Assembly (NCBI RefSeq): GCF_003605635.1 | Contig: NZ_QMDW01000014.1 | Location: forward strand, 1-59,743 | Source: Halonotius pteroides | Lineage (GTDB): Archaea; Halobacteriota; Halobacteria; Halobacteriales; Haloferacaceae | Length of the DNA: 59,743 nt | Direction: 5' to 3' | In this document: positions 1 through 59,743 of the stretch, piece after piece | Position numbering within the stretch: position 1 is the first letter of the stretch | Layout: every line of letters begins with the position of its first letter | Made by a program: the position numbers and the translations under genes | Notes under the pieces: generated by a model | Databases searched by the model: none | What the model saw: only the letters and a program-made list of their open reading frames with translations | Told to the model about the DNA's origin: nothing

Positions 1-56
1 GCATATTTGTCTCTGCTACCGAGCTAATGGGCTGTCTGGAGCTTAGGCGATAACGA

Positions 57-551
57 GTGGTGTGGGGCGGAATTCATATGAACTTAACAGGTCTCGTTGG
101 GATTCTTGCTGGCCCCTTGCTTGGAGCACTTATTGCACTGGTCGTGAACATTTTTTCAGCAGCACTTGGCCACGGGGCTGTTGGCTTGCTCGGAGCTAAC
201 ACACTTGTCAACGCGAGCGAAGCGATCGTCGCCTACTACATGTTCAAGACGCTAATGGGAATGGACTGGGATGTTTTCCCCGCAAGCACCAGTGCCGCAA
301 CGATCGGGCTCTCGGCAGGAGCCTTCCTGATGGGGGCGATCATCGTTATCAGCGGCGTGAACGGGAGCGCGTTACCGCGCGGTGACTTGGCGATCGCTGT
401 TGGTGGGCTTGTCGGGCTCAATCTTGGCGTCGCTGTCATCGAAGGGCTCCTGACAGGGTTTATTATCAATTTCCTCACTTCTGTTCGTCCAGACCTCATT
501 GGAATGGTTGACCGTGACAGCACAGAGGAGCCGGCAGGGGTGACCGGTTAA
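57..551 (+). CDS. cbiM: CbiM/NikM-like substrate-binding membrane subunit of an ECF metal transporter (N-terminus missing)
   Basis: Hydrophobic protein of 164 residues with several membrane segments. The run HMNLTGLVGILAGP followed by the LLGANTLVNA region matches the CbiM/NikM family, which captures Co2+ or Ni2+ for an ECF-type ABC transporter. Family members are usually over 200 residues and begin with a metal-binding Met-His; that start is absent. An in-frame TAA at 51-53 blocks extension, although the short frame before it (positions 3-50) also looks hydrophobic. The gene may therefore be 5'-disrupted, or the start may really be GTG 57 or ATG 78. It overlaps the next gene by one base. The family call is good; the integrity of the 5' end is doubtful. 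Confidence 0.72.
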   Translation: MVWGGIHMNLTGLVGILAGPLLGALIALVVNIFSAALGHGAVGLLGANTLVNASEAIVAYYMFKTLMGMDWDVFPASTSAATIGLSAGAFLMGAIIVISGVNGSALPRGDLAIAVGGLVGLNLGVAVIEGLLTGFIINFLTSVRPDLIGMVDRDSTEEPAGVTG

Positions 552-877
552 TGGAGTGGTGGAAACAGTACGGTGGGTTGGGTGCGCTTTTCGCTGCCTT
601 CCTTGCCGCCGGCTACTGGGGCTTTACTGCAACCGGCGGTGCACTCCCGTGGGCCAAACGCTCTGCAAGAGCTCTTCAGCGCGGGGTTCAGGAGGGCGGC
701 GGCGCGGTTGTTAATATGGGTCGCGGGGTCATCGTTGCGGGGCCAATCAGAAAGGGAGGCCTTATGTTAGAATTTGGCGGACTCGTCGTCCTCTTATCGG
801 TGATTGGTCTCGGGTTGTACGTCTATGTTGACCGCTACAGTGGCTTTGACGGGGATCAACCCACACAGAAACCGTGA
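551..877 (+). CDS. Small membrane protein of the metal ECF transporter operon (CbiN/NikN-like position)
   Basis: Encodes 108 residues with two predicted membrane spans (about residues 8-30 and 72-95) joined by a basic, glycine-rich stretch. Its start overlaps the CbiM-like gene by one base and its end overlaps cbiQ by four bases, so it is translated with them. Small membrane subunits such as CbiN or NikN sit between M and Q in related operons and help load metal. I see no clear CbiN or PDGLE signature, so the role rests on position and topology. Confidence 0.65.
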   Translation: MEWWKQYGGLGALFAAFLAAGYWGFTATGGALPWAKRSARALQRGVQEGGGAVVNMGRGVIVAGPIRKGGLMLEFGGLVVLLSVIGLGLYVYVDRYSGFDGDQPTQKP

Positions 878-1686
878 CGACACTCTCGAATCACGTTCCC
901 GATCCGCGGCTCATCACTGCGTTCGCCGAGCGGCGAGACGGACCGTTGCACCGCGTCAATCCCTGGACAAAAGTCGGCATCGTTGGCGCGCTTGTTCTCG
1001 CTGTTACCGTATTTGACCGACTCATGCTATTGGCTGGACTCTACGTGGGCGTTCTCGGTATCTATGGTCTTGCAGGTCTGCCGTATCGACGGCTCATCGG
1101 TTGGTATACGCTTCCGATGCTGTTTGTCATCTCTGTGGCTGGGCCGCTGGCATTCCTCGAACCGGGCACGCCGGTCGGCGGGGCACTCTCTACACCGGTT
1201 GGTTCGCTGTCAGTCACATGGGCTGGCCTCAGCCTTTTTTTGGAACTCACGTGTCGGTCACTTACCGTTGTCACGTTCGCGCTGACGGCATCAATGACCA
1301 CCAAATACACACACGTGGCATACATACTCGGTCGGTTACTCCCTCGACCGATCGATCAGATCGCGCTGCTTACCTACCGTTTTACATTTGTCATGCTTGA
1401 AACACTTGAGGATCTGGTAAAAGCCGTACTGTCTCGTGGCGGGAACCTTGCCGATTTCTGGTCGAACAGGCGGCTATACGCCAGAATTCTCGGCATGACG
1501 ATGTTGTCGGCGATCGAGCGATCCGAGCGGCTCGTCAAATCAATGGAGGCTCGTGGCTACAGCGGTGATATCACGCTGTACGGTAACGTTTCGCGACCCC
1601 CAATCCACGAACTGCTCATCATTGCTGGCTTGTACAGTGGCGTCGTTGGCTATGTGATAGTCGTTGTCTATGAGGTGAGACTATGA
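874..1686 (+). CDS. cbiQ: CbiQ/EcfT transmembrane coupling protein of metal ECF transporter
   Basis: Encodes 270 residues with several membrane helices. The cytoplasmic segment ending in KSMEARGY is the Ala-Arg-Gly coupling motif through which EcfT proteins contact the ATPases; an earlier SRGG near the preceding loop may be the second coupling helix. The protein links the CbiM-like capture subunit to CbiO. The start is GTG at 874, overlapping the upstream stop by four bases. The stop overlaps the cbiO ATG in an ATGA, so all four genes form one translationally coupled operon. Confidence 0.87.
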   Translation: MTTLSNHVPDPRLITAFAERRDGPLHRVNPWTKVGIVGALVLAVTVFDRLMLLAGLYVGVLGIYGLAGLPYRRLIGWYTLPMLFVISVAGPLAFLEPGTPVGGALSTPVGSLSVTWAGLSLFLELTCRSLTVVTFALTASMTTKYTHVAYILGRLLPRPIDQIALLTYRFTFVMLETLEDLVKAVLSRGGNLADFWSNRRLYARILGMTMLSAIERSERLVKSMEARGYSGDITLYGNVSRPPIHELLIIAGLYSGVVGYVIVVVYEVRL

Positions 1687-2549
1687 GTCGAGACGAGAGC
1701 CTACTTATCGACCTCCGGTGTGAGGCCCACACATACCCTGATGGGACAGTCGGCATGCATGATGTCGATTTTTCCGTGTACCCCAACGAGGTTGTCGCGC
1801 TTGTCGGTGGCAACGGTGCTGGGAAATCAACGCTTCTTGAACACCTGAACGCAACGCTCGTGCCCGACGACGGCGAACTTGTTGTTGAGGGCACACCGGT
1901 TACCGAAGACAACAGACAACATGCACGGAAAGAGGTCGGATTCGTGTTTCAGGACGCTGATACGCAACTCGTCGCCCCCACAGTCCTCGATGACGTGCTG
2001 TTTGGCCTCCAGAACTACGGTGTTCCTGACAGTGATACACAGGAGCGCGCTCGTGAGGCACTGGCAACTGTCGACGCGAGCCATCTCGAAGATCGGGTAC
2101 CCCACTATCTCAGCGGCGGTGAAAAACGCCTTGTCGGTCTTGCAGGTGTCCTCGTGCTTGAACCGAGTGTTGTCGTGTTGGACGAGCCACTCGCTGGGCT
2201 TGACCCCGAGCGCTCCCAGCTGATCGCCGATCGAATTACCCAGATTCACGAGGAGGGTATCAGCGTCGTGTTGTCGACACACGATCTCGAATTTGCCGCT
2301 GAAGTCGCGGATAGGGTCTGTGTGATGGCCGATGGCAACATTGTTGGAAGCGGAACGCCCCAGACAGTGTTTTATGACGACGTGCTGTTGGAGAACGCGA
2401 ACCTTCACCCGCCAAGTGCGGTGCGAATCGCCCGTGAGGCGGGGCTGACGCCGACCGCACAGCCGGTAACAGAGGCAGACCTCATATCGCTTCTCACAGC
2501 GTCCGCCGAGGAGGAAGCATCACAGAGAACCGTTCAGGACAAGCGTTGA
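1683..2549 (+). CDS. cbiO: CbiO-type ATP-binding subunit of metal ECF transporter
   Basis: Encodes a 288-residue ABC ATPase that powers the transporter formed with the three upstream genes. Visible motifs are Walker A GGNGAGKST (residues 42-50), the Q-loop FQDADTQL (about 89-96), the signature LSGGEKR (143-149), Walker B ending VVLDEP (164-169) and a switch histidine in STHD. The FQ.PD.Q-like Q-loop is typical of EcfA/CbiO rather than of uptake ATPases with periplasmic binding proteins. It ends the operon; the next gene converges from the other strand after 21 bases. Substrate is probably cobalt or nickel, but the adjacent zinc island leaves zinc open. Confidence 0.92.
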   Translation: MSRDESLLIDLRCEAHTYPDGTVGMHDVDFSVYPNEVVALVGGNGAGKSTLLEHLNATLVPDDGELVVEGTPVTEDNRQHARKEVGFVFQDADTQLVAPTVLDDVLFGLQNYGVPDSDTQERAREALATVDASHLEDRVPHYLSGGEKRLVGLAGVLVLEPSVVVLDEPLAGLDPERSQLIADRITQIHEEGISVVLSTHDLEFAAEVADRVCVMADGNIVGSGTPQTVFYDDVLLENANLHPPSAVRIAREAGLTPTAQPVTEADLISLLTASAEEEASQRTVQDKR

Positions 2550-2570
2550 GACATCTAATCCAGCCGGCAG

Positions 2571-3854
2571 TTACTTTGTCGGTGTTATCGGCTCCGTCGA
2601 TCGCTCGCAAAATGAGTCCATGGCCTCTGTAATTCGGTCTGCACTTCGTCGTGCACCAGCAATATTTGGCGCATACGGGCCAACAGTTCCGAGTGCGAGT
2701 GCTCCGGAGACGTACAGTGGGACTTGATCACCGGCGACGGTTCGCCAAGCCAGTGTGTCGTCGTCAAGTCGTGGGAGACCCCGATAGCCACGACCCAAGT
2801 CAAGCGTGTCGGCTAGTCGCTCAACAAACGGGTGGTCGAACACCGACGCAAATCCGGTGGCACAGACGACCCGATCCGAACGTAGTCGGGTGTCATCAGC
2901 GAGTATCAACCGAACATGGTCGTCTTCTTGGGTTGCACGAATAACCTCTCCTTGCCGAACCTGAAGGGAGCCACTCTGACGACGAGTGTCCAGCGTGTCG
3001 TACAGATATGGTGGCATCGTCGCTGTGTGTCGAGCCTCCTGCAGAACATCGGAGCGAGCTTTCGACGCTGGGGGGTGGCAATGTAGTTCACGTTCGATAT
3101 GGTGCCAGTTGAGCCATTGTGGGTCTGCTTCAGTGACTTCCCATTCAAGCGGCTGTCGAGAGAGCAAAGTGACTGACTCTCTCTCGCTGCGCGTGGCGGC
3201 CAGTTGGGCGGCAGTAATGCCACCGCCGATGATGACTGTCTCCGTCGTGTCGGTGGTCGGGTTGAAGCTCCCCCAGACGTGTTCGACACCGCTAACCGAG
3301 CGGCCCCACTCTGGGAGATGGTACCGCCCGCCGTAGCCGATGGCAAACACACAAGTATGTGTGTCGATCATGCCGTCATCGGTCACGACTCGCAGCCCTT
3401 CGTCTGGGCGGTCGTGAATCATCGTGACCGCTGTCTGTCTGTGTAGCGTGTGAAGACTGTTCGACTCGATTACATGGTCGGCGTGGTCGAGAAACAGTTC
3501 CAGTCCGGGTCGGTCAGGGTAGTCGACTGTTGGCTGCAGTTCGTCCTCCCGGTCGTTGCCCGCTGCAAAATCTTCGAGCGCGAATGGGTCGGTTCCGAGG
3601 TGATTGACGTACGTTGAGCGCAACGAGTCCATCCCACAGGCGCGGGCCTTTCGCCGAAACGAGTCGAGCAAGCGGTCGTTTGGGTCGACAATGACGAGCC
3701 CATCACGGTCGAGAGCGGTGTCTTCGAGGAGTCGCTGGGCGAGGTAGGTGCCGTGGATACCACCACCAACGACGACGCAGTCGACGCTTGGCGCACGGTC
3801 GATACCGCCAGACGTGACACCGGTGATAGCAGGTGGATTACTGGATGTCGGCAT
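2571..3854 (-). CDS. FAD/NAD(P)-binding oxidoreductase of unknown substrate
   Basis: Encodes 427 residues. An N-terminal Rossmann motif VVVGGGIHGTYLA (about residues 26-38) fits FAD binding, and a second, VIIGGGITAAQLA in the middle, fits NAD(P)H. The two-dinucleotide layout resembles the COG4529 and lysine/ornithine N-monooxygenase-like groups. I chose ATG 3854 because longer frames run into the AT-rich promoter. It is transcribed away from the COG0523 operon across a 96-bp shared promoter, so co-regulation with metal supply is likely. The substrate cannot be read from sequence. Siderophore-type N-hydroxylation is possible, but no siderophore genes are nearby. Confidence 0.75.
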   Translation of the reverse strand: MPTSSNPPAITGVTSGGIDRAPSVDCVVVGGGIHGTYLAQRLLEDTALDRDGLVIVDPNDRLLDSFRRKARACGMDSLRSTYVNHLGTDPFALEDFAAGNDREDELQPTVDYPDRPGLELFLDHADHVIESNSLHTLHRQTAVTMIHDRPDEGLRVVTDDGMIDTHTCVFAIGYGGRYHLPEWGRSVSGVEHVWGSFNPTTDTTETVIIGGGITAAQLAATRSERESVTLLSRQPLEWEVTEADPQWLNWHHIERELHCHPPASKARSDVLQEARHTATMPPYLYDTLDTRRQSGSLQVRQGEVIRATQEDDHVRLILADDTRLRSDRVVCATGFASVFDHPFVERLADTLDLGRGYRGLPRLDDDTLAWRTVAGDQVPLYVSGALALGTVGPYAPNIAGARRSADRITEAMDSFCERSTEPITPTK

Positions 3855-3950
3855 TGCGTCCGGTCGTCTCGTCCGGAGAGGTCGCGTATTAATAAGACTA
3901 TCAACTAAAATAATAATAACTATCAATGAGAACCTCTATTATAGCAATAC
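3855..3950. promoter_or_regulatory. Divergent AT-rich promoter with direct repeats, FAD oxidoreductase / COG0523 operon
   Basis: The region separates two divergent genes and becomes very AT-rich toward the GTPase start. ACTATCAA occurs twice in the same orientation, at 3897-3904 and 3919-3926, 22 bp apart (two helical turns). An AACTAAAATAAT stretch about 36-47 bp before ATG 3951 could act as TATA box. The spaced repeats look like a regulator site, but no regulator is identified. Confidence 0.45.
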
Positions 3951-5231
3951 ATGCCACAGGACACAACCCCCGTGACGGTGCTGTCAGGCACACTCGGTGC
4001 CGGGAAAACAACCACACTCAACCACATCCTACAGGAGAGCGGCGACCGCGAGCTGGCCGTGTTGGTCAACGATATGGGTGAGGTCAACGTCGACGCCGAG
4101 TTGGTCGCCGAATCCTCCGATATCTCGGCCGAGGATGAGGAGCTAATCGAACTCGATGACGGCTGTATCTGCTGTGAACTTCGTGGCGACCTGCTGGACG
4201 CCATCGGTGAACTCACCCACGACCAGACGTTCGATGCGATCATCGTCGAATCGACCGGCGTCGCCGAACCGCTGCCCGTCGCTCAGACGCTCACGCTTGG
4301 GTTTGACCAGTCGGATCTTGACCCGACGGAGTTCTACGAAGAGACCGGAATCGAACCACTCGAAGGCTGTCACATGGATACCGCCGTGACGGTCGTCGAC
4401 GCCCATCAGTTCCAGACGGCGATGGAATCCGAGGAACTACTTGACGACGACGGCACCGAAAAACACCTCGGCAACCTGCTGGTCGAGCAGGTCGAGTTCT
4501 GCGACGTGCTGTTGCTCAACAAGTGTGATCTGGTCGATGAGCAGACCGTAGAGGAGATCGAGGAACTCGTCACGACGCTCCAGCCGCGGGCGGAAATCAT
4601 CCGAACGACCCACGGGAGGGTCGACAGCGAGCAGATCGTCGACACCGGCCGTTTCGATTTCGCGGACGCAAGCCAGTCGGCCGGCTGGATGCAGGAACTC
4701 CAAGAGCCCCACGCATCAGCCGAGGAGGAACACGGCGTGACCTCGTTCGTCTTCGAGGCGCGACGCCCGTTCCACCCTGAGCGATTCGCCGAACTGCTCG
4801 ACGGGTTCCCTGATAGCGTAGTTCGCTCAAAGGGCCATTTCTGGCTGGCGGGCCGCGAGGAGATGGCGATCATGCTCAACGTTGCCGGGCAGTCGGTGCG
4901 GATTGCTCCCGCTGGCAACTGGGTGGCGTCGCTCCCACCCGAAGAGCGCGAGCAGCAGTTGGAAGCGGTGCCCGGTTTAGAGGAGATTTGGGACGAGAAG
5001 TGGGGCGACCGCGGCACCCAACTCGTGTTGATCGGCACCGAGATGGATCACAACGCGCTCCGGAGTCGACTCGACGAGTGTCTCCTCACCGAGATCGAGA
5101 TGGACGCCGAGTGGTCGGCCTTCGAAGATCGGTTCCCGCGGTTTGACCCACCCAAGGAGGCTGAAGCAAGCGACGACCAGAACCCTGCGGCCGACCCCGA
5201 CAAACAGGAAGAGATCGGCCTTGCTGACTAA
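3951..5231 (+). CDS. COG0523-family (CobW/ZNG1-like) metal-chaperone GTPase
   Basis: Encodes a 426-residue P-loop GTPase of the CobW/COG0523 family, whose members deliver metals (often zinc) to client proteins. Motifs are Walker A GTLGAGKT (residues 13-20), the metal-binding CICC (72-75), VESTGVAEP (about 100-108) and the guanine motif NKCD (about 177-180). A CobW_C domain follows, with RRPFHPERF and GDRGTQLVLIG. It heads an operon with a DUF7511-like protein, a small unknown and a uS14 paralogue. That company resembles bacterial Zur-controlled zinc-starvation operons. It is closely similar to the gene at 11424-12641. The exact client is unknown. Confidence 0.93.
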   Translation: MPQDTTPVTVLSGTLGAGKTTTLNHILQESGDRELAVLVNDMGEVNVDAELVAESSDISAEDEELIELDDGCICCELRGDLLDAIGELTHDQTFDAIIVESTGVAEPLPVAQTLTLGFDQSDLDPTEFYEETGIEPLEGCHMDTAVTVVDAHQFQTAMESEELLDDDGTEKHLGNLLVEQVEFCDVLLLNKCDLVDEQTVEEIEELVTTLQPRAEIIRTTHGRVDSEQIVDTGRFDFADASQSAGWMQELQEPHASAEEEHGVTSFVFEARRPFHPERFAELLDGFPDSVVRSKGHFWLAGREEMAIMLNVAGQSVRIAPAGNWVASLPPEEREQQLEAVPGLEEIWDEKWGDRGTQLVLIGTEMDHNALRSRLDECLLTEIEMDAEWSAFEDRFPRFDPPKEAEASDDQNPAADPDKQEEIGLAD

Positions 5232-5241
5232 CACACCACCC

Positions 5242-5436
5242 GTGACTGCGCACAACCTGCCACCACACGCAACCGACGATGGCGAACCGACGAGACAGTG
5301 TCACACGATCATCGAACCGCGCGACGACGCTGCCGATCTGATAACCGTGTACTCGATAGCCCCGGAGGATTCGAAGCTGACGGCGTGGCTGTCGGCGACC
5401 GCAAACAGCTATGAGCGACTGGAGGAGATGCGATGA
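5242..5436 (+). CDS. DUF7511-like small haloarchaeal protein
   Basis: Encodes about 64 residues from GTG 5242 (a TTG at 5221 inside the previous gene is an alternative). The segment [17 protein letters not shown] followed by a Ser-Tyr-x-x-Leu-x-x-Met-Arg end matches my recollection of the haloarchaeal DUF7511 family, which has no known function. It starts 10 bases after the COG0523 stop and its own stop overlaps the next gene by four bases. A second DUF7511-like gene lies inside the znu operon (8465-8668), tying the family to metal supply here. Confidence 0.65.
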
Positions 5437-5684
5437 CAAACCCATTTCAGCGTGCCGTGACACACAGCGTTCCACGACCCAAGCGCGTGGCGGCAATCGA
5501 GACGCTGACCGAGGCCAACCGAACGACCGATCTGGCGGTGCTGGTTCAAACCAGTGGTCTTCCAGGCGGGCTTCGGCGACAGGCCGTCGATGGCCTGATC
5601 TCGTGTGGAGCCACCGACCTGCTCGAAGAACTGGCCGACGACCGCTCGGTCGCCCCCGAACTCAGCAAAAAGGCACAACGATGA
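5433..5684 (+). CDS. Small helical protein of unknown function in the zinc-linked operon
   Basis: Encodes 83 residues, predicted almost wholly helical, with short repeats ([20 protein letters not shown] and [20 protein letters not shown]) reminiscent of one or two HEAT-like helical pairs. I do not recognise a family. It overlaps its neighbours by four bases on each side (ATGA junctions), so it is translated with the DUF7511-like protein and the uS14 paralogue. A protein-binding scaffold is conceivable but unsupported. Confidence 0.6.
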
Positions 5685-5851
5685 CCGACAACAGCGACAC
5701 CGAAGAGGTCGACGGCGAACCGGCCGGACAGACACGCGTCTGCCGGGCGACGGGCCGTGAACAGGGGCTGGTCGGGAAGTACGACATCTGGCTGTGCCGA
5801 CAGGCGTTTCGCGAGATGGCCCCGGCTATGGGATTCGAAAAACACGAATGA
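5681..5851 (+). CDS. Paralogue of ribosomal protein uS14 with a degraded zinc site (C-minus type)
   Basis: Encodes 56 residues. The core [17 protein letters not shown] matches the haloarchaeal type-Z uS14, which normally carries four zinc cysteines as C-x-x-C and C-x-x-C. Here the first pair reads CRAT and the second CRQA, so the second and fourth cysteines are lost (Thr and Ala). In bacteria, zinc-free paralogues of ribosomal proteins replace the zinc forms under zinc starvation and are co-encoded with COG0523 GTPases; this gene ends just such an operon. ATG 5681 overlaps the upstream stop. Replacement of the main uS14 is inferred, not shown. Confidence 0.88.
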
Positions 5852-6008
5852 ATCGCCCGAGTCGCAGGTATCGGTTTTGTTACTAACTGATTTTCAAATA
5901 TATTAATTATAGCTAATTTGGGCATTTCGATAGCATTTTTGTTGCTCTAAGCATAATTAACAGTATCAATGGGTGTTACGCACACAGTCGAAAATGGAGC
6001 GGAGAACC
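5852..6008. promoter_or_regulatory. AT-rich promoter region of the ASCH gene
   Basis: A 157-bp spacer that turns strongly AT-rich between about 5881 and 5970. It contains TAATTATAGCTAATTT near 5904-5919 and AGTATCAATGGG near 5962-5973, the latter resembling the ACTATCAATG seen before the COG0523 operon. The first part may also hold the terminator of the uS14 operon (T-rich runs near 5886-5893). Promoter elements are not distinct enough to fix a start site. Confidence 0.35.
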
Positions 6009-6320
6009 ATGACGATGATTGATGCCAACGAACTGCTGCCAGCCGAACGCATCCGACAGGCTGTTGTTGCCGGCGACGTGACACAGCTTCACCGCGGGGG
6101 TCAACACGCCGCGGAGGGCGATCAGTTCACCATCGACGATATGCTGTTCGAGGTGACGACCGTTCGCGAAGAGCAGCTGGGAGACCTGACGGACGAAGAC
6201 GCACAGGCCGAGGGCTCGGAGAACCTTGCAGCATACAGGAAGCGTATCGAACGAACCCATGACATCACGTGGGATGAGACGGATACGACGGTGCGTCACG
6301 AGTTCGAACGGGTCGATTGA
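6009..6320 (+). CDS. ASCH-domain protein
   Basis: Encodes about 103 residues from ATG 6009; ATG 5994 and ATG 6015 are alternatives. The pattern LLPAERIRQAVVAGDVTQLH..G.Q.A..GD.F.I....F.V..V followed by LGDLTDEDAQAEG fits the ASCH (ASC-1 homology) fold, a PUA-like domain thought to bind RNA in translation-related contexts. It lies alone between the zinc-linked operons with AT-rich promoters on both sides. Its target is unknown. Its location beside a ribosomal paralogue makes a translation role under metal stress a reasonable guess. Confidence 0.72.
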   Translation: MTMIDANELLPAERIRQAVVAGDVTQLHRGGQHAAEGDQFTIDDMLFEVTTVREEQLGDLTDEDAQAEGSENLAAYRKRIERTHDITWDETDTTVRHEFERVD

Positions 6321-6363
6321 GAAGGGCGAATCAGTTTGAGCAACGACCTACGTCTATCCGGCC

Positions 6364-6396
6364 AGTATTAATTAGACTCAGATAGAAATTAATACT
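6364..6396. promoter_or_regulatory. Perfect 10-bp inverted repeat upstream of the zinc-finger gene
   Basis: AGTATTAATT (6364-6373) and AATTAATACT (6387-6396) form a perfect inverted repeat with a 13-bp spacer, so arm centres are 23 bp apart. It lies 70-102 bp before the small zinc-finger gene and 44 bp after the ASCH gene. The arms are too AT-rich and the spacer too long for a strong terminator, so a dimeric regulator site is the better reading. Confidence 0.45.
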
Positions 6397-6465
6397 CGCA
6401 CATAAGTTCAGCCCCCCTATTCTTAATAACACTTTTTATGCTATCTCTCATGAGTTAATATTGCA

Positions 6466-6618
6466 ATGGCATACTCATGCACCAGCTGCGATGCACAGTT
6501 CGACGCCGCCGTCGGCGTTACCCAACACGTTGCGCTGCATCACAACACGTGTGCCGTCTGTGACGAGAGCTTCGAGACGGCCGACGGGCTGCGAGACCAC
6601 ACCCACGAAACGCATTAG
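6466..6618 (+). CDS. 50-residue tandem C2H2 zinc-finger protein
   Basis: Translation from ATG 6466 to TAG 6616-6618 gives 50 residues carrying two C2H2-like fingers. The first is CTSC followed by QHVALHH (C-x2-C-x12-H-x4-H, Cys5/Cys8). The second is CAVC followed by DHTHETH near the C-terminus. A TATA-like CTTTTTATG at 6432-6440, about 30 bp before ATG, fits a leaderless haloarchaeal transcript. The protein sits in the middle of the zinc island, so it may be a zinc sensor, a regulator or a zinc reservoir; none is proven. It may have been missed by annotation because it is so short. Confidence 0.75.
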   Translation: MAYSCTSCDAQFDAAVGVTQHVALHHNTCAVCDESFETADGLRDHTHETH

Positions 6619-6651
6619 ACGCGGTCCAGACATCGGTTGGGCCGATCCCCG

Positions 6652-7716
6652 CTATTTTCGCTCGTCGCCACCGTCAGCGGACACCTGCTTCGGACTGCGA
6701 CGCCGTCGGTACCGATACAGCATCGCCGACAGCAACAGTGGCACCTCTCGGCGCACTCGCCTGCCAGCGACGACACCGAGATAGACGAGAAGGGCTGTCA
6801 CAACGATCGAGCCACCAGCGGCGATGCCAAACTGGTAGGCGACCGTGACGCCGATGACTGTCGCCAGCTGGCCGGCGATGATCGCCAGCCAGATCGACTG
6901 TTTGAAACTCCGGGCGACCGGTGCCGCCGCGGCGACCGGGATGACGAGCATCGCCGCCACGAGGATGACACCCATGATCTGCATCGCGCTGACGACAACC
7001 CCAGCGGTCAGGACGACGAGCAATCGCTTGTAGTGCCGGACGTTGAACCGGGCGGCCCGCGCCGCCGGGGCGTCGAACGTGACGTATACGAGCGGTCGGT
7101 AGGCAAGGGTGACGACGGCACCGACGATGAGGCTCATCAGGATCAACAGCCCGATATCCGTTTTCGAGACCGTCGCCAGACTGCCGAAGAGGTAGGCGTT
7201 GATGCCGACAGCGATGCCGCCACCGGTGGCCGTGATCAGGATACTGCCGACCGCGAATCCGCCGGTCAGCACCATCGCCAGCGACGTATCCCCGTATGTG
7301 TCTGCGTGGTCAATGAGAAGTTCGACGAGCAGCGCGGTCACGATCGCGACGACAAAGGCGGTGATGATCGGCGACACCGACAGCGAGAACACCGAGTTGA
7401 GAAACAGACCGAGGGCCACGCCAGCGAAGGCCGTATGCGCGAGCGTATCGCTCAGCATCGATAGCTCGCGGTGGACGAGAAACGTGCCCACAACCGGGCC
7501 GATGATCGCGATACAGATCGCCGCGAGATACGCCCGTTGCATATAGGCGTACCCGAGCATATCGATCCCGGTGAGTTCACTCATCGCTGTCAACAGAGCA
7601 CCGTAGACCGCTTCGAGCAGCCAGTCAAACCCATCGGCGAGCGGCGTCGCCGATCTGCCCGCTGCAGCCAGCTGTGTGAGACGGCCAGTCGGCGGTGTGA
7701 GCAGTGTCGTGATCAT
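6652..7716 (-). CDS. znuB: ZnuB-like zinc/manganese ABC transporter permease
   Basis: Encodes a 354-residue polytopic protein of the ABC-3 (ZnuB/MntB) permease family. It has an extended N-terminus of about 60 residues and then 8-9 membrane helices. The cytoplasmic coupling region around HRELSMLSDTLAHTAFAGVA is typical of the family. It is the last gene of znuA-DUF7511-znuC-znuB, and its start overlaps znuC by four bases. Zinc rather than manganese is suggested by the three COG0523 GTPases and the His-rich ZnuA. It ends 33 bp from the convergent zinc-finger gene. Confidence 0.92.
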   Translation of the reverse strand: MITTLLTPPTGRLTQLAAAGRSATPLADGFDWLLEAVYGALLTAMSELTGIDMLGYAYMQRAYLAAICIAIIGPVVGTFLVHRELSMLSDTLAHTAFAGVALGLFLNSVFSLSVSPIITAFVVAIVTALLVELLIDHADTYGDTSLAMVLTGGFAVGSILITATGGGIAVGINAYLFGSLATVSKTDIGLLILMSLIVGAVVTLAYRPLVYVTFDAPAARAARFNVRHYKRLLVVLTAGVVVSAMQIMGVILVAAMLVIPVAAAAPVARSFKQSIWLAIIAGQLATVIGVTVAYQFGIAAGGSIVVTALLVYLGVVAGRRVRREVPLLLSAMLYRYRRRRSPKQVSADGGDERK

Positions 7717-8468
7717 GCGTTCTGTCGGATGAGTCGTTGCTCCGTCCCGTAGGCGTCGGCCAGCGCGTCTGTGGCGAGCAGGTCTGCGGAGTCGCCATGG
7801 AAGTAGAGCTGCGTGTCGATACAGGCGACCTCGGTTGCGTATCGCGTGACCGCACCGAGATCGTGTTCGATCAGACAGATGGTCAGCCCGCTGTCGTGGA
7901 GCGTCGACAGCAATTCGTAGAATGACTCGACCGATTCAGCGTCGATGCCGACCGTTGGCTCGTCAAGGGCGAGAAGGTCGGCCTCGGCAGCCAGCGCGCG
8001 GGCGATGAACACCCGCTGTCGCTGGCCCCCCGAGAGGGTGCTGATTCGTCGATTGGTGATATCACCCACATCGACGGCTTCGATCGCCTCCTCGATTGCC
8101 GCTGTGTCTGTCCGGGAAAATCGGCCAACGGTGCGGTGTGGATACCGGCCCATCTCGACGACCTCACGCACTGTCAGCGGCATCTGCTCCGGGACGGCCG
8201 CCGCATCCTGTGGCACGTAGCCGATGCGCGTCCCGTCACCGAACTCGGTGGCCTGCTCGCCGAACAGCCGCACCTCGCCCCAATCGGGAGCCCGGAGTCC
8301 CAACATGAGGTCCAGCAGCGTACTTTTGCCGCTTCCGTTGGGGCCGACGATCCCGAGAAAGTCCCCGGACTCGACAGTCAGTGAGACACCCTCGACAACC
8401 GGCGTGGCGGTGTAGCCGAACCGGACGTGATCGAGGACGATCGGTGGCTGGTCGACCGTCGCTGTCAT
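7713..8468 (-). CDS. znuC: ZnuC-like zinc ABC transporter ATPase
   Basis: Encodes a 251-residue ABC ATPase that drives the ZnuB permease. Motifs are Walker A GPNGSGKST (residues 42-50), a Q-loop at VPQD (85-88), the signature LSGGQRQR (145-152), Walker B LLALDEP (165-171) and the switch His in IEHD. Its stop overlaps the znuB start and its start overlaps the DUF7511-like gene, each by four bases. Alternative substrates such as manganese cannot be excluded from the ATPase alone. Confidence 0.93.
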   Translation of the reverse strand: MTATVDQPPIVLDHVRFGYTATPVVEGVSLTVESGDFLGIVGPNGSGKSTLLDLMLGLRAPDWGEVRLFGEQATEFGDGTRIGYVPQDAAAVPEQMPLTVREVVEMGRYPHRTVGRFSRTDTAAIEEAIEAVDVGDITNRRISTLSGGQRQRVFIARALAAEADLLALDEPTVGIDAESVESFYELLSTLHDSGLTICLIEHDLGAVTRYATEVACIDTQLYFHGDSADLLATDALADAYGTEQRLIRQNA

Positions 8469-8668
8469 CGTGTGGTCTCCAGTCGAACAAATGCATCGCC
8501 GGTGGCGGTGAGCGTTCGCTCGGATCGTGCCGGCGCGGCCACATCAGGTGGGTAGATCGTGCACACTGCTGTCTCGGCGCGGCCGTGGACGATTCCGAGC
8601 AGCGTCGCTCGTTGGCGGGAGCGATTGCACTGCGGTCGATTCGACACTGTCGGTTCTGTCTCCGTCAT
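8465..8668 (-). CDS. DUF7511-like small protein inside the znu operon
   Basis: Encodes 67 residues. The C-terminal half, VCTIYPPDVAAPARSERTL ending in Phe-Val-Arg-Leu-Glu, resembles the DUF7511-like protein at 5242-5436 in length, strand pattern and the position of an acidic/aromatic C-terminus. It overlaps znuA and znuC by four bases each, so it is made in step with the transporter. The N-terminal CNRSRQR and mid-chain cysteine could touch metal, but no motif proves it. Function unknown. Confidence 0.62.
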   Translation of the reverse strand: MTETEPTVSNRPQCNRSRQRATLLGIVHGRAETAVCTIYPPDVAAPARSERTLTATGDAFVRLETTR

Positions 8669-9900
8669 GCATCCAGCGCCTGCTGGAGCGTGGCCAGATT
8701 GACGTTCTCCATGACATCGATGTAGCCCCAGCCCCTGTCCGCCCAGTCCTGTGTCTGGCCGGCGACTGCTGTCAGCGGGAGCTTCTCGGTGGCATCGGTC
8801 TCTTCGACCAGTTGATCGGCGGCCGTCTGATCTTCCAGTGGGTCAGCAAGCACATACTGGAGATCATGCTCCTCGATGAGTGACTGGGCCTGGGCGATAT
8901 CCTTTGGCGTCGGGCGGTCGTCCGGGGAAATGTTCGTCAGGGTCTCGACGCGGAACCCGTACCGGGATTCGAGATACTGGAAGGCGTTGTGGCCAGCCAC
9001 GAACACCACATCGCTGTCTGCGTCGCCGAGTGTGTCTTCAAACGACTGGTCAAGCTGGTCAAGTTGTGCCCGGTAGTTGTCTGCGTTTGTGGCGTATGTA
9101 TCGGCGTTGTCGCTGTCGATATCGACGAGTTCACTCCGGACGTTGGTGACAGCCTGTTTCAGCCGCACCGGATCGAGCCAGACGTGTGGATCCTCCGCGC
9201 CGTGGTCGTGGCCATGGCCGCCGTCATGGGTCTCCGCACCGTGTTCTTCCTCTGAATGCTCCTCAGAGTGTTCTTCGTCTGAGTGCTCATCACCATGGTC
9301 ACTCTCCTCAGAATGTTCTTCTTCTGAGTGTTCTTCCTCCGAATGCTCCTCAGAATGTTCTTCTTCTGAGTGTTCTTCCTCCGAATGCTCCTCAGAATGT
9401 TCTTCTTCTGAGTGTTCTTCCTCCGAATGCTCCTCAGAATGTTCCTCTTCTGAGTGCTCTTCCCCTGAGTGGTCTTCTTCGGAGTGGCCATCGTGACCAC
9501 CGAGCTTCTCGATGCCGTCGGCGATGTTAACTGCGGTCACCGGCGCGTCGTCGTCGCGCATGCTGGCCACCATATCGTCGGCCCACGGCTGGAAGCCATC
9601 CATGTACACGAACACGTCACTGTCGATGACCGTCGCCTGAGTATCGCCGCTGGGTTCCCACCCATGACCGTGTGAGCCGAGCGGGACAAGTGTCTCAACA
9701 GCCTCGCTGTCTCCGACCACCGCCTCGGTGATATCGCCGAAAACGTGGAATGGGGCTGTGGCGTCCACAGCAGACGCCTCATCTGCTTCGGCACCCGCTG
9801 TGCTTTGCTCGGTGTCCGAGCCGGTACAGCCGGCCAGTGATGCCGCTGTTGCCGCCCCGATACTCGTCGTCAGGAGTCGCCGTCGTGTGTATGATGTCAT
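8665..9900 (-). CDS. znuA: ZnuA-like zinc-binding lipoprotein with long His/Glu repeat loop
   Basis: Encodes 411 residues. The N-terminus has a twin-arginine TRRRLL and a lipobox ending LAGC (Cys25), so it is probably exported folded by Tat and lipid-anchored. SHGHGWEPS (residues 76-84) and DPHVWLDP (237-244) carry metal-ligand histidines of the A-I/TroA cluster, and AGHNAFQ holds another. Between them, residues 136-234 form a loop of EEHSE-type units with dozens of His and Glu, far longer than usual ZnuA loops. It probably concentrates zinc at the cell surface. First gene of the znu operon. Confidence 0.92.
   Translation of the reverse strand: MTSYTRRRLLTTSIGAATAASLAGCTGSDTEQSTAGAEADEASAVDATAPFHVFGDITEAVVGDSEAVETLVPLGSHGHGWEPSGDTQATVIDSDVFVYMDGFQPWADDMVASMRDDDAPVTAVNIADGIEKLGGHDGHSEEDHSGEEHSEEEHSEEHSEEEHSEEEHSEEHSEEEHSEEEHSEEHSEEEHSEEEHSEESDHGDEHSDEEHSEEHSEEEHGAETHDGGHGHDHGAEDPHVWLDPVRLKQAVTNVRSELVDIDSDNADTYATNADNYRAQLDQLDQSFEDTLGDADSDVVFVAGHNAFQYLESRYGFRVETLTNISPDDRPTPKDIAQAQSLIEEHDLQYVLADPLEDQTAADQLVEETDATEKLPLTAVAGQTQDWADRGWGYIDVMENVNLATLQQALDA
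9304..9471. repeat. 42-bp tandem repeat encoding the ZnuA His/Glu loop
   Basis: A 42-bp unit is repeated four times head to tail: 9304-9345, 9346-9387, 9388-9429 and a divergent copy at 9430-9471. The first three look identical by eye; the fourth has several changes. Each unit adds 14 residues of alternating Glu-Glu-His-Ser pattern. Near-identical units suggest recent expansion or ongoing slippage, so repeat number may vary among strains. Confidence 0.9.
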
Positions 9901-10065
9901 GTATTACTAATTTAGATCATTTGTTTATTAAAAATTGTGATTTCAAAATTGATCTTAATAACTTGGAGCTGGAGAGTGTAATCATAATAATTAAAAACTG
10001 AGAACCCATCAAACGTAGGGTAGCGGGCTTAAAACGGAGGTATATGATTAGCCCGCGTTTCGGAT
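9901..10065. promoter_or_regulatory. znuA promoter and spacer after the COG0523 pair
   Basis: On the minus strand, TTTTTAATAAAC lies about 22-33 bp before the znuA ATG and is a good TATA candidate for a leaderless transcript. The start-proximal TCTAAATTAGTAATAC resembles TCTAAATTAATAAC before the 11424-12641 gene, a possible shared operator. The distal half (about 9960-10065) is the 3' flank of the COG0523 gene; no clear terminator hairpin is seen. Confidence 0.45.
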
Positions 10066-11424
10066 TTATCGTTGATCGATAACGAGTCGCTGATCGGTTG
10101 GCGGGTGCGGATCATCAAGCTGCCCCGGGAACGGGTTTTCAAACCGACCCCAGTTGCCGTCAGCCTCCGGCTCATCTACAAGGCAGTCGTCGAGACCAGC
10201 CCTGATGGCTGGCTCGTCGATCGTTGTTCCGATGAACACGATGGCCGTTTCACGATCACCCCATCGGTCGTGCCACGAGAGGTCCGACCGCGATTTGCGC
10301 GCCGCAGCCTGCCGGAAGTCAGGGAGACTGGCGATCCACCGGCCGTTGACGCTGACATGAATCTGACTCCCCGCCAGGCTAAGATCAAGCGCGAACTGCT
10401 CGCGGCCGGCGACCCAGCAGTGGCCCTTGGCTCGGATGACCGTCTCAGGGATCGATTCGAGCCACACGCGAAACCGCTCGGGGTGGAGCGGTCGTCGACG
10501 CTCGTAGACGAACGAATCGACACCGAACTCCTCGGGCGGGTGGAGATGGCCATGATCGTGCTCCTCCTCTTCGTCGTGATCGTGGTCGTTGTGCTCCTCG
10601 CTGTGGTTGTGCTCCCCGTTGTGGTCGTGAAGTTCCTCGCTGTGATCGTCGTGTTCGTGGCTTTCATGACCGTTCTGGTCGACGGGAGCTTCGGCATCGT
10701 TCCCGTGTTGACGGTCAGTAAGTATCTGCTTCCACCGTGCCGCGTTGTTTGTGGCATCTTTGTCGAACCGCCCTGTGTTCAGGAGTCGCTCCGGATCGAC
10801 CGCGCTGTCGGTCGTCCGGACGATCTTAACACCAGGACGGAACGTCTCGATGATCTCTTCGACGGCCGCACGTTCGTTTGCCGACACAAGGTCACACTTG
10901 TTGAGTACTACCAGATCGGCGAACTCAACCTGTTCGGCTAACAGCTCCGAGAGTGGCCGGGCATCCTCCTCCGATGAGGCAAGCGGTTCACGCTCAACAA
11001 AGGCCCGGTAGAATGCGGCGGCATCGACAACTGCAACGACCGAATCGAGATCGTAGAGCGCGGCGATCGACGACGAGATGAACCGTCCAGCTATCGGAGC
11101 CGGATCACTGATTCCAGAGGCTTCGATAACAAGGTGGTCAACATCTGTCCCCATCGCAATTCGACGGAGTTCCTGATCCAATTCGTTCTGTAACCCACAG
11201 CAGATACAGCCATTGGAAAGTTCGGTGATCCCCTCGTCCATCGAGAGTGCTGAGCCGGTTTCGATAAGATCGGCATCAACGTTGATCTCGCCGACATCGT
11301 TGACCAACACGGCGATATCATCGGCGTCATCACCGACCGCTAACAGGTGATTAACAAGTGTTGTTTTCCCGGCTCCGAGTCCACCACTGAGGACGGTCAC
11401 CGGGAGTTGGTCGTCGATAGCCAT
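10066..11424 (-). CDS. COG0523-family metal-chaperone GTPase with His-rich loop
   Basis: Encodes 452 residues from ATG 11424, which shares one base with the upstream stop (TGATG); a TTG three bases earlier is less likely. Motifs are Walker A GGLGAGKT (residues 14-21), CICC (73-76), IEASGISDP (100-108) and NKCD (175-178). Residues about 240-296 are packed with His, Asp and Glu (HDHNGEHNHSEEH), a metal-storage or metal-sensing loop seen in some zinc-linked COG0523 proteins. The C-terminal domain keeps RRPLHPERF and RETAIVFIG. It is cotranscribed with the gene upstream and diverges from it clearly in sequence. Confidence 0.93.
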   Translation of the reverse strand: MAIDDQLPVTVLSGGLGAGKTTLVNHLLAVGDDADDIAVLVNDVGEINVDADLIETGSALSMDEGITELSNGCICCGLQNELDQELRRIAMGTDVDHLVIEASGISDPAPIAGRFISSSIAALYDLDSVVAVVDAAAFYRAFVEREPLASSEEDARPLSELLAEQVEFADLVVLNKCDLVSANERAAVEEIIETFRPGVKIVRTTDSAVDPERLLNTGRFDKDATNNAARWKQILTDRQHGNDAEAPVDQNGHESHEHDDHSEELHDHNGEHNHSEEHNDHDHDEEEEHDHGHLHPPEEFGVDSFVYERRRPLHPERFRVWLESIPETVIRAKGHCWVAGREQFALDLSLAGSQIHVSVNGRWIASLPDFRQAAARKSRSDLSWHDRWGDRETAIVFIGTTIDEPAIRAGLDDCLVDEPEADGNWGRFENPFPGQLDDPHPPTDQRLVIDQR

Positions 11425-12641
11425 CAATCGTCGGCTAAGGCGAGTTCCCGCTGGTCGTCCGCACTGAACGGATCTGGATAGTCTTCCCAGTTAGCGTTCA
11501 TCTCGGTGTCGGTGAGCACACAGTCCCCCAGTTGGTCGACCAACAGTTCCTCATCATACTCTCGGCCGATGAACACCAGCTGGATGCCACGATCACCCCA
11601 CTGATCGTCCCAATCATCGTCCAGACCGGGACGAGCAGCCAAGTATCGCTCCTGTTGGGCTTTCGGAAGCGTAGCGATCCACCGACCGTTTGGGCCGGCT
11701 CGAACCGACTGACCAGCCTTGTCAAGGCCCATCGCTATATCCTCACGGCCGGCCGACCAGAAGAATCCTTTCGCCCGAATGATGCCCGCTGGGAGGTCAG
11801 CCAGCAGGTCGGCGATCCGTTCGGGGTGGAACGGTCGGTCGGATGTGAATACGAACGAGCCGACGCCGTGTTCCTCGGCGGCGGCCTCGTGGTGGTGGCC
11901 GCCCTGCAGCTCCTGTTTCCACCCGGCGGACTGGCTCGCACGATCGAAGTCGAAACGGCCGGTGTCGAGAATCTGTTCGGGGGCGACCGCGCCGTGTTCG
12001 GCGCGAATGATCTCGGCGCGGGGCTGCAGGGCACGGAGCACGTCTTCGATCTCGTTAAGTTCGTCGTCCGGCACGAGGTCGCACTTGTTCAACACCAGTA
12101 CATCACAGAACTCGATCTGATCCATCAGGGCCGCCTCGGGGACACGGTTGCCCTCGGGGTCGACCTCGTCGTCGGTGAGTGCCTCGCCGGAATCGAACGC
12201 CTGCCAGAAGCTGTGGGCGTCGACGACGCTGACCATCGTATCGAGTTCGTAGATACCGGTCGGATCGAAGGAAGCATCCTCGAAGCCGCGCGCGAACGTC
12301 TGTGCAACCGGGATCGGTTCGCTGATGCCCGAGGACTCGACAAGGAGATACTCGAAATCCCGCTGGTCGGCCAGTTGCCCGACCTCGTCGAGCATATCGC
12401 CACGGAGGCGACAGCAGATACAGCCGTTCGAGAGCTCGATGACCTCCTCGTCGGCCTGTGAGAGTGCTGACTCTCGTTCGACGAGGTCGGCATCGATGTT
12501 GACCTCGCCCATGTCGTTGACGACGACAGCGGCGTTCAGTTCCTGCTCTGTGTTCAATACGTGGTTGAGCGTCGTTGTTTTGCCGGCACCGAGACTTCCA
12601 CTTAGTACTGTTACCGGAATCGGTGAGTTGTTAGCTGCCAT
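11424..12641 (-). CDS. COG0523-family metal-chaperone GTPase (third copy)
   Basis: Encodes 405 residues. Motifs are Walker A GSLGAGKT (residues 15-22), CICC (74-77), VESSGISEP (about 105-113) and NKCD. The stretch RFDFDRASQSAGWKQELQ and the C-terminal DRPFHPERI closely parallel the protein at 3951-5231, so the two are recent paralogues. A short GGHHHEAAAEEHG loop is a reduced His-rich insert. It is first in a two-gene operon with the His-rich COG0523 gene. Division of labour among the three GTPases is not evident from sequence. Confidence 0.93.
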   Translation of the reverse strand: MAANNSPIPVTVLSGSLGAGKTTTLNHVLNTEQELNAAVVVNDMGEVNIDADLVERESALSQADEEVIELSNGCICCRLRGDMLDEVGQLADQRDFEYLLVESSGISEPIPVAQTFARGFEDASFDPTGIYELDTMVSVVDAHSFWQAFDSGEALTDDEVDPEGNRVPEAALMDQIEFCDVLVLNKCDLVPDDELNEIEDVLRALQPRAEIIRAEHGAVAPEQILDTGRFDFDRASQSAGWKQELQGGHHHEAAAEEHGVGSFVFTSDRPFHPERIADLLADLPAGIIRAKGFFWSAGREDIAMGLDKAGQSVRAGPNGRWIATLPKAQQERYLAARPGLDDDWDDQWGDRGIQLVFIGREYDEELLVDQLGDCVLTDTEMNANWEDYPDPFSADDQRELALADD

Positions 12642-12873
12642 CGCTATGTTATTAATTTAGAAGTATAAAATACTAACTCTTGCTATCTAAAGCTAAAATA
12701 TTAGCATAAATATATGTATATCAATCTGCTAACTAAATTGTAGTCACAGCTATTGATAGAACCTCCCCACCTCGTGGGCTCGCCGATCTCGTAACTAAAA
12801 CCTGATGCAGTAGCGGGTAATCCATAGACCTTCTGTCTCTCGCACTTCGTTCCTGTCAGCTTGTGTAACTACC
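12642..12873. promoter_or_regulatory. Promoter of the COG0523 pair with palindrome
   Basis: AGTATAAAATACT at 12662-12674 contains the likely TATA box for the gene starting at 12641, about 20-33 bp upstream. A near-palindrome GCTAAAATATTAGC lies at 12692-12705, directly behind it, a good position for an operator or TFB/TBP-competing repressor. TTGATAG near 12753-12759 is the reverse complement of the CTATCAA repeat at 3898-3926. The part beyond 12760 is GC-richer 3' flank of the next gene. Confidence 0.45.
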
Positions 12874-13380
12874 TCACTGATTCGTTCCTGTATCCTCGCC
12901 CTGTGACTCGTCCCGATCCGCTTGGCTTCCAGGATAGCCAAGTGTGCGTTTGGCGAAGGCGTCCAACGCTTTGAGCGTCGTGCTGACGTAGATGCCGGCG
13001 ACGAACACCAACCCGCCGACGAGCCGCTCGGTCGAACGCAACCCTGACTCGCCCAGCGTCGCTGCCGAGCCAGGCGGATCGACGAAGACGCCGGCCAGCA
13101 GAAAGACGCCAGCCGACAGCGGCAGGACGGCGACCGTCCGGCTGAGGATCTTCAGCCGGTAGCGACCCGCCCGCTCGAACTGTTTGGCGAAATTGGCACA
13201 CGCGTAGACGGCAGCACCGAGAAAGCCAAACAGATAGACGCTCGCCGGAATCCGGGTGGCGATCCCGACGCTGCTCGCCGAGATGACGACCGCCAGCACG
13301 GTCGCCGCGAGAACAGCCCAGTAGAAGATCCGCCCCCAGCGTCTGTCGTACCAGTCGTCAGTGTCGGTCTCAGCGTGCAT
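12874..13380 (-). CDS. Four-helix membrane protein of unknown function
   Basis: Encodes 168 residues with four predicted membrane spans (about 19-41, 46-64, 84-105, 124-146) and an acidic, hydrophilic C-terminal tail. The short N-terminal DDWYDRRWGRIFYW could face the cytoplasm. No family is recognised and no catalytic motif is visible. It is isolated by an AT-rich spacer from the zinc island and by 127 bp from the broken lipoprotein gene. Confidence 0.65.
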   Translation of the reverse strand: MHAETDTDDWYDRRWGRIFYWAVLAATVLAVVISASSVGIATRIPASVYLFGFLGAAVYACANFAKQFERAGRYRLKILSRTVAVLPLSAGVFLLAGVFVDPPGSAATLGESGLRSTERLVGGLVFVAGIYVSTTLKALDAFAKRTLGYPGSQADRDESQGEDTGTNQ

Positions 13381-13507
13381 GCGGCTTCTATTCCCGGCTA
13401 TCTACGTAAAACGTGATGCTGCAGTGATAGAAGCTGTGAGACTCAAACCCCGCGACACGGCACCCGTCTGTTGTAGCGTCGCCCTGCGAATACAGCTACA
13501 CTCCGCA

Positions 13508-13997
13508 TTAGCGGTCGCCCCGGATCGTGAGATCACCGTTCGTCGTGGTGACCGTAAGCTGGTGGGTTCCGTTGCCGAGTGTCCGCTCGACGCCGGCGTC
13601 GGCCTCGATCGACCCGGTATCGAGACCGCTGGCCTCAAACCCACCGGTGGTCGTCTCGTAGCTGATCGATGGCTCCGCTGTCGACGGCAGGCGACAGGCT
13701 GTCCTCGCTCCGCTCGTCCTGCAGTGTGAGGCGATCGAACGCATCCTCGTCGACGGCCTGTTTTGTCGCCTCGACGCCGACTGTTTGCCGCTGTTGCCCG
13801 GTGCTGTCGACTGTTCCGTTTGGAATATCGACGCCGAGCGTCGCGATCTCGCTCGCGTCGTACTCCTCTGTGACTGTGGTTTCGGCGGCAAGCGACCTGG
13901 ACGAACAGCCGGCGAGACCGACGGTGCCGGCGGCGGCACAGCCCCCGAGCAGCGTCCGTCTCGACAGCAGCGGCGTCGAATCTGTGTCGTCGTGCAT
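13508..13997 (-). pseudogene. Frameshifted DUF4097-like lipoprotein gene
   Basis: The 5' part (from ATG 13997) encodes an N-terminus with SRRTLLGG and a lipobox LAGC, then about 90 residues of secreted protein before running out of frame at 13635. The family-like 3' part, SYETTTGGFEASGLDTGS and LGNGTHQLTVTTTNGDLTI ending at 13508, lies in another frame. The switch falls near 13660-13700. The combined product (about 160 residues) is also shorter than usual for DUF4097 beta-helical proteins, so an internal deletion is likely. I treat it as a decayed gene; a sequencing error is the alternative for the frameshift only. Confidence 0.65.
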
Positions 13998-14340
13998 ACT
14001 CGATTCTAATGCGATCGATGATTAAACGAGATCACGTGTTTCAGCCCCGGAAACAGTCTCGCTCACACTGTCGCACGCACCACCCCTGTTGTCTGCGGCT
14101 CACACAATCGGGGGCGGATATATCAGCCTCACGTTCTTTCTCATGTGCTCTGTATTCGTTTCATTGTGAGTGATAAGGTTACAGAGATCCAACGTATTAC
14201 GCCAGTAAGGGGAACAGACGTGGACAGTATTATATCTGCTGAGCACGTTTCTGTGTTATCCATACAATAATGCTATCAGCAATCCAACTGTTCACGGCCG
14301 ATCAGCCCACCTCGGAGCGGTAACCAGTCTCCGGTCTTCG
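13998..14340. other. 343-bp intergenic region
   Basis: No gene is supported here. The stretch contains the upstream region of the lipoprotein pseudogene and the promoter of the large regulator. AGTATTATATCTG at about 14227-14239 and GGATATATCAG near 14117-14127 are TATA-like. Both are 100 bp or more before ATG 14341, so the regulator mRNA may carry a leader, or its true start may differ. Confidence 0.4.
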
Positions 14341-17300
14341 ATGCAAACAGCTGACCACAACCCGGTCGCAGTTCGGTGTGTTGGTTCCGACAGCGGCACC
14401 GTCCGGAATATCCTTCGTGACCCGATAGCGGCGGTCTTTGGGTCGGCCGCGCTTGGTGACGACGCCAGCGGGTCGCCGTCGACCGGCTGGGACGGCGCTG
14501 CGACGCGGCTGATCGCCTGCACCGCGACAGCCGTCGCGAGCGACGTCGTTCCGACGACCGACCTGCAGGCCGGCGAGTGGGTGCTCGTGGTCGACACCGG
14601 ATCGCCGGCCGATATCGATCCGGCGGCACTCCCTGTTCAGGCGAGTTACATTCACGCCGAGAGCCCGCCGGCCCAGATTCGCTCACAGCTTCGCACAATC
14701 GCGGCTGCCACGGGGGTCGCCACGACCACACCGCCAGCCGAGCGATCGGTGCCGCCCACGCCGGCCGACGTTGCTGGAATCGAACTGCCAATTCCGGTTG
14801 TCGTCTCCGCGGTCGACACCCCGAGGGTCGTTGCGGTCAACAGCGCAGCGGCGTCGTTGTTCGACCAGCCACGCTCCGCGCTCGTCGGGTGTTCGCCGAC
14901 CGAGCTCCGCGTCGAATCGGCTACTGACACCGACGAGACGCTCCTTGATGCCGCGGTCGAAACCGGCCAGATACAGCGGCCGGCGACCGGCGATGGCGAG
15001 GCGGTGACCATCGCCGCCGGTGATGGGTCGTCGCTACCGGTCGATTACAACGCGGTGACGACCACGATCAATGGGCGCGAGCATCTGATCGAGACGTTCG
15101 AGGACGCAACCGACCGGCTCGCCCGGGAGACAGACCGTCAGCGACAGGCCGTGGCGATGGATACCGCCCTGACCGGCATCTCGATTCTCTCGCCGTCGTC
15201 GGCGTACACCTACATGAACGAGGCCCACGCCGCGATCTTCGACCGCGAGCCGGCCGACCTCCTCGGCGAGACGTGGCAGGCGATCTACGACGACGACCAA
15301 CAGGAATATATCGAATCCGAGGTGCTGCCAGTGGTCGAGACAACCGGCTCGTGGGACGGTGAACTTACCGGTCAGCGGGCCGATGGCTCACCCGTCGAAC
15401 AGCATGTTTCGCTGACCGCGCTTCCCGACGGCGGGCTCGTCTGTGTCAACCGCGATATCACCGAACGCAAACACCGGGAGCAAGAACTCCGCGAACTCAC
15501 TGAGCGACTCAACCTTGCCGTTGAAGGGGCAAATCTTGGCATCTGGGACTGGGATATGACCACGAATCAGGTGGAGTTCAACGAGCAGTGGGCCGAGATG
15601 CTCGGGCTGTCACTCGAAGATATCGAACCGAGCTTGGACGCATGGGAACAGCGGGTGCATCCCGAGGATATCGATGCGGTGACCGCGGCACTCGACGCTC
15701 ACATTGCGGGTGACACTGACTATTACGACACCGAACACAGGATGCAGACTGCGGCTGGAGGGTGGAAATGGGTTCGTGACATCGGGCGGGTCGTTGAGCG
15801 AGACGATACCGGCGAGCCGCGTCGGGCTGTCGGCATCCACCTCGATATCGACGACCGCAAGACGTACGAACAGCAGCTAAAAGCAGGGCGGGATATGTTC
15901 ACACAGGGCCCCGCAGTCGTCTTCAAATGGCGAGACGCCGAAGGGTGGCCGGTCGAGTACGTCTCTGAGAATATCGAAGATGTGCTCGGCTACACACCCG
16001 ACCAGTTCCAGTCCGGAGCGATGGCCTACGCCGATATCATTCACGATCAGGACTACGAGCGTGTATCGGAGTTAGTCGCCGAACACAGCAGCGGGGAGAT
16101 CGACGAGTTCAGTCATGATCCGTATCGGGTTGTTACCCCTGACGGAACCGTTCGGTGGGTGCTTGATTACACGAAAAACATCAGACAGGACGGCGAGATC
16201 ACCCACCGACTGGGGTACGTGGTCGACATTACCGAGCGCAAAGAGCGCGAGCGGCAGCTTCAGCAGATACGCGAGACGGTGTCGACGTTCATGCTCGCCG
16301 AGGATCGGACGGCGGTCATCGAAACGGCGGTCGAAGCGATCACGGAGACGCTCTCGCTCCCGGTTGTTGCCTACTACCGCCGCGATGACGACAGATTGCG
16401 GCCGGAATCGGTGTCGACAGCGGCAACGACAGTCCTCGACGATCAGCCGGCGTTCGAGGCCGGTGAGGGGCTCGTCTGGACCGCCGTCGAGACGGGTGTA
16501 TCGGCGTACTACCCGGATGTGACCGAGCGTGACGGCTGTTATAACCCCGACACGGTGCTCCGATCGGAGCTTCACCTCCCCGTGGATGACGATGGCGTCT
16601 TCATCGTCGCCTCCACGACGCCGGACGACATCACCGAAACGGAACGCGATCTCCTCGGTATTCTTATCGACCATGTTGAGACGGCACTGACACTGCGTGA
16701 CCGCACCACCCAGCTACAGCAGGCCCGCGAGACGGCGGAAGCCGAACGACAGCAGCTCCGTGACGTGATCAATGCTGTGCCACAGCTCATCTGTGCAACG
16801 GATCAGACGGGCGAGCTTCTCTTCGCCAACGCGGCACTCGCAGACGCCTACGATACGACTGTCGCCGATCTTGAGGGAAGCACAGACGCCGATATCGCTG
16901 TCGCCGACCCGGAGCAGATGGCGGCCGGTGAGACCGACACAGCGTCGATCGAGCCCGGCGAGTCGGTCCGCACCTGGGGAACCGCCCTGACCAACGTTGC
17001 GGGCGACGAGCGTCTCTTCGAGACGTGGACCGTCGGGTTTGAGGCGGTCGATATCGACGAGACTGCCGTGCTCTCCGTCTCGAACGACGTGACAGAGCTG
17101 GAGGAGGCAACAGCCGCGGTCGAACGGCTCCAGCGGCTGAAAGCCCACTACAAGATCGGTGACGAACTCCTGCAGACCAGAACACCCGACGAGGTGTGTG
17201 CCATCGGCTCACAGGCGATTGTCGATGGACTCCCGGTGGCAGCCGTGAGCGTCTACATGTGGGACGAGGCCGAGACGGTTCTCGCACACAAGTCGAGTGC

Positions 17301-18798
17301 GCCTGCGGCCGAGTCCCCGCATCCAGCCCGGATCACGATCGATGACGACGACCGCTGGCGAGCGTTTACCGAGGGAGCGGTGACCGTGTCGGATTCGGGT
17401 GTCGTGTCGGTTCCGATCGGGTCGGATGGGCTGCTCGTCGCCACGTTCACCGCCGACAGCCCGTCGACCGAGGAAACCGAGTTTCTCGAATCGGCGGCCG
17501 ATACGCTGGCGGTCGGTCTCCGGCAGGCCCGACAGAAGGCCTCGATCGACGAGTTCAAAGCTGAAACCGAGGCACTTACCACCGATCTCTCCCGCCAGCG
17601 CACGCTGCTGGACAGCTATATCTCGGCGATCGAGACCGTGATGGGCGGTGAATCCCAGGTGGAACTGTTCGAGACACTCACCGACTTCTGTGAGACCAAC
17701 TGGGCGTACGGGTGGGTTGGCACCTACCAGCCACAGGTGGAGACGGTGACACCGACGGTCGTCAGCTCCGCCGGCGGCCCGGCGACAACCGTCGCCAGCG
17801 AGGGCGAAACCGGCCGCAGGCCGCCGATGCTGACGGCCGCCGTCGACCGCGAACCGGTCTATACCGAAAACACGCGATCGACACGGCAGCAGTCGAGCTG
17901 GGGGCGTCAGCTGCTGACCTACGGCTATCAGTCTGCTGTGGCCCTGCCGATCTGTGATGGTGGGGCCCTCCACGGCGTTCTGGAGGTGACAGCCACCGCC
18001 ACGGAGGGGTTCGACACACAGGCCAGAGAGATGCTGGGTGTGCTCTGTCGGGCCGTGGCGATCCGACTCGATCAACTCGATCGTGCCGAACCGATCGGAG
18101 CGAATCGGGAGGCGGTTGTCTTCGAACTGCTGTTCGGCGCGGAGCGACCCGTCTTCCCGTCACTGCCCGACGACCTGACGGTCGAGGTGCGCACGATCGA
18201 GACCATCGACAGCGACACCCGCAGACTTACCCTGCAGGTTGCGGCGACTACCGCCGACCAGTTTGAACGGTATGTCGACAAAACGCCGGGGCTTTCCGGG
18301 TTCGAGGTCGCAACCGACCAAGACAACACTGACAGTGTTCTCGCCGCGGTTCGACTCACACTCACCGCCCGAGCACCAACCCAGCAGCTCTTCGAGGTGT
18401 TGAATCAACATGCCGCCGACATCGTGACCCTCCACAGCGACCCGACTAGTGAGGTCGTCCGAATCGAGAGTCATCGGCCGGGGGTGGTTGGAGATATCGC
18501 CGACAGACTACGGGAGACACTCGACTGCCAACTCCTCTCGAAACGAACCACAGCACCGACCGATCTGCTCACCCAGCGAACATCGATCGCCGACGCGCTC
18601 ACCGACCGGCAGCGCGAACTGTTCCGGACGGCATACAGAGAGGGCTACTACGAGCAGCCAAAGGGGATCAGTGGTGACGACCTCGCCGCACTCTTCGATA
18701 TCTCGCAGTCGACCGTCCACGAACACCTACGCGCAGCCGAACAACGGGTCGCAACGGTTCTTTTTGATGACGGTTCGGCCTGGCCAGATAACGCCTGA
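14341..18798 (+). CDS. Large multi-PAS/GAF sensor with bacterio-opsin-activator-type HTH
   Basis: Encodes 1485 residues. An N-terminal region of about 130 residues may be a degenerate receiver. It is followed by PAS-like modules at about 150-260, 265-375 (ends VNRDITERK), 390-505, 515-640 (YVVDITERK) and 800-920, with GAF-like modules at about 650-785, 935-1070 and 1110-1240. The C-terminus (about 1415-1470) carries LTDRQRELFRTAYREGYYE and ISQSTVHEHLRAAEQR, the HTH_10 domain of haloarchaeal bacterio-opsin activators. It has no kinase domain, so signal sensing and DNA binding are in one chain. Bat itself is much shorter; a role in bop control 10 kb away is possible but unproven. Confidence 0.87.
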   Translation: MQTADHNPVAVRCVGSDSGTVRNILRDPIAAVFGSAALGDDASGSPSTGWDGAATRLIACTATAVASDVVPTTDLQAGEWVLVVDTGSPADIDPAALPVQASYIHAESPPAQIRSQLRTIAAATGVATTTPPAERSVPPTPADVAGIELPIPVVVSAVDTPRVVAVNSAAASLFDQPRSALVGCSPTELRVESATDTDETLLDAAVETGQIQRPATGDGEAVTIAAGDGSSLPVDYNAVTTTINGREHLIETFEDATDRLARETDRQRQAVAMDTALTGISILSPSSAYTYMNEAHAAIFDREPADLLGETWQAIYDDDQQEYIESEVLPVVETTGSWDGELTGQRADGSPVEQHVSLTALPDGGLVCVNRDITERKHREQELRELTERLNLAVEGANLGIWDWDMTTNQVEFNEQWAEMLGLSLEDIEPSLDAWEQRVHPEDIDAVTAALDAHIAGDTDYYDTEHRMQTAAGGWKWVRDIGRVVERDDTGEPRRAVGIHLDIDDRKTYEQQLKAGRDMFTQGPAVVFKWRDAEGWPVEYVSENIEDVLGYTPDQFQSGAMAYADIIHDQDYERVSELVAEHSSGEIDEFSHDPYRVVTPDGTVRWVLDYTKNIRQDGEITHRLGYVVDITERKERERQLQQIRETVSTFMLAEDRTAVIETAVEAITETLSLPVVAYYRRDDDRLRPESVSTAATTVLDDQPAFEAGEGLVWTAVETGVSAYYPDVTERDGCYNPDTVLRSELHLPVDDDGVFIVASTTPDDITETERDLLGILIDHVETALTLRDRTTQLQQARETAEAERQQLRDVINAVPQLICATDQTGELLFANAALADAYDTTVADLEGSTDADIAVADPEQMAAGETDTASIEPGESVRTWGTALTNVAGDERLFETWTVGFEAVDIDETAVLSVSNDVTELEEATAAVERLQRLKAHYKIGDELLQTRTPDEVCAIGSQAIVDGLPVAAVSVYMWDEAETVLAHKSSAPAAESPHPARITIDDDDRWRAFTEGAVTVSDSGVVSVPIGSDGLLVATFTADSPSTEETEFLESAADTLAVGLRQARQKASIDEFKAETEALTTDLSRQRTLLDSYISAIETVMGGESQVELFETLTDFCETNWAYGWVGTYQPQVETVTPTVVSSAGGPATTVASEGETGRRPPMLTAAVDREPVYTENTRSTRQQSSWGRQLLTYGYQSAVALPICDGGALHGVLEVTATATEGFDTQAREMLGVLCRAVAIRLDQLDRAEPIGANREAVVFELLFGAERPVFPSLPDDLTVEVRTIETIDSDTRRLTLQVAATTADQFERYVDKTPGLSGFEVATDQDNTDSVLAAVRLTLTARAPTQQLFEVLNQHAADIVTLHSDPTSEVVRIESHRPGVVGDIADRLRETLDCQLLSKRTTAPTDLLTQRTSIADALTDRQRELFRTAYREGYYEQPKGISGDDLAALFDISQSTVHEHLRAAEQRVATVLFDDGSAWPDNA

Positions 18799-18929
18799 CT
18801 TTTCGGAGCCCCATTCGGCATGCCTCGCCGTCGTTCGGTATCGAGCTGCCCTGATATGTCAGGCTCTTTCTCTCGAGCCGCCGTATGTTCGGACGACAAG
18901 TCAAGTATAGTACTATGTTATATTCGCTC

Positions 18930-19181
18930 ATGTCCTCCGAGGCCGAACCACGCGCCCGAAAACTACCGACCGAGTCGTACAACCAGGTGCTGGCTGCGTT
19001 GTTTCACGCCGCACAACAGCAAGCGGCGGGCACAGAGGGCCCTGTATCCAAGAGCAGCCTGACAACCAACCACATCGCACGACTGGAACGACTAGCAGAC
19101 ATCACGCTGGCGACCGCACTGAACACAGGGTCGGCTGATGTGCTGTTTCGTGACCAGATCGCTGCTGTGGAGGATCGATGA
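18930..19181 (+). CDS. Small protein of unknown function, first gene of a regulator operon
   Basis: Encodes 83 residues from ATG 18930 (upstream in-frame ATG at 18915 is possible). TATA-like AAGTATAGTAC lies about 19-30 bp before ATG 18930. The sequence is helical and soluble with no known motif. It overlaps the next gene by four bases, forming an operon with two DNA-binding proteins. It may be a partner or anti-regulator of these, but nothing in the sequence shows it. Confidence 0.6.
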   Translation: MSSEAEPRARKLPTESYNQVLAALFHAAQQQAAGTEGPVSKSSLTTNHIARLERLADITLATALNTGSADVLFRDQIAAVEDR

Positions 19182-19657
19182 GCCGATCCGATACACCTGA
19201 CGGGGCAGCACCACCGTCCACTGACGCGATTCCGTTCGACGATGTTGCGCCGGCAACGATCCGTGTTCTCGCCGACTGTGGGGTGCTCTCTGATGAGCCC
19301 GACAGGGGGGAGTTCTGTCCAGACTCAGCCTTCAAACTGCTCGCCCATCCGGGTCGCCGAATCGTGGTTACACATCTGCTCTCTGCTGGCCCGACCGTGA
19401 CACTCAGTCAGCTGCTCGATTACGTCTTCTCACAGTCGGATACGGGCTCCGAATCAAAAGCGACCCGCCAAGAGGTCACCCAAGCGTTTACCAACAGACA
19501 TCTGCCGAAGCTTGACGCTGAGGGCTACATCTCCTATAATCTCGAACAGCAGCGAATAACGGCAACTGCGAAGACTGCCAATATGAAGCCGTATCTCGCT
19601 GTGGCGGTACTCCAAGAACGAACCACCGACTCCGGGCGGGAGGCGTCCGATCAATGA
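19178..19657 (+). CDS. DUF7344-like winged-helix protein
   Basis: Encodes 159 residues. FKLLAHPGRRIVVTHLLSA followed by VTLSQLLDYV and HLPKLDAEGYISYNLEQQ is the pattern of haloarchaeal DUF7344 winged-helix domains, which resemble ArsR/MarR-type DNA-binding folds. An N-terminal 40 residues are acidic and probably disordered. It sits between an unknown small gene and a PadR regulator, overlapping each by four bases. Target genes are unknown. Confidence 0.72.
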   Translation: MSRSDTPDGAAPPSTDAIPFDDVAPATIRVLADCGVLSDEPDRGEFCPDSAFKLLAHPGRRIVVTHLLSAGPTVTLSQLLDYVFSQSDTGSESKATRQEVTQAFTNRHLPKLDAEGYISYNLEQQRITATAKTANMKPYLAVAVLQERTTDSGREASDQ

Positions 19658-19986
19658 GCACATCGATTAAACATCTTTCCGCGTTTCAGCGTGATCTACT
19701 CTACGTTGTAGCGGATCTTGATACGCCCTATGGGTTAGAGATCAAACGCGGCCTTGAGGAGTATTACGACAAGGATGTCAACAGTGGCCGTGTCTATCAA
19801 AATCTTAACACATTAGTCGATCAGGGGTGTATCGAAAAATCAACGATCGACAAACGAACAAACGCCTATACGCTAACACAAAAGGCGGTGATTGCGATGA
19901 AAAACCGTCATCACTGGCAACGAACACAGGCGAAAAGACGAATCCAGACAGAGGCACTCCAAGCCGACAGTCGACTCCAGCACTGA
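19654..19986 (+). CDS. PadR-family transcriptional regulator
   Basis: Encodes 110 residues. LSAFQRDLLYVVADLDTPYG, then LEEYYDKDVNSGRVYQNLNT and LVDQGCIEKS, is a PadR-type winged helix; the S/N-x-GRVYQNL recognition helix is characteristic. Small PadR proteins usually act as dimeric repressors that respond to toxic compounds. It ends the three-gene operon, with the MATE exporter convergent 61 bp downstream. Control of that exporter is only a guess. Confidence 0.82.
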   Translation: MSTSIKHLSAFQRDLLYVVADLDTPYGLEIKRGLEEYYDKDVNSGRVYQNLNTLVDQGCIEKSTIDKRTNAYTLTQKAVIAMKNRHHWQRTQAKRRIQTEALQADSRLQH

Positions 19987-20047
19987 TACCGGTTCGACTG
20001 GTTCGGTGCTGTGTGGTTCAACTGTGACAATTAGCTAGCGTCACCAC

Positions 20048-21466
20048 TCAAGGTTCTGCTTCCGGCCGATAGTCGCGGCTCACCGCCCGCCATTTTCCGG
20101 TGCGGAACCGCCACAGCGTCACCGCCGCCGGCACCCCCGTTTCAAGCACCAACGCGACGTACAGCGCGGCCTCGCCGAGAGCCGTTACCGTCCCGAGATA
20201 CGCCACCGGCAGCGTGAAGACATAAAGCCCGACCAGCGACGCATAAAACGGGATCCGCGTGTCGCCCGCACCCCGCAGCGCGCCCGTCGCCGAGCCGTCA
20301 ACGCCTAAGGCGACAAGGCTCACCGCCGAGACGGCGATAAACGTCGCCGACAACGCGATTGCCGCCGGGTCAGCAACGAAGATGGTCGCGATCGGCTCAG
20401 CAAGCAGAATCACACCCGCGGCGACAAACAGGTGAACAACAGCGGCGAGTGTGATGATCTGGGTACCGTAGGCCGTCGCTTCGCCTTCCTCGCCCGCGCC
20501 CAGAGCCTGTCCGACGAGCGTGCTGGAGGCGATAGAGAACCCCCAGCTCGTGCTGTTGGCGATATTCCGCACGCGGCGGCCAACTTCAAGCGCGGCCACC
20601 GTCGCCGAGCCGAAGCTGGCGGTGATCGCCAACAGCGGAAAGGTGGCAAGCCCCTGAGAGACCCGGCGGGCGATCAGCGGCGTCGACACCCGGAGCAGCT
20701 GCCCCAACAGCTCACGGTCGAACTGCGGGCCGGCCAGCGAGAGGGCAACCGGGCTGGCTCCCCGGCCGAAGTACTCGCGGCCGAACATCCCCCACGAGAA
20801 GGTCAGTGTCACCGCTCCCGTTGCCACCGCGGTGCCAGTCGCCGCGCCGGCGACGCCCCAGCCGAACCCGAAGATCAGCGTCCCGCTGAGAATGACGTTC
20901 AGGGCCGCGCCGCCGGCCCGCACCACCATCGGGGTGAACGTGTCGCTGACGCCGGCGTAGGTGCGGCTGGCGATCATGTTTAGAAATTCAAAGACGAGTG
21001 CGGGCGCGACGATCCCGAGGTAGGTGGTGCCGTAGCCGACCGCCGCGGCGTCGTCGCTCAGGAGGGCGATGAGCGGGTCAGCAAAGGCGACAAAGCCAGC
21101 AACGACCGGTACAGCCAACACAAGGGCGACCCAGACGCTCTGTTTGACCAGTAGCGCGGCGCGGGCAGACTCACCGCCGCCGTAGTGTTGGGAGACAAGG
21201 CCGACCGTCCCACCGGCAAGCCCGATGGCGACGAACTTGCCGACCGTCCAGTAGGCACCAGCGAAGGCCAACCCGGCGACCGCCTGCGCGCCCAGCACCG
21301 AGCCGACCATCGCAAGGTCGGCGGTCTGTTTCGACATAATCGCAAATCCGGTGATCACCCGCGGCCAGGCAAGGTCGACTGTCGCGGTTAAACGGTCGCG
21401 CTTGATGATCCCCAACCGGGCCAACAGCGCGGCGAGAGCGGCGAAGGGGCGAACGGGGTCGACCAT
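20048..21466 (-). CDS. MATE-family efflux transporter
   Basis: Encodes 472 residues with about 12 membrane helices in two similar halves, as in MATE (multidrug and toxin extrusion) antiporters. Typical signals include QTADLAMVGSVLGAQAVAGL near the N-terminus and GQALGAGEEGEA in the second half. Such proteins export cationic drugs or metabolites using Na+ or H+. It is divergent from thiE across about 106 bp. The substrate cannot be inferred. Confidence 0.9.
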   Translation of the reverse strand: MVDPVRPFAALAALLARLGIIKRDRLTATVDLAWPRVITGFAIMSKQTADLAMVGSVLGAQAVAGLAFAGAYWTVGKFVAIGLAGGTVGLVSQHYGGGESARAALLVKQSVWVALVLAVPVVAGFVAFADPLIALLSDDAAAVGYGTTYLGIVAPALVFEFLNMIASRTYAGVSDTFTPMVVRAGGAALNVILSGTLIFGFGWGVAGAATGTAVATGAVTLTFSWGMFGREYFGRGASPVALSLAGPQFDRELLGQLLRVSTPLIARRVSQGLATFPLLAITASFGSATVAALEVGRRVRNIANSTSWGFSIASSTLVGQALGAGEEGEATAYGTQIITLAAVVHLFVAAGVILLAEPIATIFVADPAAIALSATFIAVSAVSLVALGVDGSATGALRGAGDTRIPFYASLVGLYVFTLPVAYLGTVTALGEAALYVALVLETGVPAAVTLWRFRTGKWRAVSRDYRPEAEP

Positions 21467-21572
21467 TCGATGACAGTTTGTGGGCAGTCGGTTTGCGTCT
21501 ATTGGTTTCGTGACGGCAGGAGGACAGCCGGCAGACCGTAAGTCGCTTACCGATCACCGCGATATAGCACCT

Positions 21573-22241
21573 ATGAATCCCGATCAGTGGCGGACGTACC
21601 TCGTCACACAGCAGTCACTTTCTGCGGGCCGATCGACGGAAACCGTCGTTGCGGCGGCCGTCGAAGGCGGCGTCGACGCCGTCCAGCTCCGCGAGAAAGA
21701 TACCTCGGCTCAACACCGGATCGAACTCGGGGAGCGGCTCCGCGAGCTAACGGGCGCGGCCGACATCGATCTCATTGTCAACGATCGGATCGATATCGCC
21801 TACGCGGTCGGGGCAGACGGCGTCCACCTCGGGCAATCTGATCCCTCAGTGTCGACAGCTCGTGAGATTCTCGGCCCGGAGGCGACGATCGGCGTCTCGG
21901 TGTCGACGGTCTCGGAGGCCCGGCTCGCGGCGATCGGGGGTGCTGACTATCTCGGTGTCGGCGCGGTCTACGGCACCGATTCGAAGCCGGACGCCGAGAC
22001 GGCCGACGACGGCCTCGGCGTCGACCAACTCGCCAAGATCGCCGATGCGGTGACACTCCCGATTGTTGCGATCGGTGGCGTCACCCCTGAAAACGCCAGC
22101 GGCCCGATCCAAGCCGGCGCGAGCGGCGTGGCGGCCATCAGCGCGATCACCGCCGCTGACGATCCGACAGCCGCCACCCACGAGTTGCGCGAAGCGGTCG
22201 ACGCCGCGGTTGAAAACGAGGAGGGAGCCGCCGATGGCTAA
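21573..22241 (+). CDS. thiE: Thiamine-phosphate synthase
   Basis: Encodes 222 residues from ATG 21573. The TIM-barrel motifs VQLREKD, DLIVNDRIDIA, GVHLGQSD, YLGVGAVYGTDSKPDA and VAIGGVTPEN are those of ThiE, which joins HMP pyrophosphate and HET phosphate to form thiamine phosphate. It overlaps thiM by eight bases. No THI-box riboswitch (no CTGAGA-type core) is visible in the 106-bp upstream region. Confidence 0.95.
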   Translation: MNPDQWRTYLVTQQSLSAGRSTETVVAAAVEGGVDAVQLREKDTSAQHRIELGERLRELTGAADIDLIVNDRIDIAYAVGADGVHLGQSDPSVSTAREILGPEATIGVSVSTVSEARLAAIGGADYLGVGAVYGTDSKPDAETADDGLGVDQLAKIADAVTLPIVAIGGVTPENASGPIQAGASGVAAISAITAADDPTAATHELREAVDAAVENEEGAADG

Positions 22242-23070
22242 CGCCGCTGTGTCGCCGGCGGCCCTCGCCGAGTCGCTGACGAGTCTGCGGGAGACCGAGC
22301 CGCTGATCCAACATCTCACCAACCGGGTGACGATCAACGACGTGGCCAACAGCACCCTCCACTGGGGCGCGCTGCCGGTGATGGCCGACGGGCCCGAGGA
22401 CGGCCCGGAGATGGCCCACGGCGCGAGCGCGGTGTTGCTCAACACGGGCCAGCTCAACGACTCGCTCAGCGAGGCGATCTACGAAACCGGCCTCGCGGCC
22501 AACGAGCTTGGGGTGCCGGTCGTTCTCGATCCGGTCGGAATGGGATCGACACCGACCCGCAACGAGCTTGTCGAGCGACTGCTCGCCGACGTCGAGTTCG
22601 CGGCGATCAAGGGCAACTACGGCGAGATCACCGCGCTGGCGGGGACGGAAGCCGAGGTTCGCGGCGTCGAGTCTGTCGGCGAGTACGACGAGATCGAACA
22701 GACGGCACAGGCGGTCGCCGAGTCTGCGGACACCGTCGTCGTCGCCTCCGGCGACACCGATATCGTCGCCACAGCCGACACCGCCTACCGCGTTGCGGCC
22801 GGCCACGAGATGATGGGTGAGGTCGTCGGCACGGGCTGTATCCTCGGCGGGACGGTCGCCAGTTTCTGTGGCGGCATCGACGACAGCCTGAGGGCCGCGT
22901 TGCACGCAACATTGGCCTTCGGGCTCGTCGGCGAGCGTGCTGCCGACGACGAGTACAGCGGGCCAGCAAGCTACCACACGAACCTACTCGACGAAATCTG
23001 GAATCTCACACCCGAGGCCGCCAGCGACCTCGATGTCGATCTTGAGGATCGGGTCGAAGCCATCGAGTAA
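22234..23070 (+). CDS. thiM: Hydroxyethylthiazole kinase
   Basis: Encodes 278 residues from ATG 22234. TEPLIQHLTNRVTINDVAN at the N-terminus, VPVVLDPVGMGST, IKGNYGEI and the active-site loop GTGCILGG are typical of ThiM, which phosphorylates the thiazole alcohol for thiamine salvage. It works directly upstream of ThiE in the pathway, and the overlap of the two genes supports joint expression. Confidence 0.95.
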   Translation: MANAAVSPAALAESLTSLRETEPLIQHLTNRVTINDVANSTLHWGALPVMADGPEDGPEMAHGASAVLLNTGQLNDSLSEAIYETGLAANELGVPVVLDPVGMGSTPTRNELVERLLADVEFAAIKGNYGEITALAGTEAEVRGVESVGEYDEIEQTAQAVAESADTVVVASGDTDIVATADTAYRVAAGHEMMGEVVGTGCILGGTVASFCGGIDDSLRAALHATLAFGLVGERAADDEYSGPASYHTNLLDEIWNLTPEAASDLDVDLEDRVEAIE

Positions 23071-23129
23071 GCCACACGTCACACACCACGCAGAGTAAGG
23101 GCTAACCCCCGGCAGCGGCAAGCACGTGT

Positions 23130-24113
23130 ATGTCCACCGCCAACGCCACAGACGACACCGAACCGAGCGACGCCGACCTCCGTGAGGCCGCCGAGACCGC
23201 GCTTACCCAATGTCTCAATCTCGGCAGCGATGAGACCTGTCTGATCGTCACCGACGACAAGCGCGAACGGATCGGCGAAACGCTGTATGCGGAGGCCAGC
23301 GCGATCACCGACGACCCGGTGATCGTCCGCTACCCGCCCGGCGCCCAACACGGCGCGGAGCCACCCGAACCCGTTGCCAGCGCGCTCAACGCGGCCGACG
23401 TGTTTCTCGCGCCAACGACAAAAAGCATCAGCCACACCCGCGCTCGCGGTGACGCCTGCGAGAACGGTGCCCGCGGGGCGACCCTCCCGGGGATCACGGA
23501 ATCAGTCTTTGTTACCGGCCTCGATGCCGACTACGAGGCGATCAAAACGCACAGCGAAACCCTCCACGAACAGGTCGTCGGTGCCGAGGAGATCCGGGTG
23601 ACCAGCCCGCAAGGCACCGATATCACCGTCGAGATCGGCGACCGTGAGTGGCTGCTCGACACCGGGATCGTTCACGACAACGGCGGCTTCTCGAATCTGC
23701 CCGCCGGTGAGATCTTCGTCAGCCCCGAAAGTGCGACCGGCACCTACGTCGTCGACGGGACGATGCGCCCACATGGCCTGCTGGATGACGGCGAGCAACT
23801 CACCTTCGAGGTCGACGACGGCTATGTCACCGAGATCAGCGACAACGAGATCCGCGAACAGATCGAAACTGCCGCTGAAAAAGTTGGCCGCGACGCCTAC
23901 AATCTCGCGGAGTTGGGCATCGGCACCAACGTCGGCGTCGACGAGCTCGTCGGCTCAGTGTTGCTCGACGAGAAGGCCGCCGGCACCGTCCATCTCGCGA
24001 TCGGTGACAACGCTGCCATCGGCGGCGAGACCGACGCGCCGCTCCATCTCGACGGCATTCTCCGGCAGCCGACCGTCTACGCCGACGGCGAGGCAATCGA
24101 ACTCCCGAGCTAA
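23130..24113 (+). CDS. M29-family (aminopeptidase T/PepS-like) metallopeptidase
   Basis: Encodes 327 residues resembling archaeal aminopeptidases annotated as M29. ISHTRAR, NLPAGEIFVSPESATGTYV and AELGIGTNVG hold the conserved Glu and Asn positions, and LDGILRQPTVYADG is the usual C-terminus with a metal-ligand Asp. These enzymes remove N-terminal residues using Co2+ or Zn2+. The gene starts 59 bp after thiM and ends 44 bp before the creatininase-family gene, so a loose operon is possible. Confidence 0.83.
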   Translation: MSTANATDDTEPSDADLREAAETALTQCLNLGSDETCLIVTDDKRERIGETLYAEASAITDDPVIVRYPPGAQHGAEPPEPVASALNAADVFLAPTTKSISHTRARGDACENGARGATLPGITESVFVTGLDADYEAIKTHSETLHEQVVGAEEIRVTSPQGTDITVEIGDREWLLDTGIVHDNGGFSNLPAGEIFVSPESATGTYVVDGTMRPHGLLDDGEQLTFEVDDGYVTEISDNEIREQIETAAEKVGRDAYNLAELGIGTNVGVDELVGSVLLDEKAAGTVHLAIGDNAAIGGETDAPLHLDGILRQPTVYADGEAIELPS

Positions 24114-24157
24114 GAACCGAGCGGGGCGTTGAAGAGCCAGCGGCCCACACAGCCAGT

Positions 24158-24886
24158 ATGCAGCTTTCGGAGGCAACGTGGCCCGAGATACAGGACTGCG
24201 AGAGCGACCTCGCGGTGCTCCCAACCGGGAGTATCGAACAGCACGGCCCCCACGCCCCACTCGGCACCGACGCCAAAACCGCCGCCGCTGTCGCCGCAGC
24301 CGGCGTCGACGCCTACCGCGAGCGAACCGGCGAGGACGTGCCGGTCGCACCAACGATCCCGGTCGGGGTCGCCGCCGAACACCGCGCCTTCGATGGGACA
24401 CTGTGGGTCACCCCCGAGACGTTCCGGACATACGTCCGGGAAACCGTCGCCAGCCTTGCTCACCACGGCTTCGACCGCGTCGTCATCGTCAATGGCCACG
24501 GCGGCAACACTGACGCCCTCCGGGAGGTGACAGGTACGATCTCACGCGAAGACGCGGCCTACGCGGTCGCTTTTACATGGTTCGATAGCATCGACACCGA
24601 GGAAGAAATGGGCCACGGCGGCCCCGTCGAAACAAGCCTGCTCTATCATATCGACGACGAGGCGATCCGCGAAGCGAACGTAGCTGCCGCCCGTAAGAGA
24701 GCCAGCGGTGGGTGGGGCGAATGGGTCGCCGGCGTCAACCTCGCTCACGACAGCGATGAGTTCAGCGATAACGGTGTCGTCGGCGATCCGGCCGCGGCGA
24801 CCGCTGCTCTCGGCGAGCGGCTCCTCGCACGCAGCGGCGAGGGGCTGGCCGATCTCCTAGAAGCTGTTGGGAGTCGGACTCGTTGA
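24158..24886 (+). CDS. Creatininase-family amidohydrolase (ArfB-like candidate)
   Basis: Encodes 242 residues. LPTGSIEQHGPHAPLGTD, VNGHGGN and MGHGGPVETS are the metal-site motifs of the creatininase family. In archaea one branch is ArfB, the formamide hydrolase of riboflavin and F420 biosynthesis, so that is the leading candidate; creatinine breakdown is unlikely. The nearby pterin gene at 25412-25762 gives weak contextual support. Which branch it belongs to would need a tree. Confidence 0.82.
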   Translation: MQLSEATWPEIQDCESDLAVLPTGSIEQHGPHAPLGTDAKTAAAVAAAGVDAYRERTGEDVPVAPTIPVGVAAEHRAFDGTLWVTPETFRTYVRETVASLAHHGFDRVVIVNGHGGNTDALREVTGTISREDAAYAVAFTWFDSIDTEEEMGHGGPVETSLLYHIDDEAIREANVAAARKRASGGWGEWVAGVNLAHDSDEFSDNGVVGDPAAATAALGERLLARSGEGLADLLEAVGSRTR

Positions 24887-24911
24887 ACCCGGGACGACAG
24901 CGTGTCGCAGG

Positions 24912-25340
24912 TTACTCGTCTGCGCCGTCTGTGGAGTCGTCGTTGGCGTCGTCGTGTGCGTCCTGCAGTGAGCTCCGGAGCTGCGGAACGGTGCCGGTGA
25001 GCTCACTCACGTCGTTGTGAGCAGTCTCGATCGTTTCCAACAGTTCCTCAACGGCCGCGATGTCGGCCTCCAGATCCTCGGCGTCCTCGAAGGCGTCGGC
25101 ACGTTCCCCAAGCGTGTACCACTTTTTCGCTTGCCGGAGGTGCTCCGGTGCCTCGCCGACAGCAAGAGCAGATTTTAAGCCGTTGAGTACACCGAGGACG
25201 TTGTCGGCGTCGGTCTGCCAGATATCGTCGGCCGTCGGCAGTGCCCCACTGGCCGCCGACAGGTGCTGTTCGACATCCTCGCGGGTTTCCGCGGCGGCCT
25301 CGCCGAACAGCTCGTCGTCATCGAAGGTGGCTTGACTCAT
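24912..25340 (-). CDS. DUF5790-like haloarchaeal protein
   Basis: Encodes 142 residues. DDIWQTDADNVLGVLNGLK and AKKWYTLGERADAFEDA are features I associate with the haloarchaeal DUF5790 family, of unknown function. The protein is acidic, mainly helical, with a probable coiled coil at about 85-125 and a disordered Asp-rich tail. It is convergent with the creatininase-family gene. Confidence 0.7.
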   Translation of the reverse strand: MSQATFDDDELFGEAAAETREDVEQHLSAASGALPTADDIWQTDADNVLGVLNGLKSALAVGEAPEHLRQAKKWYTLGERADAFEDAEDLEADIAAVEELLETIETAHNDVSELTGTVPQLRSSLQDAHDDANDDSTDGADE

Positions 25341-25411
25341 AGTTCATGATGGTTGCGGGGAGAGTTAAAGACAAGCCCGAAAGTGAAAGTGAAATTAGCC
25401 GTGCTGTCGGC

Positions 25412-25762
25412 TTACTCGGCGGCTTCGTCGACGGCGACCAGCTTCATGAGTGGGTAGCCATCCTCCATCTCCATCCGTGTCTGAGCGGTCACACCCTCAT
25501 AGTTAATATGCATCTCGACGGTCATCAGACGCCCCGTGAGCTCGGTGTAGCCGCTGTCGTGGTCGATAGCATCAGCGACCCGGTCGTCGTCGATGGCGAC
25601 CGAGACCGACTCACAAAACGGCTGGTTTTCGATAGCCTCGGCCATCGCGGTCTCTAAGCTCCGTGTGCTGTCTGGGCTGACCGGTGTGCCAGCAAACTGG
25701 TGGTACAGCGAGCCGAACTTGATGCCGGCCTCGAAACACGCCTGTTGGGTATCTGTGGACAT
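25412..25762 (-). CDS. mptD: Archaeal dihydroneopterin aldolase (MptD family)
   Basis: Encodes 116 residues from ATG 25762; longer frames extend into the azf promoter. CFEAGIKFGSLYHQFAGTPVS matches archaeal MptD, which cleaves 7,8-dihydroneopterin to 6-hydroxymethyl-dihydropterin for methanopterin or folate-type cofactors. YTELTGRLMTVEMHINYEG forms the second half of the fold. It is divergent from azf across 145 bp. The archaeal family is unrelated to bacterial FolB. Confidence 0.85.
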   Translation of the reverse strand: MSTDTQQACFEAGIKFGSLYHQFAGTPVSPDSTRSLETAMAEAIENQPFCESVSVAIDDDRVADAIDHDSGYTELTGRLMTVEMHINYEGVTAQTRMEMEDGYPLMKLVAVDEAAE

Positions 25763-25907
25763 ACACCCACCACGGCTGGCGGCGGCTAAGGCGTGTCGCC
25801 TCGGTGCGTTCCAAAGGGGTGTTGGTTGAGTATAGGTGCTAGTAACTATCACACAAACAGCACCGAACCGCGCGTTACTTACGCGTCGTCCCCCGTTAGC
25901 TGAATGA

Positions 25908-26702
25908 ATGGCGCGATCTGTGCTGCTGACTGGGGCCGGTGGTCGTGTCGGGCAGGCCATCCTCCGGAATATCGGCACCGACTACGACTGGCGGCTGTTG
26001 GATCGTGAGCCGCTGCCGGCGGCGAAACTTCCTGAGGGGGTTGACAACAGCGACGTCTATGTCGCCGATGTGACCGACCGGGAGGCGGTTCGCAACGCCG
26101 CCAAAGGCTGTGAGATTGTCATCCACCTTGCCGGGGATCCGCGGCCGAACGCCCCATGGGAGAGCGTCTTCCACAACAACATCGACGGCACACAGTCGGT
26201 GCTCCAGACCGCTGTCGACCTCGGCGTCGAGAAGGTCGCCTTTGCCTCCTCAAATCACGCGGTCGGCAACTACGAAACCGAATCGAAAAAACCCGATCTC
26301 TACCGCACCCACGACGATTTCACGCTTGACGGAACCGAACTCCAGCGACCCAGCAATCTTTATGGCGTCTCAAAGGCTGCCGGCGAGACCTTAGGACAGT
26401 ACTACCACGACGAACACGACCTGTCGATTGTCTGTGTCCGGATCGGGAATCTCACCGAGGGCCATCCGCCGCGCAACTACGAGCGTGGCCAGGCGATGTG
26501 GCTGTCCTACCGGGATTGTGCCCACCTCTTCGAACGCAGTATCATCGCCGACTACGGCTTCGAGATCGTGTACGGCATCTCCGACAACGACCGCAAATAC
26601 TACTCTATCGAGAACACCCGACGCGTGCTCGACTATGAGCCGACAGACAACTCCGCGGAGTACCACCTCGACGGCACGCCGAAAGACGGATCCAAAGCCT
26701 GA
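25908..26702 (+). CDS. azf: NAD-dependent glucose-6-phosphate dehydrogenase (Azf type)
   Basis: Encodes 264 residues of the extended short-chain dehydrogenase fold. VLLTGAGGRVGQAIL binds NAD, and SNLYGVSKAAGE holds the catalytic Tyr-x-x-x-Lys. IHLAGDPRP, FASSNHAVGNYET and RGQAMWLSYRDC match the Haloferax Azf enzyme, which runs the first step of the archaeal oxidative pentose phosphate pathway. Length is as expected (about 262). An epimerase role is the main alternative but fits less well. Confidence 0.87.
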   Translation: MARSVLLTGAGGRVGQAILRNIGTDYDWRLLDREPLPAAKLPEGVDNSDVYVADVTDREAVRNAAKGCEIVIHLAGDPRPNAPWESVFHNNIDGTQSVLQTAVDLGVEKVAFASSNHAVGNYETESKKPDLYRTHDDFTLDGTELQRPSNLYGVSKAAGETLGQYYHDEHDLSIVCVRIGNLTEGHPPRNYERGQAMWLSYRDCAHLFERSIIADYGFEIVYGISDNDRKYYSIENTRRVLDYEPTDNSAEYHLDGTPKDGSKA

Positions 26703-27339
26703 CAGAGACAGCCCGCAAGCGGCCCCGCGACAACGAGATAGCCATCGCGTTGTGATATAAAGATCAATAGCCAACCGCCTAGAAACCACGAGCACACCAG
26801 CCGTCAGATAAACTGTTCGTTGACGCATCGGTGGCTGGCACCCGCTGTACCAGCGTTTGGATAAAGGGTAAAGGGGGTTAGGGGGGTCAGCAAATCAAGG
26901 CTGAGTGGTGCCTCGATTCTCAGTGTTGAACATGGTACCCGTCTGCAGTGATACCACCATTCACAGACGGTATCTGTACATAATCGGGAGATAACTAATA
27001 AAAATACTGGCCTCAAAATCAAGTTTAATAATTGGGTCGCCCAAACAAGTTGTCGCAGCGAGAGTGAACACCGTTTGCGACGCGACACACTCCCAGCTGT
27101 CCAAGCAGTCGGTTAGCATCAACACGGAGCACGCGAAAACAGCTATCGGGGCTATCACTCTCAACACAGATCAAAACGCCCGGAAAGAAGTCGGTCAGGT
27201 AGGGTGTGCAGATAAGAGTAGCCGTCTGGTGTCAACAGTCAGGCGTACCATGTTCAACACTGAGAACCGAGACACCAGACGGTACCAGATAGTTGTGGGG
27301 TAGGTATAATAAAGATATCGGCTGAGGTGGCCGGGTGCC
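26703..27339. other. 637-bp gene-free region carrying inverted repeat element
   Basis: No convincing coding frame is present. Short open frames on both strands lack family features. The region holds a G-rich run (GGGGGGTCAG near 26881-26890), a pair of long inverted repeats described separately, and an AT-rich centre near 26985-27045. It may be an insertion of a non-autonomous element or hold a structured RNA. Confidence 0.6.
26917..27266. mobile_element. MITE-like element bounded by perfect 22-bp inverted repeats
   Basis: Positions 26917-26938 (starts TTCTCAGTGTTGAACATG) and 27245-27266 (ends CATGTTCAACACTGAGAA) are perfect 22-bp inverted repeats enclosing about 306 bp. Each copy is embedded in related flanks: a 12-bp perfect inverted repeat CCGTCTGGTGTC/GACACCAGACGG surrounds the right copy (27222-27233, 27271-27282), and CCGTCTG/CAGACGG (26939-26945, 26964-26970) follows the left. 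No transposase is encoded. It could be a miniature transposable element or a pair of stem-forming regulatory copies. No target duplication was recognised. Confidence 0.5.
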
Positions 27340-28035
27340 CTACTCATCGACGGCGACAGCGTCGGCTGCTTCTGCGGCAGCTTCCGCGTCCGCTGCTTCC
27401 TCGGCTTCGGCTTCTTCCTTCTTTTCTTTGATCTTTTTCATCCGGAAGATCTCCTCGCGTTCTTGTTCCTCAAGCTTCTGTTCGATATACTCCTGGTTAG
27501 TGTAGAGATCCGGAAGCAGTTTGAACTCAAGGGCGTTGACGCGGCGTTTTGTCGTTTCGATCTCGGTCAGCATCTTTTTCATCGCCGTTTCAACCTCCGC
27601 GGCGAGGATGATCGTCTCCAGCAGTTCCTCGTAGGCATCGGCGGCCTCGTCGATGCGGGCCGAAGAACCGAGCAGCCCGTAGCCGCGCTCGTCGAGAGAC
27701 TTCTTCACCTTCGAGGATTCGATCTGTGGAACGACGACCCCCATGATGTTCTTCGATTGGATCGTGATCTCTGGCTGTTCCTTAAGCGCGGCGGCCGCCC
27801 CGCGAACTGCCACATCGCCCTCCATCGCCCGCGCCATGTCGAGCTTGCGCTGGGCGGTCTCGTAGTTCTCACTCAGGTCGCTGCGTACGTCTTGGGCCTG
27901 ATCGAGGATATCCATGAACTCCATGATCAGCCCGTCGCGCTTCTGTTCGAGCGTATCGTGGCCGCGCTCGGAGAGCTCGATGCGATCCTCGATCGCCATC
28001 AGGTTCTTGCGTGTCGGTTTAACGTCCTCAGCCAT
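27340..28035 (-). CDS. atpD: A-type ATP synthase subunit D
   Basis: Encodes 231 residues. The N-terminal [18 protein letters not shown] and the long heptad-like helices through [17 protein letters not shown] are those of subunit D, the central rotor shaft of archaeal ATP synthase. The last 40 residues form an acidic Ala/Glu/Asp tail typical of halophiles. Other atp genes are not next to it in this window; it lies downstream of bacteriorhodopsin on the same strand, 85 bp away. Confidence 0.95.
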
Positions 28036-28120
28036 CGCTTACCGGACTGTTGGCGGCCACGATGTTAATCCTTTCAGTTCGGTCGAAAAATAAGCCGCGA
28101 ATGGTTGTCGACAGTCCCGA

Positions 28121-28861
28121 TCAGTCGGCAGGCTGAGCGCTTGTGCCGTCACCGACGGACTTCAGGATGTCGTGGTTCTGCAGGAGGTACGCGCCGTAGC
28201 CGACCTTCGCGGTGATATCAAGCACCATGAAGGCGGCCGTTTCGGTGTACAGCGGAATGAAGCTGAGCGTCCCTTCGGTGCCGATAATCCAAACAACCGG
28301 GTACGCCAACCATAGCACAACTAGGGCGTTTTTCAGGTTGTTTGTCAGGCTCTGGGCCGCACTGGATTGGTTTGCTGCGGCGGCACTGAGTGTGCCGGCG
28401 AGCACGTACAGGAGGACGAGTAGGGCACCGGTGCTGATACCCCACCAGACGATCCGCCAGATCGCTTCCTGTGCGAAGGCACCGATGAGGCCGGTAGCGA
28501 TCATGAACACGTCGAGACCGACGAGCGTGTAGATCGTCTCCCGGTCAGAGTCGGCGAGCAACGCGAGATCCAACAGGAGCAACGGTGTTGTGAACAGCCA
28601 GTCAGCATACCGCGCCCAATAGATGTCAAGCACGGTGCCGTCGACCAGTTCGACCTCGGTCAACCCGAAGCCTGTCGCCATTGCGAAGTACATGCTCATC
28701 GCAATGGTTGTCACAAAGATATTGATCGCATAGAACTGCTTTAGTTTCGTGTCTTTAACGCCCCATCCTCGGCCGAGGAAGTACAGAAGACCGAGGGCCA
28801 TTCCGATTGTACCGAGCCATAGCCAGATCTGTTCGCTGCCTGGTGTTACTGGTGCTGCCAT
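28121..28861 (-). CDS. bop: Bacteriorhodopsin, light-driven proton pump
   Basis: Encodes 246 residues with seven helices. Key residues by alignment to Halobacterium numbering: R84 (R82), D87 (D85, proton acceptor) in RYADWLFTTP, D98 (D96, proton donor) in LLLLDLALL, E196 and E207 (release group E194/E204), D215 (D212) and the retinal Lys219 (K216) in LDITAKVGYG. DTD-type residues make it a proton pump rather than a chloride pump or sensor. A Bat-type box and TATA-like element lie just upstream. Neither brp/blh nor bat-sized genes are adjacent. Confidence 0.97.
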   Translation of the reverse strand: MAAPVTPGSEQIWLWLGTIGMALGLLYFLGRGWGVKDTKLKQFYAINIFVTTIAMSMYFAMATGFGLTEVELVDGTVLDIYWARYADWLFTTPLLLLDLALLADSDRETIYTLVGLDVFMIATGLIGAFAQEAIWRIVWWGISTGALLVLLYVLAGTLSAAAANQSSAAQSLTNNLKNALVVLWLAYPVVWIIGTEGTLSFIPLYTETAAFMVLDITAKVGYGAYLLQNHDILKSVGDGTSAQPAD

Positions 28862-28888
28862 ATTCCATACGTTGTTAGGGGCGGAATC

Positions 28889-28917
28889 GGTAAAAACTGC
28901 TTACCAGACTAGTTAGG
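28889..28917 (-). promoter_or_regulatory. bop promoter with Bat-type upstream activating sequence
   Basis: ACCAGACTAGTTAGG at 28903-28917 fits the known bop activator box ACC-N2-ACTAGTT-N-GG at every fixed position. It lies 42-56 bp before the bop ATG, the same spacing class as in Halobacterium, where the mRNA is nearly leaderless. Relative to bop the motif reads in reverse, which its near-palindromic core may tolerate. Between box and gene, AGTTTTTACC (minus strand, about 28889-28898) is the TATA candidate. Confidence 0.75.
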
Positions 28918-28961
28918 GTGTTTGGAGTATCGACACAGAAACCACCACCAGCAACCGGTGA

Positions 28962-29768
28962 TCAGGTATCCGCCGGAATCACACGCGGTGAATCCACGAT
29001 GAGACCGTCAACGCCGGCCCGAGCGAGCGCGCGTGCCTCCTCTTGGGTCGTCACCGTCCAAGCGTTGATTTGACGGTCGGCAGTGTGTGCACGGTCGAGC
29101 AACTGGTCGGCGGTGGCGGTCGTCGTACCGGATTCGTCGAGAAGCGCGTCTATCGGCGGGTGGATCGCCGCGGCGTCGTAGCGGTCGGCGAGGGCGACCC
29201 CTGTCATTCCGTTGTCGGTGACAAGCGGGGCGATGGAAACCCCCGGCTCACACCCGTAGGTTGCCGCGAGCGCGCCCGCATAGAACGACAAGACGAGCAG
29301 CTCGTGATCGGTGGCGGTCGCAACATCAAGCGCGCGCTCAACGAACGATCGCCAACGGTCGGCCGCAGCCGCACGGGTGGCGTCGTCGTCGACCGCGCCG
29401 AACTGCAGGCCCTCACAGCCCGGGTGTTTGAGTTCGAGAGTGACTCCAACCGAGTCGGGGATCGCTGCCAGCACCTCGGTCAGTAAGGGGATCGGCTCGT
29501 CGCTGTCGCCGATGGTGTACCCGCTGATCTCGTCGTAGGAGAGCTCCCAAACCGGCGTATCGCTGACGGCTGGTGGGGCGTCGGTCAACCGCGAAAGGTC
29601 GTCGTCGTGGAAGACGATCACGCGGTTGTCGCTGGTCGCCCGGGCGTCGATTTCGACGGCGTCAGTGCGGTCGTCGCTGGCGGCTGCCCGCATCGCGGCG
29701 ACCGTGTTTTCAGCGTTGTCGGCGGCGTAGCCGCGGTGGGCGATCACTCGTGGGTGTGTACGACCCAT
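28962..29768 (-). CDS. Glycerophosphodiester phosphodiesterase
   Basis: Encodes 268 residues of the GDPD TIM-barrel family. VIAHRGYAADNAENT near the N-terminus, VEIDARATSDNRVIVFHDD with the metal-binding Glu-x-Asp and catalytic His, and VTLELKHPG are diagnostic. It hydrolyses glycerophosphodiesters to glycerol phosphate and an alcohol; no signal peptide is visible, so it probably acts in the cytoplasm. It ends about 45 bp from the Bat box, transcribed toward bop. Confidence 0.92.
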   Translation of the reverse strand: MGRTHPRVIAHRGYAADNAENTVAAMRAAASDDRTDAVEIDARATSDNRVIVFHDDDLSRLTDAPPAVSDTPVWELSYDEISGYTIGDSDEPIPLLTEVLAAIPDSVGVTLELKHPGCEGLQFGAVDDDATRAAAADRWRSFVERALDVATATDHELLVLSFYAGALAATYGCEPGVSIAPLVTDNGMTGVALADRYDAAAIHPPIDALLDESGTTTATADQLLDRAHTADRQINAWTVTTQEEARALARAGVDGLIVDSPRVIPADT

Positions 29769-29841
29769 TGGTGCTGAGGCGTTACACCCGGGGCGTTGTA
29801 AGTGAGCGGGTCCATAAGTATAGAAAACCCTTTCAGTCTAC

Positions 29842-29905
29842 CAGAAGACGCGGTCTTCTGATCGCCCGAAAATCTTTGATTTTCGCAGGCCGCCAGGAGC
29901 GGCGG
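29842..29905. repeat. Array of three closely spaced stem-loops
   Basis: CAGAAGAC/GTCTTCTG (29842-29849, 29853-29860) and CGAAAATC/GATTTTCG (29867-29874, 29878-29885) are two perfect 8-bp stems, each with a 3-base loop. They are followed by CCGCC/GGCGG (29890-29894, 29901-29905). Such strings of short hairpins resemble ends of IS200/IS605-type elements or structured small RNA; a terminator for a short transcript is also possible. The array lies between the divergent phosphodiesterase and leuS genes. Confidence 0.6.
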
Positions 29906-30023
29906 TTGTTCGGCCAGCCGCCCCAGCTGTCCCCACGCTCTTAATCGTCACAGACAGTGTCGGCAACGAGTCGCGTGCGGCCGGATAGATGCTATTTTAC
30001 GCGACACCCACAGAGAGGGCGGT

Positions 30024-32948
30024 ATGGACTACGACCCGCAGGAACTCGAAGCCGAGTGGCGGGCGCGGTGGGACGCCGAAAACCGCTATGAGCCCGATCC
30101 TACCGACGCGGCAGCCCCCGAAGACGAGGAGACGACGCTTATCACGGTTCCGTATCCCTACCCCAGCGGCGGCATGCACATCGGCCACGCCCGAACCTAC
30201 ACTGTTCCCGATGTCTACGCCCGATATCGCCGCCAACAGGGCGATGAGGTGCTGTTCCCGATGGCGTGGCACGTCACGGGAACGCCGATCATCGGCGCGG
30301 TCGAACGTCTGCAGAAACGCGAGGAGTCCCAGATGTCGGTGCTGCAGGACACCTACAACGTCTCCGACGACGTGCTCGAAGACCTCGAAACGCCGATGGG
30401 CTACGCCCACCACTTCATCGAGGAGCACTACAAGAAGGGGATGCGGTCGCTCGGGCTCTCGATCGACTGGCGGCGGGAGTTTACCACCAACGACGACCGC
30501 TACTCCAAGTTCATCACGTGGCAGTACGAGACCCTGAAGCAGCGTGGGCGACTCGAAAAGGGCCTCCATCCGGTCAAATACTGTACCGAACAGGAAAACC
30601 CGGTGACAACCCACGACCTACTGGAAGGCGAGGACGTGGAGTATCAGGAGTACACCCTGATCAAGTTCACCCACGCCAGCGACAGCGACAGCGGAGGCGA
30701 AGGCGAGAGCAGCGGTGAGGCGGTCGTCCCAATGGCAACGCTTCGACCCGAAACCGTCCGCGGCGTCACCAACGCCTACATCAACGCTGAGGCGACCTAC
30801 GTGGAGGCCAGCGTCGATGGCGAAACATGGCTCGTCTCGGTTGAAGCGGCCGAGAAACTGGAACTCCAGGATCACGACGTGGAGATCAACCGCGAGTTCC
30901 CCGGCAGCGAGGTCGTCGGCGACACCGTGACCAATCCCGTCACCGGCGACGAGATCAGCATCCTACCAGCCGAGTTCGTCGATCCCGACAACGCCACCGG
31001 CGTCGTCATGTCGGTACCGGCCCACAGCCCCGACGACTACCTCGCACTGCAGGAGGCGAAAGCCAACGCCGATCGGCTCGAATCCTACGGGATCGACCCC
31101 AGCGAGGTCGCGGCCATTGAGCCGGTGCCGATCCTCGATGTCGACGGCTACGATGAGATTCCAGCCAAGGACGCCGTCGAATCAGCGGAAATCACCGACA
31201 GCACCGATCCCGAACTGGAGGAGGTCACCCAGGACGTGTACAACGCGGAGTTCCACACCGGCACACTGCACGACGAATATGGCGAGTACGCGGGTGAAGT
31301 GATCGAAGATGTCCGCGACGAGTTGGCCGCCCACTACCGCGAGCAGGGTGCCTTCAGCGCGATGTATGACTTCCCTGAGCCCGTCGTCTCGCGGGCCGGC
31401 GGCAAGGTCGTCGTCGCGTATCAGGATACGTGGTTCCTCACGTACAACGACGAGGACTGGAAAGAGGCCGCCAAACGCGCCGTCGAGCGGCTGGATACGA
31501 CGCCTGAGAACACCCGCAGCGAGTACACCCACACTATCGACTGGCTCAACGAGTGGCCCTGTATCCGCAACTACGGGCTCGGCACGCGGCTGCCGTGGGA
31601 CGACGAGTTCGTCATCGAACCGCTGTCGGACTCGACGATCTACATGGCCTACTACACCATCGCCCACCGCCTCCAGGAGATCCCGGTCGAGGATCTCGAC
31701 CGCGACTTTTTTGACGCGCTGTTTTACGGAGCCGACGCCGTCAACGGTGGGGCCGACGAGCGCGCCCTCGACCTCCGGGCGGAGTGGCAGTACTGGTACC
31801 CTGTCACCCAGCGGTTCTCCGCAAACGACCTCATCTCGAATCATCTCACCTTCTTTCTCTACCATCACGCCGAACTGTTCGACGAGGCCCAGTGGCCCGA
31901 GGGGATCACGATCATGGGCATGGGCCTGCTGGAAGGCGAGAAGATGTCCTCTTCGAAGGGCCACGTCGTGCTGCCTGGCAAGGCGATCGAGGACTACGGT
32001 GCGGATACGGTTCGCTTCTTCCTGCTCAACTCCGCGGAGCCGTGGCAGGATTACGACTGGCGGGCCGAGCAGGTCGACGGCGTCGCCGATCAGCTCCGGC
32101 GGTTCTGGAACCGTGCCCAAGAGCTGATCGGCGACAACGCGGCGGCCGCCGCCGACGGCGTCGACCCCGACAGCGATCTCGAACACATCGACCGTTGGCT
32201 GCTGTCGAAACTCCAGTCAACGATTTCCGAGGTGACCGCCGCCCTCGACAACGCCGAAACCCGAACCGCCTCACAGGCCGCTTTCTACGGCTTCGAGGAG
32301 CATCTCAAGTGGTACCGCCGCCGGGCGGATCTCGACCGTCCGGGCGCGCAGTGGACGCTGCGGGGCATCCTCGAAACCAGACTTCGGCTACTGGCCCCGT
32401 TTGTTCCGTTCATGACGAACGAACTCCACGAGCAGTTGGCAGGCACACCCGCCGAGGACGCGCCGTGGCCCGAGGTCGACGAAAGCTGGGCGTCGCCGCG
32501 AACCGAAACCGAGGAGCGACAGATCGAACGCCTCGCCGACGACATTCAGGACATCCTCACCGTCACCGAGCAGGATCCCACAACGATCCGGGTCTACGTT
32601 GCCGCCGGCTGGAAACGCAAGGTCTTCGAGACGGTTCGGGAGGTCGGCACCGACGTAGGGCAGATCATGGGTGAGGTCATGCAGGATCCCGACCTCCGGG
32701 AGCGCGGCGACGCCGTCAACGACCTCGCACAGGATCTGGTCGAACTCGTTCGCGGCGTCGACGACGAGACGCTCGCTGCGATGGCTGAGATCGATGAGGT
32801 ATCGACGTATGAAACGGCGATCGGCTTCCTCGAACGCGAGCACGACGCCGACGTGGCGGTCTACGCCGAGGATGGCGACAGTATCGACGACCCCGAGGGG
32901 AAAGCCTCGACGGCAGTGCCGTTCCGACCGGCGATCCACATCGAGTAG
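30024..32948 (+). CDS. leuS: Leucyl-tRNA synthetase
   Basis: Encodes a 974-residue class I synthetase of the archaeal/eukaryotic LeuRS type. The HIGH motif lies at residues 52-55 and the KMSSSKG motif at about 639-645. An editing (CP1) domain fills roughly residues 200-480 and includes the hydrolytic region with TLRPETVRGVTN. An acidic, Ser/Gly/Glu-rich insert near residue 220 looks halophile-specific. The enzyme charges tRNA-Leu. It is a single gene with no obvious operon partner. Confidence 0.97.
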   Translation: MDYDPQELEAEWRARWDAENRYEPDPTDAAAPEDEETTLITVPYPYPSGGMHIGHARTYTVPDVYARYRRQQGDEVLFPMAWHVTGTPIIGAVERLQKREESQMSVLQDTYNVSDDVLEDLETPMGYAHHFIEEHYKKGMRSLGLSIDWRREFTTNDDRYSKFITWQYETLKQRGRLEKGLHPVKYCTEQENPVTTHDLLEGEDVEYQEYTLIKFTHASDSDSGGEGESSGEAVVPMATLRPETVRGVTNAYINAEATYVEASVDGETWLVSVEAAEKLELQDHDVEINREFPGSEVVGDTVTNPVTGDEISILPAEFVDPDNATGVVMSVPAHSPDDYLALQEAKANADRLESYGIDPSEVAAIEPVPILDVDGYDEIPAKDAVESAEITDSTDPELEEVTQDVYNAEFHTGTLHDEYGEYAGEVIEDVRDELAAHYREQGAFSAMYDFPEPVVSRAGGKVVVAYQDTWFLTYNDEDWKEAAKRAVERLDTTPENTRSEYTHTIDWLNEWPCIRNYGLGTRLPWDDEFVIEPLSDSTIYMAYYTIAHRLQEIPVEDLDRDFFDALFYGADAVNGGADERALDLRAEWQYWYPVTQRFSANDLISNHLTFFLYHHAELFDEAQWPEGITIMGMGLLEGEKMSSSKGHVVLPGKAIEDYGADTVRFFLLNSAEPWQDYDWRAEQVDGVADQLRRFWNRAQELIGDNAAAAADGVDPDSDLEHIDRWLLSKLQSTISEVTAALDNAETRTASQAAFYGFEEHLKWYRRRADLDRPGAQWTLRGILETRLRLLAPFVPFMTNELHEQLAGTPAEDAPWPEVDESWASPRTETEERQIERLADDIQDILTVTEQDPTTIRVYVAAGWKRKVFETVREVGTDVGQIMGEVMQDPDLRERGDAVNDLAQDLVELVRGVDDETLAAMAEIDEVSTYETAIGFLEREHDADVAVYAEDGDSIDDPEGKASTAVPFRPAIHIE

Positions 32949-32962
32949 GCAGCCGTTATCGG

Positions 32963-33988
32963 TCAGGCGTCGGCGAGGCCGAGCAGATCAAAGGCGGTGC
33001 CGTTGTCGGCCTCGTTGGCTTCGGTGTAGACAACGTGGGCGGCGGCCACATCTTGAATCGCCAACCCTGTCGAGTCGAAAACGGTAATCCCGTCGGTGGA
33101 GCTGCGACCCGCTTTTTTGCCGACAACGATCTCACCCAGCGCGCCGTAGATGTCGCCGTCGGTGAGCGTTCCCGTGCTGTAGGGGACATTGATCTCACCG
33201 GAGTGGGTCGTCTGCTCGTAGTCGTCGATAACGAGTGTTGCATCCAGTAGAATCTGATCGCTCAGTTCGTGTTTGCCCGCCGCATCCGCGCCGATGGCGT
33301 TGATGTGTGTCTGTTCGCCCACATCGGCGCGGTCGATAATGGGTGATTCGACCGGTGTGACGGTAGACAGCACGTCACAGGCGGCGGCCTCGCCGATTTC
33401 GCCGCTCCGGACATCGAAGCGATCCCCGAAGTGGTCGATAAAGTCGGCGACGCGCTCGGGGCGTTGGTCAGCGACAATAACATCCTCGATAGACCGAACC
33501 GTCGCAATCGCTTCGAGTTGGGTGTAGGATTGGACACCCGCGCCGACGATACCGAGTGAGGTTGCGTCCGTGACTGCGAGGTGGTCGGTGGCGACGGCGG
33601 CGGCCGCACCGGTGCGCAGCATCGTCAGCTCGCGACCGTCCATGATCGCCAGCGGGAACGCGGTTTCGGGGTCAGAGTAGATCATCGTTCCCAACACGGT
33701 CGGCAACCCGCGGTCAGCGTTGTCGGTGTGGACGTTGACCCACTTGATGCCCGCAGCATCCCAATCGGCGGCCTCCCCGGCGGTTTCAACCGCCTCACCG
33801 TCGACAGAGAGGTACGCCGGCATCGACCGGAAGTCGCCGTTGTACTGCGGGAGGTCGATGTAGGATTTCGCCGGCATCTGAGCGTCGCCGCGTTCGTAGG
33901 CCCCGAAGGCGGCTTCGATCGCCGGCACCACCGCAGCCATCGGCGCGTTTGCTCCCACATCCTCGCTATCAAGCAGTAGGGTGTGCAT
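32963..33988 (-). CDS. Ornithine cyclodeaminase / alanine dehydrogenase family enzyme
   Basis: Encodes 341 residues from ATG 33988. MPAKSYIDLP, then KWVNVHTDNADRGLPTVLGTM and the NAD-binding SLGIVGAGVQSYTQLEAI, are typical of the OCD/mu-crystallin family (PF02423). Archaeal members include an NAD-dependent alanine dehydrogenase, and others act on ornithine or related imines, so the substrate is open. It converges on leuS with a 14-bp gap. Confidence 0.87.
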   Translation of the reverse strand: MHTLLLDSEDVGANAPMAAVVPAIEAAFGAYERGDAQMPAKSYIDLPQYNGDFRSMPAYLSVDGEAVETAGEAADWDAAGIKWVNVHTDNADRGLPTVLGTMIYSDPETAFPLAIMDGRELTMLRTGAAAAVATDHLAVTDATSLGIVGAGVQSYTQLEAIATVRSIEDVIVADQRPERVADFIDHFGDRFDVRSGEIGEAAACDVLSTVTPVESPIIDRADVGEQTHINAIGADAAGKHELSDQILLDATLVIDDYEQTTHSGEINVPYSTGTLTDGDIYGALGEIVVGKKAGRSSTDGITVFDSTGLAIQDVAAAHVVYTEANEADNGTAFDLLGLADA

Positions 33989-34487
33989 GAGGGATCGTTT
34001 GAGCGCGTGGTAGTAACAGGTTGGGTTAAGATTATCACCGGCGATCGACCATTGCGGCGGATTCCTGTGGTTCAAACAAGGCGGTGAGACGCGTCGGAGG
34101 GTTATACTACACAAAATGTTTGCTATTTAACAAGATTTCCCCCGGTATGGCCACCTCCGAACGGACATCTGACACCCGGACAGTGCCGGGGGTGCGTCTC
34201 GAACCAGCCGTTCTCGGAGTTGTCCTCTTGGTAAGCGTATCATAGAAACGGTTCCAGGGGTGCTCTTCTCGCAACTTGAGCTATCTTTCTGTTCGGGGTT
34301 GGTGATCACGACGGCAACCTGAACCAGGGACACAGAGGGATGCCTCTGTGCGAGACCACCGCTTACTGATTACATCGGCACTGATTGGAACGCTACCTGT
34401 ATTATCGTTTTAGTGTTCTGCTGAGTTGTTTCAACCACCGACATAGATCCATCAGGATATATACTACATACGCACAATCAGCTAACT
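33989..34487. other. 499-bp intergenic region
   Basis: No gene is supported. CCCCCGG (34139-34145) and CCGGGGG (34186-34192) could pair across 40 bases, a weak fold of unknown meaning. GGATATATACTAC near 34452-34464 is a TATA candidate placed about 30 bp before the GTG start of the next gene, supporting that start. Otherwise nothing notable. Confidence 0.5.
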
Positions 34488-35309
34488 GTGGGTGAACCGG
34501 CTGAAGCGGTATTTGCTGTCGTATTGGTGGTAGTAGTACTGTGGGCACTCCACCGACTATCAGTCATCGGAAACGCAACTCTCACACTCTGGAAAACACC
34601 CGTTGGTACAGAAGTCAAATTTGAGGACGGGCAACAGATCGCTATCGAGGGGGAGGTGGTTGTTGATGAACCCGCACATGTCGCTGAGAGATTGTTCGAT
34701 CCGGCTGAGCGGCCAGTTGGGGCGTATGTCTGGCATGCATGGACACCAGATACTGGGCGAAATGTCTATGATTTCGGTGACGGTGAACTCCAAGGCGGAC
34801 AGAGTACCTTTGCTTCCGGAGTTGAGACGGGGCAGGCCGCGATAGCTACTCATGGGCATCAGTTTAATATCACCTTCGACTGGTTGCACGATACCTACGA
34901 TCCTGACACGTTGTCTGGGTTAACTGTAGGGAATCCGATGAGCTACGCGAGAGTTCCAACAGTTATGACCCGATACCTCTCGGATAGTATTTATATCTCG
35001 TTGGAATCCGCTGTTGGAGAGTGTCGAATCAATCGACTGAGAGACATTATCAACGTTCATCATGGTGATGTCTCCACTGAGGAGTTCAATATTGAAGCCC
35101 GTGGCATCGCCGCCGGACAACAACTCTTCGTCACCGGTGAGCTACAGGAGCGCGATGGTGGATACTCAGTGAGAGGCACTGATCAGACGCCACTACTCGT
35201 GTCCGATACTGGTCGGGAGGGGCTCATCAAACAACTACGCTGGCGAGCAGTGAAATATGTGCTCGCGTTGCTTGGGGCGACTGGACTTCTTATCATGTTT
35301 GTATTGTAG
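34488..35309 (+). CDS. Membrane-anchored protein with possible GIDE-like domain
   Basis: Encodes 273 residues with one membrane span at each end (about residues 6-23 and 252-271). The middle region runs from IAIEGEVVVDEP through GAYVWHAWTPDTGR to the QQLFVTGELQERDGGYSV motif. This topology and the strand pattern resemble the GIDE/MUL1-type domain found in archaeal and bacterial membrane proteins, often near stress genes. The GTG start is supported by a TATA-like element 30 bp upstream. Function unknown; the domain call is tentative. Confidence 0.6.
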   Translation: MGEPAEAVFAVVLVVVVLWALHRLSVIGNATLTLWKTPVGTEVKFEDGQQIAIEGEVVVDEPAHVAERLFDPAERPVGAYVWHAWTPDTGRNVYDFGDGELQGGQSTFASGVETGQAAIATHGHQFNITFDWLHDTYDPDTLSGLTVGNPMSYARVPTVMTRYLSDSIYISLESAVGECRINRLRDIINVHHGDVSTEEFNIEARGIAAGQQLFVTGELQERDGGYSVRGTDQTPLLVSDTGREGLIKQLRWRAVKYVLALLGATGLLIMFVL

Positions 35310-36127
35310 ACTCGACGTGTGAATCAAATCTTTCAGGCTTAAAACCGGTGCTGGTAGACGCATACGCTGCTGTTCGGTTGCTCTGCTATCTATCAGCCAT
35401 CGGATATCATAACGCGCCGAGTGCTGAGTAGGCGCGTCTTTCGGGCAGGGTTCCCATTCCACTGTCGTATGAGATCTGTTCTACGACACACGCTCAGGAT
35501 CAAATCTCAGAGCAGCGGCCCATACGTTACCCGCTAGTTTCCTCGATAGATTCGATCAGTTGTTTGCCGACAGACTGTCTGGATCCATCCTGGAGAACCA
35601 GCATGTACATACTGCCAACATCCTCGTACTCATCCACCACAAGCGTATGATCGTCTCCCTCTGTGAGATGATGCGATGACTCGAACTGTAGTTGATACAT
35701 CATCCGACTGTTGGAGGTTCGTCCCAAAGAGTCCAGTGTTCCTGACAACGGCAGTGGTTGGGGACGCTGATCCGATGGGAAGCTGAATAGCTTGAGCCAG
35801 TCTCTGCTGCGACGGTGCTAAAACAGCTCAGAAAACAGATAGCTCGGCGATTTATATCTCTAATGGGCTATGTTTGCCATCTTATAACCGGTGTATCGTA
35901 TGGCTAATACTGGTATGTATCAGGTCTCGGAACGGCGGTAGTACTGTTCGCTTAGTCTCCGCATCAAAAAGCCAAAATCAGGCTGATCGCCACCTGTGGT
36001 AACGTTGGTCTCTCACGGTAATCGGGATGTCGAGTTCAGTAGTCGGTCGAAAGCGCGTCTATGATTCCGTCCCCATCCGATGTATCGTGGTTTCATCGTA
36101 AGATGTGAAACACAGTACAGAGAATGT
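35310..36127. other. 818-bp region with little coding signal
   Basis: Apart from one possible short gene at 35527-35748, I see no supported feature. The sequence is lower in GC than the core and has no preserved family motif. It may be a decayed accessory region between membrane-protein genes. Confidence 0.5.
35527..35748 (-). CDS. Possible small acidic protein, unknown
   Basis: Could encode 73 residues with MYQLQFESSHHLTEGDDH and VVDEYEDVGSMYMLVLQDG, a soluble, acidic, strand-rich pattern with haloarchaeal composition. ATG 35748 or an ATG at about 35703 could be the start. No family is recognised. The case rests only on composition and length, so it may be spurious or a remnant. Confidence 0.35.
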   Translation of the reverse strand: MSGTLDSLGRTSNSRMMYQLQFESSHHLTEGDDHTLVVDEYEDVGSMYMLVLQDGSRQSVGKQLIESIEETSG

Positions 36128-36454
36128 TCAGCTTTCAGCAACCATTGCGACAGCGGCCGCCATGCCGAGCAAAAGCAGCCCGAACCCTGCGGTAGCGGCT
36201 GGTATCGATGTCCGGATCAGCGCGCCCCCGGTGAGTGCACCAACCCCGCCAACGGCGGCCCCCGCGCTTGGCGGGAACTCATAATCGGATTGTATCCACC
36301 ACTCGCGATGGGCGATACCCATCGATGTTGCAGCTGCATAGAGCGGCATCAGCGAGAGTGTGATAAGCCAGTCTCCCGAAGCTAATTCCCCGACAAGAAT
36401 CGTTACAGCCAGTCCAACAGCTGTCGAAACCGCATATCGGAGGGCAGAACGCAT
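36128..36454 (-). CDS. Small membrane protein, unknown
   Basis: Encodes about 108 residues from ATG 36454 (an in-frame ATG at 36520 gives 130). Three to four membrane spans are likely: about 7-25, 29-47, 64-82 and 84-105. WWIQSDYEFPPSAGAA forms a hydrophilic loop. No family is recognised. It follows the DUF6498-like gene on the same strand by 93 bp. Confidence 0.55.
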   Translation of the reverse strand: MRSALRYAVSTAVGLAVTILVGELASGDWLITLSLMPLYAAATSMGIAHREWWIQSDYEFPPSAGAAVGGVGALTGGALIRTSIPAATAGFGLLLLGMAAAVAMVAES

Positions 36455-36546
36455 ATCGCGATCTGCAGCCGGTGAGATCAAAAAAGGGTCGGTACGGTGT
36501 CTGTGTATATCGATCAGCAACCGGGCTGAAGTGTATCGTTATCGTC

Positions 36547-37353
36547 TCAGATCTTCTCTAAAAGTGGTTCATTGAGCCTATCGAGGTAGTACATCGCGAG
36601 TTCGGTAGTGAATTTGCCAGCAACGGCAGTGAAGATGAGTGGGCCACTGGCTGCTCCCTCGACACTGACCGCTTTACCCTCCGCAAATCCATACGCGATC
36701 AGTAGGACTGTCAGTCCGGCAGCAACCATGACCAATCCTTGGTAAAACACGTGTTTAAACGCATCCGAAACAGCTGTTTCGCGGTGGCGGCCCTTATAAA
36801 AATAGTCTCGGGCTGTTTGACCACCCTCGCTCAGAAAGACGACTCCGGTGCCGGTGACCACCCACACGGGTAGATCGGTCGCATTACTCGCGGCAACAGC
36901 CGGGCCAGCGACCACACCGCCAAAGCCAAGCCACACCACGGCAAGAAAGAAGATCACGAACACAAGCGCGGGAATCGTTCCAAGATAGACGCCAACATCG
37001 GTTCGTGGAATGGTGAATCGGATATCCTTCCAACTGTGGTCGATGGAAAACGAATCCCGCCATCGGTCGAAGAGCCGACTTGATGCGATAGCCCGGAACG
37101 TTGCCCATTGAGGGCCGCTGAACGCTTCACCTTCGGTCTGTTTACTGGGTCGCTCGCCGGCAAACAGGGCTCGCACGATAGCCCAGACCGAAAGCACGCC
37201 GAGTTCAAGCCAATAAAACGTCAGTAGCACTGCTGCCGACGTATCGAAGGCGAGCAGTCCAACAACAGGGATGGTATTGGCCACCACTACAGAAACTAGC
37301 TTTGCGTCAGGCAACGAGACGTGTGGCGGAGACAGCGTTTCTGTTGGTTCCAT
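36547..37353 (-). CDS. DUF6498-like membrane protein
   Basis: Encodes 268 residues with six or so membrane helices. LLTFYWLELGVLSVWAIVRALFA resembles the recurring segment of DUF6498 proteins, shown here in part: FYWLELGVLSVWAIVRAL. Function is unknown. It starts two bases after the stop of the halocyanin-like gene, so they are probably one operon. Confidence 0.65.
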   Translation of the reverse strand: MEPTETLSPPHVSLPDAKLVSVVVANTIPVVGLLAFDTSAAVLLTFYWLELGVLSVWAIVRALFAGERPSKQTEGEAFSGPQWATFRAIASSRLFDRWRDSFSIDHSWKDIRFTIPRTDVGVYLGTIPALVFVIFFLAVVWLGFGGVVAGPAVAASNATDLPVWVVTGTGVVFLSEGGQTARDYFYKGRHRETAVSDAFKHVFYQGLVMVAAGLTVLLIAYGFAEGKAVSVEGAASGPLIFTAVAGKFTTELAMYYLDRLNEPLLEKI

Positions 37354-37355
37354 GG

Positions 37356-37898
37356 TCAGTTGATCATGTCCACGACGCCCTTCATCTCCTCGTGTGACAC
37401 GGAATGATACCGTGTCACGCCGTTGTCCTCAAACGTGTGTGTAAATGTTGCACCCTGTTCAGTATGGTACCCACTTGCAAACGACCCATCCTTGGCGACG
37501 ACAGTATATCGGCCGCCGTCGCCGATCCAAACCCATTCGACAGTGGTTCCAGGAGCAGTTTCGATTGCTGCCGGAAGAAACGTGTTTTCGATCGAACCGG
37601 ACGATTCACTGCCTGCTCCAACCCGATTCGCAAAGAGACCACTGTCAGTGGGACTTCCGACCTTGATTTGCACCCGGCCGGTGTGTACCCGCCTGACGAC
37701 ACCGTACCGTTTGTCGCCGTCGGCCTGAAATCCATCGTAGCCATTGGCATCCGAGAGATAGTCATCATACGTTGCGTCTTCACCACTGTCAGAATCAACG
37801 CTCACGTTGACGCAGCCAGCACTCCAAGCAAGGCCCCCTGTACCGGCAACCACGGGAAATTGCCGTCTGATTGTCCCTGTCGATGCTGTGTCGCTCAT
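37356..37898 (-). CDS. Halocyanin-like protein with degraded copper site
   Basis: Encodes 180 residues. YDDYLSDANGYDGF, AIETAPGTTVEWVWIGDGG and ATFTHTFEDNGVTRYH follow the halocyanin (blue copper) pattern. In halocyanins four residues bind copper (His, Cys, His, Met). Here the first His is Tyr131, the Cys is Ser166, and only His169 and Met172 remain, with a shortened loop. The N-terminus has TIRRQF and SAGC, a weak Tat-lipoprotein signal. It is therefore unlikely to carry electrons by copper and may have a new binding role. Cotranscribed with the DUF6498-like gene. Confidence 0.78.
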   Translation of the reverse strand: MSDTASTGTIRRQFPVVAGTGGLAWSAGCVNVSVDSDSGEDATYDDYLSDANGYDGFQADGDKRYGVVRRVHTGRVQIKVGSPTDSGLFANRVGAGSESSGSIENTFLPAAIETAPGTTVEWVWIGDGGRYTVVAKDGSFASGYHTEQGATFTHTFEDNGVTRYHSVSHEEMKGVVDMIN

Positions 37899-38107
37899 AG
37901 CGAGACAAAAATCTGGATCGACTTATATCCACAACCGGTGTTTCAGAATCAGATAGCAGCAGTGGCTGCCTTGCTCCAACGAGCGAGAATTGCCCTGCTC
38001 GCGGGCGATGAGTGAATTTCGCCTACCGGCACCCAACCGTGCCCTGGGTTGCTCATTCTGAAACAGTGCCCTGCTGGTTAATGAGATAGATACACACCCG
38101 ATATACT

Positions 38108-38314
38108 ATGATCGATGAGATAGTTGAGTTGCTTCTTGATGTTATCGTCGAATTCATTCCGAACAGCGTATGGAAGATCCTTGCATTCGTGGTTGGAGCC
38201 GTGGCGACAGCAGCCGGCGTCCTTGTGATCGACGAGTCGCTGTGGACAGGTGGAGCGTTGATCACTGTCGGGTTGTTTCTCTTGGCTGGCTCGGTGATCT
38301 CGTGGTTCCGGTAG
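38108..38314 (+). CDS. Small two-helix membrane protein
   Basis: Encodes 68 residues with two membrane spans (about 22-40 and 47-65) separated by a short DESLWTGG turn. ATG 38108 follows a TATA-like GATATAC. Single gene with no recognised family. Its composition is that of real haloarchaeal small membrane proteins, but function is unknown. Confidence 0.55.
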   Translation: MIDEIVELLLDVIVEFIPNSVWKILAFVVGAVATAAGVLVIDESLWTGGALITVGLFLLAGSVISWFR

Positions 38315-38610
38315 TTGATAGACAGTTGTGATGGGCGAACAAATCAGTTCACTGGCAGAGCGGCTCCATGGTGAGTCGATAGATAGTAGCGAGACGGAGA
38401 CTGCTGTGGCCGGTCTGGTTGGTCTTTGATTAAACGCTGTTCAGTTTGGCATGCTCAACGGGAGTTGTATCGGATCACGAATCGGTTGATCAGTATCAAG
38501 CTCTAAGTCTCACAACTTCGAAAATAAGTTTTGATACGTATTTTAGTTTCTCACTCAAAGAAGTGATATGAAATACGGTGTTATACCAATAAAAATCCTC
38601 AATCACTCGA
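38315..38610. other. Intergenic region near the arsenic locus
   Basis: No established gene. A 32-codon frame from ATG 38331 (MGEQISSLAERLHGES) ends at a TGA and looks like the start of a truncated gene. The right half is AT-rich 3' flank of the phosphatase gene. Confidence 0.4.
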
Positions 38611-39069
38611 TTACCGTTCCACCAAACCCTGTATGTACTGTGAACCGGTCGTGTCGACTTCGTCGAACAAATTTGTGACCCGCTGTTCGATATTATCTCG
38701 GATCGCACGAACTTGATCGAGTGCTTGACTATCAGGATCATCCAGTGCCCAGTCACGAACCTCAACATCCTCTGCATCGAGTTCGAGGGTCGAACAACCC
38801 ATCGTGGCGACGACATCACACGATTCGAGCTCCTCGGTTGAGACCTCCCGTGGTGTTCGATCCGAAAGATCGATATCGTGATCTTTCATGACTGTTACGA
38901 CCTCTTTGTGGACGCTGTCGGCGGGGTGAGTACCACCGGTAATGATCTCAACACTGTCTTCAAGGCCACGACGGTCACGCTCACGTTCGGCGAACGCCGT
39001 CGACATCTGACTACGACCAGCGTTCTGTACACAAACAAATCCTAGGGCAACTGACGTATTGTCTTGCAT
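38611..39069 (-). CDS. arsC: Arsenate reductase-like low-molecular-weight phosphatase
   Basis: Encodes 152 residues from ATG 39069. CVQNAGRS (Cys13 to Arg19, a C-x5-R loop) and the C-terminal DWALDDPDSQ acid loop match LMW phosphatase/thioredoxin-type ArsC proteins, which reduce arsenate to arsenite. The haloarchaeal version VCVQNAGRSQM is typical of this group. It lies 85 bp after arsR on the same strand, opposite to arsD-arsA. A tyrosine-phosphatase role is the alternative, but the neighbours favour arsenate. Confidence 0.85.
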   Translation of the reverse strand: MQDNTSVALGFVCVQNAGRSQMSTAFAERERDRRGLEDSVEIITGGTHPADSVHKEVVTVMKDHDIDLSDRTPREVSTEELESCDVVATMGCSTLELDAEDVEVRDWALDDPDSQALDQVRAIRDNIEQRVTNLFDEVDTTGSQYIQGLVER

Positions 39070-39154
39070 GAAAAATAAATTTAATGCCACAGAGTTTAGA
39101 ACTTGTATGTGAAATATATATGTCTCAATAGCACAGTCCGCCGACCGGTAGTAG

Positions 39155-39553
39155 TTATAAGACAACGGATCGAGAGCCGTCGAGTGCGATTAGTATAGCA
39201 GTGGCCCGATTTGTTGTCTTGTATTTGCGCCACTTCCCATCTTTTCGTCGTGTGAGGAGCCCAGCCTCGGTGAGCTGAGAGAGTGCATGGCTAATTGCGC
39301 TGTCGCTCACATCAAGTAATGGTGCGAATTCACAGACACACAGCTCCTCACCAGCAGTATGGAGGATTCGGACGATTTTGTACCGAGTTTCGTTAGATAG
39401 TGCGGACAGCAAGTCGACATCTGCTTCGAGATCAGGGCCACCGATGGATGCATCCAACTGTTTGAGTTCTTCGAGTCGCTCTTGGAGCGCGTCGCTCGTA
39501 CAGCTCCCCCGCTCGTCGGAGAGATACCGTTGGAGTCGGTCGCTTGCTGACAT
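39155..39553 (-). CDS. arsR: ArsR-family arsenic-responsive repressor
   Basis: Encodes 132 residues. A winged helix spans about 45-120, with ELCVCEF (Cys72, Cys74) in the position of the classic ArsR arsenite-sensing cysteines and SDSAISHALSQL as recognition helix. Binding of As(III) or Sb(III) would release it from operators. It diverges from arsD across 410 bp and probably controls both sides. Confidence 0.9.
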   Translation of the reverse strand: MSASDRLQRYLSDERGSCTSDALQERLEELKQLDASIGGPDLEADVDLLSALSNETRYKIVRILHTAGEELCVCEFAPLLDVSDSAISHALSQLTEAGLLTRRKDGKWRKYKTTNRATAILIALDGSRSVVL

Positions 39554-39963
39554 ACAGTTACTTGAGCGATGGGTAGATTAATTCTTTTGTAGTCATCTGT
39601 TGGTCAGTAGTTACTCTGCAACAAAACGATTTAGAATATGCTAATCTGATTTTGATTGGCACGCTATACGCTATACTGATAGAAGAGACACTCGACACGA
39701 CCAGTGAGGGGCGGGAACATATTAGGACACGGTTGCCTGCTCTGAACCGATTATTGAGTTTCCACAGGTTTTAATAAATAGCGTGCAACGGTATGATTCG
39801 CCTCTTACCAAGACTAAATCCGCCGACTGTCAGTTTAGTGATCACCGAAACGTTTAGGTAAACGGTTCATCTTTTGTTCAAATGAGTCCAAAACGAGTTC
39901 CAATCACAGTCGACGGTTCCAACTAGTCGAGACCCGCTTGATCAATACTCAAACGACCCCCCA
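39554..39963. promoter_or_regulatory. Divergent arsR / arsD promoter region
   Basis: No gene in 410 bp. CGTTTAGGTAAACG at 39851-39864 is a perfect 6-2-6 inverted repeat and a good ArsR operator candidate, 100 bp before arsD. TTTTAATAAATAG near 39769-39781 and ACGCTATACGCTATACTG near 39661-39678 are TATA-like; the latter has the tandem copy CGCTATA. The arsR ATG has GATTAATTC about 16-24 bp before it. Confidence 0.5.
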
Positions 39964-40299
39964 ATGACTCAAATCCAACTTTACGAAGAAGCGATGTGTT
40001 GTTCAACAGGTGTCTGCGGACCCGACCCTGACGACGAACTTGTCGAACTGAGTGCTGCACTTGATCAACTCGAAGAGGAGTTCGAGGCCGCCGAAATTTC
40101 ACGTGCCAACATGCAGCATAACATCGACGAGTTCCTCAACACCCAGGAGATCTACGATCTTGTCGAGGAGAACGGCCCCGAGATCCTCCCGATCACGACC
40201 GTCGACGGCGAGATTGTCGCCAAGGAGGAGTACCTCTCCTACGACGAACTGGCAGCCGAACTGCGCGCAAACCAACCCCAGACCCAGGAGGCCGACTGA
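39964..40299 (+). CDS. arsD: ArsD arsenic metallochaperone
   Basis: Encodes 111 residues. YEEAMCCSTGVCGPDPD carries Cys12, Cys13 and Cys18, the As(III) site of ArsD proteins, which hand arsenite to the ArsA ATPase. The C-terminal half (LPITTVDGEIVAKEEYLS) keeps the thioredoxin-like fold. The next gene starts at the base after its stop, so arsD and arsA are cotranscribed. Confidence 0.93.
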   Translation: MTQIQLYEEAMCCSTGVCGPDPDDELVELSAALDQLEEEFEAAEISRANMQHNIDEFLNTQEIYDLVEENGPEILPITTVDGEIVAKEEYLSYDELAAELRANQPQTQEAD

Positions 40300-42237
40300 A
40301 TGGCAACAACGCAAACAACGACAGACGCACGAGACATCGTCGAACCGAGTAGTGATGACACAGAGTTCGTTTTCTTTAGCGGGAAAGGCGGTGTCGGCAA
40401 GAGTACAGTCAGTTGTGCGACCGCAACATGGCTCGCCGATAACGACTATAATACGCTTCTCGTTACAACTGATCCCGCGCCAAACCTCTCGGACATCTTC
40501 GGCCAAGAGATCGGCCACGAAGTGACTGGTATCGATGGAGTCGACAACCTCTCGGCTATCGAGATCGATCCCGATCAGGCCGCCGAGGACTACCGCCAAG
40601 AGACCATTGAGCCGATGCGGGAACTGCTTGACGACGAGCAGATAGCGGCTGTTGAAGAACAGCTCAACAGTCCGTGTGTCGAAGAGATTGCTGCCTTCGA
40701 CAACTTCGTTGATTTCATGGATTCTCCGGAGTACGATGTGGTTGTCTTCGATACCGCACCCACGGGCCATACCATCCGGCTCATGGAACTGCCGTCCGAC
40801 TGGAATGACGAACTCGAAAAGGGTGGGTCGACCTGTATCGGCCCCGCAGCCTCGATGGAAGACCGGAAACAGGAGTACGAGCGTGCCATTGACACACTGC
40901 AGGACAGCGAGAAAACCTCGTTTGCGTTCGTCGGGAAACCCGAGGACTCCTCTGTCGACGAGATCGAAAGGAGTGCGTCTGATCTAAGCGAACTTGGCAT
41001 CGAATCCCAATTGCTGATCATCAACGGCTATCTGCCCAACTCAGTCTGTGAGGATCCCTTCTTCGAAGGAAAACGCGAGGACGAACAGGCAGTCATCAAA
41101 CGCGCCAAATCCGAGTTCGACGCCGATGCGATGGCAACCTACCCGCTCCAGCCCGGCGAGATTGCCGGTCTCGACCTGCTCGCTGATGTTGGTGGTGTTC
41201 TCTACGATGGCGACGAGGCCACCGTCAACGTCGGGTCGGCAACCAGCGTCGACACCGAGGAGGCGGTCGATTTCGATTCGCTGACCGATCCAAAGGCGGT
41301 CACCGAGAACCTCAAGCCGGTCGACGGCGAGACGCGCTACCTGTTTTTCACCGGGAAAGGCGGTGTCGGCAAAAGCACCATCGCTGCAACGTCGGCGACC
41401 AAACTCGCCGAAGCGGGCTACGAGACGCTCGTGGTCACGACCGACCCAGCCGCGCATCTCGAAGACATCTTCGGCGAAGCCGTCGGCCACGATCCGACCT
41501 CGGTGAGCCAAGCAAACCTCGATGCAGCCCGCATCGACCAGGAGAAAGCCCTCGAAGAGTACCGTGAGCAGGTTCTCGATCACGTCACCGAGATGTACGA
41601 GAACAAAGAGGATACCCAGGTCGACGTTGATGCGGCCATCGCTAACGTCGAGGAGGAATTGGAGTCGCCGTGTGCTGAGGAGATGGCAGCCCTTGAGAAG
41701 TTCGTGGCCTACTTCGAGGAGGATGGCTACGATATCGTCGTCTTCGATACTGCTCCGACCGGTCACACCCTGCGACTGCTCGAACTCCCCTCGGACTGGA
41801 AGGGGTTCATGGATCTCGGCTCACTGACGAAAGGTACGGCTCCCGCGAAGGGCGATCAGTACGACACCGTCATCGAGACAATGCAGAACCCCGATAAGAG
41901 TTCGTTCGCCTTCGTGATGTACCCCGAGTATACGCCGATGATGGAGGCCCACCGGGCGGCCGAGGATTTGAAGGATCAGGTCGGCATCGAGACCGCGTTT
42001 GTCGTCGCTAACTACCTCCTGCCCGAGGAGTACGGCGATAACGCCTTCTTCGCCAACCGGCGAGCCCAACAACAGCAGTATCTGGGCGAGATCAAGGATC
42101 GCTTCGAGACGCCGATGATGCTCGCGCCACTCCGACAGGATGAGCCGATTGGCCTTGATGAACTCAGCGCGTTCGGCGGCGCAGTGACTGGGCTTGATGC
42201 TCTCGATGAACAGGTTACGGGGGTGCCACAGCAATGA
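40300..42237 (+). CDS. arsA: ArsA arsenite-transporting ATPase (two-domain)
   Basis: Encodes 645 residues built of two homologous halves. Each has a deviant Walker A GKGGVGKST (about residues 28-36 and 352-360) and the ArsA signature DTAPTGHT. LESPCAEEM and NSPCVEEI hold single cysteines that may bind As(III). ArsA energises arsenite extrusion, usually with a membrane ArsB or Acr3 permease, which is not present nearby. It overlaps the next gene by four bases. Confidence 0.95.
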   Translation: MATTQTTTDARDIVEPSSDDTEFVFFSGKGGVGKSTVSCATATWLADNDYNTLLVTTDPAPNLSDIFGQEIGHEVTGIDGVDNLSAIEIDPDQAAEDYRQETIEPMRELLDDEQIAAVEEQLNSPCVEEIAAFDNFVDFMDSPEYDVVVFDTAPTGHTIRLMELPSDWNDELEKGGSTCIGPAASMEDRKQEYERAIDTLQDSEKTSFAFVGKPEDSSVDEIERSASDLSELGIESQLLIINGYLPNSVCEDPFFEGKREDEQAVIKRAKSEFDADAMATYPLQPGEIAGLDLLADVGGVLYDGDEATVNVGSATSVDTEEAVDFDSLTDPKAVTENLKPVDGETRYLFFTGKGGVGKSTIAATSATKLAEAGYETLVVTTDPAAHLEDIFGEAVGHDPTSVSQANLDAARIDQEKALEEYREQVLDHVTEMYENKEDTQVDVDAAIANVEEELESPCAEEMAALEKFVAYFEEDGYDIVVFDTAPTGHTLRLLELPSDWKGFMDLGSLTKGTAPAKGDQYDTVIETMQNPDKSSFAFVMYPEYTPMMEAHRAAEDLKDQVGIETAFVVANYLLPEEYGDNAFFANRRAQQQQYLGEIKDRFETPMMLAPLRQDEPIGLDELSAFGGAVTGLDALDEQVTGVPQQ

Positions 42238-42596
42238 GCGACGCCGAATCAGTTGACACTGTCGAGGCGAAACTGCAGGCATTTGTCGACGCTGTTGAAA
42301 ACAGCGAGACCTACCAGCAGTTCGTCGAAGCGAGTGAGCAGCTCGAAGCTGATCAAGAAGCGACGGAACTACTCGAAACCTACCAGCAAAAACAACAACA
42401 GCTACAAGAGAACTTCGATCAAGAGCTCATGGCTGAACTCCAGGAGCTTCAATCCGATCTCTCGAACAACGAGACGATTCAACAGCACCGAGCGGCACAG
42501 TCGGAACTCATTGAGCTGCTCCAACAGACGAACGACGTTATCAGCGAGCCCATCGGCATGGAGTTCGCCCAGACGTCGGGAGGTGGGTGCTGTTGA
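42234..42596 (+). CDS. YlbF/YmcA-like helical protein ending in Cys-Cys (HcsL-like)
   Basis: Encodes 120 residues, helical with a YETYQQFVEAS-like YlbF pattern (SETYQQFVEASEQLEADQEA) and a tail GGGCC directly before the stop. I recall haloarchaeal families named halo-CC-star (HcsL, long; HcsS, short) with this ending, found near ars genes. The vicinal C-terminal cysteines suit arsenite binding or disulfide transfer. It overlaps arsA and the next gene, so dose is coupled to ArsA. Confidence 0.75.
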   Translation: MSDAESVDTVEAKLQAFVDAVENSETYQQFVEASEQLEADQEATELLETYQQKQQQLQENFDQELMAELQELQSDLSNNETIQQHRAAQSELIELLQQTNDVISEPIGMEFAQTSGGGCC

Positions 42597-42769
42597 GCAC
42601 TACTGACGACAGTGTGCTTGCGGCCGCTGAAGCACTCGGAGAGGAACTCCGTAATGCCCAAGAAGAGTCGACAGAGTTCGACTCGCTGCTGCTTCGGTGT
42701 AACGACACGATCACCGAGGAGATCGGTGTCGACTACGGCGATGCGTGCGATACTGACGATTGCTGTTAG
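42593..42769 (+). CDS. Small Cys-Cys-tailed protein (HcsS-like)
   Basis: Encodes 58 residues from TTG 42593, which overlaps the previous stop (TTGA); GTG 42587 gives two more residues. The helical body resembles the C-terminal part of the preceding YlbF-like protein, and the chain ends TDDCC. Two proteins with CC tails in one ars operon suggest a paired role. Function is not established; arsenite handling is the natural reading. Confidence 0.7.
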   Translation: MSTTDDSVLAAAEALGEELRNAQEESTEFDSLLLRCNDTITEEIGVDYGDACDTDDCC

Positions 42770-42819
42770 TCGACAATCACCCTGATTTCGACGCAACCCT
42801 TATTCTATAATGTTAGCAT

Positions 42820-43429
42820 ATGCCGATTGAGATGCCGGAGTTGTTGGATCCGCTTTCAGATCGTGCCCGCCGAATGACCGATGCCTACAGTGTGGGGATT
42901 GAGATAACTGAACAGTTGAGAGCGGGCGACTCTCTCTCGTCGGGTATTGGAAAAAGTTCGATTCGAACTGCATTACCTGCTGACGCATATCCTGAGTGGC
43001 ACCCTGCTTCGCATCATTTCTTGGGAGAACCCGACTTCTCATTTACCGAGAGATCACGGGCGGCAGTTATCGAACATGAACTCGGTATCAAGGGTTCGCT
43101 GAGGTGTTCGACTTGGATCATATCCCCGACAGGTCAGCGCTGTCGCGAACCTGGCACAAACGCTTTGACGGCGGTGTCCGCGGGTTTGTTCAGATCGTCG
43201 CCCACCTCGTGGTCAAAGAGGCCCACGAGCGTTATTTCTCGGCTCCTAGTGTTCGACCGAAATCTGAGGTTGTCGACAAAAAACTCATGCTATCGAGTAC
43301 GGCGAAACAACTGGTCGAGAATTCACTGACGAGCAAATCTATCGGACGACCAGACTCGCTCGTGACCACGGTTTCGAGAGGTTCGACACGAAAAATCGGG
43401 AATCAGCGTGTCTATTGACGGGTGGGTAA
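42820..43429 (+). pseudogene. Decayed IS transposase fragment
   Basis: Three frame segments join into one recognisable haloarchaeal transposase N-terminus. From ATG 42820, MPIEMPELLDPLSDRARR runs to ELGIKG. One base is then missing near 43094, and VFDLDHIPDRSALSRTWHKR continues in another frame to about 43318. A second shift leads to FTDEQIYRTTRLARDHGFE, ending at TAA 43427-43429 after a non-homologous tail. The catalytic 3' part is absent. It lies right after the ars genes, consistent with past transposition at this locus. Confidence 0.78.
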
Positions 43430-43567
43430 CAGCCGAGATAGCGGTCAAAGCGAGCAAGGAAGGGATGTGTGACCGAGCGTTTCGTCTCGCGGGCTGTGCC
43501 CACTCGGCATTGAGGCGGTTTGGGACTCGCAGTGGCTCGTGTTGTCCCGCCCCAGTTACATCGCGTC

Positions 43568-43583
43568 ACCGAGCTTGCTCGGT
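43568..43583. terminator. Hairpin beyond the thermosome stop
   Basis: ACCGAGC and GCTCGGT form a 7-bp stem with a 2-base loop, 30 bp past the stop of the minus-strand thermosome gene. No poly-U stretch follows on that strand, so it is either an archaeal 3'-end structure or unrelated. Confidence 0.4.
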
Positions 43584-43612
43584 TGCGTATGGGAAAGTCA
43601 GTGGCCTGACCT

Positions 43613-45289
43613 TCACATTGCGCCGCCCATGCCACCCATACCGCCCATGCCGCCCATCCCGCCAGCACCGCCGGGGCCGCCCTGGTCATCCTCCTTGTCC
43701 GTCGAGAGGTCGCCGGCGGAGATGATGTCGTCGATCTTCAAGACGAGATTCGCGGCCTCAGCAGCGGACGCGACGGCCTGCTCTTTGGCGTGAGCCGGCT
43801 CAACAACGCCAGCATCGAAGGTGTCGGTCACCTCACCGGTTGTCGCATCGAGGCCGGCGTGGGTGTCGCCGCTTTCGTGTTCGGCGCGGAGATCGACCAG
43901 CGAGTCGATGGAGTCCAGCCCAGCGTTCTCGGCGAGTACGCGGGGCACGAGCTCAAGGGAGTCAGCGAAGGCTTCGACGGCGAGCTGTTCGCGGCCCTCA
44001 ATGCTGTCGGCGTAATCGCGGAGCCGGGAGGCGAGTTCGACCTCGGGCGCGCCGCCGCCGGCGAGCACGCGGCCGTCGGAGACCGTCGTCGAGACAACAT
44101 CGATCGCGTCACTGATACCGCGTTCAAGCTCGTCGACGACGTGGTCGGTCGAGCCACGAAGCAGGAGCGTGACGCCGTGTACCTCGTCGCCGTTGCCTTC
44201 GACGTAGAACAGTTCATCCTCGTCGTCACGGCTGATCGAGCCGTTGCCGAGGTCGCCGGCCGTCAGGGAGTCGATATCGGAGACGACGGAGCCGCCGAGA
44301 ACGTTTTTGAGGAACTTGATATCGGACTTCTTGGTGCGTCGGATCGCCAACACGCCCTCCTTGGCGAGGTAGTGTTGGGCGAGGTCATCGATGCCCTTCT
44401 GACAGAAGACCACGTCAGCACCGCTCTCGACGATCTGGTCGACCTTTGCTTTGAGCTGTTCTTCCTCCTGATCAAGGAAGTTCTGGAGCTGGTCTGGGGA
44501 CTCGATCGAGACCTGCGTGTCAACGTCGGTTTCCTCGACCTCGATGGCCTCATTGAGCAGCAGCGTGTCAGCGGTCTCGAAGCTGGCTGGCATGTCGTCG
44601 ACGACAGGATCCTTGTCGATGACAGCACCAACAAGAAGCTCGCTGTCGCCGGCGGAGCGGCCGGTCTGGGTTTCGATGTTGAGGTTCTGGAGGTCGACGA
44701 CGTGAGAGCCATCGTCGGCTGCGACCGTGATCTGCTGGACGGCGCGGACGACGAGGTCGGCGAGTACGTCCTTTTCGAGCTCCGCGCCCTTGCCGGTCAT
44801 CGAGGTCTCGGCGACCTTCTTGAGCAGATCTTCGTCGTCAGGGTCGACGGGTTCGGCGATGTTGTCGACCTCGTCGCGGGCCTGCTCGCTGGCGAGGTGG
44901 AAGCCCTTGATGATCGCCGTCGGGTGAATCTCTTGATCGAGGAGATCCTCGGCGTTTTTCAGGAGTTCACCCGCGATGGCGACCGCGGTGGTCGTCCCGT
45001 CGCCGGCCTCGTCCTCTTGGGTTTCGGCGACCTCAACGATCATCTCGGCGGTCGGATTGTCGATATCCATCTCGGTGAGGATGGTGACACCGTCGTTGGT
45101 GACGGTGACATCGCCCGTCGAGCTGACGAGCATCTTGTCCATCCCTTTCGGACCGAGTGTCGATCGGACGGAGTCGGCGACCGCCCGAGCGGCCGAGATG
45201 TTGTACTGCTGGGCGTCCTTATCCTGGACGCGCTGAGAGTCCTCTCCGAGAATGATCATCGGTTGACCCTGCTGCATGCGCTGACTCAT
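43613..45289 (-). CDS. Thermosome (group II chaperonin) subunit
   Basis: Encodes 558 residues. [22 protein letters not shown] and [10 protein letters not shown] are the ATP-site motifs of CCT/thermosome chaperonins, and the C-terminus is a run of Gly-Gly-Met repeats. It assembles into double rings that fold proteins, including under heat and salt stress. Haloarchaea carry two or three paralogues; which one this is cannot be told here. Confidence 0.96.
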
Positions 45290-45604
45290 AGTTCACTGCG
45301 TGATTGTTTGTGATTCTATATAAGCGTGTTGGTCGTGGTCGACAGCGATGAACGAAGCCACGATCACCGAATCGGAAAAATACACAGCAAGCAGCGGGAT
45401 GTGAGTGTTTCATGCTGCATGTTATCATGCATCTTTACGTGGGAAACATCCCGGCTTCGGCGCGATTTATATACGATCCACCGAGCACTCCAGCGCACCA
45501 CAGGAGCGTTCAACACCCGCGACTGTGCGTACAAGCATGTCCGCCCGCACACAAGCGCGTCTACCAGTGGACACGTACATACGTACGCGACGGATCAATC
45601 AGGT
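45290..45604. promoter_or_regulatory. Thermosome promoter and spacer
   Basis: For the minus-strand thermosome, TATATAAG (45317-45324 on the + strand) is a strong TATA box 28-35 bp before the ATG. On the + strand GATTTATATACG (45464-45475) is another TATA box, about 130 bp before the membrane-protein gene. GCATG/CATGC (45416-45429) forms a small inverted repeat between them. No gene is supported within the 315 bp. Confidence 0.55.
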
Positions 45605-45955
45605 ATGCCACCCATCATCGGCGGCCTCATCTCGTTTGTCGTCGCCCTCCTCGTCGGCGGCCTGGCGATCTCGCTCAGCGCGTGGGTCATCGTCGACATC
45701 GACGACTACAGTCACGCGATCATGACGGCGTTTCTCGGTGCGATCAGCTGGGCGCTTACCTCGTGGGTGCCGCTGATCGGCCCCCTCATCGCACTCGTTG
45801 TCTGGGTTGGGGTCATCAACTGGCGATACCCTGGCGGCTGGATGAACGCCGGGGCCATCGGCGTTATCGCCTGGCTCGCGGCGTCGGTTATCCTGTTTGT
45901 CACAAACAGCCTCTTCAGTCTCGGGATCGGCGCGTTCGGCATCCCGGGCGTCTAA
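45605..45955 (+). CDS. Four-helix membrane protein, unknown
   Basis: Encodes 116 residues from ATG 45605. Four membrane spans are predicted (about 4-27, 36-54, 57-70 and 84-105). GAISWALTSWVPLIGP and NWRYPGGW are notable aromatic turns. Such small membrane proteins are common in haloarchaea and have no assigned role. It converges on dhaM, 23 bp apart. Confidence 0.65.
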   Translation: MPPIIGGLISFVVALLVGGLAISLSAWVIVDIDDYSHAIMTAFLGAISWALTSWVPLIGPLIALVVWVGVINWRYPGGWMNAGAIGVIAWLAASVILFVTNSLFSLGIGAFGIPGV

Positions 45956-45978
45956 AACGGCGACAACGGGAGCCGCGC

Positions 45979-46359
45979 TCAGGTTTTGTCGATAGCAACG
46001 GCGGCCTCAGCCTGTTCGACCACAGACTCTAGTGTCGCATTCGGGTCGGTCGCGGCAACGGCGGCGTTGACCGCGCCCTCAAGCACGGGGCTGTCGGCGA
46101 TGACCGCCTCGCCGTCGTGCATCTCGATGGCGACCTCGGCGTTCATGACCGCGCTGCCGAGATCGACGAGAACGACGACGCCATCGCCATCGTCGGCGGC
46201 GACTAAGGCGTTGCTGATGCGGTCGACATTGGTGCCGATTACCCCGTCGCCATCGCCACCGGCGGCCTCGATGGGGGTGTCGCCACCCATCTCGGCGGCG
46301 ACCTCGACGATGCCGTCGGCAGCCTTCCTGCTGTGGGAGACGACGACAAGCCCAACCAT
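45979..46359 (-). CDS. dhaM: DhaM, phosphotransferase subunit of dihydroxyacetone kinase
   Basis: Encodes 126 residues from ATG 46359 (GTG one codon earlier is possible). VGLVVVSHSRKAADG contains the conserved phosphorylated histidine of EIIA-Man-type DhaM, and LVDLGSAVMNAE is diagnostic. It carries phosphate from HPr to the ADP held by DhaL. Only the EIIA-like domain is present, so HPr and enzyme I must be encoded elsewhere. It overlaps dhaL by one base. Confidence 0.93.
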   Translation of the reverse strand: MVGLVVVSHSRKAADGIVEVAAEMGGDTPIEAAGGDGDGVIGTNVDRISNALVAADDGDGVVVLVDLGSAVMNAEVAIEMHDGEAVIADSPVLEGAVNAAVAATDPNATLESVVEQAEAAVAIDKT

Positions 46360-47060
46360 CACTCCTCGGCGGCCTCCGCATCCGGGATTGTCGGCGACGA
46401 GGCGTCGACATCCGGCACCTCGCTGTCGAGGTGGCCGGCAGCGACAGCCAGCAGTTCCTCCATGATGTAGAGCGTACTCGTCGCGCCAGGATCCTGATGG
46501 CCGACTGATCGCCAGCCGAGATACGAGGCCCGGCCCTTACTCGCCCGGATCGGCACGGTAAACTGCACGCCGGCCTCGGCAGCGGCGACCGCCTTGGTGA
46601 GGGCCTCAAGCGGCGGCAGCTCGTCGGTCTCGATGGATTTCTTGAACGTGTGAACAGCCGGTGTCAACGCGTCAACCATCGTCCCGGCACCGACGCTGGC
46701 GTCGCCGCGGTCTTGCACCTTTTCGAGATAGGTCTCCGCGAAGGCGACCGCGGTTTCGGGCGTAACCCCGCCCTCCAGCTCCTGGCTGGCGAAGACGAGT
46801 GACCCGCCGTACAGCGGGCCAGCCGCGCCACCGACCTCGGAGAGGACGGTTTTGCCCGCGGTTTTTACCGCGGTTTGGGCGTCGGGATCAGCAAGATCGG
46901 CGACGGCCTCGGCGGCTTCGGCCCAGCCGCGGGCCATGTTGCCGCCGTGGTCGGCGTCGCCGATCGCGGAGTCGAGGTCGGTTAGGTGGTCGCGTTCGGC
47001 TTGGATGCGGTCGGCAACGGCTTCGACGGCGGCGACGACGACGGCTCCGTCCCCGCTCAT
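46359..47060 (-). CDS. dhaL: DhaL, ADP-binding subunit of dihydroxyacetone kinase
   Basis: Encodes 233 residues from ATG 47060. LDSAIGDADHGGNMARG holds the Asp cluster that binds Mg-ADP in DhaL, and GDASVGAGTMVDAL and SKGRASYLG complete the signature. DhaL moves phosphate from DhaM to dihydroxyacetone bound by DhaK. It overlaps dhaK by four bases. Dihydroxyacetone is an overflow product of algae and Salinibacter in brines, a likely carbon source. Confidence 0.95.
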   Translation of the reverse strand: MSGDGAVVVAAVEAVADRIQAERDHLTDLDSAIGDADHGGNMARGWAEAAEAVADLADPDAQTAVKTAGKTVLSEVGGAAGPLYGGSLVFASQELEGGVTPETAVAFAETYLEKVQDRGDASVGAGTMVDALTPAVHTFKKSIETDELPPLEALTKAVAAAEAGVQFTVPIRASKGRASYLGWRSVGHQDPGATSTLYIMEELLAVAAGHLDSEVPDVDASSPTIPDAEAAEE

Positions 47061-48052
47061 TGCACTGTCAGACCCGGGGTGTCGGCCGGCGCGTCGAGCA
47101 GCTCTTTGAGCTCGTCGTCGACCGCACAGACCGTGATCGACGCCCCCGCCATATCCAGGGAGGTCATGTAGTCGCCGACCCACGCGTCCCACGTTTCGAG
47201 GCCGTGGTCGCCGATGAGCTCCTGGAGCTTGCGGTTGACGACGAACAGCTCCATCAGCGGCGTCCCGCCCATCCCGTTGACGATGGTGACGACCTCCTGG
47301 CCCTCGTCGAGATCGAGGTCGTCAAGGACGCCTTCGGTGAGCTCCTCGGTGATCTCGTCGGCCGACATCACGTCGGTGCGCTCGGTGCCCGGCTCGCCGT
47401 GGATCCCGATCCCGAGTTCGATCTCGTCGTCTGGCAGATCGAACGTCGCTTCACCCTTTTCGGGCGTTACGCAGGACGTGAGGGCCATCCCCATCGTCGC
47501 GGTGTTGTCGACAACCTTCTGTGCGACCCGCTGTGCCTCATCGAGATCCGCGCCTGCGGCGGCTTTCGCGCCGGCGGCCTTGTGGACGAGGATCGTCCCA
47601 CAGACCCCACGGCGGCCCGACGTATACAGCGAATCCTCGACGGCCACATCGTCGTTGACGACGACCGTGGCGACATCGGTACCCTCCATCTCGACCATCT
47701 CGATGGCGGTCTCGAAGTTCATCACGTCGCCCTCGTAGTTTTTGATGACTGCGAGTACCCCTTCGCCGCTGTCGGTGGCGTCGAGCAGGGCCTCAAACTC
47801 GTCGGCGGTCGGCGAGGAGAAGACGTCGCCGGCGGCCGCCCCGTCGAGCATGCCGTCGCCGATATAGCCGCCGTGGGTCGGCTCGTGGCCGCTGCCACCG
47901 CCGGAGACGACGCCGACCTTGCCAGCAACAGGCGCGTCGTCACGGACGAGTACCTGCGTGTCAGGCAGTCGCCGCAGGTCGGGGTACGCCGCAGTCATTC
48001 CATCGAGCATTTCATCGACGACATCGTCCGACTCGTTGATCAGTTTCTTCAT
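47057..48052 (-). CDS. dhaK: DhaK, dihydroxyacetone-binding kinase subunit
   Basis: Encodes 331 residues from ATG 48052 (MKKLINESDD; an ATG four codons upstream is less typical). SGGGSGHEPTHGGYIGDG is the substrate loop. His218 in LGIGIHGEPG matches the histidine that binds dihydroxyacetone as a hemiaminal in E. coli DhaK. It is first in dhaKLM with ATGA-type overlaps, so subunits are made in fixed ratio. Promoter lies in the AT-rich 48053-48110. Confidence 0.95.
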   Translation of the reverse strand: MKKLINESDDVVDEMLDGMTAAYPDLRRLPDTQVLVRDDAPVAGKVGVVSGGGSGHEPTHGGYIGDGMLDGAAAGDVFSSPTADEFEALLDATDSGEGVLAVIKNYEGDVMNFETAIEMVEMEGTDVATVVVNDDVAVEDSLYTSGRRGVCGTILVHKAAGAKAAAGADLDEAQRVAQKVVDNTATMGMALTSCVTPEKGEATFDLPDDEIELGIGIHGEPGTERTDVMSADEITEELTEGVLDDLDLDEGQEVVTIVNGMGGTPLMELFVVNRKLQELIGDHGLETWDAWVGDYMTSLDMAGASITVCAVDDELKELLDAPADTPGLTVQ

Positions 48053-48198
48053 AGCCACTATCATAATTATCTGTGATAGACTAAAGGTTAATTGCGCCAG
48101 GATGTCAGGTAATACGAGAGCACACAGTTGATTACTCAGTCACATATCAGCACGCAGACCGCTGTCGTGACGGGAGCATCGAGAACGTAGGCAGCCGG

Positions 48199-49416
48199 CT
48201 ACGCACGTGCCGTCTCATCGAGGGCGGCTTCGATCTCGCTGATCGCGTCGGTGACGGCGGCGAGATCGTCGTCGACGGCCCCGTTGGCAACGCGGTCGTA
48301 CTCATCGTCTGTCAGCTCAGCCTCGGCGACGGCGACCTCGCGGAGACGCTCGTAGTTGTCGCGACGCGTAAACCGAGCCAGACGGCGGCGAGGGGCTTCG
48401 ATAGCGGTGGCGTCAGCAGCATCGCCGGCATCATCAGTGGCGGCGTTGCTGCTCTCATCGTCGCCGCTGTCGTCGTCTGTGAGGGCTGACTCAAGCCGAC
48501 GAACGAACGGAGCCACCTCATCGAGGCGCGCTCGGAGCGTCGCGGCCTCGGCGGGCGGCCACCCGACACAGAAGGCCGCAGCATCGAGGCGGTCGAGATA
48601 GGTCTGGTGTACCGCAACCGAGGTGCGGAGCGCGCCAGGGTCGTCGACATAGTGTTCCAGTTTTGACGGCGAGTAGTCGGCGTACTCGACGAGTTCGGCC
48701 AACGGCTCGGTTCCAGCAGGCTTGGAATCAATGTACTCGAGAAGATCCCGCGGCGGGCGGTCGACGCCGACCAGTGGACGGTCGGCTGCATCGCTGAGGA
48801 GGGTACACAGCTCACGGGCCGGGCGGGTTTCTCTGAATCGCTCGAAACCGGTACGAACAGCCGTATTGTAGGCATCGACGCGCTCCCGCAACGGCTCCGT
48901 GGAGACAGCGAGATCAACGTCGGCGAGCCGTTGGAGGTCACGGAGGCGGTCGGCCTCCTCGCGGAGTTCGGCCAGCCGCTCGTCGGCGTCGCCACGGGCC
49001 GCTCGATAGGCATCGATCGCGGCCTCCCGTTCTTCCAGCATTGCGACAGCCTCGCCGGCAGCCTCGATCTCCTCGCGGGCGAACTCGAAATCGGATTCGT
49101 TCAGCCGGCGTTTGTCGAGGCGGTCGCTGACGCGCTGGAAGGCGTCGGCGGCGAAGGTGTCGTCGGAAAGGGCATCGACGAGTTCGAGGATCTCAGTTTG
49201 GAACTGGAGATACGCGGTGAAATCACCGGTGCCGGTCGCGCTGTCCTCATAGCTGTCGAGCAGACGTGTTGCGTTCCGGTAGGCGTCCGCAGCAGCTTCG
49301 ACGCTGGTTTCGCCGTGTTCGTCGATAGCGGCCTCAGCGGCCGCAACGCGGTCAGCAGCAGCGCGAAGGTCGTCGACGACGTCGGGCGGCGACGACTGCG
49401 CGGCGGAGTCGACCAT
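48199..49416 (-). CDS. Long coiled-coil protein (DUF7118-like)
   Basis: Encodes 405 residues from ATG 49416, almost wholly helical with predicted coiled coil across about residues 10-190 (for example REEIEAAGEAVAMLEERE). FCVGWPPAEAATLRARLDE lies before a disordered Asp/Ser segment near 310-335. I associate it with the haloarchaeal family DUF7118. It starts one base after the hisI stop; function unknown. No enzymatic motif is visible. Confidence 0.65.
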   Translation of the reverse strand: MVDSAAQSSPPDVVDDLRAAADRVAAAEAAIDEHGETSVEAAADAYRNATRLLDSYEDSATGTGDFTAYLQFQTEILELVDALSDDTFAADAFQRVSDRLDKRRLNESDFEFAREEIEAAGEAVAMLEEREAAIDAYRAARGDADERLAELREEADRLRDLQRLADVDLAVSTEPLRERVDAYNTAVRTGFERFRETRPARELCTLLSDAADRPLVGVDRPPRDLLEYIDSKPAGTEPLAELVEYADYSPSKLEHYVDDPGALRTSVAVHQTYLDRLDAAAFCVGWPPAEAATLRARLDEVAPFVRRLESALTDDDSGDDESSNAATDDAGDAADATAIEAPRRRLARFTRRDNYERLREVAVAEAELTDDEYDRVANGAVDDDLAAVTDAISEIEAALDETARA

Positions 49417-49417
49417 G

Positions 49418-49786
49418 TTACTCGTAGACTGCATCGGGATCGAAAACTTTTGTGCCGACGGTTTCGCCGTCGATGGTGCGATAGAAACAGCTCTCGTGGC
49501 CGGTGTGACACGCCCCCCCTTCCTGCTCGACAAGATACAGCAGGGTGTCGGCGTCGCAGTCGACTCGAACCTCCCTGACAGATTGGGTATGGCCGCTACT
49601 CGCGCCTTTCTCCCAGAGTTCATCGCGGCTGCGAGAGTAGTAGTGAGCCCGACCGGTTTCCAATGTCTTGTCGAGCGCCTCGGGTGAAACATACGCGAGC
49701 ATCAACACATCCTTCGAGTCAGCATCTTGTGCGACCGCGGGGACAAGACCGGTGTCGCCGAAATCAACGTCTATCTGTTCGCTCAT
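49418..49786 (-). CDS. hisI: Phosphoribosyl-AMP cyclohydrolase
   Basis: Encodes 122 residues. [33 protein letters not shown] and [22 protein letters not shown] are HisI signatures; the cysteines and Asp bind the catalytic Zn2+ and Mg2+. It opens the purine ring in the third step of histidine biosynthesis. It is separate from other his genes here, followed immediately by the coiled-coil gene. Confidence 0.96.
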
Positions 49787-49849
49787 TGGTTGGGCTCAAC
49801 GTAGCAAGGTGAATAGACCTTTCCCGTCGGCGTTGACCGTGGTGTCGCG

Positions 49850-50836
49850 CTACTCGCTGCTGTAGCGGCCGGCGTCGGCGCGGCTGTTTGCGGTGGTTCG
49901 CCACCACGTTGCGAGACGGTGGCGACCTCGGCGGGCCAGCGGGGCCAACTCCTCCGCACCGATGATCCCGAAGCCAACGACGATCACGCCGAAGCCTGCG
50001 ACCGTCATCGCCGACAACGACTCCCCAAGCAGGAGCCAGCCGCCGAGGGTGGCGACGACCGGGCTGACATAGAAGACGAGACTCGACCGGGTCGCGCCGA
50101 CCGCATCAAGCAGATTGAAATGGATGATATAGGCGAGCGCGCCGGCAAAAACGCCGAGGTAGCCGACCGAGAGCAGTGCCGACGGCGTCCACGTCGCCGC
50201 GGCGACCGACTCACCGGTAGCGAAGCTGAGCGTGTGGAGTAGCCCCGCGCTGACCGGGAGGGCCCACGCGGTGCGAACCGTACTCGACAGCCCCGGCGAC
50301 GAGCGGCGGATCAACACGGTGCCAAGAGCGAGACTGACCGCCCCCGCCAGCACGATCGCCGCACCGCCGGTAAGGGTCGCCCGCAACGTTGCTGGCGTGA
50401 GCTCGATGACCATGCCGACGCCGACGAGGCCGAGAAGGGTGCCGACCGCGCCGGTCGCTGAGAGCTGTTCGTCGCTGAGCAGGACGCCCGCAAACAGCGG
50501 CGTGAAGATCGGCACGAGCGCAAAGAGGATCGCGCCAACACCGCTGGTAACCGACCCCTGGCCAAGGAACAACAGCCCGTTGGCGAGACCGATCGCGAGG
50601 ACGCCAGCCGCGAGAATCCCCGCGATGTCACCGCGAGTTCGCGGGATGAGATCACGCACGTCGTGTGTGTAGAGGACGTAGCCACCGAGTACGAGGGCTG
50701 CCAGATCAAACCGCACGGCAACAAGCAGCAGCGGTGGGATATCCGCAAGCCCAGCCTTCGCTGCGACGAACGTCCCGCCGAACAGGACGCTCACCGCGAG
50801 AAACGCGGCCGACCAACGGTGATTGCGTAGCGTCAT
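49850..50836 (-). CDS. EamA/DMT-family transporter
   Basis: Encodes 328 residues from ATG 50836. Ten membrane helices arranged as two EamA repeats, beginning SVLFGGTFVAAKAGL. The cytoplasmic tail is basic and short. Such drug/metabolite exporters move amino acids, nucleosides or toxins; substrate unknown. It diverges from the regulator at 51070. Confidence 0.87.
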   Translation of the reverse strand: MTLRNHRWSAAFLAVSVLFGGTFVAAKAGLADIPPLLLVAVRFDLAALVLGGYVLYTHDVRDLIPRTRGDIAGILAAGVLAIGLANGLLFLGQGSVTSGVGAILFALVPIFTPLFAGVLLSDEQLSATGAVGTLLGLVGVGMVIELTPATLRATLTGGAAIVLAGAVSLALGTVLIRRSSPGLSSTVRTAWALPVSAGLLHTLSFATGESVAAATWTPSALLSVGYLGVFAGALAYIIHFNLLDAVGATRSSLVFYVSPVVATLGGWLLLGESLSAMTVAGFGVIVVGFGIIGAEELAPLARRGRHRLATWWRTTANSRADAGRYSSE

Positions 50837-51069
50837 CGGCCCTCCGATCCATCGAAACCGCGGGAGGAGACAGAGCGAAAGACAGTATCGATCATACTCA
50901 ACGGAAGGGGCCGAACGGGCATAAACCAATCCAGAAATCGCTGCACGGCGAGACAATCATGCCGTTTGTGAATGGTAGTCTCGGTGTGGAAGCACGCTGC
51001 GTCTCGATGTGATTTCATGGTGTGAAAAACGGCCGAAACCGACTTGCGGCCGCGGCCGGAATACAAGAC

Positions 51070-51867
51070 ATGGATCGGGTCTTCGCAGAGATGGAGTTTC
51101 TCGCGCGGTCGGCCAACCGCGGCGACGTGTTGACGCTGGTGGCCGAGGCCCCACACGACCGGCAGGCGTTGGCGGCTGAGACCGGGGCCTCACAGCCCAC
51201 GCTCGGCCGGATTCTCCGCGATTTCGAGGAACGTGACTGGGTGCGAGCAACCGAACAGGGGTACACGGCGACGGCGACCGGGCGGCTTGTCGCTTCGGGG
51301 CTGACCGAACTCTCCGAGAGCCTTGCGGCCGAACTCCATCTCCGGGGGGTGAGCGAGTGGCTACCGACCGACAGCCTTGGCTTTGATCTGGGCCGACTGG
51401 GCGAGGCGACGATTACGACCCCAACTCAGACCCGACCGAGCGCGCCGATCAGTCGGGTGATCGAGCTGATCGAGGCGGCATCCCGGGTGCGGATCTTCTC
51501 GCATGCGTTCAATGAGCAGACGCTGGCCGCGGTCGTCGAGTGGGTCGCCGACGGCGGACAGTTCGAGGGCGTGTTCTCCGCGGCGGCGATCGATGCGGTG
51601 GCTCACGAAACAGGGCTGCGCGGGCAACTCCAACAGTTGCAGGCGGCAGACAGGGCGACGATTCGTGTCATCGAGGACGCGGTTCCGCTGGCGGTGACCG
51701 TCGCCGACGATACGGTGAGCCTGTTGTTGCGGGACGACGACGGACGGCTGCAGGCGGCTATCGACACCGACGATCCGGAGGTGGAGGTGTGGGCGACAGA
51801 TCGGCACGGTCGGTACTGGGAGTCGGCGCGACCGCTAGCTGAGAGTGATCTGACGATCGACGAGTGA
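51070..51867 (+). CDS. Winged-helix regulator with FilR1-like sensor domain
   Basis: Encodes 265 residues from ATG 51070 (GTG 51022 would add 16). Residues about 8-85 form an ArsR/MarR-type winged helix (ASQPTLGRILRDFEERDW). The C-terminal half resembles the middle domain of methanogenesis regulator FilR1 (VRIFSHAFNEQTLAAVVEW, FSAAAIDAV, VSLLLRDDDG). This is a common haloarchaeal regulator architecture. It may control the divergent EamA exporter. Confidence 0.75.
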   Translation: MDRVFAEMEFLARSANRGDVLTLVAEAPHDRQALAAETGASQPTLGRILRDFEERDWVRATEQGYTATATGRLVASGLTELSESLAAELHLRGVSEWLPTDSLGFDLGRLGEATITTPTQTRPSAPISRVIELIEAASRVRIFSHAFNEQTLAAVVEWVADGGQFEGVFSAAAIDAVAHETGLRGQLQQLQAADRATIRVIEDAVPLAVTVADDTVSLLLRDDDGRLQAAIDTDDPEVEVWATDRHGRYWESARPLAESDLTIDE

Positions 51868-51927
51868 AAACGATGCCACTGACGGTGGGGCCACCAGCAG
51901 CGATCAGCGAAGCGTCGGTGCTGATGA

Positions 51928-52689
51928 TCAACCAGAAGCTGTCTCGGAGACCGGCCGATCATGCTCACACGTTCCATCGAGACACCGCTCGCTGGAGGCC
52001 GTTCTGAACCGTGGGAGGCCGCAGTCACAGACATCAGTGACGACGCCGGCCGGGAACGAAAACGAGGTTTCACAGTCCGGATACTCATCACAGCCGAAAA
52101 ACAGGCGGCCGTCGGGGCTGCGGACGCGGAGCGGCGCGCCACAGTCCGGGCAATCGTAGGCTTCATCGAATCGCTCGCGGACGGCCGCCGACAGCGACTC
52201 ACAGGCGTAATCGACACAGAGATCGAAGGTCTCCCCGCGTTCAACGCGCATCTGTGGGAGCCCGCAGTCCGGGCAGGCGGAATCGAGCACGGTCGCTCCC
52301 GACGGCAGGCCGTACTGTTCGGCACAGTCGAGACAGCTGACTTCGCCGCGCGTGCGGACGAGTTGACCAGTACAGAGCGGGCAGTCGCCGACGGGGACGC
52401 CGGCCTCCGAAACCGGGAACGACTCGACGCCGACAGCGTCGTGAGAGCGAACCGAGAGCTGTTGGCCGTCGGCCGCGGCGGTGAGGCTGAACCCCTCGCC
52501 GTCGTGTTCGACAGTGACCTCATCGGGGCGGGTGAGCCACCCAACAGGTTGGTAGCCGTCGGCGTCGTGGACGAGAACGGTGCGGTCGGGTTTGACCAAG
52601 ATCACCACGTGACCGCGTTGGGTGCGGTCGCGGGTGCCTTCGAACTCGACGGTGCAGTCGCCGGTGAGGATGCGGGTGCGGTCGGCCAT
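51928..52689 (-). CDS. DUF91/NucS-like domain protein with C4 zinc ribbons
   Basis: Encodes 253 residues. The N-terminal 110 residues (TGDCTVEFEGTRDRTQRGHV, VKPDRTVLVHDADGYQPVGW) resemble the N-terminal domain of NucS/DUF91 nucleases. The rest carries several zinc ribbons (CPLC/CLDC, CPDC, CPDC/GCDEYPDC), the last like topoisomerase I C4 fingers. The catalytic DUF91 nuclease core appears missing, so DNA binding rather than cutting is likely. Confidence 0.78.
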   Translation of the reverse strand: MADRTRILTGDCTVEFEGTRDRTQRGHVVILVKPDRTVLVHDADGYQPVGWLTRPDEVTVEHDGEGFSLTAAADGQQLSVRSHDAVGVESFPVSEAGVPVGDCPLCTGQLVRTRGEVSCLDCAEQYGLPSGATVLDSACPDCGLPQMRVERGETFDLCVDYACESLSAAVRERFDEAYDCPDCGAPLRVRSPDGRLFFGCDEYPDCETSFSFPAGVVTDVCDCGLPRFRTASSERCLDGTCEHDRPVSETASG

Positions 52690-52763
52690 GGGACGCCGTG
52701 GCCGCGGCTTGTGGCCTAAAGCTACGGGCGAGAGTCTTTACCCGAAGGCGATGAGAGGCCGGT

Positions 52764-53438
52764 ATGGACGACTCCGAACGCGGGAGCCAGGCCGTGTTGT
52801 TCGATATGGACGGCGTGATCGTCGACTCCGAGCGCTACTGGCACGACGCACAGCCCGAGCACATTTTTCCGGCGACGCTTGCCGGCGAGTATCCGGATCT
52901 CGACGAAACGACCGGGATGAACTACAAGGAGATCTACGACTATCTCGATGCGAACTACGAGCCGAAAATCAGCAAAGACGAGTTCATCGATATCTTCGAC
53001 GAGACAGCCCGTGGGATCTACCGCGAGCGCGTCTCGTTGCTGGATGGCTTTCACGATCTCCGCGCGGAACTCGGAGCCAACGACGTGACTGTCGCCATCG
53101 TCACCTCCGCGCCGCCAGCGTGGCACGAGATCGTCACCGAGCGGTTCGATATCGCGGTCGGCGAGACGATCAGCGCGGAGGACATCGACGGCGAGGGAAA
53201 GCCAGCCCCCGATGTCTACGAACACGCAGCCGATGTGCTCGGCATCGATCCGGCTGACTGTCTTGTCGTCGAGGATTCGAAAAACGGCGTCGAAGCCGGG
53301 AAGCGAGCCGGGATGGTCGTTATCGCCTACCGAACCGGGCCGAACAGCGAGACCGACCTCTCGGCGGCCGATGTCGTTGTCGACGGTTCCGCGGAGTTAC
53401 GGGCAGAGATCCAGCGTCGGACAGGAATAGAGGGATAA
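52764..53438 (+). CDS. HAD-superfamily phosphatase/phosphomutase-like protein
   Basis: Encodes 224 residues. LFDMDGVIVDSE (motif I with two catalytic Asp), VTSAPP (motif II), KPAPDVYEHAADVLG (motif III Lys) and VVEDSKNGVEAG (motif IV) place it in the beta-phosphoglucomutase/phosphoglycolate phosphatase group. Substrate is not determined. It precedes the toxin-antitoxin-like pair by 48 bp. Confidence 0.9.
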   Translation: MDDSERGSQAVLFDMDGVIVDSERYWHDAQPEHIFPATLAGEYPDLDETTGMNYKEIYDYLDANYEPKISKDEFIDIFDETARGIYRERVSLLDGFHDLRAELGANDVTVAIVTSAPPAWHEIVTERFDIAVGETISAEDIDGEGKPAPDVYEHAADVLGIDPADCLVVEDSKNGVEAGKRAGMVVIAYRTGPNSETDLSAADVVVDGSAELRAEIQRRTGIEG

Positions 53439-53486
53439 ATCACTGCGAGCGTGATTTTATAGGCGATGACGGCGTACGGAGGCGTA

Positions 53487-53786
53487 ATGAGCGAGATTGT
53501 CTCGACAGCCGACACCCTCGGCGGCGCGCCGCGAATCGAGGGACGGCGGATCGGTGTCCATCATATCGCCGCCCGCGTCGTCGACGGCGGCGAGTCACCG
53601 ATGGCCGTCGCGGCGGAGTACGACCTCGATATCGCGGATGTCCACCGCGCGCTTACATACTACTACGACAATCCCGAGAAGATGCGCCAGGTGCAAGCCG
53701 AGCGACAGTCGATTCCTGACGGTGTTTCCGTCGTTCGTGGCCCCGACGACCTCGATGCCGATATCCAGTCCGAACGCGAAGTATGA
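53487..53786 (+). CDS. DUF433 antitoxin-like protein
   Basis: Encodes 99 residues from ATG 53487. GAPRIEGRRIGVHHIAARV and SPMAVAAEYDLDIADVHRAL are the DUF433 helix-turn-helix pattern. DUF433 proteins are thought to act as antitoxins paired with PIN-like DUF5615 toxins. Its stop overlaps the next start by four bases, the usual arrangement for such pairs. Confidence 0.85.
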   Translation: MSEIVSTADTLGGAPRIEGRRIGVHHIAARVVDGGESPMAVAAEYDLDIADVHRALTYYYDNPEKMRQVQAERQSIPDGVSVVRGPDDLDADIQSEREV

Positions 53787-54118
53787 GGCTGCTGGCCGAC
53801 GAACACGTCCCGACAGCGTTTGTGTCGGCCCTCGATGGCGAAGGCCACGATGTCGCTGTCGTCGGCAACGAACTCCCGCTGAGTGCTGACGACAAGGTGC
53901 TACTTGAGTACGCCCGCGAGACGAATCGCGCGATTCTCAGCCAAGACACCGACTTCCGTGGGGCCGACCCAGAACTGAAGGGTAAGCCGTTTCCCGGCGT
54001 CCTCGCGTGTGATCCAACTGCCTCACCTGGTGAGATTGCTACTGCCGTCAGGCGAATCGATGCCGTCACGGACGACCTCTCAGAAACGGTGCTGTATGTG
54101 CCGGGCGAGTGGCTCTGA
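53783..54118 (+). CDS. DUF5615 PIN-like toxin candidate
   Basis: Encodes 111 residues. LLADEHVPTAFVSALDGEG holds the first catalytic Asp/Glu of the PIN-like fold, and AILSQDTDFRG the C-terminal acidic pair. DUF5615 proteins are predicted RNases controlled by their DUF433 partner. All expected acids are present, so it looks intact. Activity is not demonstrated for most members. Confidence 0.85.
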   Translation: MRLLADEHVPTAFVSALDGEGHDVAVVGNELPLSADDKVLLEYARETNRAILSQDTDFRGADPELKGKPFPGVLACDPTASPGEIATAVRRIDAVTDDLSETVLYVPGEWL

Positions 54119-54132
54119 GGAACGAAAGCGCG

Positions 54133-56469
54133 CTACTCCACCGTCACCGACCGACTCGCCCGCACCGGCGGCAACGACAACTCGGGAAACGTCACTTCGA
54201 CGGTGAACTCCAGATCCTCGTCGGCCCCGAACACACCGACCGGAACCGCCGTTTCGTCGCTCAGATAACACCGCTTTTCGTTCATCTCGACGCCGTTGAC
54301 CGTCACACGAATCCCGACGGCCGCGCTCCCGGCGGTCGTTCGCACCGTAATCTCACACATCTCGTTGTCGCCGCGGGCGATGCTGGTCGGAAAGTCGCCC
54401 CACTCAACGGCGATCCGCGGCAACTCGCTGGCCGCGTCAGCGACGCGTTCGGCAACACCAGCCGTGAGACCGGCGCGTGTGAGTTCGTCAACACCGGCCG
54501 CAACGAGGTCGCCGGGCGTCGTCAGCCCGCCGGTGGCAAGGGTTTCGGCCCGGCCCGCGCCGACGCCGTCGATGGCGGTGAGGCCGACCGCCTCCCGGGA
54601 GACGCCGTGTTCGACGCGGGCTTCGATCCGGCGAACGAGATTCGCCGCTCGCGGGCCAGCAAACCGGTCGGCGAAGGCATGCAGTGCCGCCAGCAGGCGC
54701 AGGGCGTTCTGCTTGATCACCCACGCGTCGCTGCGGAGCCCCGAGGGCACCCGGTCGTCCATGCTCGCCTGCAAAATAGCGAGCACCTTCCGGTGGCCGT
54801 TTTCGAGGTCGGTATCGGTGTCGCCCAGCACCTCGTCGATGGCGTCGGTTTCGGCCTGCCGGGCGGAGACGCTGTCGAACTCCTCGGCGCGGGCGACGGC
54901 GTCGAGAACGGCATCGACCGAGAGGCGGTCGCGCTCGACGAGGTCGGCAAAGCCGACGGCCGTCGACAATCGAAGATAGAAGTTCGACGCCAGCCGGCCG
55001 AGTTGCGTTCCCTCGACACCGAGGTCGCTGTCGGTGTCAACGAAGCCGCGCTCGACGAGCGTTTCCAGCGTCGAGCGCACCCGCTCGCGGAGCCCCTCGG
55101 GATCGTAGGCCTCGGGATTAGCATGGGCGCGCTGGTAGTAGAACGTCGTCTCCAGCCAGTCCATCACGTCGTCGAGATCGCGGATCGTCCCCAGCGCGAT
55201 CTCGGCGTTGAGATGGGCGTCGAGATCGTCAGCCAGCCGGGATTCGATCTCCTTGCCGTCCCGAAGCAGCCGCCGGTATTTGTCGGCGTCCTCGCGGTCG
55301 CAGATCACCCAGCCGTAACCCACGTCGTCGTAGTCGGGCCGACCGGCACGGCCGAGCATCTGGAGGATATCGAGCGGGCTGATGTCGACCTCGCCCTCCA
55401 GCGGATCATGGTACTTGGTGTCACGGATCACGACACAGCGGGCCGGAAGGTTGACCCCCCACGCCAGCGTCGAGGTTGAAAAGAGCAGTTGGATCGTGCC
55501 GTGCTTGAACCACTCCTCGATCCTGTTGCGATCGTCCTTGCCGAGACCCGCATGGTGGAAGGCAACACCGTCGGGAGCCCCTTTCCGGAGGCTGTCGTTT
55601 TTGAGTTTCGTCGCGTCGTTGTGGAACTCGTAGTCGCCGCGAGCACCCATCGGGATATCGCGGTCGGCGATCTCATCGCGGGCCTTGGCGGCCGCCCGCA
55701 CCGCGTCCTGCCGGGAGGAGACGAAGACGATGGCCTGGCCCTCTTCGCGGAGGTGGGGTTCGACCTTGTCGAGGGCGCTGTAGAGCCGGCGGTATTTGTC
55801 GGCGAAGGCGTTGTCACCGTGGCTGTAGGTCTGGACGTCGGTGTGGAGCTCGACGGGGCGATACGCCTCGCCGAACTCGAAGGTCGCCTCCGGCGGTGCG
55901 TCGAGCCAGCCGGCCACGTCGTCGATGTTCGGCATCGTCGCTGACAGCGCGACGGTCCGGGGCGCGCAGAGCCGCCGGAGCCGCGAGATCGTTACCTCAA
56001 GGACGCCGCCGCGACCTTCCGAGTCCAACAGATGCACCTCGTCGATGACGACGCAGTCGACATCGGTAATGAACGAATAGCGCGGCGAGTCGTGTTTGCG
56101 CGTCGCCGAATCGGTCTTCTCGGGTGTCATCACGAGGATATCGGCGCGTTCGGCCCGTCGGGGGTTGAGATCGCGCTCGCCGGTGACGACGTAGACGGAG
56201 TAGCCGAGTTCCTCAAACCGATCCCACTCGGCTTCCTTCTCGTTCGTGAGTGCGCGCATCGGGGCCATGAACAGCGCGGTGCCACCGTCGCGCAGACAGC
56301 GGCAGATCGCCAGCTCGGCGAGCGCGGTTTTGCCGGCGGCGGTCGGCGCGCTGGCGACGACATTGTCATCAGTTTCGAGAATGACCGGCAGGGCCTCCCG
56401 CTGCATCCGGTTGAACTCCTCGAATCCGAAGGCGTCGGCGAACTCCGGGATCGCCTCGGCGACCTTCAC
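54133..56469 (-). CDS. Ski2/Brr2-like DExH helicase with Sec63-type domain
   Basis: Encodes 778 residues. Motif I APTAAGKT (about residues 41-48), DEVH (motif II), SATMP (motif III), FSTSTLAWGVNLPA (motif V) and QMLGRAGRP (motif VI) define a superfamily 2 helicase. A winged helix and a ratchet/Sec63-like region follow, with a helix-hairpin-helix (AIDGVGAGRAETL) and a C-terminal beta domain of about 110 residues. It is related to Hel308, but the C-terminal Sec63/Ig-like part resembles the Brr2/Mer3 group. Role probably in DNA repair or RNA handling. Confidence 0.88.
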   Translation of the reverse strand: MKVAEAIPEFADAFGFEEFNRMQREALPVILETDDNVVASAPTAAGKTALAELAICRCLRDGGTALFMAPMRALTNEKEAEWDRFEELGYSVYVVTGERDLNPRRAERADILVMTPEKTDSATRKHDSPRYSFITDVDCVVIDEVHLLDSEGRGGVLEVTISRLRRLCAPRTVALSATMPNIDDVAGWLDAPPEATFEFGEAYRPVELHTDVQTYSHGDNAFADKYRRLYSALDKVEPHLREEGQAIVFVSSRQDAVRAAAKARDEIADRDIPMGARGDYEFHNDATKLKNDSLRKGAPDGVAFHHAGLGKDDRNRIEEWFKHGTIQLLFSTSTLAWGVNLPARCVVIRDTKYHDPLEGEVDISPLDILQMLGRAGRPDYDDVGYGWVICDREDADKYRRLLRDGKEIESRLADDLDAHLNAEIALGTIRDLDDVMDWLETTFYYQRAHANPEAYDPEGLRERVRSTLETLVERGFVDTDSDLGVEGTQLGRLASNFYLRLSTAVGFADLVERDRLSVDAVLDAVARAEEFDSVSARQAETDAIDEVLGDTDTDLENGHRKVLAILQASMDDRVPSGLRSDAWVIKQNALRLLAALHAFADRFAGPRAANLVRRIEARVEHGVSREAVGLTAIDGVGAGRAETLATGGLTTPGDLVAAGVDELTRAGLTAGVAERVADAASELPRIAVEWGDFPTSIARGDNEMCEITVRTTAGSAAVGIRVTVNGVEMNEKRCYLSDETAVPVGVFGADEDLEFTVEVTFPELSLPPVRASRSVTVE

Positions 56470-56593
56470 GGCGACTCACCGGCGGGATGCCTCATTGGAT
56501 GATGTCGGGCGGCCGGCGATGAAAGGCGTTTCCTTCGGGCTCGCTTCGAGTGGCGATATGACTGGGGCCACAGCGACGCTCGGAGAAAGAAAG

Positions 56594-57187
56594 CTACCCG
56601 AGATGGCGATCGATGACAGCTTTGGCCTCTTGGCCGGCCTGTTTCCAGCCATACCCTGACGCATACACATGCCGTTTGCTCTCGACGAGTTTCTCCGGGG
56701 AGGATTCCTCGAACCCGCCGCGATCCCACGCGCCGGACTCCCGGAGCCACGTGACGACGTTGTTCTTTGTTTCGGGCCAGGAAAGATCGACCATCTCATA
56801 CCACGCGATCATCGCAAAGACCGCGTTGTCGTGACAGCCCGGCACCGAGCCGTGTTCGTAGATCGTTGCCATCGGCTCGATCGAGGGCTCGGAGACCTGC
56901 TCAGCGTACTCTGCGGCTGTCAGCAGTCGGAGCGTGCCATCATCGGCCTGCTCGATCCGATTAAGCGATTTGAGCGTCGCCAACGCGGCGGTGTGGAGGT
57001 CGCGCCACTCGCTGTCGATGGCCGTCCGAAGCTCCGCCTCGGTGAGTTCCTCGGCGGTGAGGACGGCAAGGGTATCGATATACGCCTTTTCGACGGTTGG
57101 CCACGGGGTGCCCTCAAACCGGCAGTCGGGATCGTGGAGGCTGTTGGTCGTTCGACAACCAGGACAGGGGTAGCTGAAACGCGGCAC
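56594..57187 (-). CDS. Haloarchaeal conserved protein with N-terminal zinc knuckle (DUF7474-like)
   Basis: Encodes 197 residues. The N-terminus FSYPCPGCRTTNSLHDPDC has Cys and His spaced for one zinc. A helical middle (LTEAELRTAIDSEWRDLHTA) and a C-terminal SGYGWKQAGQEAKAVIDRH follow. I associate it with haloarchaeal DUF7474; function unknown. It is divergent from priL. Confidence 0.68.
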   Translation of the reverse strand: MPRFSYPCPGCRTTNSLHDPDCRFEGTPWPTVEKAYIDTLAVLTAEELTEAELRTAIDSEWRDLHTAALATLKSLNRIEQADDGTLRLLTAAEYAEQVSEPSIEPMATIYEHGSVPGCHDNAVFAMIAWYEMVDLSWPETKNNVVTWLRESGAWDRGGFEESSPEKLVESKRHVYASGYGWKQAGQEAKAVIDRHLG

Positions 57188-57300
57188 GACCGATAGTTTG
57201 GCGCGCCGTGATTATAATTTACGTCGTCGGTGGCGTTCCGCGAACCAGCAACGCCGCTGACCGTCGGGCTTATTCGCCCTGCTTGTGAAAGCCGTATACA

Positions 57301-58416
57301 ATGGCGATCACCCCACGAGACGCCCGGTATCCGTTTCTCGCGGCGGCCCGAGAGGCCGTCACGGAGACAGGTGTCGATCTGGGCACGCTTGTCGCCACCG
57401 ACGAGCCGGCCGTCGACCGCGGCCGCGAGCGCGTCGAACGCGCGCTGTTGGCCGGCCGTGTCGACAGCGAAACATCCGACGAGTGGCGGGTCGAAGACGA
57501 GCTACTGTCGTATCCGATCGCCCGCATTCTTGTGTCACTGCTTGACTCGCCGGCAGCCGTCGAGAAGTACGCCGCCGCGGAGGCCAAAACCGCGATCGAA
57601 CGGCTCAAAGACGATCTTGAGGCCGCCGGCAGCGAACTCCGAAGCACGCCGGACGCCAACCTCGATCGCGAAACGCTGATCGCCGAACTCGGACTTGATG
57701 GGGCGATCACACCCGAGGCCGACACGCCACAGCCGGCGGCTGCTCCGGAGTGGTTTTGGATCGAGGTGGGAACGTATCTCGATTTAGCGACCGGCCTCGG
57801 CGACGACTGGCGACTGGTCAACCGCGAACTCAGCGACGGGCAGGTGCGGGTCGACCGCGAGGAGCTGTTTCGGCTGCTGCGGGCGGCGATCCGCCGGCGG
57901 GTCGCCGAGGGGCTGCCCTTCGAGGGCCTTGACGAAGACGAGGGAATCGCCGCCGAGTTGGAGGCGGAACTCACAGACCTACGGCGGCTGTTGTCGGAAC
58001 GCCCTGCGGTCGGCGAGATCGATTTCGTCGCCCGCGAGCTGTTCCCGCCGTGTATCGAGAATCTGCTCCAGAAGGCCGAAGAGGGGGTCGAACTCGAAGC
58101 CGTCGAGGGGTTCACGCTGATGGCGTTTCTCACCGGGATCGGGATGGATGCCGACGAGATCGTCGCCTTCTGTAGGGAATCCTCACTCGATCCCGATGGG
58201 ATTCGCTACCAGATCGAGTATCTGCAGGCCGACCGCGGCACGCAGTACCCGCCGCCGTCCTGTGAGACGCTGAGTACCTACGGGATCTGTCACAACGAGG
58301 ACGACCACTGGAAGGTTGCCGGCCATCCGCTGGCATACTACCAGCACCAACTAGAGACGACCGATCAGAATCTCGTTGATTGGCGGGAGCAAGCAGCGGT
58401 AGACAGCGGTAAGTGA
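57301..58416 (+). CDS. priL: DNA primase large subunit PriL
   Basis: Encodes 371 residues. The C-terminal iron-sulfur domain has Cys251 (FPPC), Cys291 (AFC), Cys321 (PPPSC) and Cys330 (YGIC), the four ligands of the [4Fe-4S] cluster of archaeal/eukaryal PriL. FTLMAFLTGIGMDADEIV is also typical. It partners PriS in primer synthesis. The ATG follows a GTATACA element too close for TATA use; it may be co-read from elsewhere. Confidence 0.92.
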   Translation: MAITPRDARYPFLAAAREAVTETGVDLGTLVATDEPAVDRGRERVERALLAGRVDSETSDEWRVEDELLSYPIARILVSLLDSPAAVEKYAAAEAKTAIERLKDDLEAAGSELRSTPDANLDRETLIAELGLDGAITPEADTPQPAAAPEWFWIEVGTYLDLATGLGDDWRLVNRELSDGQVRVDREELFRLLRAAIRRRVAEGLPFEGLDEDEGIAAELEAELTDLRRLLSERPAVGEIDFVARELFPPCIENLLQKAEEGVELEAVEGFTLMAFLTGIGMDADEIVAFCRESSLDPDGIRYQIEYLQADRGTQYPPPSCETLSTYGICHNEDDHWKVAGHPLAYYQHQLETTDQNLVDWREQAAVDSGK

Positions 58417-58459
58417 GAAGGCGAGACGCGGAGGCGACCTACGTGATCGGTAACAACGA

Positions 58460-58669
58460 TCAGTCGTCGGCACGAGCAAGGCCGAAGCCGACGGCGGCCA
58501 TCAACAGAACGAAGCCGGCTAGCGCGGCGACAAGCGCGAAGCCGCCGGTCGGGTCGAAGCCGTCGGTTCCGTTGAACACGACGCCGATGGCGACAAGACT
58601 CGCGAGGAACAGCCCGACGGCAAACAACGACGCAACGGTCTGCCGGCGAAGCTCCGCGTCGATTTCCAT
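58460..58669 (-). CDS. Small two-helix membrane protein (DUF7472-like)
   Basis: Encodes 69 residues from ATG 58669 with two membrane spans (about 13-31 and 43-63). RRQTVASLFAVGLFLAS and LARADD ends are shared, as I recall, with a haloarchaeal family DUF7472. Function unknown; convergent with priL. Confidence 0.6.
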   Translation of the reverse strand: MEIDAELRRQTVASLFAVGLFLASLVAIGVVFNGTDGFDPTGGFALVAALAGFVLLMAAVGFGLARADD

Positions 58670-58743
58670 ACGCGCCGATTCTGCGGGCCAGCCCAAAAGG
58701 GCTTCGAAACCGCCGACGACAGTGTCGGTTCGGCGTCGGGCGA

Positions 58744-59166
58744 TCAGAGGTCGTCAAGCGTCGTCCGCTCGCTGTGGCCGACGAGTTCGTCGAAGTCGGT
58801 GCCGTCGGCGAGGGCGGTCTCCTTTTTGACGCGGTAGTTGCCGCCGTCGGTCGTATAGAGATCACCCGGATGAAAGAAGTACCAGTCCTCCCGATCAAAG
58901 CGGACGGCGATGCGGGCCTTCGCGCCGAAGTTCTGGGCGAAGTAGACCAACGCCTCGACCTCCTCGCCGGAGAGATAGATCGGATCGCCGCTGGATGATT
59001 TGGCCTCGATAGCATAAAATCGGCCGTCGTCGCCGGCCAGCACGTCCGGCAGGTCACGGTCGGTGGCACTCCCGCTGGCCGGTGCGCGCATGACCGCAAA
59101 GCCGGCCGCATCAAGCTGGTTGACCAACTCGCGTTCGCGGCGATCGCCCTTCCGGTTGGCACTCAT
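58744..59166 (-). CDS. hjc: Holliday junction resolvase Hjc
   Basis: Encodes 140 residues from ATG 59166. The nuclease core has Glu11/Glu13 (ERELVNQL), DLPDVLAG with Asp41, and IEAKSS with Glu54 and Lys56, the E-x-K pattern of the archaeal Hjc fold. It cuts four-way junctions during recombination repair. C-terminal 30 residues are a halophile extension. Confidence 0.94.
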
Positions 59167-59275
59167 CGGTAGCGAAGGGTGGTTGGTGTAGGCGGTCGGT
59201 GTGGTCGTCGGCATCGTCGCGTGCGGTGCATACGGGAGGCTAGTTGGGCGCGGGCAAAAGGATACGGCCGCCGGT

Positions 59276-59503
59276 TCACGGGTCGTCAGCGTCCGTGCTC
59301 GATTCTGTGTTGCTCCCCATGGCGTTTTCGCTTAGTTTCTCGGCCACGTCGCCGGCAGCAAGGGTCGTCGATCCGACGTAGATCAGTGGAAGAGAGATGA
59401 GCAGCACGATATCTCCGAGCAGACGCTCCTGGATCATCCCTACATACGCGCCGACGATCACGCAGATGGCAGCCAACCCGAGATACGCCCAACCGGCATT
59501 CAT
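59276..59503 (-). CDS. Small two-helix membrane protein
   Basis: Encodes 75 residues. Two membrane spans (about 5-22 and 30-49) and an acidic, Ser-rich cytoplasmic tail of 25 residues. No family recognised; it has the composition of a genuine haloarchaeal membrane protein. Confidence 0.55.
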
Positions 59504-59658
59504 ACCCGTAGTGCTCCGAGCGAGGGCAAAAGTGCGACGGTTTCAGCGGCGAGCCACGGGCGGCAGCGTTCCACCAGCTATCTTTTCTCAAGGCGAGAAT
59601 CCAGCCGTTCACGCCGGGTGTGAAGCCGACAACTACTGACCGTTCCACAATTGGTCGA

Positions 59659-59743
59659 ATGTTGAATACCCCACGCTGGCAAACATTTCTTACCAAGTTC
59701 ATCAACTCGCTCAAGGGTGTCTCGTCCCGAAAAATTCGGGACG
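59659..59743 (+). CDS. Start of a gene cut by the window edge, unknown
   Basis: An open frame runs from ATG 59659 to the last base, beginning MLNTPRWQTFLTKFINSLKG. The first residues are basic and helical. It could be the N-terminus of a transposase or a small regulator, but too little is visible to decide. The frame also encodes the terminal hairpin described separately. Confidence 0.4.
   Translation, partial: MLNTPRWQTFLTKFINSLKGVSSRKIRD
59723..59743. repeat. Perfect 9-bp stem hairpin at the window edge
   Basis: CGTCCCGAA and TTCGGGACG are perfect reverse complements with a 3-base AAA loop, ending at the last base of the window. If non-coding it could be an element end; if the reading frame from 59659 is real, the hairpin lies inside it. 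Confidence 0.55.

Follow-up and report, generated by a model that had tools for sequence, protein, structure and literature searches.

At positions 6466..6618 on the plus strand of the window, by which we mean the whole 59,743-nucleotide stretch of Halonotius pteroides DNA that was analysed, lies a gene for a 50-residue protein with two zinc-finger motifs, designated here as ZnF (MAYSCTSCDAQFDAAVGVTQHVALHHNTCAVCDESFETADGLRDHTHETH). Both fingers have the ligand spacing CX2CX12HX4H, and the product matches the Pfam profiles zf-C2H2_4 (2e-7), zf-C2H2 (4e-6) and zf-C2H2_6 (4e-6), each above its cut-off, which by ligand pattern (CX2CX12HX3-5H) and curated profile cut-off places it in the zf-C2H2 clan. 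The first-pass annotation had spoken of a 50-residue tandem C2H2 protein hidden between zinc operons, and the reading frame, the two motifs and the profile matches all bear out the description of the protein. The word "hidden" stands only in part, since plasmid-borne relatives carry the NCBI name 'C2H2-type zinc finger protein' or are listed in public records as 'hypothetical protein'. ZnF is already known to annotation, and none of the papers found is a study of it. Profile matches to fingers in the PDB go down to 1.7e-9, and ZnF has the CX2CX12HX3-5H spacing and the conserved F and L core positions of classical tandem C2H2 proteins (ZBTB17, ZIF268 and others in the PDB). AlphaFold2 models built from 14 and 36 sequences were of low confidence (mean pLDDT 58.7 and 56.0), and Foldseek with the low-confidence model gave C2H2 fingers as the best matches, none of them significant. 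A minus-strand open reading frame at 6475-6633, which overlaps ZnF, was set aside as an antisense frame that arises mechanically opposite a GC-rich gene.

The surrounding genes form a zinc island. They include a CbiM-type transporter gene (57-551) truncated by the contig start, an FAD/NAD oxidoreductase gene and a COG0523 (CobW-type) GTPase at 3951..5231 on the plus strand (Pfam cobW 2.9e-46, CobW_C 4.3e-25). Adjoining the GTPase is a DUF7511 protein (5218-5436), and three more plus-strand genes lie between it and ZnF: o83 (5433..5684), a conserved 83-residue protein with no Pfam match; a paralogue of ribosomal protein S14 (5681..5851; Pfam and NCBIfam S14); and o103 (6009..6320), a conserved 103-residue protein with no family match that is present in other zinc islands too. 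Where the ordinary four-cysteine S14 of the same genome (G000:C82:123612-123770) has ECRRC...LCRQC, the paralogue has VCRAT...LCRQA; two of the four zinc cysteines are gone, making this a classical zinc-sparing swap. Downstream of ZnF, on the minus strand, are a ZnuB-type permease (6652..7716; Pfam ABC-3 2.5e-57), a ZnuC-type ATPase (7713..8468; ABC_tran 1.9e-31) and a ZnuA zinc-binding protein with a His-rich loop (8665..9900; ZnuA 6.2e-51), with a second DUF7511 protein (8465-8668) between znuC and znuA. Two further COG0523 genes follow on the minus strand (10066-11427 and 11424-12641; Pfam cobW and CobW_C, together 10066..12641). ZnF thus does lie between zinc operons, as had been claimed, with COG0523, o83 and the zinc-free S14 upstream and znuBCA downstream on the opposite strand. 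Adjoining the island is a 1485-residue open reading frame of multi-PAS/GAF sensor type (14341-18798).

Bacterial Zur regulons have the same content, namely znuABC, COG0523 and a ribosomal protein paralogue that has lost its cysteines (PMC2770081), whereas the island described here has a different operator motif, an added double finger and no FUR/Zur regulator over cut-off. Archaea have neither Zur nor Fur (PMC2770081), and a FUR-family profile search of the window's genome gave no match over cut-off, the ZnF reading frame included. ZnF belongs with the haloarchaeal zinc-finger micro-proteins and sits in a gene set of Zur type that has no Zur. Other haloarchaeal micro-proteins are known, among them HVO_0758, HVO_2753 and further C(P)XCG proteins of Haloferax volcanii, which have fewer than 70 residues and one or two finger motifs and are, like ZnF, mostly of unknown mechanism (PMC6562870, PMC10716476, PMC11241148). 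Those studied are mainly of the C4 C(P)XCG type, whereas ZnF is a tandem C2H2 protein that keeps synteny with zinc islands and has a promoter like those of zinc genes. When 14 predicted haloarchaeal micro-fingers were assayed, five failed to bind zinc (PMC11241148).

Homologues of ZnF occur in 31 of the 170 genomes of the GTDB family, including Haloferax, Halorubrum, Haloplanus and Haloquadratum, and in 76 of the 392 genomes of the order, spread over 40 of the 95 genera sampled. This settles in the affirmative whether the gene is conserved in relatives, and all eight ligands are invariant. In an alignment of 36 diverse sequences, 15 of the 50 columns do not vary; besides the ligands these are two extra histidines, H25 and H47, together with M1, F12, Q20, F36 and L42. 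Either H25 or H26 could serve as ligand. Nucleotide differences over 1618 sequence pairs amount to 12377, 10200 and 32152 at codon positions 1, 2 and 3, and this third-codon-position bias in a conserved family (A1/A4) marks ZnF, on comparative sequence evidence, as a genuine gene under protein-level selection. The conservation, the constant start and the codon-position bias rule out a chance reading frame at 6466-6618, and a viral origin was rejected after a search of viral contigs gave no relative. At one locus in another genus (L165, genome G074), the finger gene is 98% identical to that of the window and adjoins only a 32-residue znuB remnant; this is a broken, recently transferred island.

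ZnF also keeps its company across these genomes. The order COG0523-o83-ZnF-(FAD)-znuBCA is found again in several genera, and o83, present in 29 of 62 clustered loci, recurs between COG0523 and ZnF in many genera. We retrieved 60 named ZnF loci. In 43 of these a relative of znu or COG0523 lies no more than 8 kb away; the other 17 have no zinc gene within that distance, several of them being short contigs. Within the family, 25 genomes have a close COG0523 and all but one of them also have ZnF (24 of 25; Fisher p 6e-22), and stratifying by the four genera in which both genes are patchy gives a product of genus-wise probabilities of 2e-15, although both values are inflated by joint transfer of one island, which makes the events non-independent. 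Conversely, 7 of the 31 ZnF genomes have no close COG0523 (some assemblies are incomplete), and so COG0523 is no obligate partner everywhere. Together, synteny and co-occurrence with znuABC and COG0523 support a place for ZnF in the zinc-starvation regulon, and its earlier assignment to a zinc island stands.

The promoter leads to the same assignment. The regions upstream of ZnF are conserved across genera and resemble the COG0523 and znuA promoters. An inverted repeat at 6362..6394, AGTATTAATT-N13-AATTAATACT, is read in relatives at the same position as GTTAGTTA-N13-ATTAATAC. The core promoter (6423..6460, plus strand) consists of a half-site TTAATAAC (about 6423-6424), a TATA-like element CTTTTTATG and a degenerate half-site GAGTTAATATTG directly before the ATG. 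A well-placed TATA box had been pointed out before, and CTTTTTATG indeed lies about 30 nt 5' of the ATG with similar spacing kept in relatives, so that a leaderless transcript is likely. The half-sites common to the ZnF, COG0523 and znuA promoters are TAAYAAC at about -41 and GTTRTTA at about -12; their peaks are at -42 and -12 for ZnF and at -40 and -9 to -12 for COG0523. Of the nine GTTRTTA sites in the whole window, four are in zinc promoters: at 3914 before COG0523, at about 6424 before ZnF, at 9956 before znuA and at 12648, directly before the first ATG of the two further COG0523 genes.

The evidence for the half-sites is drawn from dyad counts and from a heptamer test with dinucleotide shuffles; de novo motif discovery by EM yielded no more than a diffuse, AT-rich pattern. 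Counted on either strand, GTTRTTA is present in 32 of 46 ZnF promoters (shuffle mean 2.7), 23 of 31 COG0523 promoters (1.6) and 6 of 7 znuA promoters (0.4). Among control promoters it is present in 11 of 107 (shuffle mean 1.5), a set that includes some island genes and in which 8 of the 19 AT-rich promoters contain the heptamer, which makes the comparison with shuffles firmer than the contrast with controls. Since the half-sites of the ZnF promoter recur before COG0523 and znuA, a result that holds against both shuffles and controls, ZnF very probably belongs to the same haloarchaeal zinc-starvation regulon.

What the protein does within that regulon we can only propose. We hypothesize that ZnF is a zinc-starvation-induced accessory zinc-handling protein, that is, a carrier, buffer or reporter of zinc to a protein partner, and we would give this reading a probability of about 0.45. 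The gene would have a promoter to itself, probably a leaderless one, with TAAYAAC upstream of the TATA element and a GTTRTTA-like site at the start codon, and a common metalloregulator probably represses the ZnF, COG0523 and znuABC promoters when zinc is plentiful. When zinc is scarce, the cell would make this compact and strongly acidic protein, which with its two predicted zinc sites would take up scarce Zn2+, perhaps from the island's own COG0523 GTPase, and then carry, buffer or report it to a protein partner. Elsewhere, COG0523 proteins are known to supply their targets with zinc when the metal is limiting (PMC10642216, PMC2770081), and COG0523 is the obvious candidate partner of ZnF. Our confidence in the exact mechanism is weak; zinc binding, induction by starvation, the role as carrier or client and the identity of the regulator are inferred.

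A protein that holds two zinc ions is costly during starvation unless it senses the metal or hands it on, and so a regulatory role is possible for ZnF as well. It may act as an auxiliary sensor, a loosely zinc-binding finger pair that contacts the true regulator (for example one of the NikR family), the transcription machinery or a transporter. We regard this as a possible role, nearly as likely as accessory zinc hand-over, and much of what speaks for it comes from the neighbours of ZnF. When the neighbourhoods of the ZnF loci were clustered, ribbon-helix-helix proteins of the NikR family emerged, with matches to Pfam NikR_C and to NikR structures in the PDB (2wvd, 1e-10; 2bj1, 1e-9). The nickel ligand set of NikR is H-H-H-C. 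In the subgroup found near ZnF, which we call NikR-Cys, the second His of HxH is replaced by Cys, giving the ligands H77, H88, C90 and C97, a set that would be more typical of zinc. The subgroup also forms its own group by score, at least 78 bits against at most 67. NikR-Cys genes divergently adjoin ZnF in five loci (L078, L088, L102, L106 and L108) as well as in genome G160, and they occur in 23 genomes of the family, 21 of which have ZnF and only two of which do not. The two extra invariant histidines, H25 and H47, beside the ligands also fit a sensor, and there is an analogy in yeast, where Znf1 and Znf2 of Zap1 regulate AD2 by binding zinc and do not read DNA (PMC3142189). Set against this, the Pfam Zap1_zf1 match of ZnF is far under its cut-off (12.8 versus 27.2 bits), and 10 of the 31 ZnF genomes are without NikR-Cys.

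The window's own genome has NikR-Cys at G000:C35:495-926, near a contig end, and again at locus L161 (G000:C38:20122-20553). In the sister MAG A07HN63 (L059), the counterpart of the C35 gene is followed by the CbiM gene that opens the window, and contig C35 therefore probably joins the window's left edge. Judged by ligands and neighbourhood, NikR-Cys is a better candidate for the zinc regulator than ZnF. It cannot be the sole regulator, as five genomes (G100, G106, G145, G153 and G162) have COG0523 and ZnF without it. We speculate that the two proteins could form a two-part zinc switch without Zur, in which a NikR fold retuned to zinc by the His-to-Cys change and a labile finger pair reporting zinc delivered by COG0523 together control haloarchaeal zinc uptake, an arrangement that we consider unlikely.

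The first-pass annotation had put ZnF forward as a candidate zinc sensor or regulator that might replace Zur. In that role ZnF would itself be a zinc-responsive DNA-binding repressor of the island, bound to the half-sites when loaded with zinc. The protein has two C2H2 fingers whose ligands are always intact, the genome is without a FUR-family protein over cut-off, the island genes have half-sites in common, and a small zinc-finger protein, Brz, is a precedent in that it controls bop in Halobacterium (PMC2253796). The five genomes that have COG0523 and ZnF but not NikR-Cys are further cases in which ZnF could be thought to do the work, and half-site-like elements are kept in the promoters read, those of G100, G106, G145 and G153. 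Nevertheless, the operator is not restricted to genomes with ZnF: among genomes without the finger, 11 of about 15 zinc-type znuA genes are preceded by GTTRTTA/TAAYAAC half-sites, which shows the operator to be independent of the ZnF protein.

The features of the protein also argue against reading of DNA. In 58 distinct sequences ZnF has 0-3 K+R and 7-11 D+E per 50 residues. Halophilic proteins are generally acidic, and acidity by itself is weak evidence. At the helix positions that read bases, DNA-reading fingers are basic; ZnF carries Ala, Gly, Val, Gln, Asp or Glu there and no basic or aromatic residue. In addition, the linker between the fingers is not of the TGEKP type seen in classical tandem C2H2 proteins but is only two residues long (H-NT-C), the linkers of the matched PDB fingers having four more, and two such fingers could read 6-7 bp at most. 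ZnF therefore lacks the reading residues and the linker that characterize DNA-reading tandem C2H2 proteins, and the strong acidity, absent basic recognition residues and short linker favour protein partners over DNA. Together this renders direct repression by ZnF distinctly unlikely; the proposal of a Zur replacement is unsupported, while ZnF may act as an auxiliary sensor. The earlier annotation was right about a real gene and its association with zinc, and misplaced its emphasis on replacing Zur.

It is very unlikely that ZnF is a passenger, a structural finger protein with a job unrelated to zinc homeostasis that travels with the island, as the loci without a nearby zinc gene and the seven genomes without a close COG0523 might suggest, because its promoter half-sites match those of the zinc genes, positions included, and L078 keeps both the half-sites and the NikR neighbour though znu and COG0523 are absent.

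In Haloferax, the zinc control known so far is a small RNA, s479, acting on znuC1 mRNA (PMC8155600). The results above give haloarchaeal zinc sensing a testable picture, made up of a conserved promoter element, a micro-protein of the regulon in dozens of genera and an H-H-C-C NikR candidate. Should ZnF prove to be a client of COG0523, as in the preferred reading of zinc hand-over, or an auxiliary sensor, an archaeal case would join the very short list of zinc-transfer targets.

Two further observations concern the same assembly and its relatives. Contig C38 (L034/L161) carries a second zinc island, which over 6.3 kb shares 97.8% identity with Haloplanus ruber. On this identity the C38 island is likely a contamination or a recent transfer, and the second copy of ZnF that it holds was not counted as a paralogue of the genome's own. 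The genome also encodes two DtxR-family proteins, and control of the zinc-type znuA by a regulator of this type was rejected, as TTAGACTNNTCTAA-type palindromes precede the other znuA-like class. In that second class (L203-L213, L218 and L222), these upstream palindromes resemble DtxR/SirR sites, possibly for manganese.
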